A DNA stretch of 52,531 nt, from positions 1 through 52,531 of the forward strand of contig NZ_JAQMSD010000164.1 of assembly GCF_028330525.1 (NCBI RefSeq), in the 5' to 3' direction. The notes beneath the pieces are model-generated. The model had not been told where the DNA came from. It saw only the letters and a list, made by a program, of their open reading frames with translations, and made no database searches. This DNA comes from Spirulina sp. CS-785/01. Its GTDB lineage: Bacteria; Cyanobacteriota; Cyanobacteriia; Cyanobacteriales; Spirulinaceae. Shown here piece after piece: positions 1 to 52,531 of this stretch (position 1 is its first letter; the number at the start of each line of letters is the position of its first letter). The position numbers were made by a program, and so were the translations under genes.

Positions 1-348
1 CCGCCCCCTTACAGCTAATCCGGTCTAGAGAAACGACCAGTAGTGTTAATCCGCAATACCCCTGGAGAGCTATTCGCAGCTACGGGAAGGTTATCTCTCC
101 CCACTCCCCCACCTCACGAAGTAGGTGGGGGTCATTGAAGACCAACTTAAATAAACAACGAAGAATCGAGACTAAAAGAAACTTACTAAAATGTTTCTCT
201 ATTACATTACCATTAACCCCAGAGACGAAAGAGTAACGTAAATTACGAGTCAGGGTATTTTGATAATTCTTTGTAAAACTTTAGGGGCAAGGGGAATGAA
301 CTGAGTTAAGCAGCCTCTATCTTTGAAGAACTGTTAAGCAAACGGGAG
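1..348. other. Left-edge non-coding stretch with one hairpin
   Basis: I see no convincing gene here. The one structured element is a nine-base-pair inverted repeat (CCCCCACCT at 106-114 against AGGTGGGGG at 123-131) with an eight-base loop. It has no following T-run, so it is at best a weak or processed terminator for whatever lies to the left. The rest is AT-rich and carries many stops. Confidence 0.4.
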
Positions 349-1851
349 TTAGTCCTCCTCAACAGAATTCTGTAAAAAGTCTTCTAACCAAGTTTTGAGA
401 TGGTAAGTAGCCCGGCAATCATCTTCATTGTAACGAATAATCGTGTCCAAGAGACTGCGATCGCCAACTTTTAGCCATTTATCATATAAACAAACGGTCT
501 GATCCCCACTCACCGCTTGATCTCGCCATGCAAACCCCAACCATTTCGCCAAAGTTTTTAAGGAATAATTTTCCACAGGTAATGTAGTCGAAGTGACAAT
601 CCAGTGATGAATATCCACAAAACGAGACACCAAACTCGATAAAGAAAAATAAGTACACCGATAAAGTTTAGTTAACCGTTTCACAGTTTCGACCTCGTAT
701 TCTGAGAAATGAAAAATGGGGGCTTGAGGATACCGCCAAATTAAAGCCAAAAACTGCTGCCACACCAACGGTTCATCCTCCGGACGTTCCGCGAGAAAGC
801 GATAGAATTGTTCCTCTTGGGTTTCATGGTTAACACAGAGAACCCCAAATAAATAATCCACCTGTCGATCCGGTTCTGCTTCTAGGTCAAAATATAACTC
901 AATGGGGGCAGAAGGAAAAGGGGGCAACCGTTTATTCGGATAGCGAAAGAGGGGGCGATTTTCCGAGATAGACTGAGCTTGTTGTTGTAATTGGGCAAAT
1001 AACTCCCCTTCAATTAACTCCGCATCCGGTAACATCTCCGACTCTGCCAACTCCTCTGGGGTTTCAATTCCCAACGCTTGTAACGCTTCATAGCGACTGG
1101 GGGTAATCCCTGGCACAAGGGATAAATGATTTTTTTGTTGGGCGATACCATGACAATAGGTTTGCCAATCACACAACCCACAACGCTGTCGAGAAATAAA
1201 AACATCCGGTTCTTGCCAAGATTGCAGCATCGACCCGCAGGATTGCAATACCTCCTCCATGGGAGGCAACCACATCCCTAAATCCACCGTATAGCGTTTC
1301 CCACCCCGTAAGCGTAATTCGGGGGTTAGGGGGCAAAATCCTTGAATCTGCTGGAGTAAATAGCCATGAAAGGCCGCCACCACTTTATACTCGGTTTTGG
1401 GGCGTTTCCCGAGTTTGACATTCACCGGAATGTAACTCCATTCCCCCAACTGAGAGGGATAGGGTTGTTTAACTAACAAGGTGGGATGTCCCACTAGAGT
1501 TAAGGAGGGGAGGGTTTTTGTGGGTGGGGTTTGATGGGACAGTAAACCGCGATAAATGCACTCAACCCCCGCGTTCATTAACTGGATAGTTTGGGCAATG
1601 CGTTGGGGCCAGTCGCGGCTTGGGGCTTCGGGCCCGGTCCAGTTATATTGTTTTAAGAGTTCTTGAATTTGCCGTTGATTTTCTGCTTTCAGCTTACCCA
1701 CAAACTCCCGTTCCGGGTCTCGTTGCTGGGGGTCCCCATACCGATTGAGGAATGCCCGGCGATCGCAACGTTTATAATCCAGCAATAACTCATCGGTTAA
1801 CAGCAAAGAAGAGGAGTTGGGATTGCGGGGGGGAGAGAAAGTATTATTCAT
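349..1851 (-). CDS. TM0106-family RecB-like nuclease with C-terminal RNase H-like domain
   Basis: About 500 residues from the ATG at 1851; a TTG three codons upstream is also possible but has less support. The N-terminal half resembles the RecB/Cas4-like nuclease fold. A cysteine cluster in the middle (CGLCDWQTYC) is of the kind that ligates an iron-sulfur cluster in Cas4/AddB-type nucleases. The C-terminal half carries a YprB-like RNase H/exonuclease signature: an acidic 'YFDLEAEP' strand and a final 'YNEDDCRAT' motif supplying metal-binding Asp residues. This architecture matches the TM0106 family of putative nucleases, whose substrate is not established. The gene stands alone and is divergent from the aminotransferase gene at 2098. 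It probably acts on DNA or RNA in the cytoplasm; the family assignment is firmer than the role. Confidence 0.8.
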   Translation of the reverse strand: MNNTFSPPRNPNSSSLLLTDELLLDYKRCDRRAFLNRYGDPQQRDPEREFVGKLKAENQRQIQELLKQYNWTGPEAPSRDWPQRIAQTIQLMNAGVECIYRGLLSHQTPPTKTLPSLTLVGHPTLLVKQPYPSQLGEWSYIPVNVKLGKRPKTEYKVVAAFHGYLLQQIQGFCPLTPELRLRGGKRYTVDLGMWLPPMEEVLQSCGSMLQSWQEPDVFISRQRCGLCDWQTYCHGIAQQKNHLSLVPGITPSRYEALQALGIETPEELAESEMLPDAELIEGELFAQLQQQAQSISENRPLFRYPNKRLPPFPSAPIELYFDLEAEPDRQVDYLFGVLCVNHETQEEQFYRFLAERPEDEPLVWQQFLALIWRYPQAPIFHFSEYEVETVKRLTKLYRCTYFSLSSLVSRFVDIHHWIVTSTTLPVENYSLKTLAKWLGFAWRDQAVSGDQTVCLYDKWLKVGDRSLLDTIIRYNEDDCRATYHLKTWLEDFLQNSVEED

Positions 1852-2097
1852 GCAAAACAATTCCAGTGCAGACTAGACGAGTACAAGTTCAGACGAAGAC
1901 GAGAGAGACAAGCAATTCCCCTGTCTTAGCTTGGCATTCCTTTCCTCTTACCTCACTGTACCCAAAATAGGCAACTTGCGTAACTTCCCTTCTAGGATAG
2001 CCCACCGGGACGCAATGTCTCTATCAGCATGGCCCACGGATTTTCTCCCCCTCAGCAACCCAGTACAATAAAACTTGGTCAGCCAATAACCCCATTT

Positions 2098-3285
2098 ATG
2101 AGTAGCGTATCTTCCACCCAAACCGCCATTAAAGAACATCGCCAACATTTTCCCCGTTTAGCCAATAAAGCCTATTTTAACTATGGGGGACAGGGGCCAA
2201 TGCCGAAACCCGCCTTAGAAGCCATTTATCGCGCTTATGAGTTAATCCAACAACAGGGACCTTTCTCTGCTAAAGCCAACGAATGGGTCCAACAAGAAAC
2301 CCAAGCAGTTCGGGCTGCCCTGGCCTCGGAACTCGAAACCAATCCAGCTAACATTACCTTAACCGAGAACGTCACCCACGGTTGTAATATTGTTCTCTGG
2401 GGAATTGACTGGAAACCTGGCGACCATATCCTGATTACCGACTGTGAACACCCTGGTATTATTGCCACCCTCAAAGAATTGTGTCGTCGCAAAGGAGTGA
2501 GAGTCACCACCTGTCCACTCCTGGCCACCCTAAACCGAGGCAACCCCATTAATGTCATCCAACAGCATTTACAAGACGAGACTCGTTTAGTGGTTCTCTC
2601 TCATTTATTCTGGAATACCGGACAAGTTTTACCCCTCGCCGATATTGTGGAACTGTGTCGGGGATGTTCCGGGAGTCGTCCTATTCAGATTTTAGTGGAT
2701 GCAGCCCAGTCGGCGGGGTCTCTCCCGTTGCATTTAGATGAACTGGGGGCAGATTTTTACGCCTTTACGGGTCATAAATGGTTTTGTGGGCCGGCGGGAG
2801 TGGGGGGACTGTATGTCCACCCTAACGCCCAAGATAGCATTAGTCCCACCTTTATTGGTTGGCGGAGTGTGAATATTGATAGCACGGGGATGCCTGGGGA
2901 CTGGAAACCTGATGGCCGACGGTTTGAGGTGGCGACTTCTGCTTATCCTCAGTATGCTGGATTAAGGGCTGCGATCGCCATTCATCAGAAATGGGGAACC
3001 CCCCAAGACCGCTACACCAAACTGTGTTACAACAGCGAATATCTCTGGCAAGGACTCTCAATTTTGCCCCAAATTAGTTGTTTACGACAGGAAACCCCCG
3101 AAGCGGGTATTGTTTCTTTTCAATTAAAAGTCGATATTCCCCATAAACAATTAGTACAAGCTCTCGAACAACAAGGGTTTTATCTCCGCACCCTAGCCAG
3201 TCCAGACTGTATCCGAGCTTGTGTCCATTATTTCACTTTACCTGGAGAAATGGATCAACTGATCAAAGTGTTAGGGTCTTTGTAA
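2098..3285 (+). CDS. Class V aminotransferase, cysteine/cystine lyase-like
   Basis: PLP enzyme of the NifS/CsdB fold, 395 residues from the ATG at 2098. An upstream in-frame ATG at 2029 adds 23 residues with no homology-like character and was not chosen. The sequence shows the N-terminal 'YFNYGGQGPMP' seen in cyanobacterial cystine C-S lyases, 'DAAQSAGSL' (the cofactor Asp) and 'FTGHKWFCGP', whose Lys should form the Schiff base. Synechocystis C-DES, a close type, cleaves cystine and can feed sulfur to iron-sulfur clusters; isopenicillin-epimerase-like proteins share the fold. The residue after the active-site Lys region contains a Cys, but I do not see the flexible Cys loop typical of group I desulfurases, which favours lyase over desulfurase. 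It is a single gene. Confidence 0.75.
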   Translation: MSSVSSTQTAIKEHRQHFPRLANKAYFNYGGQGPMPKPALEAIYRAYELIQQQGPFSAKANEWVQQETQAVRAALASELETNPANITLTENVTHGCNIVLWGIDWKPGDHILITDCEHPGIIATLKELCRRKGVRVTTCPLLATLNRGNPINVIQQHLQDETRLVVLSHLFWNTGQVLPLADIVELCRGCSGSRPIQILVDAAQSAGSLPLHLDELGADFYAFTGHKWFCGPAGVGGLYVHPNAQDSISPTFIGWRSVNIDSTGMPGDWKPDGRRFEVATSAYPQYAGLRAAIAIHQKWGTPQDRYTKLCYNSEYLWQGLSILPQISCLRQETPEAGIVSFQLKVDIPHKQLVQALEQQGFYLRTLASPDCIRACVHYFTLPGEMDQLIKVLGSL

Positions 3286-3486
3286 CTTGAACTGTACCTG
3301 AACCTTGGGGGAGAGCCTAGAAACTCCACCAGTGGCTCAGAAAAAACTCAAAATAGGGGCAACCACCGTTACCCCTACTTGAGAGAATTAGAAAATTTCC
3401 ACCTAATTATTTCCACCTAATTATTTCCACCTAATTATTTCCACCTAATTATTTCCATTTAATTTAGGCTAATTTAGGCCCCTAAA
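3286..3486. repeat. Intergenic 14-nt tandem repeat
   Basis: The spacer between the convergent lyase and fabF genes holds four contiguous perfect copies of the 14-mer TTTCCACCTAATTA (3396-3451), followed by a degenerate copy and an ATTTAGGC-type inverted repeat (about 3458-3490) that reaches the fabF stop. The inverted repeat may serve as a terminator for one or both genes. The tandem array is of the short-repeat kind found throughout this window. Confidence 0.75.
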
Positions 3487-4740
3487 TTAGGCGTGATACT
3501 TCTTAAACGCCAACGTTACATTATGGCCACCAAAGCCAAAGGAATTGGACAACGCCACCTCAATGGGAGTCTCACGACTCTCATGGGGGACATAATCCAA
3601 ATCACAATCAGGATCAGGATTGGTTAAATTAATTGTAGGGGGAACACAGTCATTGGCAATAGCCAACGCCGTAGCCACCGCTTCAATCCCCCCAGAACCA
3701 CCTAACAAATGTCCCGTCATCGACTTGGTAGAACTCACCACAATTTGATTAGCTCGTTCCCCTAACGCCTTTTTAATGGCTCGTGTCTCCGTGACATCAT
3801 TGGCCGGGGTACTCGTCCCGTGAGCATTAACATAACTCACCTGTTCCGGAGTAATTCCCCCATCTTTTAACGCTAACTCAATAGCACGGGTTGCCCCTTG
3901 GCCATCGGGGACCGGGGAAGTCATGTGGTAGGCATCACAAGTCATGCCATACCCCACCAACTCACCATAAATTTTTGCTCCCCGTTGAACCGCGTGGTCT
4001 AACTCCTCCAAGATGAGAATACCGGCCCCTTCTCCCATGACAAAACCATCTCGGTTTTTATCAAAAGGACGACAGGCTTCCGTTGGATTATCATTGCGAG
4101 TAGATAACGCCCGTGCCGACGCAAACCCGGCAAAGGAGAGAGGCGTAACAGCAGCCTCCGTTCCCCCGCAAATCATCGCCTTAGCATATCCTCCTTGGAT
4201 TAAACGGAAGGCATCACCAATAGCGTGAGACCCTGCCGCACAAGCAGTTACAGTGCAAGAATTTGGCCCCTTAGCCCCGGTATGAATCGCCGTTAACCCA
4301 GCGGCCATATTGGCGATCATCATCGGGATCATGAAAGGACTACAGCGAGACGGCCCCTTATTAAGATAGATTTCCTGTTGGTCTTCCATCACCTTGAGTC
4401 CACCAACCCCAGTCCCGATCAGCACTCCCACTTGGTCTGCATTTAACTCATCAATGACCAATTGAGCATCAGCAAGGGCTTGTTTACTCGCGGCAACCCC
4501 GAATTGTGCAAAGCGGTCCATGCGCTTTGCTTCCTTCCGTTCTAAATAAAGATGAGGGTCAAAATCTTTGACCTCTCCAGCAATACGACAAGTGTGTTTT
4601 GACGCATCAAAGCGGGTAACTTCACCGATCCCGTTACGACCTTCCATCAAGCCTTCCCAATAGGATTGGAGATCATTGCCGATGGGGGTAATCGCGCCAA
4701 GACCCGTGATAACAACTCGTTTCCGTTGCAAATTTGTCAT
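3487..4740 (-). CDS. fabF: 3-oxoacyl-ACP synthase II (KAS II)
   Basis: Condensing enzyme of type II fatty acid synthesis. It extends acyl-ACP with malonyl-ACP, releasing CO2. The 417-residue length is standard. The Cys-His-His catalytic triad is visible: C167 in 'TVTACAAGSHA', H307 in 'NAHGTSTPAND' and H344 in 'MTGHLLGGSG'. The glycine-rich 'SFGFGGHN' motif near the C terminus is also present. It lies 81 bp downstream of acpP on the same strand, the usual acpP-fabF pairing, so the carrier protein and the elongating synthase are probably co-transcribed. Nothing about the gene is unusual. Confidence 0.97.
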   Translation of the reverse strand: MTNLQRKRVVITGLGAITPIGNDLQSYWEGLMEGRNGIGEVTRFDASKHTCRIAGEVKDFDPHLYLERKEAKRMDRFAQFGVAASKQALADAQLVIDELNADQVGVLIGTGVGGLKVMEDQQEIYLNKGPSRCSPFMIPMMIANMAAGLTAIHTGAKGPNSCTVTACAAGSHAIGDAFRLIQGGYAKAMICGGTEAAVTPLSFAGFASARALSTRNDNPTEACRPFDKNRDGFVMGEGAGILILEELDHAVQRGAKIYGELVGYGMTCDAYHMTSPVPDGQGATRAIELALKDGGITPEQVSYVNAHGTSTPANDVTETRAIKKALGERANQIVVSSTKSMTGHLLGGSGGIEAVATALAIANDCVPPTINLTNPDPDCDLDYVPHESRETPIEVALSNSFGFGGHNVTLAFKKYHA

Positions 4741-4821
4741 GATTCTCGATAACTAGCTGGGTGAACCCCAAGAATGCAGATTGGCCAGAGAGTGCTTAGG
4801 GTAAAAGCGGGATGACAAGAG

Positions 4822-5073
4822 TTAGGCAGAGGCCATTACTTTTTCGCTGATGTAATCAACCGCTTTCTGTACGGTGTCAATACCTTCTGCGGCTTCATCG
4901 GGAATTTCGATATCAAACTCTTCTTCCAATGCCATGACTAACTCAACAGTGTCTAGGGAGTCGGCACCTAAATCATTGGCAAAAGTCGCTTCTGGCTGCA
5001 CCTTACTTTCTTCAACTTCTAATTGCTCAGAGACGATGCTTTGTACTTTTTCAAGAATTTTACCTTTATCCAT
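4822..5073 (-). CDS. acpP: Acyl carrier protein
   Basis: An 83-residue, strongly acidic four-helix carrier protein. S39 in '[11 protein letters not shown]' is the attachment site for 4'-phosphopantetheine, which carries growing acyl chains through fatty acid synthesis. The start ATG at 5073 is preceded by an AGGAAATC-type ribosome site. The gene leads an acpP-fabF transcription unit. The length and the motif are typical of bacterial ACP. Confidence 0.97.
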
Positions 5074-5386
5074 TATGATTTCCTCAATCCGTTTTGCCCA
5101 AACAGAAACTTATAAAAAAATTTACAGCATTCTTCATCATATCTGAAAGCGGTCACTCCTGTAGAGGGTTGTCTAAATCTTTTTTTACAAAGGAGGGGTG
5201 TGGGGGATGTGTAGGGGATGGGGAAGATGGGGGAGATGGGGAAGATGGAGGAGAACCCATTACCAATTACTTATTACCCCATCCAATCCATTACCAAAAA
5301 AAAAGCCAAAGGATGGTAGCGATCGCGCAACCCATAAGAGAGAATAAGACTATCGAGTCTAACCGTTATCTCAAAAGAAGCTACTC
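5074..5386. promoter_or_regulatory. Divergent spacer between acpP and the HdrB-like gene
   Basis: About 310 bp holding the upstream regions of two divergent genes. It contains a G-rich purine tract of repeated GGGGAAGAT/GGGGGAGAT units (about 5217-5252) and a HIP1 octamer near 5319. No promoter motif could be assigned with confidence, and no credible gene is present. Confidence 0.4.
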
Positions 5387-6292
5387 ATGTCTGCTCAAAC
5401 CTTACAATACGCTTACTTTCCGGGTTGTGTCGCTCAAGGGGCCTGTCGAGAATTGTACGATTCGACAGCAATTTTGGCGCAAACTCTGGGCATTGAGTTG
5501 ATAGAGTTGAAAAAGTCGGCCTGTTGTGGATCAGGGACTTATAAAGAAGATTCCCAACTCCTCGAAGATACGGTGAATGCACGCAATATTGCTCTGGCCG
5601 AGTCCTTAAATTTACCCCTGCTTACCCATTGCAGCACTTGTCAGGGAGTCATCGGCCATGTAGATGAACGCTTGAAAGGGTTTCAAACGGATAATCCCGC
5701 GTATTTAGAGCAGGTGAATGGTTTTCTCAAACAAGAGGGGTGTTCCCCCTATCGTGGGACAACGGAAGTCAAACATCTCCTTTGGGCCCTAGTGGGGGAT
5801 TATGGTTTAGATCAGTTAGCCGAAAAAATCACCAGACGGTTAGAGGGGTTAAATTGTGCGGCCTTTTATGGCTGTTATTTACTCCGCACCCAAGATAACT
5901 TACCCTACGATGACCCTGTTAATCCCCAATCCTTAGAGAACGTTTTTCGCACCGTCGGAGCAACCCCCATTTATTATCGGGGCCGCACGCAATGTTGTGG
6001 TTGGCCAATTTCCAGTTATGACCCGGACTCCTCCTTTAAAATGGCAGGACAGCATATTGAGGAGGCCATTTCATCAGGAGCAGATTGTCTTGTCACCCCT
6101 TGTCCCCTCTGTCACATGAATTTAGATTCCCGTCAACCGGAGGTGGCCAAACTCCTCGGTAAAGAATTGGGACTCCCGGTGTTACATTTACCGCAGTTAG
6201 TTGCTCTTGCGTTAGGAGTCCCCCCGAAACAGTTAGGGTTTGACCGTCATTTAGTCTCCCCCCGTCCGGTTTTGGAGAAATTGGGATTTTAG
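5387..6292 (+). CDS. HdrB-like CCG-domain iron-sulfur protein
   Basis: A 301-residue protein related to heterodisulfide reductase subunit B and to the C-terminal half of SdhE-type and glycolate-oxidase-type subunits. Two cysteine-rich CCG domains are visible: 'FPGCVAQ' with 'ACCGSGTY' (C46, C47) and 'HCSTC', then 'YGCYLLR' with 'QCCGWPIS' and 'CPLCHMN'. In archaeal HdrB each such domain binds a noncubane [4Fe-4S] cluster that reduces a disulfide. In cyanobacteria the electron donor and the substrate are not established, and no HdrA or HdrC partner is next to it here. The soluble sequence lacks membrane segments. The family assignment is good; the physiological reaction is unknown. Confidence 0.85.
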   Translation: MSAQTLQYAYFPGCVAQGACRELYDSTAILAQTLGIELIELKKSACCGSGTYKEDSQLLEDTVNARNIALAESLNLPLLTHCSTCQGVIGHVDERLKGFQTDNPAYLEQVNGFLKQEGCSPYRGTTEVKHLLWALVGDYGLDQLAEKITRRLEGLNCAAFYGCYLLRTQDNLPYDDPVNPQSLENVFRTVGATPIYYRGRTQCCGWPISSYDPDSSFKMAGQHIEEAISSGADCLVTPCPLCHMNLDSRQPEVAKLLGKELGLPVLHLPQLVALALGVPPKQLGFDRHLVSPRPVLEKLGF

Positions 6293-6493
6293 TGGAGAGT
6301 TGAGAGTTGAGAGTTGATAGAGAAACCGGGTTTCTGAGGCTCATTTTCCCGTGAAATACCAAAATTTAGATAGAAACCCGGTTTCTAACTCTCCTGCAAA
6401 CCAACAGCAAGCAATCATCCCATCACCAATTAACTAGCGACTGATGACTATTTACTATTTACTGTTTACTGATTACTGTTTACTAATTACTGC
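6293..6493. repeat. Intergenic repeats: heptamers and a double-palindrome element
   Basis: The spacer between convergent genes contains AGAGTTG heptamers (6294-6320), a 66-bp element bounded by AGAAACCGGGTTTCT at 6321-6335 and its reverse complement at 6372-6386, and a second heptamer run of the ACTRTTT type (about 6446-6500). The bounded element recurs at 35788 and 45202. Confidence 0.85.
6321..6386. repeat. Double-palindrome element, copy 1
   Basis: Terminal 15-mers AGAAACCGGGTTTCT and AGAAACCCGGTTTCT are exact reverse complements of each other, and each is itself nearly palindromic. The 36-bp core differs from those of the other two copies. No open reading frame lies inside, so this is a small non-autonomous repeat or an RNA hairpin. 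Confidence 0.85.
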
Positions 6494-7627
6494 TTACTGA
6501 TTAGCGGTTTCCAAACGAGACTCTATAAACCGATCCATCCAGGGTTTGAGGAATTGGCGATTGGCGGCTTTTTCCTCCGGGTTATCGGTGGTGAAGGGAT
6601 AGGGGGCCAACCCTTTTAAGGCCGCAGTGGTGACACAGAACATGGATTTTTGGAAGGTTTGGCAGATTTGCACCCGTAAATCATCTTCCCCTCGGATGGT
6701 GTTTTGATAAAACTGGTGTAAATAGTCGGGTAAATAATGGCGCATATCCTGCATTAATAAAGTCGGAGGAATGCCAGACCCCCCAATGGGTAAGGGATCA
6801 GCAAATAAGGCCCCGTAGGTAAACGCCCCTTGTTCATCGGGAATCTGATAGGCTTGGGCATTATAGGAAATTGTCCCCATGAAAGGGGCCCCCCGGAAGA
6901 AAATGGCCTCGACGTAGGGGACAGCAGTGTCCATTAAAAAGGTTAATCCCGCAGACTTGGGGAGAATGTCGTAGGTTTTCCCCCGTAACTGGACTTGATA
7001 GGTAATGGGTTTGTTGGCGGCGGCCACTAAGCCTTGTAGGATATGATCGACGACTTGGGGAATGGTTTGAATTTCGCCGTTGTCGTAGCGATCGCTCAAT
7101 GCAATAAACAGATCACTCATCACCCGCCAAAATTGCCCCAACCCGCTATAGTAAGCCATCACGCGCACTTGTTCGGGGAGAAAATCGGGAAATAATTTAT
7201 GCAATGTCAACATAAATAGATTCCCCTTCCACTTCCCTTGAATGGCCTTTTCTGCGGCCCGAGCAAACTCTGGGGTGTCTAAATACTCATCCAGTCCTCC
7301 CCCACCATGCCAAAACATGGACTTCATACAATATTCGGCATATTCATAATTAATCCGATCATGGCCCCAATGTTGCAAGAGACGTTTCAGGGAGACTTCA
7401 CCGTTAAAGTATTTAAAAAAGGGAAAGGGGTTTAAAAATTGGTGTTCGGCAATATAGATTAGGTTGCGGGAATAGGCATCTAAGACAACTCCATAACTTT
7501 TGAGAATCCCCACCACCTCTAGCACGTGATCGGGGGTATCCTTGAGGAGAGCGTCTCCCTGTTCTAGACGTTGGATATAGACTTCTAAGGGATGGTGTTT
7601 TCGGGGTTTTTGTTCTAAGCTGACCAT
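6494..7627 (-). CDS. cupB: CO2 hydration protein of the NDH-1 CO2-uptake complex
   Basis: Member of the ChpX/ChpY (CupA/CupB) family, found only with specialised cyanobacterial NDH-1 complexes. It sits on the thylakoid NDH-1 and converts CO2 to bicarbonate in a light-driven, carbonic-anhydrase-like reaction. I assign CupB (ChpX) rather than CupA because the length (377 residues from the ATG at 7627) suits CupB, no cupS follows, and the operon lies beside the ccm genes, an arrangement known for ndhF4-ndhD4-chpX in several beta-cyanobacteria. Conserved His and Cys residues occur in the N-terminal half ('LLQHWGHDRINYEY', 'CMKSMFWHGGGG'); which of them bind zinc I cannot tell. A TTG four codons upstream is an alternative start. 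It follows ndhD4 closely. Confidence 0.88.
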   Translation of the reverse strand: MVSLEQKPRKHHPLEVYIQRLEQGDALLKDTPDHVLEVVGILKSYGVVLDAYSRNLIYIAEHQFLNPFPFFKYFNGEVSLKRLLQHWGHDRINYEYAEYCMKSMFWHGGGGLDEYLDTPEFARAAEKAIQGKWKGNLFMLTLHKLFPDFLPEQVRVMAYYSGLGQFWRVMSDLFIALSDRYDNGEIQTIPQVVDHILQGLVAAANKPITYQVQLRGKTYDILPKSAGLTFLMDTAVPYVEAIFFRGAPFMGTISYNAQAYQIPDEQGAFTYGALFADPLPIGGSGIPPTLLMQDMRHYLPDYLHQFYQNTIRGEDDLRVQICQTFQKSMFCVTTAALKGLAPYPFTTDNPEEKAANRQFLKPWMDRFIESRLETANQ

Positions 7628-7666
7628 TGCTTGTATCAATAAACGGCTAAACTGAGAAAAATTATT

Positions 7667-9181
7667 TTACGGGTCTAGAGGCAATTGACTCACTGAGGCC
7701 GGGACTTCTAGGGTATCGCGGAGACTCGGTTCGACAATTAAGGCAGTGGTTTGGGTTTCACTCCAACGGACTAACCAACCTGGTTGTAGGCCAAAGATGA
7801 TAATAAAGAGGGTTAAGACTAAGGCCGGGATGCGATCGCCCCATTGGACTCTCGGTAAATTCGACAACTGTTCCGTTAACCGACCGAAAAACACCCGGTT
7901 CACCATCAACAAGAAATAAACCGCCGTTAATCCTGTTCCTACCATACAGAGTAACGTAGGCAAGGGATAAATAGGCAAAGACCCCCGGAACACCATAAAC
8001 TCGGCCACAAAACCCACCATTCCTGGAATCCCCGAACTGGCCATCACCCCTAAAATCGTTAAACTGCCAATAATCGGTAAACCGCGTTCTGGGTTTAATA
8101 ACCCCCGTAACACCATGACATCCCGTGTCCCCGTTTTCTTATACACCACCCCTACTAACAGGAATAATAAGGCCGAAATTAAACCGTGACTGATCATCTG
8201 TAACATAGCAGCGATCAGACTCAAGGGAGTAGCAGCAGCCGCAGCCAGCAACACATAAGCCATGTGGGCAATGGAGGAATAGGCCACAACTTTTTTCATA
8301 TCTTTTTGGGCAATGGCACTCAATGCCCCATATAATGCACTCACCGCCGCTAAAAATGCCAACCACGGGGCAAATGTTACCCACGCATCCAGATACAACC
8401 CAACCCCAAAGCGCAATAACCCATAGGTCCCTAACTTCAACAATACCCCGGCCAACAAAATCGACACTGGAGTCGAGGCTTCTACGTGGGCATCTGGTAG
8501 CCAAGTATGAAAGGGGAAAATGGGGATTTTGATAAATAACCCCACCAACAACATCCCCAGTAAAATAAACTGCAATTCTACAGGTAATGCCTGTTGTCGC
8601 AAGGGTTCATAGTCAAAGGTAGTGGCCTCACTAAACCACACCAACCCTAAAAAGGAGGCCAACACCAAAAACCCGGAAATGGCCGTATAAATGAGGAATT
8701 TCATGGCCGCATACCCCCGTCTGCCCCCTCCCCAAATGGCAATTAAGAAATATAACGGTACAATCTCCACCTCATAAAAGAGGAAAAACAGTAAAAGATT
8801 TTGCGCCAAAAATGCCCCTGCCACTCCCGCATTCAGGAGGAAAATTAACCCATAATAGAAGCGAGGCCGTTGTATATCCCGGTTACTACTAAAAATCGCC
8901 ACCCCGGTTAAGAAGCTGTTGAGAAACAGCAACGGCAAGGATAACCCATCCAACCCCAAAGCATAATCTAACCCCAATGTCGGCAACCAAGGCAGAAACT
9001 CAGAAAACTGCATCTGGACATTATTGGGGTCAAATTGCACCGCCAAAACGATAGTCCACAGTAAGATCATGCTGGACAAGACCAACGCAATTTGCCGAAA
9101 CCGCGAGGCAGCCCAGTCTTTAGGTAGCAAGTTGAGAAGAATTGCGCCTAAAACGGGTATCAAAATTAAAGCACTAAGCAT
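7667..9181 (-). CDS. ndhD4: NDH-1 subunit D4, proton-pumping membrane subunit
   Basis: A 504-residue antiporter-like membrane subunit with about 14 hydrophobic helices, homologous to NuoM/ND4. The family signature around 'LPDAHVEASTPVSILLAG' and the buried Lys/Glu positions typical of the proton channel are present. Within NDH-1MS' this subunit couples electron flow from ferredoxin to CO2 hydration by CupB. The start at 9181 is well supported by a near-perfect AAGGAGG 14 bases upstream. It follows ndhF4 in the same direction after a 148-bp spacer filled with tandem repeats. The D4 rather than D3 label is inferred from the operon partners. Confidence 0.9.
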   Translation of the reverse strand: MLSALILIPVLGAILLNLLPKDWAASRFRQIALVLSSMILLWTIVLAVQFDPNNVQMQFSEFLPWLPTLGLDYALGLDGLSLPLLFLNSFLTGVAIFSSNRDIQRPRFYYGLIFLLNAGVAGAFLAQNLLLFFLFYEVEIVPLYFLIAIWGGGRRGYAAMKFLIYTAISGFLVLASFLGLVWFSEATTFDYEPLRQQALPVELQFILLGMLLVGLFIKIPIFPFHTWLPDAHVEASTPVSILLAGVLLKLGTYGLLRFGVGLYLDAWVTFAPWLAFLAAVSALYGALSAIAQKDMKKVVAYSSIAHMAYVLLAAAAATPLSLIAAMLQMISHGLISALLFLLVGVVYKKTGTRDVMVLRGLLNPERGLPIIGSLTILGVMASSGIPGMVGFVAEFMVFRGSLPIYPLPTLLCMVGTGLTAVYFLLMVNRVFFGRLTEQLSNLPRVQWGDRIPALVLTLFIIIFGLQPGWLVRWSETQTTALIVEPSLRDTLEVPASVSQLPLDP

Positions 9182-9329
9182 TGATAACTGTAACCTCCTT
9201 CATTTTTCAATCTCCGGATTCAAATTTCTAGATTGCCCTCTACCCTCTGCCTTTTAACCCCTTCTGCCCTCTGCCTTTTAATCCCCTCTGCCCTCTGCCT
9301 TTTAATCCCTTCTACCTTTGAAAACCTGA
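9182..9329. repeat. 24-nt tandem repeat inside the ndhF4-ndhD4 spacer
   Basis: Three copies of a 24-nt unit begin at 9243, 9267 and 9291, each opening CCCTCTGCCTTTTAA. On the minus strand this reads as a purine-rich TTAAAAGGCAGAGGG unit. A closely related array lies at 48206-48316. The array is transcribed within the operon. Confidence 0.85.
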
Positions 9330-11225
9330 TTAATTCGCTAAAAATGACCAATAATCGAGGATGAGGGACCATTGACCCCGCAACAGTAACCAAAAGATCA
9401 CTGCCAGTCCCATTAAAATCGTCAATAAATAAAACTGAGATTTCCCCGAAGCATTATATTTCAGGGTATTGCCACTAAAAATGGTCACTAACCCAATTAA
9501 ATTCACTAACCCATCTACCACGTAACGGTCAAACCAAGCAGTCATCTTCGAGGAGAGAGACACCGCAGCAACAACGGTGACTTGATAAAGCCGTTCAATA
9601 TAAAAATCGTAGGCCAGTAAATCTTGGAGAAACCGCCAGTATTTTTGCGTTGGTCTGACCCACATCCGTTGAGGTTTGCGAGATAGACCGATGATACAGC
9701 CAATTAAACTGGCGGCCATTAATAACGGCATCCCCCACTGTACGGGAAATGCGTCATAGTTACTCAAGGGGGCATTAGGACTCAGCCAAAATGACCATTC
9801 AATGGGGACGGAGGGGGCCAGTAAGGTGATGATGGCTAAACTGGCCATGGGAACGATAATCGGCCAATTGGCTTCTGGGACTCGACGGGTTTTCGGTTGG
9901 GGACTACCGAGGAAGACTAAGCGAAAGACTCGTGTGAGGTTTAAGGCGCTGAATAAATTAACAAACAGTAATAACCCCAGTAACCACAGAGGCACGTTCC
10001 ATGTCCCATTTAACCAACGTTGCAGCGTCCAAAAGAAACCGAGGGGTAAGAGGGAAATTAAGCCCGCAGACCCGATGACAAAGGAGGTGCTGGTGACGGG
10101 CATTTTTGACCAAAGACCGCCCATTTCGGTGATGTTTTGGTTGCTGGTATTGAGAATAATTGAGCCAATACTCATAAAGAGGAGGGCTTTGGCGGTGGTG
10201 TGGGCAAAGAGGAGTAAGAGGGCGATGTCCACTTGGCCTAACCCGACGGCGACGAAGACTAACCCCAGATAGGCACTGGTGGAATGGGAGAGGGTGCGTT
10301 TGATGTCAATTTGAGCTATGGCCATTAACGAAGACCCAATGGCCGTAATAGACCCAATTAAAATTAACGCATCGGCGGAGATGGGGGAGAGGGTAAATAC
10401 TGGCTCAAGTTTAATTAACACATAGGCCCCGGCGGCTACCACAATGGAATTCCGCAAAATCCCGGCAGGGTTGGGCCCTTCCATGGCTTCGTCTAACCAT
10501 AAATTTAGGGGAAATTGGGCGCATTTCCCCGTTGGCCCGGCAATTAAGGCCAAACCTAATAAGGCGGCGGTTAAGGGGGGAATGGGGGTGCTTTCTGCCC
10601 AGGTTTCTAAGGAGCTAAAATCTAATCCTGCTCCATAACTGGACAGGCCCACAACTCCCATCAGTAAGATAATATCTCCCACTCGTTTGGTGAGAAACGC
10701 ATCTCTGGCGGCAGTGACGACGAGGGGTTGGGCATACCAAAATCCCACTAATAGGTAGGTGGAGAGGGTGAGTATTTCTAAGAGTCCATAACTCAAAATG
10801 AGTGAGTCACTGATGGCAATACCGCCTAATGCGGCTTCAAAAAAGCCCATTAGCCCGAAAAAACGCGCCATGGCCCAGTCTTTCTCCATGTACCCTAGGG
10901 CGTACAGTTGCGCTAATAAGCTAATTCCGGCTACGACTTCTAGGGCCCCTAAACTTAGGGGGGAGATATCGAGGGTGAGGGTTAAATCTAGATCGGCGGC
11001 CTGTAACCAATGCCAGACGAGGTGTTGGGGGTCTTTTCCCCAGATTTTTTGAAAGGCGAGTGACCCATGGATAAAGGCTAAGAGGGTCATTAGTAAATTA
11101 AAATAAGCGGCGGGTCTTGGCCCGGTTCGTCGGATGATACCGATTGACCATGGTAGGGTTAAAAGCGCACCTATTAACCCGTATAACGGGGCAAGCCAAC
11201 TGGTTTGTATTACAAAATCAGTCAT
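9330..11225 (-). CDS. ndhF4: NDH-1 subunit F4, proton-pumping membrane subunit
   Basis: A 631-residue NuoL/ND5-type membrane subunit with more than a dozen hydrophobic helices and a C-terminal extension ending in further helices, as expected for the lateral-helix region. It shows the cyanobacterial CO2-uptake subtype features: 'GPTGKCAQFPLNLWLDEAMEGPNPAG' is the equivalent of the canonical 'SAQVPLHVWLPDAM' motif. It is first in the ndhF4-ndhD4-cupB operon, whose product is the constitutive, lower-affinity CO2-uptake complex in model strains. The start ATG at 11225 faces the ccm operon across a long divergent spacer. Confidence 0.9.
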   Translation of the reverse strand: MTDFVIQTSWLAPLYGLIGALLTLPWSIGIIRRTGPRPAAYFNLLMTLLAFIHGSLAFQKIWGKDPQHLVWHWLQAADLDLTLTLDISPLSLGALEVVAGISLLAQLYALGYMEKDWAMARFFGLMGFFEAALGGIAISDSLILSYGLLEILTLSTYLLVGFWYAQPLVVTAARDAFLTKRVGDIILLMGVVGLSSYGAGLDFSSLETWAESTPIPPLTAALLGLALIAGPTGKCAQFPLNLWLDEAMEGPNPAGILRNSIVVAAGAYVLIKLEPVFTLSPISADALILIGSITAIGSSLMAIAQIDIKRTLSHSTSAYLGLVFVAVGLGQVDIALLLLFAHTTAKALLFMSIGSIILNTSNQNITEMGGLWSKMPVTSTSFVIGSAGLISLLPLGFFWTLQRWLNGTWNVPLWLLGLLLFVNLFSALNLTRVFRLVFLGSPQPKTRRVPEANWPIIVPMASLAIITLLAPSVPIEWSFWLSPNAPLSNYDAFPVQWGMPLLMAASLIGCIIGLSRKPQRMWVRPTQKYWRFLQDLLAYDFYIERLYQVTVVAAVSLSSKMTAWFDRYVVDGLVNLIGLVTIFSGNTLKYNASGKSQFYLLTILMGLAVIFWLLLRGQWSLILDYWSFLAN

Positions 11226-11643
11226 ATTTTAAGTTTTATATAGCTACTGAGCGTGGGGATTGTTCGCGCCACAGTTTGAGGCTTCTCTATGTCCAACCTA
11301 AAGGAATTATAAAGGACGCTCACCCCCCAGAAAAATTCTCACCCCTTTTTTGGGGGGATCCGGTCTCGCTCTGATGTATTAAATTTTATTAACTTTATTA
11401 TTTGAAAATATCATAAAGATTTATATTGTCAAAGGTACAAAGGTTTCCTATGCTTTTCTTTAGGTCAAAAATTAGCACTCCCCGTCCAAAAATTAAATCG
11501 CCACTTAGAAAGTTTCTATCTGGGCGAGTTGCGATCTGGGGTTGGCGTTTGATCTGGGGTCAACTGATCTGGGGTCAATCGTTCAAGCGAAGCAAGTTCA
11601 AAAACACCGGCTTAGTCACCGAGAGATGATCATAGAGGAATTT

Positions 11644-11730
11644 TGCTAGAGAAGTTGTGCTAGAGAAGTTGAGCTAGAGAAGTTGTGCTAGAGAAGTTGA
11701 GAGAGGAGTTGATAGAGGAGTTGATAGAGG
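11644..11730. repeat. 14-nt tandem repeat upstream of ccmK2
   Basis: Four consecutive 14-mers TGCTAGAGAAGTTG (third copy with one change) at 11644-11699 are followed by shorter GAGGAGTTGATA units up to about 11730. There are no spacers, so this is a simple tandem array. Confidence 0.9.
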
Positions 11731-11869
11731 AAGCGTCGGTCGATTGAGGACAGTGGATGAGACAAGTGGAGTTCGTGGAATATCCTGGTTTGGGTCCCTG
11801 AGTTTCTCACGCGCGATCGCGCTGATGGCTAGAGTAGCTAGATTTTTTTCTAATCAACTGTCCTGTCTC

Positions 11870-11955
11870 TATTCTCATCGCCCCTATTCTCATGGCCTCT
11901 ATTCTCATCGCCTCTATTCTCATGGCCTCTATTCTCATCGCCTCTATTCTGATGA
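11870..11955. repeat. 15-nt alternating tandem repeat upstream of ccmK2
   Basis: Units of the form CTCTATTCTCATGGC and CTCTATTCTCATCGC alternate, giving a 30-nt higher-order period. The array is all pyrimidine-biased on the plus strand and ends in a CTGATG variant. Confidence 0.85.
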
Positions 11956-12123
11956 AAATAGAACAGAGAGAGTCCCATGGGTGATCTCATGTCTAAGGGT
12001 CAAAGGTCTAAGGGTCAAACTAAGGAAAAAAGTGGGCTTGCCTCTTGCTACCAAGCATGGATTAGGAGTGATTTTTAACTCATATCTTTTTGTTATTGAC
12101 TGGATTTAGGAGCGAAGAAAAAA

Positions 12124-12435
12124 ATGCCAATTGCAGTTGGAATGATTGAAACATTAGGGTTTCCCGCCGTCGTCGAAGCGGCCGACGCCATGGTGAAAGC
12201 GGCTCGTGTCACCCTAGTGGGTTATGAAAAAATTGGGTCTGGGCGAGTTACGGTGATTGTGCGTGGAGACGTTTCTGAGGTACAAGCCTCAGTGTCTGCG
12301 GGGACAGATGCCGCTAACCGAGTGAATGGGGGAGAAGTGTTATCAACTCACATTATTGCCCGTCCTCACGAAAACTTAGAATACGTGCTACCGATTCGCT
12401 ACACCGAAGAAGTGGAACAATTTAGGACTTATTAG
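12124..12435 (+). CDS. ccmK2: Carboxysome shell hexamer protein CcmK2
   Basis: A single BMC-domain protein of 103 residues. Six copies form the flat hexagonal tiles of the beta-carboxysome facets, with a central pore for bicarbonate and RuBP. The typical N terminus '[20 protein letters not shown]' region and the pore-lining '[10 protein letters not shown]' loop are present. I use ccmK2 because the first, 103-residue copy ahead of a longer 111-residue copy matches the Synechocystis order. It is the first gene of ccmK2-K1-L-M-N. Its TAG stop lies inside the first unit of the following tandem repeat. Confidence 0.95.
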
Positions 12436-12615
12436 CCGGGATTAACTAGCCGGGATTAACTAGCCGGGATTAACTAGCCGGGATTAGCCCGCTAATACGC
12501 CCAAAGAGCCAGCGTTCAGACTCCTGAGCGAGATGGCTTTAGTAAAGCATAAAGGAGGCTGTAATACGTCCTCCTAGAGAAAGATTAAACGGAAACAGCA
12601 AGCGAGGAAAAAATT
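12433..12615 (+). repeat. ccmK2-ccmK1 intercistronic repeat and hairpins
   Basis: Three full 14-nt TAGCCGGGATTAAC units and a partial fourth start at the ccmK2 stop codon (12433 to about 12485). They are followed by an ATTAGC-CC-GCTAAT hairpin (12483-12496) and a larger imperfect stem closed by AGAGCC/GGCTTT (12505-12540). Such structures could differentially stabilise or attenuate the downstream part of the transcript. That is inference. Confidence 0.75.
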
Positions 12616-12951
12616 ATGTCGATCGCAGTGGGAATGATTGAAACCTTGGGCTTCCCAGCCGTAGTAGAAGCCGCCGATGCCATGGTGAAAGCGGCTCGCG
12701 TCACCCTAGTAGGGTATGAAAAAATCGGGACAGGACGAGTCACCGTGATTGTGCGCGGTGATGTTTCCGAGGTGCAAGCCTCCGTGGCCGCCGGGACAGA
12801 AAATGTCAGACGAGTCAACGGCGGAAAAGTTCTCTCCACTCACATTATTGCTCGGCCCCACGAAAACTTAGAGTATGTACTACCGATTCGCTATACCGAA
12901 GCAGTGGAACAATTCCGGGAAAGTGTGAACCCCGGAGCTTTAAGACGCTAA
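12616..12951 (+). CDS. ccmK1: Carboxysome shell hexamer protein CcmK1
   Basis: The second single-BMC shell protein, 111 residues, nearly identical to the preceding one across the BMC core. It differs mainly in a longer C-terminal tail ending 'SVNPGALRR', which is the feature that separates CcmK1 from CcmK2 in model strains. The two form mixed or separate facets of the shell. High DNA identity with the upstream copy points to duplication or gene conversion. It is followed within 25 bp by ccmL. Confidence 0.94.
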
Positions 12952-12973
12952 GACGGATTGGGGCAATAACATT

Positions 12974-13279
12974 ATGCAGCTGGCTCAGGTTCGTGGCACG
13001 GTGGTTAGTACCCAGAAACTCCCAGCCATGCGGGGAATCAAACTTTTGCTTTTACAATTTATTGACCAGGAAGGCAACTTGCTCCCCCGTTACGAAGTGG
13101 CCGCCGATCAAGTGGGGGCTGGCGTGGGAGAATGGGTCTTAGTGAGCCGCCGTGCGATCGCGCCCCATCCCGAAGACGAGAAACAACGGCCTCTTGATGC
13201 CATCGTGGTGGGCATTGTCGATACCGTTTCCGTGGATAAAAATCTTCTTTATAGCAAGAAAGACGAATACCGCAGATAG
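12974..13279 (+). CDS. ccmL: Carboxysome vertex pentamer protein CcmL
   Basis: A 101-residue EutN/CcmL-family protein whose pentamers cap the twelve vertices of the carboxysome. The N-terminal 'MQLAQVRGTVVSTQKLPAM' and the later 'DAIVVGIVDTV' strands are characteristic of the OB-like fold. It lies between ccmK1 and ccmM in the operon. The length and motifs are typical. Confidence 0.96.
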   Translation: MQLAQVRGTVVSTQKLPAMRGIKLLLLQFIDQEGNLLPRYEVAADQVGAGVGEWVLVSRRAIAPHPEDEKQRPLDAIVVGIVDTVSVDKNLLYSKKDEYRR

Positions 13280-13295
13280 TACGGGAGTGGAACGA

Positions 13296-13343
13296 TAAAA
13301 CCCATTACCCATTACCCATTACCCATTACCCATTACCTATTAT
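13296..13343 (+). repeat. CCCATTAC octamer repeat before ccmM
   Basis: About five head-to-tail copies of the octamer CCCATTAC fill most of the 85-bp ccmL-ccmM gap. A clear GGAGGA ribosome site lies just after the array and ahead of the ccmM start at 13365. Confidence 0.9.
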
Positions 13344-13364
13344 TGAATTTGGAGGACAAAAATC

Positions 13365-15446
13365 ATGGTAGTCCGAAGACGGGCGGCCCCTCCCACCCCC
13401 TGGTCAAGGAATCTCGCCGAACCCAAAATCGACGAAACCGCTTACGTTCATTCCTTTTCTAACATCATTGGGGATGTGCGCGTGGGGTCTAACGTCCTCA
13501 TCGCCCCTGGAACCTCAATCCGTGCTGATGAAGGTTTCCCCTTTTATATCGGAGATAACAGCAACATTCAAGATGGGGTTGTCGTTCACGGTTTAGAAAA
13601 AGGCCGGGTGGTCGGGGATGATGCCCAAAGTTATTCCGCGTGGATTGGAAAAAATAGCTGTATCACCCACATGGCCTTAATTCACGGGCCGGTTTATGTC
13701 GGGGATAACTGTTTTATTGGCTTTCGGTCCACGGTCTTTAACGCCAGAGTGGGCAAAGGCTGTATTGTCATGATGCACGCCCTCATTCAGGATGTGGAAG
13801 TTCCCCCCGGTCGCTACATTCCGTCTGGGGCGGTGATCACCAACCAACAGCAAGCGGACCGTTTACCGGAAGTTCAAGAAGAAGATCGGGCTTTCGCCCA
13901 TCATGTGGTGGAAATTAATGAGGCGTTGCGGGCGGGTTATCGCTGCGCCGAAGACCCCAGTTGTATTTTACCCCTCCGCAATGAAGTTGAGGCGGGCAAC
14001 GGGGCAAGCCAACGGCCAACAGGCAATGGCAAAAGTCAAAAAACAGAGGTTGACTATCAATCATTGGTGGGAAATATGAGTTTGAGTGCAGATATTGTAG
14101 AACAGGTGCGATCGCTCCTAGGACAAGGCTTTAAAATTAGCTTAGAACACGCCGACAAACGGCGATTTCGGGCTAAATCTTGGTTAACGGGCAGTTCCTT
14201 TACAGGCCGTCCCAACCAAGTCTTAGCGGAACTAGAAGACCATCTCGCCGACTATGCCGGGGAGTATGTTCGTTTAGTGGGCGTAGACCCCAACGCCAAA
14301 CGGCGTGTTTTAGAAGAAATTATCCAACGGCCCGGAGAGAATGGCAGTAATGGTGCGTCCCCCCATGGCCGCCAAGCCCAAGCCGCCCCAAGTAAAGCCC
14401 CGGCCTCATCAGGCCGTCGCCGCAGCAGCCAAGCTGCCGCCACCGCCGGGTTAAGTGCCGAGACCGTGGAACAAGTGCGATCGCTCCTCAGCCAAGGATA
14501 CAAAATCGGCACAGAACACGCCAGTCCCCGCCGTTTCCGCACCAAATCTTGGTTAACCTGCCCCCAAATTGAATCCACCTCCGAATCCGCCGTTTTTGCG
14601 GAATTAGAAAACTGTCTCAGTGATCATGCTGGGGAATACGTCCGCTTAATTGGCATTGATCCCAACGCCAAACGGCGCGTCCTCGAAACCATCATTCAAC
14701 GGCCCAACGGGGAAAACCCAGCCCAGTCTAACGGGTCAAAAATTAGCAGTTCTGGGGCTTCTCGTTCTGCCAGTCGTTCATCTCAGCCCAAGGGACAGAG
14801 TGGGGCTAGTTCCACCGGAACATCGGGATTAAGCCCAGAAGCCGTGCAAGAAATTCGCTCCCTCCTGCGCCAAGGCTACACCATCAGCGCAGAACACGCC
14901 GACCAACGCCGCTACCGGGCAAAATCCTGGCGGACTTGCCCCGGCATTGACGGCACTAGCGAAAGCCAAGTCGTTGCTCAGTTAGAAGATGTGTTAGCCG
15001 AATATCCTGGGGAATACATCCGCTTAATTGGCGTGGACCCCAATGCCAAACGGCGCGTGTCTGAGACTATTATTCAACGGCCCAACGGGCAATCGTCTGT
15101 AACTCAGACTACGGTTTCGGGAAAAAAGACTCAAACCGCCACTGCTCCCCGTCGCCAAGCCAGTAGTAATGGCAAAGTGAACACTCAACTCGACTCGGAA
15201 GTTGTTGAGCAGGTGCGCTCCTTACTCCGTCAAGGCTACAGCATCGGCACTGAACACGCCGATAAACGCCGTTTCCGGGCAAAATCTTGGCAACCCTGCT
15301 CCCCCATTGATGCCGGGAATGAGCAAGAAGTGTTCCAACACCTGGAAGGCTGTTTACAAGAACATAGTGGGGAATATGTCCGCTTATTGGGCATTGACTC
15401 CCAAGCCAAACGTCGGGTGTTAGAACAGATTATTCAACGTCCGTAG
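13365..15446 (+). CDS. ccmM: Carboxysome scaffold CcmM: gamma-carbonic anhydrase plus four Rubisco-small-subunit-like modules
   Basis: A 693-residue scaffold protein. Residues 1-210 form a left-handed beta-helix of the gamma-carbonic anhydrase type, with R53, D55, Q69 and the candidate zinc ligands H75, H102 and H107. C194 and C200 match the disulfide pair needed for activity in the Thermosynechococcus enzyme. Four SSUL modules follow, each opening '(V/I)RSLL.QG(Y/F).I..EHA', separated by Ser/Gly/Ala/Gln-rich linkers. They crosslink Rubisco into the pro-carboxysome. Modules two and four have both redox cysteines, module three has one, module one has none. An in-frame ATG at 14076, just ahead of the first module, could give the short SSUL-only form made in model strains; its ribosome site (GGTGGGA) is weak. 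Confidence 0.96.
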
Positions 15447-15595
15447 GCTCAAAATTGGGCTAATTCGGCTTATGGAGCAGTCGGGATTGACGGGAGTGGG
15501 TTGAACCGCTTGCCTCCTCCCCCCGACTCGCTCACCCCCCCTAGGGAGAATAGAAGCGGTTTTCTTGACACCTTACCCCGCTTTTCCGTCGCCTC

Positions 15596-16294
15596 ATGTC
15601 TTTGCAACCCTTGCCACTTGCGAATCATCCTCATATCTGTGTGAGAGGGGACGTGGTGATTGATCCCAGTGCTGCGATCGCACCGGGTGCTATCCTCCAC
15701 GCCGCCCCTAACTGCCAGATTTGGATCGGGCCCGGGGTTTGTTTAGGGATGGGAGTGGTGCTGAATGCCTGTCGGGGCAATATTCGCCTCGAAACTGGGG
15801 TGAGTTTGGGCCCTGGGGTGTTAATTGTCGGGGAGAGTACCGTGGGGGCGAATACTTGTGTGGGAGGCGCAACAACGGTGTATGAAGCCAATGTGGCAGC
15901 CATGGAGGTTATTGGGGCGGGAAGGGTGATCGGAGATACCTCCCGTCAAGTCTCTATGGAGGTTCAGGTGAAAGAGTCCACCTCGGCCAGTGCAGCGTCT
16001 GTAACCGATGATCTCTGGGATGACGCTCAAGAGGCCACCCCTCCAGCGTCAGACTCCTCTCCCTCTCCGGTACAGGAGGAGGTTGAGTCAACGGAGGAGG
16101 TTGTGGAACAGGAAGCTCGAGAGCCACCCCCTGAAGAAGAAAACTTGCCAGCGTCTCGGCCTTGGAGTTCTACTCCTCCCCAAACGACGGCCTCTGGGAA
16201 AGTCTATGTGAATCGACTTTTATTGACTCTTTTTCCCCAAGGACAGCAGGGAAAATTCTCCCCTGATTCCGCCCAAGATTCGTCGTCGGAGTAG
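15596..16294 (+). CDS. ccmN: Carboxysome adaptor protein CcmN
   Basis: A 232-residue protein with an N-terminal hexapeptide-repeat beta-helix (about residues 15-125), an acidic Pro/Ser-rich linker, and a C-terminal amphipathic encapsulation peptide around residues 200-217 ('KVYVNRLLLTLF'). The beta-helix binds CcmM and the peptide binds CcmK, joining the Rubisco core to the shell. It is the last gene of the ccm operon, 150 bp after ccmM. The domain order and length match the family. Confidence 0.93.
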   Translation: MSLQPLPLANHPHICVRGDVVIDPSAAIAPGAILHAAPNCQIWIGPGVCLGMGVVLNACRGNIRLETGVSLGPGVLIVGESTVGANTCVGGATTVYEANVAAMEVIGAGRVIGDTSRQVSMEVQVKESTSASAASVTDDLWDDAQEATPPASDSSPSPVQEEVESTEEVVEQEAREPPPEEENLPASRPWSSTPPQTTASGKVYVNRLLLTLFPQGQQGKFSPDSAQDSSSE

Positions 16295-17253
16295 CTCGGT
16301 GACAGATACAGCAGTAAACAGGAATCTGTAATTAGTAGTCTGTGAGCAGTAATCTGTTCGATAAGCCCTTTAATCATGAGGTTTTTTAGCGTTGACTCTG
16401 AGTGAATGTATTCCCCTAAGGTCATAAAAAGGAAAGGGTGATCCGGTTTAGGTCTTTTTCTCTTTTTTTAAAGCAAAAAGTGAGCATTTGCTCAAGAAAT
16501 GTAAATAAATATTTCAATTAAGCGAGATAGAGGTGAGAAAAATCACAGACTCTGCGTTTTGAACAACTTGAGGCGATTATCTGGATAGTCTTGCTGTTTT
16601 TCTCAAGACAATACCTGTTTTTGTTCACGGCTCAAGTTAGTTTTATTAAATTTTAGACTAAGTTATAGGCTGGAATGCTTTCGCAGTGTTCCAGTATCTT
16701 CATGTTTTTTAAAACCTGTTAACAAAGTATTAAATAAGTTAATCTGACCGACAAGAAACCTATATTGCGGTCTGGCCAATTTTAGAAATTTTATTGTGAA
16801 AAAAAAGTAAACTTCGTGGTAAGCTAAGACATAATGAAAATTCATGGTCAAAGTTAGATTTGACATTCAAGTTGTTAACGCAGATTGCCTGAGTTGAGAT
16901 TGCCTGAGTTGAGATTGCCTGAGTTGAAACGTAACAGGGGACAAGAATCAGTTGTTCGTCGGACTCTTGCTGGTCAAGAAAGGAGAACAAAGTGGGAAGC
17001 CTTGAAGACGCTCCCCCTTGTTTTCATGGCAACCCAGCAGACCACACAGCAACAGAAACAGCAACCAACGCTGACGGACCCCCAAGCCCAACAAAACGCA
17101 ACCTCCTCAACGCAACCCCCTCAGCCGTTTACCCCCAAAGGAACGGGTCAAAAAGGAACGGGAGCGAACAGTGATTTAACCCATCATTGTTTAGGTCTGC
17201 GCCATAACCAGAATTAAGACTTATGCCAAGCGTGATAAGGAGAAATTGACAAC
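16295..17253 (+). promoter_or_regulatory. Long rbcL upstream region and leader
   Basis: About 960 bp separate ccmN from rbcL. The first half is AT-rich and lacks a credible gene. Near the 3' end are three GATTGCCTGAGTTGA 15-mers (16881-16925). A short frame from the ATG at 17026 to 17217 would encode a 63-residue Gln/Thr/Pro-rich peptide, overlapped by another open frame; neither looks like a known protein. The rbcL ribosome site AAGGAG lies at about 17236-17241. The length suits independent transcription of the rbc operon, but I could not place the promoter. Confidence 0.55.
16881..16925. repeat. 15-nt tandem repeat upstream of rbcL
   Basis: Three copies of GATTGCCTGAGTTGA lie in direct tandem. 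Because 15 is a multiple of three, the array stays open and gives a repetitive 'PELRL' translation, which I take to be accidental. Confidence 0.9.
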
Positions 17254-18669
17254 ATGGTACAAGCCAACAAACAGGGATTTAAGGCCGGTGTACAGGATTA
17301 TCGTTTAACCTATTACACCCCTGACTACACTCCCAAAGACACAGACTTACTGGCCTGTTTTCGGATGACCCCGCAACCGGGTGTTCCTCCTGAAGAAGCC
17401 GGGGCTGCGGTAGCGGCAGAATCCTCCACCGGGACATGGACAACGGTGTGGACAGACAACTTAACCGACTTAGATCGGTATAAAGGGCGTTGTTACGAAG
17501 TTGAAGCCGTCCCTGGAGAAGATAACCAGTATTTCTGCTTCGTGGCTTATCCCATGGACTTATTTGAAGAAGGGTCTGTCACCAACATATTAACCTCTAT
17601 TGTCGGTAACGTATTCGGGTTTAAAGCCCTGCGGGCTTTGCGTTTAGAAGATATTCGCTTCCCCGTTGCGTTAATTAAAACCTTCCAGGGACCGCCCCAC
17701 GGGATTACCGTAGAACGGGATAAATTGAACAAATATGGTCGTCCTCTCTTAGGGTGTACCATTAAGCCTAAACTGGGTCTGTCTGCGAAAAACTACGGTC
17801 GTGCGGTTTATGAATGTCTTCGCGGTGGGTTAGACTTCACCAAAGATGACGAAAACATTAACTCTCAGCCGTTCATGCGTTGGCGCGATCGCTACCTCTT
17901 TGTCCAAGAGGCCATCGAAAAAGCCCAAGCCGAAACCAACGAAGTGAAAGGTCACTACCTCAACGTGACTGCTCCCACTTGCGAGCAAATGATGGAACGG
18001 GCAGAGTTCGCCAAAGAACTCGGTACCCCCATCATCATGCACGACTACTTAACCGGTGGTTTCACCGCCAACACCACCTTAGCTCGCTGGTGTCGCGCCA
18101 ATGGCTTATTACTTCACATTCACCGAGCCATGCACGCGGTGATTGACCGTCAACGGAATCACGGCATTCACTTCCGCGTCCTCGCCAAATGTCTGCGTCT
18201 GTCTGGAGGCGACCACCTGCATTCCGGAACAGTTGTGGGTAAATTAGAAGGGGAACGGGGCATCACCATGGGCTTCGTTGACCTGATGCGTGAAGATTTC
18301 ATCGAGGAAGACCGTTCTCGCGGTATCTTCTTCACCCAAGACTGGGCCTCTACCCCCGGAGTCTTCCCCGTGGCTTCTGGTGGGATTCACGTTTGGCATA
18401 TGCCCGCCTTAGTGGAAATCTTTGGCGATGACTCCTGCTTACAATTTGGGGGTGGGACATTAGGCCACCCCTGGGGGAATGCACCTGGGGCAACCGCCAA
18501 CCGGGTTGCACTGGAGGCTTGCGTCCAAGCTCGTAACGAAGGCCGCAGCTTGGCTCGTGAAGGAAACGAAGTCATTAAAGAAGCGGCTCGTTGGTCTCCT
18601 GAACTGAAATCCGCTTGCGAACTCTGGAAAGAAATTAAATTCGAGTTCGAGGCAGTGGACACCCTGTAA
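17254..18669 (+). CDS. rbcL: Rubisco large subunit, form IB
   Basis: A 471-residue catalytic subunit that fixes CO2 onto ribulose-1,5-bisphosphate. The catalytic motifs are present: '[10 protein letters not shown]' (active-site Lys), '[10 protein letters not shown]' (the carbamylated Lys and the Mg-binding Asp and Glu), 'HIHRAMHAV', and the loop-6 'VGKLEGER' Lys. The C-terminal tail '[12 protein letters not shown]' carries the EIKFEF peptide recognised by the RbcX chaperone. The sequence type is cyanobacterial/plant form IB. It is the first gene of rbcL-rbcX-rbcS and packs into the carboxysome through CcmM. Confidence 0.99.
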
Positions 18670-18681
18670 AAGAAAAATAGT

Positions 18682-18707
18682 AAGTTACTCTCTACGGGGA
18701 GTAACTT
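18682..18707 (+). promoter_or_regulatory. Intercistronic stem-loop after rbcL
   Basis: AAGTTACTC and GAGTAACTT form a perfect nine-pair stem with an eight-base loop, 13 bases after the rbcL stop. There is no T-run, so it more likely stabilises the rbcL 3' end or attenuates read-through to rbcX than terminates fully. Confidence 0.75.
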
Positions 18708-18805
18708 GGCTCTGTGGTCGAAAGGAACGGTTAAAGGGTAATCAATCGACCAATTTTTCCCAAAACTTGGGTTTAGAATCGGTCAGGTTGGGACAGGTGA
18801 AACCA

Positions 18806-19237
18806 ATGGATGCTAAACAAATTGCGCGAGAAACTGCACGCACCTTGCAAAGTTACCTCACTTACCAGGCCGTCCGGGTGATCATCGAGCAGCTATCGGA
18901 GACGAACCCCCCCCAGTCTATTTGGCTCAGTAATTATTCAGCCGGAAAGTTGAATGATGGCGAAGCCTATCTAGAGAATTTAATGCTCGAACATAAAGAC
19001 TTGGTGGTTCGCATTCTGACAGTACGTGAGGACATTGCCGAACAGGTGTTAGACTTTGTGCCGGAAATGGTGAGAAGTAATATTCAACAATCCAATATTG
19101 CCCACCGTCGCCAGCTTCTAGAACGTCTCACTCGTTTACAACCCACTGATTCCGATCCCCCTTCCTCCGATCAGAGATCAGGAGAATTACAAGACGATTC
19201 TCCCTCCCAACAGGATTCATCTCATTCTTCCGAGTAG
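18806..19237 (+). CDS. rbcX: Rubisco assembly chaperone RbcX
   Basis: A 143-residue, mostly helical protein from the ATG at 18806. An upstream in-frame ATG at 18767 was not used because homologues begin 'MDAKQIA.ETA' and a GGGACAGGTGA ribosome site precedes the chosen codon. The RbcX dimer clamps the C-terminal peptide of nascent RbcL and promotes assembly of the large-subunit octamer. Conserved features include 'YLTYQAVR' and 'LDFVPEMVR..I'. The tail after residue 110 is Ser/Asp/Gln-rich and probably disordered. It sits between rbcL and rbcS, the usual place. Confidence 0.95.
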   Translation: MDAKQIARETARTLQSYLTYQAVRVIIEQLSETNPPQSIWLSNYSAGKLNDGEAYLENLMLEHKDLVVRILTVREDIAEQVLDFVPEMVRSNIQQSNIAHRRQLLERLTRLQPTDSDPPSSDQRSGELQDDSPSQQDSSHSSE

Positions 19238-19259
19238 TTACACGAAACCAGTCAGAACG

Positions 19260-19280
19260 CCATCCGTTTCAAACGGATGG
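19260..19280 (+). promoter_or_regulatory. Perfect inverted repeat before rbcS
   Basis: CCATCCGTTT and AAACGGATGG pair perfectly around a single C (19260-19280), between the rbcX stop and the rbcS ribosome site (AAGGAAAC). It could be an mRNA stability or processing element that tunes the rbcS level, or a protein-binding palindrome. Confidence 0.75.
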
Positions 19281-19314
19281 ATGAATCAACCGACTCATAG
19301 TAAAGGAAACAATC

Positions 19315-19650
19315 ATGCAAACATTACCCAAAGAAAAGCGTTACGAAACTCTGTCCTATCTTCCCCCCTTGACAGACCAGCAAATTGCCAAGCAAATTGA
19401 CTATATGCTCGATCAAGGGTTTATTCCTGCGGTTGAATTTGAAGAAAACCCCAGCCCTCAAGATCACCACTGGACGCTGTGGAAGCTGCCTTTGTTTGAG
19501 GCTCAAAATGCTCAAGATGTCCTCAACGAGGTGCGGGAATGCCGTCAGGAGTATTCTAACTGCTACATCCGGGTGGTTGGATTCGACAATATTAAACAGT
19601 GTCAAACGGTAAGTTTCATTGTGTATAAGCCTGGAATGAGCCGCTATTAA
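19315..19650 (+). CDS. rbcS: Rubisco small subunit
   Basis: A 111-residue small subunit of form I Rubisco. The N-terminal '[19 protein letters not shown]'-like segment (here '[14 protein letters not shown]') and the C-terminal '[16 protein letters not shown]' strand are standard for cyanobacteria. Eight copies cap the large-subunit octamer, and their fold is mimicked by the CcmM modules encoded 4 kb upstream. It is the final gene of the operon and is followed by a strong terminator. Confidence 0.98.
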
Positions 19651-19671
19651 GGGAAACTTAGGCTTTTGAGG

Positions 19672-19702
19672 AAAGTGTGGGGCTATTCCCCACACTTTTT
19701 TT
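19672..19702 (+). terminator. Rho-independent terminator of the rbc operon
   Basis: AAAGTGTGGGG (19672-19682) pairs with CCCCACACTTT (19688-19698), a GC-rich stem with a five-base loop that continues into a run of T. It lies 22 bp after the rbcS stop. Confidence 0.93.
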
Positions 19703-19752
19703 AGAAAGGTTTGCAAAATTCGAGAATAGTGTGTTAGATTAATAAATCGCAG

Positions 19753-19826
19753 GGACGCATAGCTCAGTTGGTTAGAGTACCACGTTGACATCGTGGGGGT
19801 CACTGGTTCGAGTCCAGTTGCGTCCA
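19753..19826 (+). tRNA. tRNA-Val (anticodon GAC)
   Basis: A full cloverleaf is readable. The acceptor arms GGACGCA and TGCGTCC are followed by discriminator A at 19826. The D-arm starts AGCTCAGTTGG. The anticodon stem CCACG/CGTGG encloses TTGACAT with anticodon GAC. The T-arm contains GGTTCGAGTCC. CCA is not encoded. It reads GUC (and GUU) valine codons. Confidence 0.97.
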
Positions 19827-19954
19827 TTTTTTATTTTGTTTTAAGGAAAACTGTTTCCTAGTGTTTATTGGCTAATAGAAAATATTAATGTATAGAAAGT
19901 GTTTTATATCAGTCACCTTTTAGGAAACAGGAAATAAAGCGTATTTGTGATGGT

Positions 19955-20200
19955 ATGAGGTTCTATAAAAGCTGTGATGATCTCCTCTACGAAGGCTTAT
20001 TCAAGGAAGAAAACCCTGAGAAAAGACGCTTAAAGGCTAGGTTATGTTTATGCGCCTCTTGGTCATTAGCTTTATCTAACAAAGATTTTTATGAGGATCA
20101 ACTCAAGCTACATGATCCTATGGGAAAAGTGTTAAAATTTGAGCCAGACGAAATCAATGAAATTCGTAGACTCATTCATCTCAATTATCAAGCAGGATGA
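19955..20200 (+). CDS. Hypothetical 81-residue protein
   Basis: I do not recognise this protein. It is short, charged and soluble-looking, with a 'CLCASWSLAL' segment but no clear membrane helix. It lies 20 bp ahead of the DUF29 gene in the same direction, so the two may be co-transcribed. It could also be a remnant of a larger gene; the upstream ribosome site is poor. A longer alternative start for the DUF29 gene (20139) would overlap its end. Confidence 0.4.
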   Translation: MRFYKSCDDLLYEGLFKEENPEKRRLKARLCLCASWSLALSNKDFYEDQLKLHDPMGKVLKFEPDEINEIRRLIHLNYQAG

Positions 20201-20219
20201 ATTTAGAGGGAAAGAAGGG

Positions 20220-20657
20220 ATGACAATTGGTAGTTACAAAAAGTTATATGAGACAGATTTTGCGATTTGGATCGAAGATACGGTTCAGAAGTTGCAGTCT
20301 CGCAATACGAAGGATTTAGATTGGGAGAATCTTATTGAGGAAATTGAGTCTTTGGGGAAGCGAGATAAACGGGAATTACAAAGTCGTTTAATAACGTTAT
20401 TTGAACATCAACTCAAGCGGGGTTATGTTTCGTTACCCGACTGTTATCGGGGCTGGGAAGTCACGATTAATCGGACTCAGCAAGCCTTACAGTTGATTCT
20501 TGACGATTCTCCGAGTTTACGCAGTTATCTGTTGGCTGTGATGGATGATTGTTATCAGAAAGCGTTACAAAATGTTCAGAAGGAGTATGACGAGGAATTT
20601 CCCGTATTTTGTCCCTTTGTGAGAGATGTGGATGCGATACTGGAGAGGGAGACGTAA
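20220..20657 (+). CDS. DUF29 family protein
   Basis: A 145-residue protein from the ATG at 20220. The first 27 codons of the longer frame (from 20139) look unrelated to the family. DUF29 hallmarks are visible: 'YETDFAIWIEDTVQKLQ', 'LDWENLIEEIESLGKRDKRE' and a mid-region 'LITLFEHQLK'. These small helical proteins are very abundant in cyanobacteria, often in multiple copies and sometimes beside mobile or toxin-like genes, and their function is unknown. It is followed after 16 bp by a receiver-domain gene; co-transcription is likely. Confidence 0.85.
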   Translation: MTIGSYKKLYETDFAIWIEDTVQKLQSRNTKDLDWENLIEEIESLGKRDKRELQSRLITLFEHQLKRGYVSLPDCYRGWEVTINRTQQALQLILDDSPSLRSYLLAVMDDCYQKALQNVQKEYDEEFPVFCPFVRDVDAILERET

Positions 20658-20673
20658 GGGGGAAGTGTGACAG

Positions 20674-21051
20674 ATGACGAAACGTATTTTAATTATTGAT
20701 GATGATGAGGGAATCCGTGAGATTGCTCAAATCTGTCTAGAAACTGTTGCGGGTTGGGATGTTTTGATGGCCGCATCGGGGAAAGAGGGTATTATGATGG
20801 CTCAGGTGGAACAACCGGATAGTATTTTATTAGATTTAACGATGCCGGAAATGAATGGAATTGAGACGTTTCAACAGTTACAAGGAAATTCACAAAGTAA
20901 AGAGATTCCCACCATTTTGCTTACGGCACAGGGCAATAAGGGGGATAATCAACAGTTTCTAGAGTTGGGATTTACGGGAGTGATTAATAAACCCTTTGAA
21001 GCGATGGAGTTAGTCACCCAAATGTGTCAAATTTTGGGCTGGGAGTTTTAA
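20674..21051 (+). CDS. Stand-alone response regulator receiver domain
   Basis: A 125-residue CheY-like protein with no output domain. It has the acidic pocket 'IIDDDEG' (D9-D11), the phosphoacceptor D54 in 'SILLDLTMPEMNG', the conserved Thr in 'ILLTAQG' and the Lys in 'NKPF'. It should be phosphorylated by a histidine kinase and act by protein contact. No kinase is nearby, so its partner cannot be named. It probably shares a transcript with the DUF29 gene. Confidence 0.92.
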   Translation: MTKRILIIDDDEGIREIAQICLETVAGWDVLMAASGKEGIMMAQVEQPDSILLDLTMPEMNGIETFQQLQGNSQSKEIPTILLTAQGNKGDNQQFLELGFTGVINKPFEAMELVTQMCQILGWEF

Positions 21052-21119
21052 TGGATAATGAATCATAGATAATTGAGAAATTTAATCAAGAATCAAGAGG
21101 CAAAAACCAAGAACAAAAA

Positions 21120-22346
21120 TTACTTAAAAAGTTCCTGAAACCCTTTTCTACGAGTTTCAGGGGAGTTCGGTGTGATATAGCCCCATAAACTTTCCCAATA
21201 GAAGAAAGATACCCCGGAAAAGTCTTCTTGACGGACAATTTGGACTTGGTTTTTAATTTGTTCGATAGACACAGGTTTGGAGAGAACTCCGCTTAAAATA
21301 CCAATGCTAACGGGAATCCGAGAGCGGGCAAATTGGACGGCGGGTTGGTGGAGTTCTTGGAGGAAGCGATCGCGCTTATTTCGATACACCTGTAACACTA
21401 ACTCATCCACATACCCCCGTTCCACCCAACTTCGCCAATTTTGGAGCGAATGTTGATAGGAATAACTCTGAGAATTAGGTGATAAAGACACAATACAATC
21501 CGGGTTTACTGTTTTCACCGCTTGATAAATATCCCCCATAAACTCCGTTAATTTATTCGCTCTCCAGCCCATCCACCGGGGATTATAATAATTAAGCGGG
21601 GGTTTTTGGCCTTGGTGTTCTTGTTTGTAGAGTTCCACTGTATAGGAATCATAGCCCATTTCCACAGGCAGACCAAAATGATCATCGAGTTGTATCCCGT
21701 CCACATCATACTGGGAGACAAGCTCCACAATCATCCCTTTAATAAAATCTTGTACTTCGGGATGGAAGGGATTTAACCATTGTTGTTGAATGCCTAGAGA
21801 ACTTTCTAACAGACGATTTAACCAAAAATCAGGGGGATTTTCAGCAATTCCTTCGTAGGGGACATCACTATGATCAATATTATGGGTTAACCAGTCGGGA
21901 TGACGTTGGGCCAAAAGAGAGTTTTTAGGAGTCATTAACCCATACTCAAACCAGGGAATGACTCGCAACCCTTGACGGTGACTTTGTTGTAAGAGTTGCT
22001 CAAAGGCATCGGTCCCCCAGTGCATAATGTTATACAGAGGTTGCTGTTTGCGTCCTGTCACCCCCTGAACCACCTCACTAGGGTAAAACGTATCCCCTCG
22101 ATTCCACACTACCGGATAGACGGTATTAAACTGCATTTTGGCTAAACTTGCGATCGCCCGTTGAATTCCCCAAGGGACAAACAACACCCCACTATTTACA
22201 TTGGTTAACCAAACCCCTCGTACTTCTCCACTGGCCCCACTAGAAACCGAAATCGGAAGGGGAACACGCAATAAAGCCAGAATTAACCCCCCCATTAACC
22301 CCCACACCAGTCCCCTTTTCAGCCAAAGACGTAAATTTTGCTGCAT
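21120..22346 (-). CDS. GHL10/DUF187-type family 10 glycosylhydrolase-like protein, secreted or anchored
   Basis: A 408-residue protein. An N-terminal hydrophobic segment (about residues 12-32, 'GLVWGLMGGLILALL') preceded by Lys/Arg acts as a signal or anchor. The rest reads as a TIM barrel of the GHL10 family: 'EVRGVWLTNVNS', 'NTVYPVVWNRGDTFYPS', 'GLRVIPWFEYG' and the acidic 'VDGIQLDDHFGLP', whose Asp residues are candidate catalytic groups. The family is thought to cleave cell-wall or extracellular glycans; the substrate is unknown. It is a single gene convergent with the receiver gene. Confidence 0.87.
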   Translation of the reverse strand: MQQNLRLWLKRGLVWGLMGGLILALLRVPLPISVSSGASGEVRGVWLTNVNSGVLFVPWGIQRAIASLAKMQFNTVYPVVWNRGDTFYPSEVVQGVTGRKQQPLYNIMHWGTDAFEQLLQQSHRQGLRVIPWFEYGLMTPKNSLLAQRHPDWLTHNIDHSDVPYEGIAENPPDFWLNRLLESSLGIQQQWLNPFHPEVQDFIKGMIVELVSQYDVDGIQLDDHFGLPVEMGYDSYTVELYKQEHQGQKPPLNYYNPRWMGWRANKLTEFMGDIYQAVKTVNPDCIVSLSPNSQSYSYQHSLQNWRSWVERGYVDELVLQVYRNKRDRFLQELHQPAVQFARSRIPVSIGILSGVLSKPVSIEQIKNQVQIVRQEDFSGVSFFYWESLWGYITPNSPETRRKGFQELFK

Positions 22347-22586
22347 CTACCTACAGGTATATATCTGCAATCCTAATTCCTTGAAAAATACCATCTTGAC
22401 GGCTCGCTGCTTAAAAAAGTTTAATATAAACTAACGGAATTTAGAGTAATTGACTCAGTTCACTGTAACTTTTGCTAAGATTTCTTAAATAATAAGGGAT
22501 CAACACCCAACCTTCGAGGTACACCAGAGAGAAAGCCCAGTCTGCTTTCCACCTCATCCCAATAATAGCGAGGACAAATCCAAGCC
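22347..22586. promoter_or_regulatory. Divergent upstream region of the glycosidase and Ycf35 cluster
   Basis: A 240-bp AT-rich spacer, with no gene seen. A ribosome-site-like GCGAGGAC lies just before the DUF2997 start. Promoters for both directions must be here but are not recognisable by eye. Confidence 0.4.
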
Positions 22587-22799
22587 ATGAGCATGGAAAC
22601 CCTAGAATTTATCATCTATCCGGATGGTCGTGTCCAGGAAAAGGTCACAGGCATTGTGGGGGCTTCTTGTGCGGAGGTAACGGCAGCCATTGAGGAACAA
22701 CTCGGCACCGTCTTATCCACCGAAAAGACCTCGGAATACTATGCTCAAACCCAAACAACCACGAACACAGTCACCCAAGCCGCTTGGAGTGATTGGTAA
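22587..22799 (+). CDS. DUF2997 family small protein
   Basis: A 70-residue protein starting 'METLEFIIYPDGRVQEKVTGI', the DUF2997 signature, with a Cys in 'GASCAEVTAAIEEQLG'. It is first of a three-gene cluster with the Ycf35 homologue and a ferredoxin, a linkage kept across cyanobacteria. The function is unknown; the conserved linkage to a ferredoxin suggests a role in a redox or photosystem-related process. Confidence 0.85.
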   Translation: MSMETLEFIIYPDGRVQEKVTGIVGASCAEVTAAIEEQLGTVLSTEKTSEYYAQTQTTTNTVTQAAWSDW

Positions 22800-22856
22800 A
22801 CGTCTGGGTTAATCACTTTTTGTCATATTCGTTTACAAAGCAACCCATATCCAACT

Positions 22857-23243
22857 ATGTCTCATTTCAGCAACATCAAAACCAAAATTCGCAATCTCGA
22901 TGCTTTAAAAACCGCTTTAACCGACTTAGGGATGGACTGGAAAGACGGCCCCGGTCAAGTGCGGGGATACCAAGGCCAAACCTATGATGCCCAAATCGTC
23001 ATTGAACAAGAAAACAACTACGATATTGGCTTTAGCTGGAATGGCCAAGAATACGAAATGGTCACAGACTTGCAATACTGGCAACAACCCCTTTCCGTGG
23101 AAGGCTTTTTGCAAAGAGTGACCCAACATTACGCCTTAAATTCCGTTCTCAGCACCACCGCCCAAGAAGGCTTCCAAGTGGCTGAGAAGCAAAAAAATGA
23201 AGACGGTTCAATCCGTTTAGTTGTCCAACGCTGGAGTGCCTAA
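22857..23243 (+). CDS. ycf35: Ycf35/DUF1257 protein
   Basis: A 128-residue protein that starts 'MSHFSNIKTKIRNLDALKTAL', matching the Ycf35 family that is also encoded in red-algal plastids. It is soluble and has no catalytic motif I can name. Its stop overlaps the start of the following ferredoxin (TAATG), which points to translational coupling. The role is unknown; retention in plastids suggests a link to photosynthesis. Confidence 0.9.
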   Translation: MSHFSNIKTKIRNLDALKTALTDLGMDWKDGPGQVRGYQGQTYDAQIVIEQENNYDIGFSWNGQEYEMVTDLQYWQQPLSVEGFLQRVTQHYALNSVLSTTAQEGFQVAEKQKNEDGSIRLVVQRWSA

Positions 23244-23695
23244 TGACTGATTACAACCCAACTCAAGAGCGTTCTGGTTTAGAACCTGAGTTGGGTGGTG
23301 TCTTCCGAGATGCACCCGAACGCACAGGCTTTGAACCAGAACTCGGCGGTCAATTCCGCGAGAAAGGGGTTTATGTGGATGAGTTAACCTGTATTGGTTG
23401 TAAACATTGCGCCCACACTGCCCCCAATACGTTTTACATTGAACCCGATTATGGCAGAGCCAGAGCGATTCGCCAAGATGGTGATCCTGAAGAATTAATT
23501 GACGAGGCCATTGATACTTGTCCGGTGAATTGTATTCACTGGGTCGATTATACCGAACTCAAGGAACTTGAGGAGGAGCGCAAGTATCAGGTGATGCCCA
23601 TTGCGGGTTTCCCCGTTGATGCCTCCGTCACCGCCGCCCACCATCGGTTACAACGGGAACGCAAAAATCAGAAAAAAACGAAAAAGTCAAGTTAA
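23243..23695 (+). CDS. Ferredoxin with extended N and C termini
   Basis: A 150-residue protein. A ferredoxin core spans about residues 42-103, with 'CIGCKHCAHTAP' and a later 'DTCPVNCI', giving ligands for one [4Fe-4S] cluster. The N-terminal ~40 residues contain an internal duplication ('GLEPELGGVFR', then 'GFEPELGGQFR'). The C-terminal tail is Lys/Arg-rich. It is translationally coupled to ycf35. This cyanobacterial ferredoxin type probably serves as an electron carrier for a specific partner, which is not identified. Confidence 0.9.
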   Translation: MTDYNPTQERSGLEPELGGVFRDAPERTGFEPELGGQFREKGVYVDELTCIGCKHCAHTAPNTFYIEPDYGRARAIRQDGDPEELIDEAIDTCPVNCIHWVDYTELKELEEERKYQVMPIAGFPVDASVTAAHHRLQRERKNQKKTKKSS

Positions 23696-23719
23696 TTTTA
23701 TAACTTGTTACATTTTAGC

Positions 23720-23752
23720 AAAACTCCTTGCCTGTAGGTTGAGGGGTTTTTT
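23720..23752 (+). terminator. Probable terminator of the Ycf35-ferredoxin cluster
   Basis: AAAACTCC (23720-23727) can pair with GGGGTTTT (23743-23750) with one G-T wobble, and the stem runs into further T residues. It lies 25 bp after the ferredoxin stop. Confidence 0.6.
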
Positions 23753-23794
23753 ATTGGTAATTGGTTCTTTGTTCTTTGTGTCTTTTGTGGTTCA

Positions 23795-23912
23795 CCAATT
23801 CTCAATTCTTAATTCTTAATTCTTAATTCTTAATTCTTAATTCTTAATTCTTAATTCTCAATTCTTAATTCTCAATTCTTAATTCTTAATTCTCAATTCT
23901 TAATTCTCAACT
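23795..23912. repeat. AATTCTT heptamer array
   Basis: About sixteen tandem heptamers of AATTCTT or AATTCTC run between the ferredoxin and transporter genes and reach the transporter stop. They match the short tandemly repeated heptamer class described in cyanobacteria. Confidence 0.92.
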
Positions 23913-24786
23913 ATCCAATTGTTTGAGAGAAAGCGATCGCAAATACCCCCAACACCATAATACTAGCCCCTAACAACCGTTCCCGCAACCCAGTTTCCTG
24001 AAAAAATAACCGCCCCCAAAAGACACTTAAAATGGTGCTAGTGCGCTTAATCGAAATTACATAAGCGACTAGCGTTAAACTCAATGCCGTCATCTGACAG
24101 CTTACCGTCAGCCCGTTAAATAGACCCATTACCGCTAAATTTCGTAACGTTTTCCCCCGCACCTGCTTAAAATTAGCAGCACGAAACAAAGCCACAGGAA
24201 ATAATAACAGCGTAATCACCGCATAAACACAAATAATCCAAAAAAGCGGTGAAGAATTTTGTAACCCCAATTTATCAAAATTACTATTCAAACTCCAAAT
24301 AAACGCCACCGCCAAAGCACATCTTGTCCCCGTATCATTGCCTAATGCTTTCAGGGGGGCAAAAAAGCCCGCTTTGCGCTGGTTAATATTGAGAAAATAA
24401 GCCCCCGTAACAATGAAAATAATACCAATAATGCCCAATTGACTGGGGTATTCTCCAACAATCAGAGGAGAAGTAACAAGAAGAAAAAGTGGGGTAAAAC
24501 TGGTAAGCGGCATCACCTTAGATAAATCGGAAAGTTGAATCGCCTTCATTAACAGAGAAAACGCGATCGCATTTCCCACCCCACCCCCAACCAAGGCAAC
24601 CCAAAACGGTTGGCCAATCTCCGGAATCTCAATAAAAAAGAGTAAAGGAGAGAGAAATAAAACCGTAAAAAAATTTAACGCCGTCGCCACAAAAATCGCG
24701 TCTAAATTTTGCAGCGACTTCTTACTAAAAATATCCTTACAAGACTCAAAAAACGCCGTTGCCCCTGCAAACAATAACCAAAGCAT
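23911..24786 (-). CDS. EamA/DMT-family transporter
   Basis: A 291-residue membrane protein with about ten hydrophobic helices arranged as two five-helix halves, as in drug/metabolite transporters. The N terminus 'MLWLLFAGATAFFESCKDIFSK' is a typical first helix. The substrate cannot be read from sequence. The gene stands alone, convergent with the ferredoxin cluster. Confidence 0.85.
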   Translation of the reverse strand: MLWLLFAGATAFFESCKDIFSKKSLQNLDAIFVATALNFFTVLFLSPLLFFIEIPEIGQPFWVALVGGGVGNAIAFSLLMKAIQLSDLSKVMPLTSFTPLFLLVTSPLIVGEYPSQLGIIGIIFIVTGAYFLNINQRKAGFFAPLKALGNDTGTRCALAVAFIWSLNSNFDKLGLQNSSPLFWIICVYAVITLLLFPVALFRAANFKQVRGKTLRNLAVMGLFNGLTVSCQMTALSLTLVAYVISIKRTSTILSVFWGRLFFQETGLRERLLGASIMVLGVFAIAFSQTIG

Positions 24787-25020
24787 AGAAAAATCCAGTC
24801 ATACAGAACTAGAGTACATGATTCTTGACTATTACGAACTGTCTCCTCTCTGGGAAACTTCATCAAAACTTCACATAAAAGCCGCCCAATGCTTACACAC
24901 TTCACACAATCTTGTCAGAGATTCTACCACCAACCTGCTAAAGTCAGGGTAGATGGATAAATCTCAGTCATCGACTCCCGACACCAAACCATTTAAAATC
25001 TGCTTGAGAGGGTGCTAACC

Positions 25021-28000
25021 ATGCTAGGACGTTTATTCCGGAAATCTCCAACCCCAACCTTAGAAGTAAACCGAGTCAGCGACTCCACTCAACTCTTACA
25101 ACACTGTGAACTACCGGATGAGTTAATTGTCTCTGAAGACAATACCCCAGAGCAAACTTCCTCAGAGACTCCTCAACCCACCCCAGACCCTCAAAATCCC
25201 CTTGTGATAGAGGAAGTAACGGTAACAGAAGATAAGTCCTCAGAACCCCAAAAAAAAACCTCAGAGAGTCCTCAACCCACCCCAGAACCCGAAAATGATG
25301 AGTTAATTGTTACTGAAGATAAGTCCTCAGAACCCCAAAAGAACCCTTCAGAGAGTCCTCAACCCACCCCAGAACCCGAAAATCCTGTTGTGATAGAGGA
25401 AGTAACGGGAACAGAAGATAAGTCCTCAGAACCACAAGAAAACCCCTCAGAGACTCCTCAACCCTCCTCAGAACCTCAAAATCCTGTTGTGATAGAGGAA
25501 GTGACAGTCCCAGAGGGAAGTAACCTAGAAAACCCTGATCCTGTGATTCCCTTTGCTCAACAATTTGATGCAGGTATCTTCACTGTAGATGAAACTGGTC
25601 AAGTGAACGTTGATTTCCTCGCAGATGGTCGCAAATATCGGGGTCAACTGGCCATGATCAACGTCGAGGGGATGGAACAATTTGACTATGGGACAACAGA
25701 GTTCATTCAAGAAGCAGCAAGACGCGCATTGAGTGACTCCCCTCTCGGTCGCATCATTATTTCTGACCGAGACGAAGGAGCAAGGTTTAATAAACAGTTC
25801 TTTGGTAAATATAACCGATCCAATTACTTAGGAAACAAAACCTTTGATCTGCAACCCGGTGGCCAATATGCGTTTATGCTCATTCCCAAGGGGAAAATGA
25901 AGTCTGTACTGAAACGGCCTGTTTTAAATAAAGTTCGCAGTCCCCTCTTTTCCTTTGAACAAGAGCAAATGGCCTCACTCTCCGGGGGTGCAGCATTTGC
26001 TTGGGAAGATTTGGATGTGGAAAAAAGAAGTGATGCGGATTTTAATGACTTAATTTTTCGGGTTGAGGGAGTCACAGGAGAGGCTGTAACGAGTGTAGAG
26101 GAAGCGATTAACCCCAGTCAAGATTGGCGGGAGACTGAAGCAGGTCGAGAGGTTTTAGACTATCTGGAGTCTATCCAGATACCACAGGAGAATGAAACTC
26201 CTCAAGATGTGAAACTCTTGGTGGATGCGGTTTATAATCCGGGGGAAACGTTGTCGTTTCCGGGGTTGGTGGCCGATGAAGATGGGGGAAGTGATATTGC
26301 GCGAGTGGATTTCTGGTTACAGCAGGATGGGGGAGAGTGGGTTGATATTAGTGATGCGGTAACGTTTACTTCTGATCATTATGATGCAGAACGGGCTAAG
26401 TTTAATTATGAATTAGAAGGACTTGACCCTGGACGGTATCAATTAAAAGCTGTGGCCTACGATAGTACGGGGGCAGCAGGGGAAGAAAGCACCCATGGGT
26501 TTACGGTGTTATCTGTACCGGAAGATGCGGGACTCTCCGATCGCACTCGCATGGCCATTGAGCGATCGCTGAATCTCAACAACTACAACCCCAATGCCCT
26601 CAGTCAAGCCACCCAATGGGTTGTCAGTGTCAACTCTAGCATAGCAGCCGATGAGTTAGCCGCAGCTTGGGGCGCGACCAATTTAGGAGCAACGGGAGAG
26701 ATTCCCAACACCTACACCTTTCAGTTTACCTCTGGGCTTGACCCCTATTTCCTCACCAGCCAATTAAACCAAGATGCGGCCATTGAATTTGCCTATCCTC
26801 TCGTCCCCATGTACCTCGATTTTTACGGCAACCCAGAGGATGAACCCTTGGTGAAAGATGGCACACAATGGCATTTACGCAGTGGCATTGAACCGGAAGC
26901 CGATGCCAATGTTACCCAAGCATGGCAGAGTACAACGGGAGAGGGTGTTGTTATTGGGGTTGTGGATGATGGGTTTGAGTACCAGCATTCCGACCTGAGC
27001 GACAATTATCGTTCGGAATTAAGTTATGATTTTGACGAATACGACGGTGAACCCACCCCTCGGTTAAAACAAGTTCAGGTCGATTATCACGATTGGACGG
27101 ACAATTGGATTAATGATGAGGCCAATTATTTTCAGGTAGGAGTCCCGGCCAGTGGGGATGTGGCCCAATTGACCCTGACGTTTGATCTCTGGCATGATGC
27201 GATCGCAGACCTAGACATCTCCCTCAAAAGTCCCCACGGCACAGTCATTCCCTTAGAAAACATCGGCGGCCCCTCCTATTCCGCACCCCTCCATGGGTTT
27301 ACCGGAGAAAATGCCCAAGGATACTGGACATTAATCATCGAAAAAAATGAATCCGTAGCCAATGGGTTACTCGACTCCTTTTCTTTAACCCTAGACACCT
27401 ACAACGGTCACGGGACAAGAGTTGCAGGAGTCGCCACCGCCCATGGAGAAAACAGCTTTGGCGGCAGTGGAGTCGCCCCTAATGCCCACTGGGCCGGGTT
27501 ACGCATGGGATCAACTGCCGTCACCGAATATCAAATTACCGATGCCCTCTCCCACTACAAAAACGACATTGATATTTATAACAATAGTTGGGGGCAAGGC
27601 TTTTATAGTGCGGCTCTGCCAAACGTTGAGAACCTGTTTGCCAATGTTGAAGATGGCCGCAATGGAGCAGGGAATATTTATGTCTTCGCTGCGGGTAATG
27701 ATCGCATCGATCCCCACACAAATAACTATCCCTACGGTAACGTCAACTATAACAGCCTAGCCAATGCCCGACAAACCATCGCCGTCGGAGCAATTGACCA
27801 CCACGGAGAGCAAACCGTTTACAGTACCCCAGGGGCCGCCTTACTGGTGTCGGCCTATTCCGGAGATGGGACAACCGACATTACCACCACCAGCGTTAAT
27901 AATAGTTATGTGGATGACTTCAGTGGGACTTCTGCCTCAGCCCCCTTTGTATCGGGTGTAGTCGCCTTAATGTTAGAAGCCAATCCTAATTTAACCTGGC

Positions 28001-30948
28001 GAGATGTCCAAACCATCTTAATTGAAACCGCCCAACCCGAAAACGGCAACCAAGACAACTTAAACGACCCCAACGACCCCGACTGGGTACAAAATGGAGC
28101 AGGATACTGGGTTAATCATAAATACGGTTTTGGGGCTGTCGATGCTCAAGCAGCCGTCGAAAAAGCCACCAACTGGACACTGTTAAACCAAGAAACAAAG
28201 CTCTCACAACGCGCATTAGTCGCCCAAGCTATCCCCAAATATAACCCCAATGATCCCTTAACCTCCACCATCACCCTTAACCCCCAAGACAACCTGAGTG
28301 TAGAATGGGTAGAAGTCGGTTTTAGCACCCAACACCGCTACATCGGCGACTTAGAGATTACGCTCATCTCCCCCGACGGTACAGAATCCGTCTTATCAGA
28401 ACAACACTTCCACCACAGTTACAACCACCACAACTATCAAGAGAAAGTCTATCATTGGACCTTCACCTCCGCCCGTCACTGGGGCGAGTCAGCATCCGGA
28501 GAATGGGAATTACAAGTCCGAGACAAACACAACGGGAATGGGAGTAGTCCCTTCTTTCACAACATCTGGAAAAGTTGGAGTCTCAACCTTTACGGCACAT
28601 CCCCCAACACTCCTCCAGAATTTAAGATAGTCACTAATACCAACGATAGCGGTGCAGGCAGTTTACGGGCAGTACTAGAGTGGGCAAATGCCAACCCTGG
28701 CACAGATCTGATTTCCTTTAACATTCCCACTACAGACCCCGGTTACAATGCAACTACCAACACCTTTACCATTCAACCCCTCTCCGCTTTACCGAAAATT
28801 ACTGACGCAATCATCTTAGATGCAACAACTCAACCCGGATTGACCAACAAACCCATGATCGAACTTGATGGCAGTTTAGCAGGAAATGAAACACATGGAC
28901 TGCATATCAGAGCAGGAGATAGCACTGTAAAAGGTTTTGTTATTAACCGTTTTGACCGTCAAGGAATTTATCTAGACTCTGCCGATAATAATATCATTCA
29001 AGGAAATTATATTGGAACAGATGTTACAGGAACAAAACTTGGTCGTAATGGTGGAAATGGTATTTATATGGCTTCTTCATCAGGTAATTTAATTGGAGGG
29101 GCTACATCTAATGCACGGAATATTATTTCTGGCAATGAAAGTTATGGTGTAAGTATTTATTCCTCAAAATGGCAAAAAAACTTCGTACAAGGAAATTATA
29201 TTGGCACTGATATTACAGGAAAAAAAGATTTAGGAAATAATAAATATGGAGTGGTTATTGGCAGTAGCAGTAATAATGTTATTGGAGGTATTAATCCCGG
29301 TGAAGGAAATATAATTGCATATAATGGATGGGATGGAGTAAGAATTAAAAATAATAATGCTACCACGATTAATAATAGTGTGCTTTCCAATTCCATATTT
29401 GGAAATAAATATTCTGGAATAACATTAGGTAAGTATTTTAATCAAAGTTTACAAAATGATGAAAAAGATATAGATGAGGGTGAAAATCACTTACAGAATC
29501 ACCCAAATTTGGTTTCTGTAAATCTTGCGGAAAATTCAATAGAAATAAATGGAAATTTTAATAGCACGCCAAACAAAAAGTTCCGATTAGAATTTTTCGG
29601 TAATCCCAATAATGATGGAGAAGGGAAAAACTTTTTAGGTTCTCAGAAAGTCACTACAGACAGCAATGGTAATGCTAATTTTAATATATTTTTATCTAAT
29701 GTTGCGGCAGATCGATTTGTAACGGCTACAGCTACTGATTCACAGGGAAATACCTCCGAGTTTTCCAATGCAATCAGAATTGTTGGGACTCCCAATAATT
29801 CTCCTACTTTAACTAACATCGATTTACTTTCAGGAGTAGTTGGTAATCAACCTTTTAAGATTAATTATGAAGATTTGTTAGCAGCATCTAATGCAGCAGA
29901 TACTGACGGAGATAAAATTTCCTTTCTTATTCAATCAGTAAATTCTGGAACTCTAACCAAAAATGGCAAATCTGTAATTTCTGGAGTAACAACCCTATCT
30001 CCTGGAGAAGTTCTAATTGGTGAATATAGCCAAAAAGATTTTATTCAAACCATGCATTCATACATTCCTGCGTTTACCGTGACAGCTACGGATGGTATAG
30101 AAAAATCTCAAAAACCTGTAGATGTAACCTTGTCATCAGGATACTACTTAACACAACCAAAAATTGAGCAATTTAGTCTTTCAAATGCAAATGGATTAAC
30201 TTTATCAGTCCAAGGGTATTTTCCAACTCAGGGGTGGACATTGAACCCCGTTACACACGAACGCGACGGTAATACATTTAAAGTTGGAATCACTGCACTT
30301 GCTCCTTATATAGGACTCACAGCAATAGAGTCGTTTAGCAAAGATATTGTATTGGACTCCGATATTTTTGACACGGAAAATTCTTCCTATAAAGTCATCA
30401 TCAATGACACGATAACAACAGAAATTTCTCTCACTTCATCCACTATAACTTCTTTCAATACCAACCCCTACACTAATCCCTACCAAAGCGAAACCGACAG
30501 TCCCTTCTATACCCACCCCAACCTCATCCTCGAAGACTTTGAAGACGGACTCCTGAACACCCCAGGAGTCACCGCATCCACCGGGACAATTTCCAACACC
30601 ACCAACACCGTGGACTCCCTCACCGGACAAAGTTGGCGTATCTCAGAAAACACCCTCACCCTCACCTTTGATGACACTGTACTCGGTATATACCCCATTG
30701 ATGTTGGCGTGGCCATCACCGACATCGAAACCAACAACGGAACAGGAACAGTGAGACTCGAAGCATGGGACGCACAAGGCGTTTTCCTCGGTGCAACCCA
30801 ACCCCAAGACTTCGGGGATGGCCTCACCAACGGGTCAACCGCAGAAGACCGTTTCTTAGGCATTAGCCACGATAACGGCATTAGTAAAGTCACCCTAAGC
30901 ACCGATAGCACCAATTGGGAGTTAGACCACCTCCAGTACGTCGTTTAA
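25021..30948 (+). CDS. Giant subtilisin/kexin-like multidomain protein (DUF4114, S8 peptidase, P domains, beta-helix)
   Basis: About 1,975 residues from the ATG at 25021, chosen over the GTG at 25012 because GAGAGG is well spaced before it. Order: an acidic Pro/Glu-rich segment with four ~35-residue repeats (about 30-170), DUF4114 (about 230-350, 'FAWEDLDVEKRSDADFND'), an Ig-like domain (about 405-500), a prodomain-like part, then an S8 catalytic domain. Catalytic residues are D649 ('VVDDGFEYQH'), H797 ('NGHGTRVAGV'), N893 and S971 ('GTSASAPFVSG'). The D-to-H spacing is 148 residues, because a P-domain-like segment (about 690-795) lies between them. A second P domain follows (about 1060-1195), then a right-handed beta-helix (about 1200-1500) and cell-surface-type C-terminal domains. 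No classical signal peptide is visible. It is probably an extracellular or surface protease; the substrate is unknown. Confidence 0.87.
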   Translation: MLGRLFRKSPTPTLEVNRVSDSTQLLQHCELPDELIVSEDNTPEQTSSETPQPTPDPQNPLVIEEVTVTEDKSSEPQKKTSESPQPTPEPENDELIVTEDKSSEPQKNPSESPQPTPEPENPVVIEEVTGTEDKSSEPQENPSETPQPSSEPQNPVVIEEVTVPEGSNLENPDPVIPFAQQFDAGIFTVDETGQVNVDFLADGRKYRGQLAMINVEGMEQFDYGTTEFIQEAARRALSDSPLGRIIISDRDEGARFNKQFFGKYNRSNYLGNKTFDLQPGGQYAFMLIPKGKMKSVLKRPVLNKVRSPLFSFEQEQMASLSGGAAFAWEDLDVEKRSDADFNDLIFRVEGVTGEAVTSVEEAINPSQDWRETEAGREVLDYLESIQIPQENETPQDVKLLVDAVYNPGETLSFPGLVADEDGGSDIARVDFWLQQDGGEWVDISDAVTFTSDHYDAERAKFNYELEGLDPGRYQLKAVAYDSTGAAGEESTHGFTVLSVPEDAGLSDRTRMAIERSLNLNNYNPNALSQATQWVVSVNSSIAADELAAAWGATNLGATGEIPNTYTFQFTSGLDPYFLTSQLNQDAAIEFAYPLVPMYLDFYGNPEDEPLVKDGTQWHLRSGIEPEADANVTQAWQSTTGEGVVIGVVDDGFEYQHSDLSDNYRSELSYDFDEYDGEPTPRLKQVQVDYHDWTDNWINDEANYFQVGVPASGDVAQLTLTFDLWHDAIADLDISLKSPHGTVIPLENIGGPSYSAPLHGFTGENAQGYWTLIIEKNESVANGLLDSFSLTLDTYNGHGTRVAGVATAHGENSFGGSGVAPNAHWAGLRMGSTAVTEYQITDALSHYKNDIDIYNNSWGQGFYSAALPNVENLFANVEDGRNGAGNIYVFAAGNDRIDPHTNNYPYGNVNYNSLANARQTIAVGAIDHHGEQTVYSTPGAALLVSAYSGDGTTDITTTSVNNSYVDDFSGTSASAPFVSGVVALMLEANPNLTWRDVQTILIETAQPENGNQDNLNDPNDPDWVQNGAGYWVNHKYGFGAVDAQAAVEKATNWTLLNQETKLSQRALVAQAIPKYNPNDPLTSTITLNPQDNLSVEWVEVGFSTQHRYIGDLEITLISPDGTESVLSEQHFHHSYNHHNYQEKVYHWTFTSARHWGESASGEWELQVRDKHNGNGSSPFFHNIWKSWSLNLYGTSPNTPPEFKIVTNTNDSGAGSLRAVLEWANANPGTDLISFNIPTTDPGYNATTNTFTIQPLSALPKITDAIILDATTQPGLTNKPMIELDGSLAGNETHGLHIRAGDSTVKGFVINRFDRQGIYLDSADNNIIQGNYIGTDVTGTKLGRNGGNGIYMASSSGNLIGGATSNARNIISGNESYGVSIYSSKWQKNFVQGNYIGTDITGKKDLGNNKYGVVIGSSSNNVIGGINPGEGNIIAYNGWDGVRIKNNNATTINNSVLSNSIFGNKYSGITLGKYFNQSLQNDEKDIDEGENHLQNHPNLVSVNLAENSIEINGNFNSTPNKKFRLEFFGNPNNDGEGKNFLGSQKVTTDSNGNANFNIFLSNVAADRFVTATATDSQGNTSEFSNAIRIVGTPNNSPTLTNIDLLSGVVGNQPFKINYEDLLAASNAADTDGDKISFLIQSVNSGTLTKNGKSVISGVTTLSPGEVLIGEYSQKDFIQTMHSYIPAFTVTATDGIEKSQKPVDVTLSSGYYLTQPKIEQFSLSNANGLTLSVQGYFPTQGWTLNPVTHERDGNTFKVGITALAPYIGLTAIESFSKDIVLDSDIFDTENSSYKVIINDTITTEISLTSSTITSFNTNPYTNPYQSETDSPFYTHPNLILEDFEDGLLNTPGVTASTGTISNTTNTVDSLTGQSWRISENTLTLTFDDTVLGIYPIDVGVAITDIETNNGTGTVRLEAWDAQGVFLGATQPQDFGDGLTNGSTAEDRFLGISHDNGISKVTLSTDSTNWELDHLQYVV

Positions 30949-31099
30949 CCTTTTGGGGAACTGTCACCCCCTCCTCACACCAGCACAGCCCATTATGAAG
31001 TTTTGTAAAAAATTGCCATCTCTTGCATAAAAATTTCCCTTTTCCCAAGAGATCAAGACAGAGTTCCCAGTCCCATAGTCAAATTAAGGAGAAACAACC

Positions 31100-31705
31100 A
31101 TGCCTTACTGGTCAGCAGAAACCCAAAGTTACCAGAATACAACCGGATTAGCCTTTGACTTAATGAACAGTGGCTATCTAACCATTGCTCCATCCAATGA
31201 TGCAACGGAGACAATAGACGTTCCCTTCGTCTGGTGGCTACCCTCTAGCAGCTATTCTTCAGGAATTAATTGGTGGGATGATTTAGAGATTCCCACAGAT
31301 AGCAGTTCCTCAGATGCAGGACTGGATACCCTCGATTTTGTTAATTTTGACCTCTATAATGCTCCAGATGAATATTATCTAGTGCTGCCAGAGTTAGAGA
31401 GTAACGCTTTCCGTGAACTAGATGGAAACTGGTTAATTTCAGACGGCTATGATCCCACAGTGGACAATAGCATTTTTGAGCAAATGCTGACCGAGGATTA
31501 TCAGTTCGTCTCGGTACAAGAGAAAGATGTAAGTATTGAGGACTTAGTGAACTATCCCGTCAGTCCACTCCCTCCCAATGACACCATCCCGACTTCCGTT
31601 CCCGAACCATCTTCTGTGGTGAGTACCCTAATTTTAGGTGCAGTTTTTGTGGGTACAGTCGTCAAACGGATCTTTTTCTCCAAAACTAAAGCGAAAACCG
31701 CTTAA
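31100..31705 (+). CDS. PEP-CTERM sorting-signal protein
   Basis: A 201-residue protein ending in a PEP-CTERM tripartite signal: 'VPEPSS', a hydrophobic helix ('VVSTLILGAVFVGTVV') and a basic tail ('KRIFFSKTKAKTA'). Exosortase systems process such proteins at the membrane. The N terminus has no recognisable Sec signal peptide, which is odd for this class. An AAGGAG ribosome site supports the start at 31100. The acidic Asp/Ser/Trp/Tyr-rich body matches no family I know. It lies 150 bp after the S8 protease gene, and a truncated paralogue follows. Confidence 0.75.
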   Translation: MPYWSAETQSYQNTTGLAFDLMNSGYLTIAPSNDATETIDVPFVWWLPSSSYSSGINWWDDLEIPTDSSSSDAGLDTLDFVNFDLYNAPDEYYLVLPELESNAFRELDGNWLISDGYDPTVDNSIFEQMLTEDYQFVSVQEKDVSIEDLVNYPVSPLPPNDTIPTSVPEPSSVVSTLILGAVFVGTVVKRIFFSKTKAKTA

Positions 31706-31865
31706 ACTGCATTTTTAAACCCCTTACACCCGAACCCGTTTTGTCAACAATACTCCATTCCAGAATTTATATGAAAATCACCTAAAAATGTGCAACCTTG
31801 TGCATAAAAAATCATCAAAATCCCAAAGGTACTCCTAGAACCCTTAAAACTAAGGAGAGTCAGTG

Positions 31866-32039
31866 ATGGTTTATTGGCAGGTTGCGCTAGGTTGGTGGAA
31901 ACCCGGATACTGGTCAGTAGAAACCCAAAGTTACAAGAATACAACCGGATTAGAATTTAACTTGATGAGTAGTGGTTATCTGACCATTACTCCATCTCAT
32001 AATGGAATACAATCTATAAGTCCTATTCCTTTTTCGTAA
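31866..32039 (+). pseudogene. Truncated paralogue of the PEP-CTERM protein
   Basis: A 57-codon frame with its own AAGGAG ribosome site. Its middle section ('YWSVETQSYKNTTGL', 'SSGYLTITPS') closely copies the N terminus of the protein at 31100 but carries a different first ~13 residues and stops before the body and sorting signal. The upstream DNA also resembles that of the intact gene (both have TGCATAAAAA followed by AAGGAGA). This suggests a duplication that kept its control region and lost the 3' part. It could still be translated as a short peptide. Confidence 0.7.
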
Positions 32040-32079
32040 ATCCTTTTAGAATCCCCTGTATCCCCTGCCGGGGAGTACG

Positions 32080-32685
32080 TCAAAGAGGCAAAACATCGTC
32101 TAACCGTAGTTGTAAATTAGGCAGTAGTCCCGATGAAATCGCTTCACCCCGTCGATATTGCTGCTGACAATATTCATCTCCAGCCAGTTGGCAGACAGTG
32201 AAGGTGGGTTGTTTGGGTTTGCCAATGAAGGCATTGCCTCCTAGCCCCCGATAATCGACGATCCAATATTCAGGAATACCTAAAAGCGCATATTCTTCAA
32301 CTTTACGGGCATAGTCGGTTTCCCAATTGCTGCTAACCACTTCTACCGCTAATTTGATGGAACGACCTAATGTAATCACAGGTTGCCGTTGCCAAAGGGG
32401 TTCGTTGGCCAAGACTGTTTCGTCTAGAACGATAATGTCGGGACGACGCGCTGTAGCAATGTCGGTAAAGGGTTGAATGAGGCAAGTGCGGGGGATAAAC
32501 CAAGGGTGTTTGGCCTGCATAACCGCCATCCCAATATGAACGGCCAGCTTGCCGCTAACGGTTTCGTGAGGCCCGGTGGAGTCCATGTCAATCAGTTCTC
32601 CATCCGCCAATTCGTAACGGGCCTCATCGCCATAGCGAGCAATAAATTGGTTAACGGTGAGGGTTGATGTTGGTGTGTCAGTCAT
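32080..32685 (-). CDS. Uma2 family (PD-(D/E)XK-like) protein
   Basis: A 201-residue Uma2/DUF820 protein. Family features are seen: 'RYELADGELIDMDSTGPHE', 'RRPDIIVLD', 'LAVEVVSSNWETDYARKVEEYALLGIPEYWIVDY', with the acidic and Lys residues of a restriction-endonuclease-like fold. These are abundant in cyanobacteria and of unproven function; some are thought to be nuclease parts of mobile or toxin-antitoxin-like units. Its ATG overlaps the stop of a 39-residue upstream gene (ATGA overlap), so the two are likely translationally coupled. Confidence 0.9.
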   Translation of the reverse strand: MTDTPTSTLTVNQFIARYGDEARYELADGELIDMDSTGPHETVSGKLAVHIGMAVMQAKHPWFIPRTCLIQPFTDIATARRPDIIVLDETVLANEPLWQRQPVITLGRSIKLAVEVVSSNWETDYARKVEEYALLGIPEYWIVDYRGLGGNAFIGKPKQPTFTVCQLAGDEYCQQQYRRGEAISSGLLPNLQLRLDDVLPL

Positions 32686-32801
32686 GGTGCTAGCGTATGC
32701 GCGACTTCCTGCCCAAGACTGATTGCTCCAGCATAATTCGCTTTTTGCTGTAAGTCGGCATAGACTTCATCACTGAGTTCTAGAGTGAGTCGCTGACTCA
32801 T
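32682..32801 (-). CDS. 39-residue ribbon-helix-helix-like small protein coupled to Uma2
   Basis: A small frame starting 'MSQRLTLELSDEVYADLQQKA', which reads as a short strand followed by a helix, as in ribbon-helix-helix antitoxins. Its TGA stop overlaps the ATG of the Uma2 gene. At 39 residues it lacks most of the second helix of a full domain, so it may be truncated or a minimal dimer. By analogy with type II systems it could regulate or inhibit the Uma2 product. This is inference from arrangement. Confidence 0.55.
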   Translation of the reverse strand: MSQRLTLELSDEVYADLQQKANYAGAISLGQEVAHTLAP

Positions 32802-32941
32802 GTTTTTGTCTTGGCTAGAGCATTCAACCGAATCTACCAGTAATTATAGTTTCATAAGGGCGATCGCACTCCTCGAAACCCTTTCCCAATTTCCCCCAAC
32901 TAGCCTACAATTTTCAGCAAACACTAGAGAGAAAACTCCCC

Positions 32942-35644
32942 GTGCGGCTCAAAATTGGACTCCTAACCACCCTACTCTCCCTTAGTATCTCCCCCACCCT
33001 AGCCAAAGCCCAAGTTAGTGCAGATACCACCCTCCCCAATAACACCATTGTCACCCCTGCGGGTGCAGCCTTTCAGATTACCGGAGGGACAACAGTAGGG
33101 AGTAACTTATTTCACAGCTTTAGTGACTTCTCCCTCAATGCAGGAGAAGCGGCCTTATTTTTCAATAATCCCGCCATTAACAATATCTTTAGTCGCGTAA
33201 CAGGGAATAACATCTCAACCATTAACGGGTCAATTCAAGTACAAAATCCCGTTAACTTCTACCTCCTCAACCCCAACGGAATTCTCTTTGGCCCCAATGC
33301 TAGTTTAAACATCGGCGGTTCATTCTTTGCCAGTACCGCAGACAGTCTCATTTTTGCCGACGGTACAGAATTTAGTGCCACCACCCCCACCACCTCCCCA
33401 CTCTTAACCCTGACTGTCCCCATTGCACTACAATTTGGTGGTTCTCCTGGCAATATTACCGTACAGGGGACAGGACATAATCTGCAATCGGGGCCCGGTG
33501 GAGCAGTGGTTTCTTTGCCCCCTGCAACGCAGTTAAACGGAACAACTGGGCAAACTATTGCGCTAGTAGGAGGGGAAGTTAATTTAGAAGGGGGAAATGT
33601 AATTGCCAGAGAAGGAGAAATTGAAATTGGCAGCGTAGGAAGTAATGAAAGAGTGGCGATTACGCCGGATTTAAACTTAGATTATACCGGAGTTAGTACC
33701 TTTCAAAATATTAACCTCACTCAAAAAGCCTCAATTGATGCGAGTGGAGTAGGAGGAGGCCGCATTCATCTCCAAGGCCAACAAATTAATGTTAGCGGTG
33801 GGTCAAATATTCTCTCCATTACCGAGGGAGGCAATGCAGGGGTTGGAGTGACGGTGAATGCGTCGGAGTCGGTGAATTTAGTCGGGACAGATAGCACGGG
33901 AGTCATTCCCAGCGCTATTCTCACCGAAACCATTCCTCGGTTTCCAGGAGGGGGGTCTGGGGGACGGTTGGAGATCAATGCACCGCAAATTAGTATTACT
34001 GAGGGGGCCCAAGTGTCGTCTTCGAGTTTTACGCAAGGACGAGCAGGGAATATTGTCATTAATAGTCCATCTTTAGAGATTCGTGGGAAAACGCCTCAAG
34101 GGTTTCCCAGTGGGATTTTTGCCGCAACGGTGGGGTTAGGTGCAGGGGGAAATGTCACAATTAATAGTGAACAAATGACGCTGCAAGATGGGGTGAGGGT
34201 CGAAAGTACCACCCGACAAGTTGGAAACCAACCCGCAGGGAATTTAACAATTACGACGCAAAATTTATTAGTGGAAGGGGGGTCGCAAGTATCCACTTCT
34301 ACATCCGGAGGAGGGAATGCAGGAGGGTTACGTATTGAAGCAGAAAATATCCATCTGAGAGGGACAGGAGAGCAAGCAAGTGGTCTGTTTAGTCAAGTCA
34401 ATTCCTCGACTGCAACGGGACAAGGGGGGAGTATGACCTTGGAGACGCAGCAATTACAGATCGAAGCAGGAGCGCAAATTTCAGCAGGGACATTTGGCCG
34501 AGGGGATGGGGGTGTAGTTGATATTCGTGCGTTTGAGGGAATTGAGATAGAAGGACGGGGGAGAAGTCGTCAGGGTCAACCTTTGCCAAGTGGCATTTTT
34601 ACGCAGGTGGATGAGCAAGCAAGGGGTGAGGGGGGAGATATTCGGGTGCAGACTCCTCGTTTAACGGTGCGGTCGGGGAGTGCGGTTTCTGCGGGGACAT
34701 TGGGGATAGGAAATGGGGGGACGGTGACGATAAATGCGTCAGAGTGGGTGGAGATACAAGGGGAGAATACGGGAATTGCTGCACGGACTAGGGGGAGTGC
34801 AGATGCAGGTGATGTGAGTATTACGACTCCTCAGTTAATTATTGGGAGTCAAGGGAGTGCCACGGTGGAAAGTTTGGGGAGTGGGGATGCAGGGAATTTA
34901 AAGGTGAATAGTAATTACATCGACCTCAACCAAGGCCGCATTACGGGGGAAACGACTTCTGGACAGGGGGGGAATTTAACGATTACGGGTCGTGATATTC
35001 GCCTTTTAAATAATAGCCAAATCTCGACTACTGCGGGAACGGAGGATCAACCGGGAGATGGGGGAAATATTACTATTACCACAGATACCCTAGTGGGGTT
35101 ACAAAATAGCGATATTACGGCCAACTCCTTTCGCGGTCGGGGGGGTCAGATTAATATTACCGCAGAGGGGATTTTTGGCTTGGAGGTGCGGGAGGAATTA
35201 ACCCCCAATAACGATATCACAGCCTTTTCTCTGTTTGACCCCAGTCTCAATGGGGAAGTGAACTTACGGACTCCAGATATTGACCCCACCCAAGGGTTAA
35301 CGGATGTTCCCACCATTGAGTCTCCCGAACAGGTGACAGAAGTCTGTCCAGAACGCGCAGATAATGAAGCGAACGAGTTAACCACCGCAGGCCGCGGTTT
35401 ACCCACTGATCCCACTGCACCGTTAGGAGAGAGTGAAATTCTGGTTGAACCCATTGCTCCGGTTACGGAGACGGGAGAGGGGATCAATTCTTCCCCCCAA
35501 GTGGAAACGACTCGTCGGGAGGTTTTGGTGGCTCAAGATTGGTATATTAATGAGCAAGGCCAGTTAATTCTAACGGAAATGGCGGTTAATTTGAGTCCAC
35601 GGTCTTCTTTAAAGTTTCCGGTGCGCTGTCAGAATCGCCCTTAA
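32942..35644 (+). CDS. Two-partner secretion exoprotein (filamentous haemagglutinin N-terminal domain)
   Basis: A 900-residue TpsA-type secreted protein. The GTG start at 32942 is chosen because it gives a classical signal peptide ('RLKIGLLTTLLSLSISPTLAKAQ'). The TPS domain follows (about residues 25-165), with the conserved 'NPNGILFGPNASLNIGG' segment recognised by the TpsB pore. The rest is a Gly/Asn/Thr-rich parallel beta-helix of ~20-residue repeats. A C-terminal region with 'ERADNEANEL', 'GRGLPTDP' and 'DWYINEQGQLIL' resembles that of many cyanobacterial TpsA proteins. It is probably exported to the surface as an adhesin-like fibre. Its TpsB candidate lies 1.8 kb downstream on the same strand, separated by inserted genes. 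Confidence 0.9.
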   Translation: MRLKIGLLTTLLSLSISPTLAKAQVSADTTLPNNTIVTPAGAAFQITGGTTVGSNLFHSFSDFSLNAGEAALFFNNPAINNIFSRVTGNNISTINGSIQVQNPVNFYLLNPNGILFGPNASLNIGGSFFASTADSLIFADGTEFSATTPTTSPLLTLTVPIALQFGGSPGNITVQGTGHNLQSGPGGAVVSLPPATQLNGTTGQTIALVGGEVNLEGGNVIAREGEIEIGSVGSNERVAITPDLNLDYTGVSTFQNINLTQKASIDASGVGGGRIHLQGQQINVSGGSNILSITEGGNAGVGVTVNASESVNLVGTDSTGVIPSAILTETIPRFPGGGSGGRLEINAPQISITEGAQVSSSSFTQGRAGNIVINSPSLEIRGKTPQGFPSGIFAATVGLGAGGNVTINSEQMTLQDGVRVESTTRQVGNQPAGNLTITTQNLLVEGGSQVSTSTSGGGNAGGLRIEAENIHLRGTGEQASGLFSQVNSSTATGQGGSMTLETQQLQIEAGAQISAGTFGRGDGGVVDIRAFEGIEIEGRGRSRQGQPLPSGIFTQVDEQARGEGGDIRVQTPRLTVRSGSAVSAGTLGIGNGGTVTINASEWVEIQGENTGIAARTRGSADAGDVSITTPQLIIGSQGSATVESLGSGDAGNLKVNSNYIDLNQGRITGETTSGQGGNLTITGRDIRLLNNSQISTTAGTEDQPGDGGNITITTDTLVGLQNSDITANSFRGRGGQINITAEGIFGLEVREELTPNNDITAFSLFDPSLNGEVNLRTPDIDPTQGLTDVPTIESPEQVTEVCPERADNEANELTTAGRGLPTDPTAPLGESEILVEPIAPVTETGEGINSSPQVETTRREVLVAQDWYINEQGQLILTEMAVNLSPRSSLKFPVRCQNRP

Positions 35645-35787
35645 TTGTTGTTTTTGGGGTTAATTTAGCCTTGGGTTTAAACCTAAGGCTGAGAGCGAAA
35701 ACCCGTTAAAACGGGTTGAAGATAAAAGATTATATGAAATCCGCTTTATTGTTTATTGGTCTTCAATTGGCTTAAAAAGAGAGAGTG

Positions 35788-35851
35788 AGAAACCGGGTTT
35801 CTTATTAGTATATTGTGGCACATCAACAATTTTGAAAGAAACCCGGTTTCT
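35788..35851. repeat. Double-palindrome element, copy 2
   Basis: Terminal AGAAACCGGGTTTCT (35788-35802) and its exact reverse complement (35837-35851) enclose 34 bp of unrelated sequence. The left flank GAGTG is shared with copy 3. Confidence 0.88.
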
Positions 35852-35889
35852 TGAACTACAGTGAAATTCCCATATCTGCCAAAAATTTC

Positions 35890-35961
35890 ATTGCATTAAC
35901 TCCACTGGTTTATCTGTTTGATCCCAGTCTCAATGGGGAGGTCAATTTACGCACTCCTTGA
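35890..35961 (+). pseudogene. Remnant of a second TpsA gene
   Basis: An open stretch ending at TGA (35959-35961) encodes 'LFDPSLNGEVNLRTP', identical to a segment near the TpsA C terminus (coding bases near 35233-35277), with only synonymous-type DNA changes. The flanks diverge and no longer encode a TpsA. This implies a former tandem copy, or a fragment left by recombination. Confidence 0.7.
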
Positions 35962-36056
35962 TCAAGGACAAGGAATTGATTACAAGATAGTAATTCAGCA
36001 ATTAAAAGAGAAATCACAAAAATTAAAAGAAATGCAGACAACAGATTTAAAATAAA

Positions 36057-36204
36057 GATGCTCAATCTGTTAATGAGTCAGTTCATGAGACGGAACAGAG
36101 TGTTTATGATCGGTTAGCCGAGATAGGAGCAATTGGTGTTGCTAAGAATTTACCCCCTGATCTTAGCAAAAATTATGTTAACAAACGCGCTAGTTTTTTA
36201 TAAA
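36057..36204 (+). pseudogene. Remnant of an antitoxin-like C terminus
   Basis: A frame without a good start encodes 'YDRLAEIGAIGVAKNLPPDLS', like the C-terminal tail ('...GLIG..K..PPDLSTN') of small cyanobacterial antitoxin or ribbon-helix-helix proteins. The rest of the gene is missing, and its end overlaps the end of the RelE-like gene on the other strand. Confidence 0.45.
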
Positions 36205-36454
36205 CTTCATCATCATTTCGTTTATCTACTAAAATCACTTCTACTAAGTCCTCTTCGGGGTTAAATCGATAAACGATCCGATATTCACCACTATCAACCC
36301 GATAATAACCCGGATAACCTTTTAACGGTTTGCTGTCATTAGGTAAAGGGTTTACGTTGAGAGATAAAGTTTTTTTGGCAATTTGAGCAGCAATTTTAGG
36401 TTGTAAACCTTTTAAGAAATCTAAAACTGCCTCTAACCCGTCTAGTTTAGCCAT
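36173..36454 (-). CDS. RelE/ParE-type toxin
   Basis: A 93-residue basic protein with the RelE fold signature: 'PKIAAQIAKKTLSL', 'DSKPLKGYPGYYRVDSGEYRIVYRF', 'VEVILVDKRNDDEVYKKL'. The central 'YRVDSGEYRIVY' strand and the C-terminal Lys/Arg/Tyr are candidate RNA-contacting residues. RelE toxins cleave mRNA in the ribosome. Its start overlaps the antitoxin's end by eight bases, the normal type II arrangement. Confidence 0.92.
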   Translation of the reverse strand: MAKLDGLEAVLDFLKGLQPKIAAQIAKKTLSLNVNPLPNDSKPLKGYPGYYRVDSGEYRIVYRFNPEEDLVEVILVDKRNDDEVYKKLARLLT

Positions 36455-36710
36455 TCGCCAACTTCTCTAATGTAGTGGTAAACGCTTCACTCCCTACCAT
36501 TGAAGATTGACTTAGGGCGTTTTCTGCTGCCTGTCCCCAGTGTAAATCCTCTAATTCTTCGAGTCGGGTCACGAGTTGCTGATAAGCCTCTGCTGACAGA
36601 ATAACATGGCTAGGGCGTTTTTGCTTGGTGATCAGCACGGGTTCAACTGTTGCTTGATCAAAGACTTCCCCATGTTGATTCCGCGTTTGGGTCAAGGTGT
36701 AGCTTTTCAT
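36447..36710 (-). CDS. Phd/YefM-type antitoxin
   Basis: An 87-residue protein with a Phd-fold N terminus ('TLTQTRNQHGEVFDQATVEPVLITKQKRPSHVILS'-like; key parts 'PVLITK' and 'HVILSAEAYQQL') that should bind the operator, and a flexible C-terminal half that should wrap the toxin. It is the first gene of the antitoxin-toxin pair, presumably autoregulated. Confidence 0.92.
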   Translation of the reverse strand: MKSYTLTQTRNQHGEVFDQATVEPVLITKQKRPSHVILSAEAYQQLVTRLEELEDLHWGQAAENALSQSSMVGSEAFTTTLEKLANG

Positions 36711-36777
36711 AGTTATGAGGGGTTGAGGATTATCTTGAACATTATGTCTATAATAGCAAAAATGTACATTTTTTTAA

Positions 36778-37416
36778 TTAATAGTTTGTCCTGACCCAAT
36801 TTTTAAAATGTTGAATGGCTTGACTACTGCCAGAAGTTTTGCTTTGCTGGACATATTGATTGACTAATTCAATGATCGGAATCTCAGGAAAATTAGGACT
36901 ATAATTTGCTTCTCTATATTGTCCATTTTGTAGTAAATTAATCTGGAGTCCAGTGGCAGAATATCGCCATAATTCCAACCCCCCTAAACGCTGATAATTG
37001 TCTAATTGAGTCCGTGATGTTAAATCAATTTCTATGGCTAAATCCGGCGGAGGATCAAGGGTCATATCTAAACGGTTTTTGCCAATGACTGCGGCTTGAT
37101 TTTGAATATAAAAACAAGCATCGGGTTCAACGGCCTGTGTCATGAGTTCATTTTTTAAAGTGGTTGAACCCAAGGTTTCATAATTCCTGCCTTGTTCGCT
37201 GAGTAAAATTTTGCTCATGTCGCCAATGATTTCTTTGGCTTTTTCATGTTCAGGGAGGGGGACTCTAATTTCTAGTAAACCATTACTATAAGAAAATCTG
37301 GCAGCGCGATGTTCTCCAAATTCAGTTAAAATACTTTCAAATTGCTGCCAGCTAATATCTTCTAGTAAGAGTTGTTGCCCTGCTTGTAGCTTTAATTGTC
37401 GTAATTCCAATAACAT
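36778..37416 (-). CDS. Uma2 family protein, second copy
   Basis: A 212-residue Uma2/DUF820 protein of a different subgroup from the one at 32080. It has 'ISWQQFESILTEFGEHRAARFSYSNGLLEI' in place of the usual N-terminal box, then 'EPDACFYIQN', 'DPPPDLAIEIDLTSRT' and 'LGGLELWRY', giving the conserved Asp, Glu and Leu-Trp positions of the nuclease-like fold. It lies between the toxin-antitoxin pair and tpsB and is divergent from tpsB. The function is unknown. Confidence 0.9.
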   Translation of the reverse strand: MLLELRQLKLQAGQQLLLEDISWQQFESILTEFGEHRAARFSYSNGLLEIRVPLPEHEKAKEIIGDMSKILLSEQGRNYETLGSTTLKNELMTQAVEPDACFYIQNQAAVIGKNRLDMTLDPPPDLAIEIDLTSRTQLDNYQRLGGLELWRYSATGLQINLLQNGQYREANYSPNFPEIPIIELVNQYVQQSKTSGSSQAIQHFKNWVRTNY

Positions 37417-37443
37417 CTTGTTTTCCCTTATTCAATTGTCAAT

Positions 37444-39243
37444 ATGAATCGCCAACTGTCAAATACTCAACTAGGAACTTTTTTTGCTTCTTTTGGGGTG
37501 GGTGCAACGATCGCGCTTTTCCCCCATTCCATATTAGCCCAAACACCTCCCAATCCCGAACTCCGACCCCCCACCCCTAACCGCGAAACCCCCACTCTCC
37601 CTAACAGGGAAACCCCGGAATTGCGACAAGGGGAGGAGAGTTTCTTTAATACTGATGCGGCCACAGAATGCGAGATAGAAACCGCCACAAAACCAGAAAA
37701 ATTGTTAGAGACTATCCCACCCCCAACTGGGGAAAGAGGCGCGATGACAAACCCACCTAACTCCCTCACTCTAGAGTTTATCGGCAATCGGGTTTATAGT
37801 GACGGCCAACTCCAACAACTCCTAGAAGATCAGCAAATTCCCACCCAACCTGACTCCTTCCCCCAAGTCCTCGCAGCGGCCTCGGCAATTACAAAATATT
37901 ACAATGATACGGGATATATTAACTCCTATGCCGTTCCCCCACCGCAAACGGTGACAGATGGCGCAATTAAAATTGTGGTGATTGAAGGGGGGATTGAAAC
38001 GATTCGACTGATCCGGGAGAATAATAGGAGTCGGCTTAGGGATAATTATATTTGCGATCGCATCGCCGCAGCCACTACCCCCCTCAACCTCACCCAACTC
38101 CTCGACACCCTACGACAACTCCAACTCAACCCCCTCATCAAAAGTATATCCGCAGAATTAACCCCCAGTGCGCGGTTAGAAAGTCATCACCTCAACCTCC
38201 GCTTCCAAGAAGCCAAAACCCTCACCGCCAGCACCACCCTCGCTAACAGTCGGCCCCCCAGTGTTGGGGGGTTTCGTCGTCGCGGCCAACTCACCCAAGC
38301 CAACCTCTTAGGGTTAGGAGACAGTCTCACCGTGGGTTACAGCAACACCGACGGGAGTAACGCCTTTGACATCAACTACACCCTCCCCATCAACCCCCAA
38401 AATGGCACAGTTACCCTCGCCTATGGTACAGCCTCCAGTGGGGTGATTGAAGACCCTTTTAAAGCCTTAAACTTACTCGGAGACTCCCAATATTTTGACT
38501 TCACCTTCCGTCAACCCCTCCATCAAACCGCCAGCGAAGCAGTTGCACTCAGTGTCACGGCCTCCCGTAGAAATAGTCAAACCTCAATTTTAGGCTTTAA
38601 CTTCCCCCTCTCCCCAGGGGCCGACGCAGAGGGAAAAACGCGACTCTCTGCCCTGCGTTTTGGGGTAGAGTGGGAACAACTCAGCGATGTAGAAGTTTTC
38701 GCTTTGCGGGGCCAAGTGAGTGTCGGGTTAGATATCTTCAATGCAACCATTAACTCTGACTCCCCCGATAGTCGCTTCCTCTCCACCCAAATACAAAGTC
38801 TCTGGTTACGCAGTTTAGCCCCCGATACCCTCCTATTATTACAGGGAAACCTACAATTAGCAGATCGGCCTCTCCTCTCTCAAGAACAGTTTACCTTGGG
38901 CGGGTTAGGGAATGTGCGCGGTTATCGCCAGGATGCCTTTTTACGGGATAATGGGGCGTTTGCGTCGGTGGAGGTGCAATATCCCCTCTGGGGCAACTCT
39001 GAGGCGAATTGGGGCGTTTTACAGGTGACTCCCTTTCTTGATTTTGGCACAGCCTGGAATCATGGGGAAACCACCGAGGCACAAACGTTATTATCCATTG
39101 GCACGGGATTACGCTGGTCGATTGGCGACCACACATCGGCTACAATTTACTGGGGTATTCCTCTAATTGATATTGCAGGACGAGAGGCAACATGGCAAGA
39201 CAATGGCATTCATTTCGTAATTCAATCCCAAGGCGGATTTTAA
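37444..39243 (+). CDS. TpsB/ShlB-FhaC-type outer-membrane translocator
   Basis: A 599-residue protein. A signal-like N terminus ('GTFFASFGVGATIALFPHSILAQ') is followed by a Pro-rich linker, a POTRA domain (about 100-180, 'LEFIGNRVYSDGQL'), and a 16-strand Omp85-type barrel. The barrel contains the lid-lock motif V491-R492-G493-Y494 in 'GLGNVRGYRQD'. It should bind the TPS domain of the exoprotein in the periplasm and export it across the outer membrane. The likely partner is the TpsA at 32942. Its 3' end overlaps the TPR-CHAT gene by 52 bp. Confidence 0.93.
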   Translation: MNRQLSNTQLGTFFASFGVGATIALFPHSILAQTPPNPELRPPTPNRETPTLPNRETPELRQGEESFFNTDAATECEIETATKPEKLLETIPPPTGERGAMTNPPNSLTLEFIGNRVYSDGQLQQLLEDQQIPTQPDSFPQVLAAASAITKYYNDTGYINSYAVPPPQTVTDGAIKIVVIEGGIETIRLIRENNRSRLRDNYICDRIAAATTPLNLTQLLDTLRQLQLNPLIKSISAELTPSARLESHHLNLRFQEAKTLTASTTLANSRPPSVGGFRRRGQLTQANLLGLGDSLTVGYSNTDGSNAFDINYTLPINPQNGTVTLAYGTASSGVIEDPFKALNLLGDSQYFDFTFRQPLHQTASEAVALSVTASRRNSQTSILGFNFPLSPGADAEGKTRLSALRFGVEWEQLSDVEVFALRGQVSVGLDIFNATINSDSPDSRFLSTQIQSLWLRSLAPDTLLLLQGNLQLADRPLLSQEQFTLGGLGNVRGYRQDAFLRDNGAFASVEVQYPLWGNSEANWGVLQVTPFLDFGTAWNHGETTEAQTLLSIGTGLRWSIGDHTSATIYWGIPLIDIAGREATWQDNGIHFVIQSQGGF

Positions 39244-41996
39244 AGCAATTGGGGCGATTTTTTGGCCTTTGTCTGTGTAGTCTCTTGCTCATTCTTGGGG
39301 TATCCACAGTGACGGTTTCCCAAGTTTCTCCCCCTGCAACGGAAATCGACAGTTTAGAAGCCAGTTTAGTGGAGTATCGTCAACAGGGGGATATTCTCAA
39401 CCAAGCGGCCACGTTGAGTAATTTATCTCTTGCCTATCAACAACAGGGGAATTGGCAAGAGGCTGAGAATAGCATACAACAAAGTTTGGGTTTGTTGGCG
39501 GATTATCCGGTGACAAGGGCGAGGGAGGAGGTTTATGCAGAAACCAATAATATTTTAGGCCGTTTATATTTTGCTAAGGGGGAGTTCGATCGCGCTTTAA
39601 CGGCTTGGGAAAATACGGTGAATCTTTACACTAATTTAGCACAACCCATAGGGGTGCAACGGGGGTTAATTAATCAAGGGAAAGCGATGCAGGAGTTGGG
39701 GCTGTTTGATCGCGCTTGTACGGTATTATTACAGGCAACGGGGTTAAAAGGTCAGTTAGAAGGGGTTGAGGGGATTAGTTATTTAGATTGTCAGGCATTT
39801 ATTGAATGGCAAACACAGTCTGAGGGACTAAATTTATCCTCTCTTTCTCCTAGCATTACTCAGGTTATCGGGTTAAGACGATTAGGAGATATTTTACGAC
39901 CTATTGGGGAATTTGACTTAGCTCAAACCATTTTAGAGCAGAGTCAACAAATGGCGCAAAAATTGGGGGATAGAGAGCAAGAGTCTCTCACTATACTGAG
40001 TTTAGCAAATTTAGAACGGGCTAGGGGCGATCGCGCCAAAGGCCAACAAGATGCCGCAGGTTCACTCCGCTTTTCCATTACCTTCTGTCCTCAACTCCCA
40101 GAAACCGGATATAACCAGGCAAAAGAACATTATCAAGAGGCGATAAGATTATATAAAAATGCTGCTCAATTGACCCATTCAACTGTTCAATTTAAAGCAG
40201 AAGTTAATCAGCTTAGTCTCTTATTAAAGCTCAATAATCCTGTAGCAGCTAATCCTTTAATTCAAACAATTTCTCAACAAATAACACCAGAATTTATTAA
40301 AAATCAACGAGGGATAGATTATAGTTTAGTTAATTATGCCCAAAGTTTAGCTTGTTTACAACAAAAGTTAAGTTATAAGAGTTTAGATAATCAAAAAACT
40401 TGGCAATTCATTCATGATTTATTGTCCAGAACTATTGAGCATAGTAAACAACGACAAGACTGGAAAGCATTAGCTTATACATCAGGATATTTAGGTCATT
40501 TATATGAACAAGAATATCAAGTTAATTCCTCTAACCCTGAATTACTTAAAAAAGCAAAAAAATATACAATAGAAGGGCTAATAAATGCCCAGTCGGGAAA
40601 ACAAGATGCTGCTACTATTGCTTATCAATGGCAATGGCAACTAGGTCGCATTTTAAAAACAGAAAAACAAGCCGGTTTTGATATTTCTCAAAGCAACATT
40701 ATTAGCACTTATAAAGCAGCATTTAATACATTACAAGTTTTGCGAAATGATTTACTTGCGTTTAATCAAGAAATTCAGTATAATTTTAGAGATAAAGTTG
40801 AACCCGTTTACCGAGAATTAGCCGATTTATTATTAACTCCAGTTAATAACCAACCTATTTCTCAACCGAATTTAAGAGAAGCAAGGCAAGTAATAGAAGC
40901 GTTACAACTAGCTGAACTTGATGACTTTTTTCAAAATCCTTGTACATCAGTCAATCAAGAAAGTATAGAGGGGTTAGACCAAAAAACAGCTATCCTTTAT
41001 ACCATTATTCTTAAAGATAGAATAGAAACTATTATCAACTTACCCAAGCAAAATGAGTTAGAACACTCAAGTTATAAAATACAATGGGAGGTAGCACAAA
41101 GTTGGTTAGAAGAATTACAAAAGGCACTAGGTGAACCGAATGGAACAAACCGAGTTCAAACCAATTCTCAAGAAATTTATAAATGGTTAATTAAGCCAAT
41201 TCTATCTACCTTGCAAACGCAACAAGTTAAAATCTTAACCTTTGTTTTAGACTCGCCCTTGCGGAATATTCCTATGGCGACGTTATACAATGAAGCAGGA
41301 CATTATTTAATTGAAGATTATGCAGTATCTCTTGCACCTGGTTTACAGTTAGTCGATCCTAACGTTTTAGAAAGAGAACAATTACAAGCTATTTTAGCAG
41401 GTTTAACAGAGTCTAGGTTCGGATATGCACCGTTAAGAAATGTGAGTGGTCAACTCGAAAGCGTTAGTGCAGTAATCCCTAGAGAAAGTAATATTTTATT
41501 AAATGATAATTTTACGCAAAATGATTTTCAAGAGCAAGTGAAATCCTCTGCAAGTCCTATTGTTCATTTAGCCACTCACGGTCAATTTAGTTCGCAAGCT
41601 GAAAATACGTTTATTGTCACATGGGATAACCGCATTAATGTTAGAGAATTAAGACAGTTTCTGAAAGGACAAGAGCAAACCCGCCAAAACCCTATAGAAT
41701 TACTGGTTTTGGCGGCTTGCGAAACGGCTCAGGGAGATAAGCGAGCCGCATTAGGACTGGCTGGTGTTGCTGTAGAAGCAGGAGCAAGAAGTACCTTAGC
41801 GACCCTCTGGAAAGTCGTTGCTGATGAGTCACCGAACAAAATACTGACTGAATTTTACAGACAGTTACAAGACCCCACAGTGAGTAAAGCAGAAGCCTTA
41901 CAAGCGGCTCAACTAAAATTTATCAATGATGACCGTCGCCGAAACCGTCGTCCTTATATTTGGTCGCCCTATATTTTAATTGGGAATTGGCTCTAA
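39192..41996 (+). CDS. TPR-CHAT protein, exported, caspase-like protease fold
   Basis: A 934-residue protein. A hydrophobic N-terminal segment ('FFGLCLCSLLLILGVSTVTVSQ') after basic residues acts as a signal or anchor. Tetratricopeptide repeats span about residues 50-500, and a C-terminal CHAT domain covers about 640-934. The predicted catalytic dyad is H796 ('HLATHGQF') and C843 ('LAACETAQGD'). CHAT proteases are separase/caspase relatives; family members cleave specific proteins after activation through their TPR parts. The ATG at 39192 lies within tpsB; a TTG a few codons after the tpsB stop is a possible alternative start. The overlap implies coupled translation with tpsB, so a role in processing or control of the secreted exoprotein is plausible but unproven. 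Confidence 0.9.
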   Translation: MARQWHSFRNSIPRRILKQLGRFFGLCLCSLLLILGVSTVTVSQVSPPATEIDSLEASLVEYRQQGDILNQAATLSNLSLAYQQQGNWQEAENSIQQSLGLLADYPVTRAREEVYAETNNILGRLYFAKGEFDRALTAWENTVNLYTNLAQPIGVQRGLINQGKAMQELGLFDRACTVLLQATGLKGQLEGVEGISYLDCQAFIEWQTQSEGLNLSSLSPSITQVIGLRRLGDILRPIGEFDLAQTILEQSQQMAQKLGDREQESLTILSLANLERARGDRAKGQQDAAGSLRFSITFCPQLPETGYNQAKEHYQEAIRLYKNAAQLTHSTVQFKAEVNQLSLLLKLNNPVAANPLIQTISQQITPEFIKNQRGIDYSLVNYAQSLACLQQKLSYKSLDNQKTWQFIHDLLSRTIEHSKQRQDWKALAYTSGYLGHLYEQEYQVNSSNPELLKKAKKYTIEGLINAQSGKQDAATIAYQWQWQLGRILKTEKQAGFDISQSNIISTYKAAFNTLQVLRNDLLAFNQEIQYNFRDKVEPVYRELADLLLTPVNNQPISQPNLREARQVIEALQLAELDDFFQNPCTSVNQESIEGLDQKTAILYTIILKDRIETIINLPKQNELEHSSYKIQWEVAQSWLEELQKALGEPNGTNRVQTNSQEIYKWLIKPILSTLQTQQVKILTFVLDSPLRNIPMATLYNEAGHYLIEDYAVSLAPGLQLVDPNVLEREQLQAILAGLTESRFGYAPLRNVSGQLESVSAVIPRESNILLNDNFTQNDFQEQVKSSASPIVHLATHGQFSSQAENTFIVTWDNRINVRELRQFLKGQEQTRQNPIELLVLAACETAQGDKRAALGLAGVAVEAGARSTLATLWKVVADESPNKILTEFYRQLQDPTVSKAEALQAAQLKFINDDRRRNRRPYIWSPYILIGNWL

Positions 41997-42775
41997 TCGC
42001 CCAAAATCTCTACAATTGGCTCTTGTGTTAAATGAGAACGGTCAATTTGTTCTAATAGTTGTTGCCAATAACTGGCGATCGCAGCATCATTAGGATTAGC
42101 ATAATACAATCTTCCCAATTCCGTCAGAGTTTCCAGTAAGACCCCCTCATCCGCATATAATTGAGCGCGTTCCAAGGCCGTCAGATCATCCAGAGGTTGT
42201 TCTAAAGGAGGATAATGTTCCAACCATCCCTCCACATAATCATCTGTAGATTCCTCGATATCACATTTAATTTTGAAAAACCAATGATAGAGTTGTCCCC
42301 GGTCTAAAGTAACAGTGTCCGGTAACTTTAACCCAACGATACCAGGAGTTTGCTGAAGCTGAAAGCGAATGGGGTCGTGGACTTGTTTTCCCTGTTCATC
42401 CTGTAAAATAAACTCAACCCAAGCTCCTGCTTCATAGGGAACATAAAACCAAAGGGTAGGACGAGCAGAGGTTGTAGTTGCCCATACCTCGTACTGTTCG
42501 GGATTTTCTAACACTAATGCTGATAGAGGTAAAAACGCTGTTGTTGTTTCATCTCTAGAACAAAGGCCATAAGTCCCTGAACCTTCACCAACTCCTTCTC
42601 TCGGACTTCCTCTGTCGGGTGCGTCAGGTCGGTTAAAAATAATTAAGGGATTATCTCTAGACTCATTCTCCAACTCTAATGGCTGTGCCATAATGGAAGG
42701 TAAACTAGGGGAAAACCCCCACAATAGGACTGTACTACTCACAAGGATAGTTAAGGGAAATTGAATAAGTTTCAT
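41993..42775 (-). CDS. DUF928 family protein, secreted
   Basis: A 260-residue protein with a signal peptide ('FPLTILVSSTVLLWGFSPSLPSIMAQ') followed by the DUF928 body: 'LCSRDETTTAFLPLSAL', 'TTSARPTLWFYVPY', 'FILQDEQGKQVHDP' and a helical C terminus. The family is cyanobacterial and usually lies beside CHAT/CHASE2 genes; its function is unknown. Its ATG overlaps the end of the upstream CHAT-CHASE2 gene by four bases, indicating coupling. Its 3' end overlaps that of the convergent TPR-CHAT gene by four bases. Confidence 0.9.
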   Translation of the reverse strand: MKLIQFPLTILVSSTVLLWGFSPSLPSIMAQPLELENESRDNPLIIFNRPDAPDRGSPREGVGEGSGTYGLCSRDETTTAFLPLSALVLENPEQYEVWATTTSARPTLWFYVPYEAGAWVEFILQDEQGKQVHDPIRFQLQQTPGIVGLKLPDTVTLDRGQLYHWFFKIKCDIEESTDDYVEGWLEHYPPLEQPLDDLTALERAQLYADEGVLLETLTELGRLYYANPNDAAIASYWQQLLEQIDRSHLTQEPIVEILGD

Positions 42776-45153
42776 AGTTTTTGAGCAAAATGACGAGGAT
42801 ATGACTGTATTTTTCTTGAAGGTATGGGAAGCAATTTCAAAGCAACTTCAGCCCCAAAAATTCCCATAGCTGCTGGAATCAAAGGAATCCATCCTCCTTG
42901 AAGAAAGAGCAAATAACAAACTCCGGTTAAGAGTATAACTGTAACGCCTTGAGCTAATCTGAGGAAACGGGGATAACGGATTAAAAGAGTTAAAACTACC
43001 CCAACTGTTGACCACACAAAAATCCAAATAATTTCTATCCATTGACTCCACGACCAAATTAATGTTCTCCCTTCTAATACAGCACTGAGTAATTGGCTGA
43101 GTTGCTGTGCTTCTATAAAAATTCCTTGAATCTCCTCACCGTAGGGAGTCCGAAACAATTTAGCATAACTACTTTCTGTTGTACCGATTAAAATAATCGG
43201 AGACTCATATTCTTGTAGCCAACGTTCCGGTATTCCATTTTCTAAAATATCTCGTAAAGATAACTTATGAAATGCTGTCTCTGGACGAGAGTAAGCTCGA
43301 TAATTAATCATTATCTGATATCCTCTCGCATCAATACCTTGATATCCACTGGTATGACGAGTTAATCCTTGTATGGTAAGTTCTTTCCATTGCCAATCTT
43401 CTTGAGAGTTTGAAGACAATTGAATATTGTGAATCCGTGAAAGATAGTCAAGTGCGATCGCGCTACTAAAAGAGAATTTACTTGGACAAGGAGTAGCGTC
43501 CTGCTGAGTTAAAAGAACACGACGGACTGTACCATCTCCATCTTTCAAAAAATTATTAAATCCTGATTGACGGGGAGAAAGATTAGAGGGTGAAGCTACT
43601 CCCTGATTATTATTATCATCTTCGACAGAGGCAGCTTTACAAGTAATGTAAAAATGCTGGTTCTGTTGTACTTGGCGGGCTAATCTCTTGTTTAAACCAT
43701 GAGGTCGATAAATGTTTAACCCAATGGTCGGAGACTGGAATTGATTCAACTTATCTAATAACAAAAGCAGTGCTTGATCAGAAATTGAGCCATTTCTCTC
43801 CATATTACGCTCATCCTGATAGGCAATATCTTCTGCATCAACTGTGACTAATAAAATGCGGGGGTCTTTCTGCACTTCTCCTGGTTGTAACCGCATAAAT
43901 TGGTCATAGGCCCAAAGTTCAAAGGGTTGCAACCATCCCAGCGATCGCAATCCCACAATCCCCCCTGTCACTAGCACTGTAGCCAACACCCCCAGTTGCA
44001 CCCGTTTTCCCCAAGATACCGGACGAAACCCAGACTGGGGCGGAGAAACGGGCATTTTTTCCACCCTTTCCTCCCCCTGTCGCATCTTGGGCCACGTTAA
44101 CTCCTCCGCTTGGGGATGTTGGCATAAAACAGGCAACCAACTCACGCAAGGATAACGGTTTTCTAACCCGTGTAAGCGTTCTCTGGCCTCTCGGACTGCT
44201 GTATAAAGAGGTTTTTGCTCTTGGGCAAAGGCTGTGAGGAAATACTCTAAAAAGCGTTGTGCGGCTTCATCGGGGATGCGTTCCCGCATGACAATAATGG
44301 CAGGGATTTGCAGATCGGACAAGTCCCTCGCTAACTGTAAGCCGTCGCAGGAGTTGAAAATGGCCAGCTTTAACCCTTGGGAAATAGCCTGCCTCAAGGC
44401 ATATTTTAAGTCCTTAATGGTCAAACTTTCGGTTTCATTGATAAAAAACCGTCCCGCTTGACGACTGGTACTATGGCCCGCAAAAAAGAGAATATCTGCT
44501 TGTTGTTGCCATAATGCGTTATTAATGGTTTCCCGACGACTGGCGATTAATGGCTCAAGAATCTTGGCATCGTTGGGTAAATTATCTTGTAACAAGTTTA
44601 AATCTGCATCCACATTGATATCGGTGGCTTCCCCTAAAATGGTTAAGAGACGAACGTGAGTCTGCTGGGGGCGATTAACCGGAGTGAAAGGGTTTTGGGC
44701 GATGTGCAGGGCAATATCGGAGTTCGGATAGCGTTGAAAGAGATCGCAGAGATGCCAGGGTAACTGCCAGAGGATGTTATCATTGGCGCGGATGAGGAAA
44801 CGAATGCGATCGCGCTCTTGCAAATAAGACAACAACCCCTCCCGCACCGGACGAAACCGCCCATCAGCACCATTTAACCAGTCATTCAACCGCACTTCTA
44901 ACGCCTTAGCCGAATCCTGAACAGAAATGTGCGTCACTTCCTCCTCAACCACCTCCAAAGCGCGATAAACCCCCATTCCTTGCGTTCCATAGGCCGCTTG
45001 CCAATCCCGGTATAATTGGGGAATTTCAGGGGCCGGCGGTAATTCCCCATCAATCTCAATGTCCGGTTGATGATTAACTTGAATGCGGAGACTGACGAGA
45101 AATCCCCGTTCAAAGTCCCCCGCACCAATTTTAAATTGAACAATCTTAATCAT
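42772..45153 (-). CDS. CHAT-CHASE2 membrane protein
   Basis: A 793-residue protein. The N-terminal CHAT domain (about 50-345) carries the expected dyad H227 ('FFAGHSTS') and C269 ('FNSCDGLQ'). A transmembrane helix (about 385-402) leads to an extracytoplasmic CHASE2 sensor domain (about 405-690), followed by three more hydrophobic helices at the C terminus ending at the membrane. CHASE2 normally senses an external ligand and drives a cyclase or kinase. Here the effector is a caspase-like protease placed before the sensor. It is co-transcribed with the DUF1822 and sigma-like genes upstream and with DUF928 downstream. Confidence 0.93.
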   Translation of the reverse strand: MIKIVQFKIGAGDFERGFLVSLRIQVNHQPDIEIDGELPPAPEIPQLYRDWQAAYGTQGMGVYRALEVVEEEVTHISVQDSAKALEVRLNDWLNGADGRFRPVREGLLSYLQERDRIRFLIRANDNILWQLPWHLCDLFQRYPNSDIALHIAQNPFTPVNRPQQTHVRLLTILGEATDINVDADLNLLQDNLPNDAKILEPLIASRRETINNALWQQQADILFFAGHSTSRQAGRFFINETESLTIKDLKYALRQAISQGLKLAIFNSCDGLQLARDLSDLQIPAIIVMRERIPDEAAQRFLEYFLTAFAQEQKPLYTAVREARERLHGLENRYPCVSWLPVLCQHPQAEELTWPKMRQGEERVEKMPVSPPQSGFRPVSWGKRVQLGVLATVLVTGGIVGLRSLGWLQPFELWAYDQFMRLQPGEVQKDPRILLVTVDAEDIAYQDERNMERNGSISDQALLLLLDKLNQFQSPTIGLNIYRPHGLNKRLARQVQQNQHFYITCKAASVEDDNNNQGVASPSNLSPRQSGFNNFLKDGDGTVRRVLLTQQDATPCPSKFSFSSAIALDYLSRIHNIQLSSNSQEDWQWKELTIQGLTRHTSGYQGIDARGYQIMINYRAYSRPETAFHKLSLRDILENGIPERWLQEYESPIILIGTTESSYAKLFRTPYGEEIQGIFIEAQQLSQLLSAVLEGRTLIWSWSQWIEIIWIFVWSTVGVVLTLLIRYPRFLRLAQGVTVILLTGVCYLLFLQGGWIPLIPAAMGIFGAEVALKLLPIPSRKIQSYPRHFAQKL

Positions 45154-45277
45154 TTTTATAGTTGATAGTTGATAGTTGATAATTGATAGTTAATCGGAGT
45201 GAGAAACCGGGTTTCTGTTCCAAATGGGCATCTTTATTTAAAAGTGGCATAAGAAACCCGGTTTCTATAGTTACTCC
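45154..45277. repeat. Heptamers and double-palindrome element, copy 3
   Basis: AGTTGAT heptamers (about 45161-45193) precede an element bounded by AGAAACCGGGTTTCT at 45202-45216 and its reverse complement at 45252-45266. The element lies inside the DUF1822/CHAT-CHASE2 spacer and so is transcribed. As in copy 1, the heptamers lie immediately to the left. Confidence 0.88.
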
Positions 45278-46756
45278 CTAAATAACAAACCGTTCCGTCA
45301 TACTGTACTCATCTAACGAGACTGTTATCCCGAAATGATCGCCCTTTTGACCACGGAAACTTAACTGCATCGCAATATCTGCCGTTCGGGTTTCTTCTTG
45401 GCGTAAAGTTTGACCCATTTCATCTAAAATAGCTAGTTTTAAACGTTCCGGTAAATACGCCTCACCCAACGGACAAACCCGTAAATGAATATTAACTTTC
45501 TCATTGGCCTCCGGTAATAACGTGATAATTAAAGACACTTGTGTTTGCTCGAAACGCATCCCAAAATCAATCACCTTCACCCGTCGGACTCCTGCTTGGG
45601 GGTTAGTGGGATCAATTTTACCTAAACTTACTGCCGCTTGTCGGCGAATATCTCCATCGGTAGCAGTTTGTCTTTGTTCACTTAACGCTGCAATGGCCGC
45701 TGGATGACCATAACCAATTTGACCTAATAAATAAAGTGTTGAAAGGGTTGTTTCTTTATCTGGATTACTTCTTAATAACGCTAATAACCCCGGTACAGCT
45801 TGGGGAAACCCGGCCACTTCATCCCGAAAACGAGGAGTCCCCGCAAAGCGATAGGCAAACTCCGGTTGTCCCAAGGTTTCTAACAAGTCCTCCACCGTTT
45901 GCCAACTTTGATCAGTCCAAGTCTGCACATTACTCACCACCGTATTAAACCAACTTTGTAACGGGGTGGCAACATCCACCACTTGCTCACTGAGGAGGAC
46001 TTCGGGACTGGGGGTGGATGTTGTGACTTGGGACAAGCGACGCTGATATAATGCTTGTCTCCATTGTGAATTGCTGATCAATGCCCCCCACTGAGGAAAA
46101 GGGAGCAATAAACGAGGGGTGATAGCATCACTTTCACTAAGGTGTTCTAATAATTCCCTTGCTTGGGTGAAGGATAGGGAGGGGAGAGGACTTAACGCCA
46201 CTTGACGACTACCCACAAATTGACGGGCGAGAAATAATAAGCTGATATCGTCGGTGAGGTCTTGCAGAGGGAGTTCATAGAGGCGTTCTTCTGCATTGTA
46301 ACGGGCAATTTCTTTACAGTCTCGATGGGTTGCATAGCCCAAAAATTCTAACCCGCAATCTTCCTCCCTTTCGTCTAATTCGAGATGAACAAAAAGATAA
46401 TAGTCGGCGGCAAAGTCAGGAATATCCACCCATTCTTGGCTAATGGAAAAGGTGTCGCAGTCTTCCTCATCTGTGGGAATGATGACTAAACGAGTGTCTC
46501 CCATTTGCAGGACTGTTCCGTCTAAAATATCCCACAAACTGGAAAGTTCTGTAATGTAGGAGGTGCAAGTTTCGCCAGAAGTCTCCTGTAACCAAGGCAG
46601 CAAGGTGGCGGTACTCAAGGCATTGAGATAGGCATTCCAAGCGGTACTATTATGATTATGGTTTGCCGCTTCTTGTTCTGCTTGTTGTATGGCAGTCTGA
46701 GGGCAAGAGAGATAGAGCAAGGGGGTTTTTTCAGTACGTTGGGCGAGATTCATCAT
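45278..46756 (-). CDS. DUF1822 family protein
   Basis: About 492 residues from the ATG at 46756, chosen over a TTG at 46771 because the latter lies in the GGAG ribosome site. The N-terminal half matches DUF1822 ('WNAYLNALSTATLLPWLQE', 'RLVIIPTDEED'). The middle contains a HEAT-like helical repeat ('YLLGQIGYGHPAAIAALSE', 'RRQAAVSLGKIDP'). The C-terminal part reads as a beta-sandwich. The family is cyanobacterial, of unknown function, and is typically next to sigma-like and CHAT-CHASE2 genes, as here. No signal peptide is seen, so it is probably cytoplasmic. Confidence 0.9.
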   Translation of the reverse strand: MMNLAQRTEKTPLLYLSCPQTAIQQAEQEAANHNHNSTAWNAYLNALSTATLLPWLQETSGETCTSYITELSSLWDILDGTVLQMGDTRLVIIPTDEEDCDTFSISQEWVDIPDFAADYYLFVHLELDEREEDCGLEFLGYATHRDCKEIARYNAEERLYELPLQDLTDDISLLFLARQFVGSRQVALSPLPSLSFTQARELLEHLSESDAITPRLLLPFPQWGALISNSQWRQALYQRRLSQVTTSTPSPEVLLSEQVVDVATPLQSWFNTVVSNVQTWTDQSWQTVEDLLETLGQPEFAYRFAGTPRFRDEVAGFPQAVPGLLALLRSNPDKETTLSTLYLLGQIGYGHPAAIAALSEQRQTATDGDIRRQAAVSLGKIDPTNPQAGVRRVKVIDFGMRFEQTQVSLIITLLPEANEKVNIHLRVCPLGEAYLPERLKLAILDEMGQTLRQEETRTADIAMQLSFRGQKGDHFGITVSLDEYSMTERFVI

Positions 46757-46804
46757 TATTGTAAACTCCAATCTGAGATGTTAGGTATAAGAGGTTTAAG
46801 GGGT

Positions 46805-48049
46805 TTAAAGGTTTTGCAACCACAGGGCAACGGCTTTGTCAAATTTTTTGCGCTGTGCCGTTGTTAAGCAAGGAAGATCAAGGAGCAGGAGGAAGCTGTT
46901 GTGCAACCAATGGGTTAGGGTTTCAATAACGCGCTGCTCAAGGGGAGGGGTTAGCTGTTTTTGCTTGGGGGAGAGGACATTGTGAAAAATCCATTGATGA
47001 CAGTAATCTCGGAGAACGCCATCTAGGGCTTTTTGGTTGTCTTTGGCGAGGGCTTGAAATTGGGGATTTTTTTCTAGGGGGGTATTACTCTCCTCGTTAA
47101 AATGACTCCAGAAGCTCTCGCGTAATTCCTCGGCAAATTCTTGAATACATTGGATAAAGAGACTAATTTTCAGGGTTTTAAATTGCCGGGCTAGAACATA
47201 TTGGGCAATGTTTTTCTGATTAGCTTGTAAGAGTTGGGCTGTTCCTGACTGCATCAGGTTTAAGCCATAACTGATCAAGAGGCTTGCCCAGAGGGTGATG
47301 TTGGTTTTACCCAAGGTGGGTTTATGGGAGAGTTTCGCTTTTTGTTCGAGTTTGGTTAACTCCCGTTCAATGATTTGCAGGATACGTTCTTGGCTGAGTT
47401 TCTGCTCACTCTGGGAGTCTTGGGTTTCTTGGTCTTTGATGGTTTGCTCTTGTAGTTGTTTTTTTTGACGGTTGGGGAATTCCTCCTCTTGAGGGTCGCT
47501 GGTTTGTTCGAGGGATAAAATGATTAATTTGTCGCCTTGTCCGTTTTTTTGGTTTAACCAATGCTTGATCTGACGATAGACCAAGGTTCTGATGTAGTTT
47601 TTGGTGGATTGGCTAGGGTCAAAGTTTTTGAAGGTGTTGCACGCCTCCTCTACGGTTTCAAAGGGGGCTGTGGCGACCGCAAAGACATCGGGCCAACTGG
47701 CTAAAGGGTAGAGGTATTTGACTTTTCGCCAGAGTTTTTTGGTGATCCAAAAGCAGGTTTCTTGGTAAAAGCAGAGTAGGGCTTTTTGGGCGGTTTGTCG
47801 GTTGGATTGGGGTTGAGAGGGGTCTCGGAGGGTGGTGAGAAAATCAATCAGCCAGTCTTTGTCCTCTCGTTGGGGAGAGGTGGCGATGATTTGTTGAAGC
47901 TGCGATTGGAATTTGCGATCGCAGGCCCATTGAGACCGAACCCGACCCTGCAAGGGTTCAAACACTAACAGGGTTGAGAAACGGGCCACCCTATCTCGCC
48001 GACGGGGAGGATAAAAGGGAACTTCGTTATCACTCGCGTGTAAAGCCAT
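46805..48049 (-). CDS. Divergent sigma-70-like protein
   Basis: A 414-residue protein of the type annotated as a sigma-70-family factor in cyanobacterial DUF1822 loci. The region around residues 80-175 resembles sigma region 2 ('ALLCFYQETCFWITKKLWRK', 'WPDVFAVATAPFETVEEACNTFKNFDP', 'STKNYIRTLVYRQIKHWL'). The middle and C-terminal parts, including 'NLMQSGTAQLLQANQKNIAQYVLARQ', could be a helix-turn-helix equivalent of region 4, but are divergent. It is the first gene of the sigma-DUF1822-CHAT/CHASE2-DUF928 unit, so it may control that unit or a regulon linked to it. The sigma assignment is likely but not certain from sequence alone. Confidence 0.7.
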   Translation of the reverse strand: MALHASDNEVPFYPPRRRDRVARFSTLLVFEPLQGRVRSQWACDRKFQSQLQQIIATSPQREDKDWLIDFLTTLRDPSQPQSNRQTAQKALLCFYQETCFWITKKLWRKVKYLYPLASWPDVFAVATAPFETVEEACNTFKNFDPSQSTKNYIRTLVYRQIKHWLNQKNGQGDKLIILSLEQTSDPQEEEFPNRQKKQLQEQTIKDQETQDSQSEQKLSQERILQIIERELTKLEQKAKLSHKPTLGKTNITLWASLLISYGLNLMQSGTAQLLQANQKNIAQYVLARQFKTLKISLFIQCIQEFAEELRESFWSHFNEESNTPLEKNPQFQALAKDNQKALDGVLRDYCHQWIFHNVLSPKQKQLTPPLEQRVIETLTHWLHNSFLLLLDLPCLTTAQRKKFDKAVALWLQNL

Positions 48050-48352
48050 CCGGGATTACTCCTTGGGAATGATCACACAAGGGGAGAGGACAGAAAATAT
48101 GGACTTCACTGGGAAGCATCAGGGTTGTTCTGTCTCATCCTTGACTTGGTTCTATTTGTATCTTTAGGAAAGCCCGGAAAATTATGCAATCTTTAGCAGA
48201 AGTTTTTTAAAGGCAGAAGGCAGAGGGCAGAGGGCAGAAGGGTTTAGAAGGCAGAGGGCAGGAGGGTTTAGAAGGCAGAAGGCAGAGGGCAGGAGGGTTT
48301 AGAAGGCAGAGGGCTGACCACTAATAGCTGAATGCTTACCTCCTCTGAAGGC
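48050..48352. repeat. Upstream region of the sigma-like operon with a 24-nt repeat array
   Basis: The proximal part (48050-48200) is the likely promoter region of the sigma-like gene. The distal part (48206-48316) is a purine-rich array of GGCAGAG-type heptamers organised as repeats of about 24 nt (TTTAGAAGGCAGAGGGCAGG, then AGGG). It is related to the array at 9243-9315 on the opposite strand. Confidence 0.85.
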
Positions 48353-49288
48353 TTAAAAATACTCGATCATACTGGCTTTTTCGGGGAGTTGGGCGGTTTG
48401 TTGGCCTTCGCTGCGGGCTTGGAAGGTGACTAAATCTAGGGGGGTTCTGACCATATCCAGAAGATTGGCCCGACGTAACAGGAGTTTGACGGTATTTTTG
48501 GGGAGGTCTTTGAGTAACCAACGGGTGAGGAGATAGGTGGAATACTTCACGCTAAAAGGACGCATGAGGTCCACGCCGTAGAGATCATGGAGGTAGCGGT
48601 TGGATTTGCCGTAGCGTCGCCACTGACTGCGTAATTCGGCGAGGGTAGCCCGGTGACGGTGGCGGATGATGGCTTGGGGGGCTAATTCAATTTGCCATTG
48701 ACTGTCTTTGAGGATGCGCCAACAGATGTCTGCGTCTCCTCCGGTGGTGAGGTAGGGGCGAAATAAACCGACTTCTTGAAAGATGGCACGACGGATGGCT
48801 AGATTGGCAGTTTGGCCGTAGGGGCAAAAGGGGTGGTTGAGGGTGTGTTTTTGGGAGAGGGTGTCTTTTTTGTCGGCGTAGCGTTCTAGAAAGGTATGAC
48901 TGGGAAGGGCAATGATTTCTCCGGCCACAATGCCGATGTCCGGCTTCTCGAAGGGTTGGAGGAGGTGGGTTAACCAGTTGGGTTGGGGGCGACAGTCTGC
49001 GTCGGTGAAGGCGCAGAGTTGCCCCTGGGCGGCGCGGATTCCGGTGTTGCGGGCGGCGTAGGAACTTTGAATGTCGGGTTGGGAGAGGGGACGGAGGGTG
49101 AGGTGGTGATCTTGGAAGGTTTGGACGGCTTGCTGGAGGTGATGGGCGGTGCGATCGCTGCTATTATTATCAACCAGCAAATATTCTACTTGGTCGGAGG
49201 GATAGGTTTGTTTGAGCAAACAGTCTAGCAGATCACGGAGATCGGCTTCACCGTTATAAATGGGGATAATAACTGAGACTGTAACCAT
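48353..49288 (-). CDS. Family 2 glycosyltransferase
   Basis: A 311-residue GT-A-fold enzyme. It shows the nucleotide-sugar site 'VSVIIPIYNGEADL', 'YLLVDNNSSDRT' and the metal-binding 'FTDADCRPQPNW' (DxD-like). The later 'GGDADICWRI' is the usual acceptor-side acidic motif. No membrane helices are obvious, so it acts on the cytoplasmic face, probably in making a surface polysaccharide or glycolipid. It follows the unknown three-gene cluster on the same strand after a 46-bp gap and might be co-transcribed with it. Confidence 0.92.
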   Translation of the reverse strand: MVTVSVIIPIYNGEADLRDLLDCLLKQTYPSDQVEYLLVDNNSSDRTAHHLQQAVQTFQDHHLTLRPLSQPDIQSSYAARNTGIRAAQGQLCAFTDADCRPQPNWLTHLLQPFEKPDIGIVAGEIIALPSHTFLERYADKKDTLSQKHTLNHPFCPYGQTANLAIRRAIFQEVGLFRPYLTTGGDADICWRILKDSQWQIELAPQAIIRHRHRATLAELRSQWRRYGKSNRYLHDLYGVDLMRPFSVKYSTYLLTRWLLKDLPKNTVKLLLRRANLLDMVRTPLDLVTFQARSEGQQTAQLPEKASMIEYF

Positions 49289-49334
49289 GCGCCTATAGGG
49301 AGTTGGGGCAATCCTATCTTAACCTTGAACGGGG

Positions 49335-50093
49335 TTAAACCCCTAGGCGACTGAGCCAGTTTAATAGTTTTTGCTTAAACTGATATTGTTGCGACCATCC
49401 CCCAAATAAAATTTTCCGAAAGAACCAACGACGCAACAAGACAAAGAGTTGTTGTAAGAGCCAAGCTAAAATCGGTTTACCCAATATGCTATACAGAAAA
49501 GACGCAATGATTTGCCATAGGGGAAATTCACCCTTTTGCAAAGCATGGATATCCCAAACAATGACTCCCCCAAGAATCAGTAAATAAGGAATCCACGCCA
49601 GTTTTTTAAACCAGTCAGTCCAAGCTAATCGTAACGCGGTTAAAAGCTGTTCAATGAGCCAATAATGGGAGATAGTTAAACTTTGAGCCAAGGCTTCATC
49701 TTCTAAACAAGTTTGATCAATTTGATAAACAATATCACCGTCAAAGGAAATTAAACTCCGTACCAATGGCTTTACGGCTTGGTTTTGTTCATAATAACTT
49801 AAAACATTGAGTCCCAAGGTTAAGCTGTTTCGTTCAGCAAAAAAGAGATAATACCTCAGCACCGAGAGAAACTTTTTCGGGATATAAAGGCGTTGTTCGC
49901 TTTCTTTGGCTTGTTGTATCGCGTCTAGGGTTTCTGGGTTAAGATAGAAATGAATGGCCTGTAAATAACTCTGGTGTGAATTGTGCCTTTCTAATAAAAG
50001 ACGAATATTGCGATTCAAATAAAGATAACGCGCTTCAGGGGGAGAAGTTCGTTGTTTTGAGGTTAAAGAATTCAGCCATCCACGAATAACCAC
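49335..50093 (-). CDS. Hypothetical protein with two C-terminal membrane helices
   Basis: I do not recognise this family. About 252 residues from a GTG at 50093; the start is uncertain because no strong ribosome site is visible. The first ~160 residues are a soluble helical domain. They are followed by a hydrophobic helix ('LAWIPYLLILGGVIVWDI') and a second hydrophobic stretch ('WQIIASFLYSILGKPILAWLLQQLFVLL'), then a basic tail. It is the third gene of a same-strand cluster with the 271-residue and acidic-repeat genes. The topology suggests a membrane-anchored protein with its main domain in the cytoplasm. Confidence 0.7.
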   Translation of the reverse strand: MVIRGWLNSLTSKQRTSPPEARYLYLNRNIRLLLERHNSHQSYLQAIHFYLNPETLDAIQQAKESEQRLYIPKKFLSVLRYYLFFAERNSLTLGLNVLSYYEQNQAVKPLVRSLISFDGDIVYQIDQTCLEDEALAQSLTISHYWLIEQLLTALRLAWTDWFKKLAWIPYLLILGGVIVWDIHALQKGEFPLWQIIASFLYSILGKPILAWLLQQLFVLLRRWFFRKILFGGWSQQYQFKQKLLNWLSRLGV

Positions 50094-50122
50094 TGCACCA
50101 CACAGGAAATTTTTAATGCGAA

Positions 50123-50938
50123 TTATGATTTAGTTAACAAATTCCAACCTTTTTCAACCGCTTGCTGCATCAAATCAACGATAAATTCAAATAGGCCACG
50201 CCATTGTTTTTCCCCTGCTGCAACACTTTCTTGATGGAGTTTTAAAATTAAGTCTTTATGGGGATGATCTAAGATTTCTTTACTATAGCGAGTGATCATA
50301 TCGCCATCGAGTTGGATCACGGTTTGAGCATAGATAATATCGGTTTTAATTTCTTGCCCAATGACTTGACGGGATTTATTAGGGGTTTGGGAATCACTCA
50401 CTTTTTCATCAATACTACGCTGATGGTTGTCAAGACAGGCTTTTAATTCTGACATTTTACGCAGCGATCGCACAAAATGGTTATTTTTTAACAGCGATCG
50501 TAATTTCTCCAACTCCCCTGGATTATTTGTCTTTGGATTAGGAAGCGGAATTTGTGCAGGAGGAGCATTCAAATATTGTTTCATACGCTCCTCATAGAGT
50601 CCAGACTCCTGATCTGTTGTCACCAGTACATATTCTAACGCCAATTGATTCCGCAAAGACAAATAACGCTTTTGAGTTTCTTCATCAATTCCCCACCGTT
50701 GTGCATTCTGTCGATTAATCTCGTAAAGACTACAGTAGGTTTGCCAGGGAATAAACTTATCTCCCGTAATCCGATCAACCACCATCGTATTAATTTCTAA
50801 AGCCGTCAAATCCACCACAATCTCACTAATGGATTGAGCAAAATTCCCCAAAATTTGCTCTGGTTTAGATTTTGTATTCGCTCCTTTTTTCGGAGCAGTA
50901 TTTTGTTTTTTTTCCAGTGGAGAGGGATTAGAGGACAT
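50123..50938 (-). CDS. Hypothetical 271-residue helical protein
   Basis: I do not recognise this protein. It has a Lys/Pro-rich N-terminal tail and a mostly helical body with 'ISEIVVDLTALEINTMVVDRITGDKFIPW' (key part 'VVDLTALEINTMVV'), and a central Pro/Asn-rich linker. No signal peptide, membrane helix or catalytic motif is visible. It is 29 bp upstream of the membrane-helix gene and 61 bp downstream of the acidic-repeat gene, so all three probably form one operon whose product may be a complex. Confidence 0.75.
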   Translation of the reverse strand: MSSNPSPLEKKQNTAPKKGANTKSKPEQILGNFAQSISEIVVDLTALEINTMVVDRITGDKFIPWQTYCSLYEINRQNAQRWGIDEETQKRYLSLRNQLALEYVLVTTDQESGLYEERMKQYLNAPPAQIPLPNPKTNNPGELEKLRSLLKNNHFVRSLRKMSELKACLDNHQRSIDEKVSDSQTPNKSRQVIGQEIKTDIIYAQTVIQLDGDMITRYSKEILDHPHKDLILKLHQESVAAGEKQWRGLFEFIVDLMQQAVEKGWNLLTKS

Positions 50939-50999
50939 TTTGATTTTGGGTAATGGGTAATTGCTAATTGTGAATTGCTAATTGTGAATTGCTAATTGC
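50939..50999. repeat. ATTGCTA/ATTGTGA heptamer array
   Basis: About seven tandem heptamers of ATTGCTA or ATTGTGA (50961-51000) fill the gap between the acidic-repeat gene and the 271-residue gene. Confidence 0.88.
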
Positions 51000-52531
51000 T
51001 CACTGCTTATTCTCAGAATCAGGTAACTCAAAAATGAAATCATCGCCAAACAAATCATCCTCCCAATTCTCATCAAAAGTTGCAAAATCACTGTCCCCCT
51101 CCCCAATTAAAGGATCAGCATCTCCGTTTTCACTATCCCCTAAAATCTCAGAATCCCCAGAACGATCTTCAAGAGGATTAGGATAAGGTTCTAATTCACT
51201 CACCGTGAAATCTTCCCAATCTTCCTCCACCACCGACGTATAGTTGTCATTATTCCCATTCTCCGACATCGCAAAAGGATCAATCATTTCATCCCCTTCT
51301 TCAGGTTGGGGAGACTCCTCTACCCATGCTCCCCAATCTTCCTCCTCTGATAACTCAAAGGGGTTGACAAAATTCTCCTCTTGTGCATTTACCTCTTGTG
51401 TACTGTCTTCCGTTGACGGAGGAGGAGAAGACGTAGGTTGACTGGGAGAACTATCCAACTCCCAATCTTCCTCCATAAACTCAATAAACCCACCCCAATC
51501 ATCATCTTCTTCCGGTTCAACAGAAGTCGGGGGAGGAGTCACCATCGGTTCTTCCTGTTCCTCCTCATCCTTGGATTCTGTTTCCGGAGGGGGAGGAGTC
51601 ACCATCGGTTGTTCCGAATCACTCATTTCTGCAAAATCCGGTAACTCCAACTCAGAATCCTCAAACCAAGATGCTTCTGTATCTTCCGTATCTTCTTGTT
51701 GTGAGACGATAACATCCCAATCTTCCTCTCCTTCACTATCCCCAAAATCCAGAGATTGTCCTTGAGAGTCGGGTAAATCCGGTTCAGACGTTGCTAAGGT
51801 AAAATCATCCCATTGGGTATCATCGGAGTCGGGGAAACCTCCGTCTGTATCGGGTTCTTCTTCCTCCTCACCGACAAACCGATCAATATTAAAGAAATCA
51901 CTAGACTCCTCACTTTCTCCGGTTTCTTCCTCCACTGAAGACCTTGCTGGAGTTTCTTCTTGTTCCTCCGATTCCACCGTCCGGAAAAATCCAGAGAGGG
52001 ATTCTTCATCTTCTTCAGGGGATACATTAAACGCAAAATCATCGTCTTCTCCGGTTTCTTCCTCCACTGAAGACCTTGCTGGAGTTTCTTCTTGTTCCTC
52101 CGATTCCACCGTCCGGAAAAATCCAGAGAGGGATTCTTCATCTTCTTCTGACGGGGACTCAAAATCAACATTAGAAGGATTATCCCATGCTTCAATTTGT
52201 AAATCATCCTCTGAAGATTCAGAGAAATCTAAAGATTCTAGAGATTCTTCTGGCCAATCTGAACTGGTAAAGATTGTATCTTGAAACTCGTCTTCTTGTT
52301 CCTCTGACGACGGTTGAGGTTCACTTTCGGTACTCTTTTCTAACCAATCGTCTCCTAGTGATAAGTCTCCACTATCTTCTAAGGATAAGTCTTCACTTTC
52401 TGCACTAGGTTGAGGGGTTTCTGTGCTATCTTCTAACCAATCGTCTCCTAGTGATAAGTCTCCACTATCTTCTAAGGATAAGTCTTCACTTTCTGCACTA
52501 GGTTGAGGGGTTTCTGTGCTATCTTCTAACC
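51000..52531 (-). CDS. Acidic tandem-repeat protein, 5' end beyond the window
   Basis: The frame ends at the TGA at 51000-51002 and stays open to the right edge, so the N terminus is missing; at least 510 residues are present. The protein is dominated by Glu, Asp, Ser, Pro and Thr, with regular Trp in 'EEDW' contexts, and is almost certainly disordered. Two internal tandem duplications are visible in the DNA: a 93-bp (31-residue) unit at 52341-52531, and ~104 bp repeated at a 132-bp (44-residue) spacing (51916-52019 and 52048-52151). Both keep frame, which supports real coding. No known domain is recognised. It is the first visible gene of the unknown operon. Confidence 0.8.
   Translation of the reverse strand, partial: LEDSTETPQPSAESEDLSLEDSGDLSLGDDWLEDSTETPQPSAESEDLSLEDSGDLSLGDDWLEKSTESEPQPSSEEQEDEFQDTIFTSSDWPEESLESLDFSESSEDDLQIEAWDNPSNVDFESPSEEDEESLSGFFRTVESEEQEETPARSSVEEETGEDDDFAFNVSPEEDEESLSGFFRTVESEEQEETPARSSVEEETGESEESSDFFNIDRFVGEEEEEPDTDGGFPDSDDTQWDDFTLATSEPDLPDSQGQSLDFGDSEGEEDWDVIVSQQEDTEDTEASWFEDSELELPDFAEMSDSEQPMVTPPPPETESKDEEEQEEPMVTPPPTSVEPEEDDDWGGFIEFMEEDWELDSSPSQPTSSPPPSTEDSTQEVNAQEENFVNPFELSEEEDWGAWVEESPQPEEGDEMIDPFAMSENGNNDNYTSVVEEDWEDFTVSELEPYPNPLEDRSGDSEILGDSENGDADPLIGEGDSDFATFDENWEDDLFGDDFIFELPDSENKQ

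Follow-up and report, generated by a model that had tools for sequence, protein, structure and literature searches.

The window, i.e. the whole stretch of 52,531 nucleotides from Spirulina sp. CS-785/01 analysed here, contains on its forward strand an open reading frame (25012-30948) which is uninterrupted across its whole length and codes for 1978 amino acids when read from a GTG start at 25012, with an in-frame ATG at 25021. To judge from its sequence, the product is an active-looking, multidomain kexin-type (S8B-like) subtilase, and its domain make-up suggests that it is probably secreted. A DUF4114 domain (25849-26070, forward strand as for all features below; residues 280-353; 41.6 bits in Pfam at a cut-off of 27) precedes a putative kexin-type prodomain (26557-26820, residues ~516-603), which is folded in the AlphaFold2 model and matches the Pfam S8_pro-domain weakly, below the cut-off (E = 0.002), and at whose end, in the junction comprising residues 590-622, no paired basic residues are found in the sequence. 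The catalytic domain, as delimited by the Pfam S8 match and the alignment with furin, follows in two parts (26866-27063 and 27403-28137) separated by an inserted P domain (27064-27402, residues ~685-797; Pfam match at 27166-27393), and a further P domain sits at 28300-28539 (residues 1097-1176) in the position usual for kexins. The C-terminal region (28600-30945) consists of repetitive sequence suggestive of a beta-helix and then a weak cadherin-like match (Pfam Cadherin_5, E = 0.036, below the cut-off). Downstream on the same strand lie an open reading frame of 201 amino acids (31100-31705) that has no Pfam match and carries at its C-terminus a sequence (VPEPSS...) similar to a PEP-CTERM sorting signal and, in a row (32942-41996), genes for a two-partner secretion exoprotein with a TPS domain, a ShlB/FhaC-type transporter and a TPR-CHAT protein.

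Numbered from the GTG codon, the catalytic Asp is D652 (26965-26967), which sits in a canonical VVDDG motif in the first part of the catalytic domain and aligns to furin D153, and the second part contains the catalytic His, H800 (27409-27411), the oxyanion Asn, N896, and the catalytic Ser, S974, all four being intact. The ordered Asp, His and Ser triad with its oxyanion Asn, the Pfam S8 match and the superposition on furin together place the protein in family S8. The spacing of D652 and H800 amounts to 148 residues, compared to 41 in furin and to 29-56 (median 38.5) in 40 insert-free relatives, because a P domain of ~113 residues is inserted between them. An earlier note on this DNA had described D649 and H797 as lying 148 residues apart; these are the same two residues, numbered there from the ATG, which lies three codons further on, and the ~105 extra residues that it had seen between them are present and slightly more numerous (~109-113). 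An alternative catalytic Asp was rejected in view of the alignment of D652 to furin and the agreement of both AlphaFold2 models.

P domains are C-terminal partners needed by kexins and furin for folding and activity. Pfam finds in the open reading frame a single S8 domain stretched over residues 643-1041 (169 bits) and two P_proprotein stretches. The insert peptide, searched on its own against P_proprotein (PF01483; cut-off 21), reaches 40.5 bits at E = 3e-10, compared to 79 bits for the C-terminal P domain. A phmmer comparison of the protein with PDB sequences aligns mouse furin to query 8-78 and, as a separate piece, to 188-519; the insert is skipped and falls between residues 189 and 192 of furin, numbered according to the chain offset. 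A match to the P domain at E ≤ 0.01 is also obtained for 17 of 24 homologous inserts, among which invariance is confined to core positions (G, L, W), all others being variable. The Pfam match, together with the predicted fold, bears out the proposal of the earlier note that the inserted residues are a P domain, and a second such domain does occupy the normal place, as had been stated there.

An AlphaFold2 model of residues 504-1202, built from 34 sequences (mean pLDDT 85, pTM 0.81), predicts eight strands in the insert and likewise eight in the C-terminal P domain. It superposes on furin with Z 51.5 and an rmsd of 2.0 for 449 residues aligned over model positions 104-695, which leaves ~140 residues extra, and on Kex2 with Z 49.3. 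Predicted alone from 24 sequences, the insert reaches a pLDDT of 93 and a pTM of 0.86, and its best solved match is the P domain of furin (residues 444-574; Z 14.9, rmsd 2.3, 115 residues aligned), with a best Foldseek E of 1.2e-6. However, FlhE (4qxl), a non-kexin protein, matches the insert model at Z 13.2; the fold is thus common to other proteins too and would by itself not settle the family, whereas the Pfam match does. The ends of the insert join the catalytic domain at furin residues 189-192, the last strand ending ~3 residues before the catalytic His, and its C-terminal junction touches the segment equivalent to furin Asp191-Asn192. Adjoining the insert junction, Asn192 is one of the furin residues that contact ligands, along with Asp154 and Asp191 (PMC12703725). 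Structure prediction, which the earlier note had named as one way to check its proposal, places the insert outside the ordinary S8 fold and leaves D652 as the normal catalytic Asp; the insert is therefore predicted to be a complete P-domain beta-sandwich nested in the Asp-His surface loop of a furin-like core.

In furin, D258 and D306 are taken here to be the residues for a basic P1 (Asp306 belonging to S1), and D258, D301 and E331 to be the Ca2 ligands. The window protein has at the positions of D258, D301, D306 and E331 a gap, G, N and T, respectively, the placement of D258 being uncertain in the alignment. Its catalytic domain is immediately followed by a P domain, as in the kexin/furin type of S8B, but it has neither the basic-P1 residues nor the Ca2 ligands of that type. 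With these equivalents lost, furin-type recognition of a basic P1 and a Ca2 site are not expected, and the protein, which appears kexin-like in fold, is not classed as a proprotein convertase. The equivalent of Asp306 is D in none of 26 rows with a P insert as against 22 of 40 insert-free rows, i.e. it is absent from 18 of the insert-free relatives as well, and the association with the insert amounts to one or two evolutionary events (one to two independent pairs), so that it is untestable as a set of independent cases.

With respect to the distribution of the insert, a scan of GTDB species representatives yielded 78 named loci, to which sequences from the same genome and one other were added for comparison. 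A search for other S8 enzymes with a P domain between Asp and His, as the earlier note had suggested, finds it in 26 of 74 compared rows, all of them cyanobacterial and mostly from Oscillatoriales in the wide sense, with an Asp-His spacing of 148-207 (median 191), next to 40 insert-free rows and six with other inserts. Two paralogues with an Asp-His insert are encoded by the Spirulina sp. CS-785/01 genome itself (contigs C60 and C290). Of 386 cyanobacterial genomes drawn, 11 gave a strong match to the insert-bearing profile, one of these (L022) being insert-free. In insert-free homologues from five non-cyanobacterial genomes the profile is matched up to ~57-67 and again from ~180-190, and in several of these only 10-20 bases lie between the two profile pieces, as expected for an empty site. 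Relatives at E ≤ 1e-30 were present in 36 of 294 genomes of the phylum of a Pirellulales genome and in 13 of 398 genomes of the phylum of a Lautropia genome, and in none of these genomes does a profile match span the insert. Relatives from Planctomycetota and Pseudomonadota thus appear to have an empty site in this sample of genomes, which is not proof of absence. Viral contigs gave one distant match only, and plasmids four, all of which begin at or beyond query residue 170 and thus lie largely after the insert.

The compared rows also differ in further respects. In the protein of contig C60 (L009, 2404 amino acids), a third P domain, at residues ~1240-1410, separates the oxyanion Asn from the catalytic Ser, and a P domain in this position is also found in L015, L016, L017 and L122; L049, L051 and L063 have a long spacing ahead of the catalytic Ser, and in L111, which has an Asp-His P insert, the catalytic domain is followed by a tandem pair of P domains. 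In L054, L072 and L088 the Asp-His loop contains a long tandem repeat with a unit of ~20 residues, FGLSNRIRWSEDP... (FGLSNRIRW repeats), through which the Asp-His distance rises to ~500 in L072 and L088. Trp-rich GWGW inserts of ~45 residues occupy the loop in L042 and L096, and a helical-looking insert of ~85 residues in L039.

In a tree of the catalytic domain computed without the insert columns, all rows with P inserts, Trp-rich inserts and repeat inserts form one group of 31 rows (support 85/97); that the P insert arose only once is neither rejected nor demonstrated (p-AU 0.377). In the tree of P domains, which is limited by long branches and few columns (128), the C-terminal P domains form one clade (support 100/99), and the Asp-His inserts, the Asn-Ser inserts and one tandem domain form the other (99/94). 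A recent duplication of the C-terminal P domain of the same protein was also considered as the source of the insert and found unsupported, since with separate clades the insert is unlikely to be such a late copy. The dN/dS ratio of the insert in close pairs, where dS is finite, ranges from 0.17 to 0.65, i.e. it is below 1, and is usually above that of the catalytic part; the inserts are under purifying selection. In several pairs, though not in all, divergence is faster in the insert than in the C-terminal P domain. Across the rows compared, the nested P domain is a repeatedly inherited architecture.

As to the possible role of the insert, we tentatively favour, at a probability a little short of even, that it lies beside subsite S2 as a rigid stabilising wall and as an exosite that restricts and helps to select substrates. 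A complete P-domain beta-sandwich has entered the Asp-His surface loop of a subtilase and been inherited; adjoining S2, it would have formed a wall or exosite for substrate choice, and the family would have shifted from dibasic processing to other, member-specific substrate choice. The fast-changing surface of the insert and the loss of the furin S1 determinant fit such a shift. However, a purely stabilising role would give much the same evidence. In clostridial CspB, an inserted jelly-roll, which the authors liken to kexin P domains, rigidifies the subtilase and aids its autoprocessing (PMC3567191), and that the present insert is likewise mainly a module for folding and stability, with no direct part in substrate choice, would agree with the restriction of conserved insert positions to the core and with the purifying selection. 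Since the same protein already has a C-terminal P domain, and the insert adjoins the S2 region instead of a remote face and outpaces that domain in divergence in the pairs mentioned, we regard this role as possible but on balance doubtful.

The unrelated inserts found in the same loop in L042, L096, L039, L054, L072 and L088 might also indicate that the loop is simply permissive and the P domain a tolerated decoration of little function; this is unlikely, as the dN/dS below 1 and a P-domain signal kept in many diverged rows imply constraint and, outside the insert-bearing clade, insert-free enzymes are the rule. Calcium dependence is a trait of kexin-type enzymes and the active-site His is flanked by the insert, so that this domain might be thought to cover the active site as a lid under calcium control. 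However, none of the columns in 24 aligned inserts is acidic in at least 80% of the rows, and hence a conserved acidic cluster is missing, the window protein lacks the Ca2 ligands of furin (D258, D301, E331), and no calcium-sensing role is known for the furin P domain. Such a lid is therefore quite improbable, and the suggestion of the earlier note that the insert makes the protease gated or calcium-regulated finds no support here. That the inserted residues are part of the ordinary S8 fold and another Asp is catalytic can hardly be upheld at all, given the residues left over from the furin superposition, the confident folding of the insert alone as a P domain and the position of D652 in its canonical motif.

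Returning to the favoured wall and exosite beside S2, this reading might be extended, though with considerable reservation, to the view that the Asp-His loop is a socket for varied modules, with a second socket before Ser, and that the module plugged in sets substrate choice. P domains, Trp-rich segments and FGLSNRIRW repeats would then have been plugged into the Asp-His loop and kept, P domains in the second socket would have given rise to enzymes with three P domains, and the respective module would determine substrate choice after the loss of the furin-type basic specificity.

Amongst known systems, furin and Kex2 resemble the window protein in that the catalytic and C-terminal P domains superpose and a prodomain-like region lies upstream; the window protein differs by the additional P domain in its Asp-His loop, its far larger multidomain size and, with respect to furin, by lacking equivalents of the S1 residues and Ca2 ligands given above. 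In C5a peptidase, lactocepin and cucumisin a whole domain is inserted in the S8 catalytic domain as well, but it is a PA domain with a different fold and lies between His and Ser. Tripeptidyl peptidase II, a cytosolic giant oligomer, shares a long Asp-His insert, which in contrast to that of the window protein is not a P domain. The insert of CspB is placed between His and Ser, unlike the Asp-His site found here. In the PDB search with the window protein, CspB (4i0w) gave a weak sequence match only. This clostridial spore germination protease is likewise a subtilase interrupted by a beta jelly-roll (~130 residues), which however has not been described as a P domain, and it has no C-terminal P domain (PMC3567191). 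Within the Spirulina genome, the PrcA-like protein at C289 (L011) has S8 and a single C-terminal P domain as well, but its S8 match is continuous and the insert is absent. Subtilases with an inserted domain are thus already known, whereas in the open-access literature searched no earlier description was found of an S8 catalytic domain that harbours a P domain, whether in the Asp-His loop or elsewhere, nor of an Asp-His loop hosting several unrelated inserts. Many diverged cyanobacterial enzymes have a P domain beside the catalytic His, which shows that the module can be relocated to the substrate side of the enzyme, and the natural series of empty loop, P domain, other inserts and two nested P domains offers a means of testing how P domains and active-site loop inserts contribute to specificity.

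Finally, L009, L010, L015, L016, L017, L020 and L022 carry upstream of the active domain a degenerate S8-like domain with motifs such as AGTSVATARVTG, which might represent a tandem pseudoprotease.
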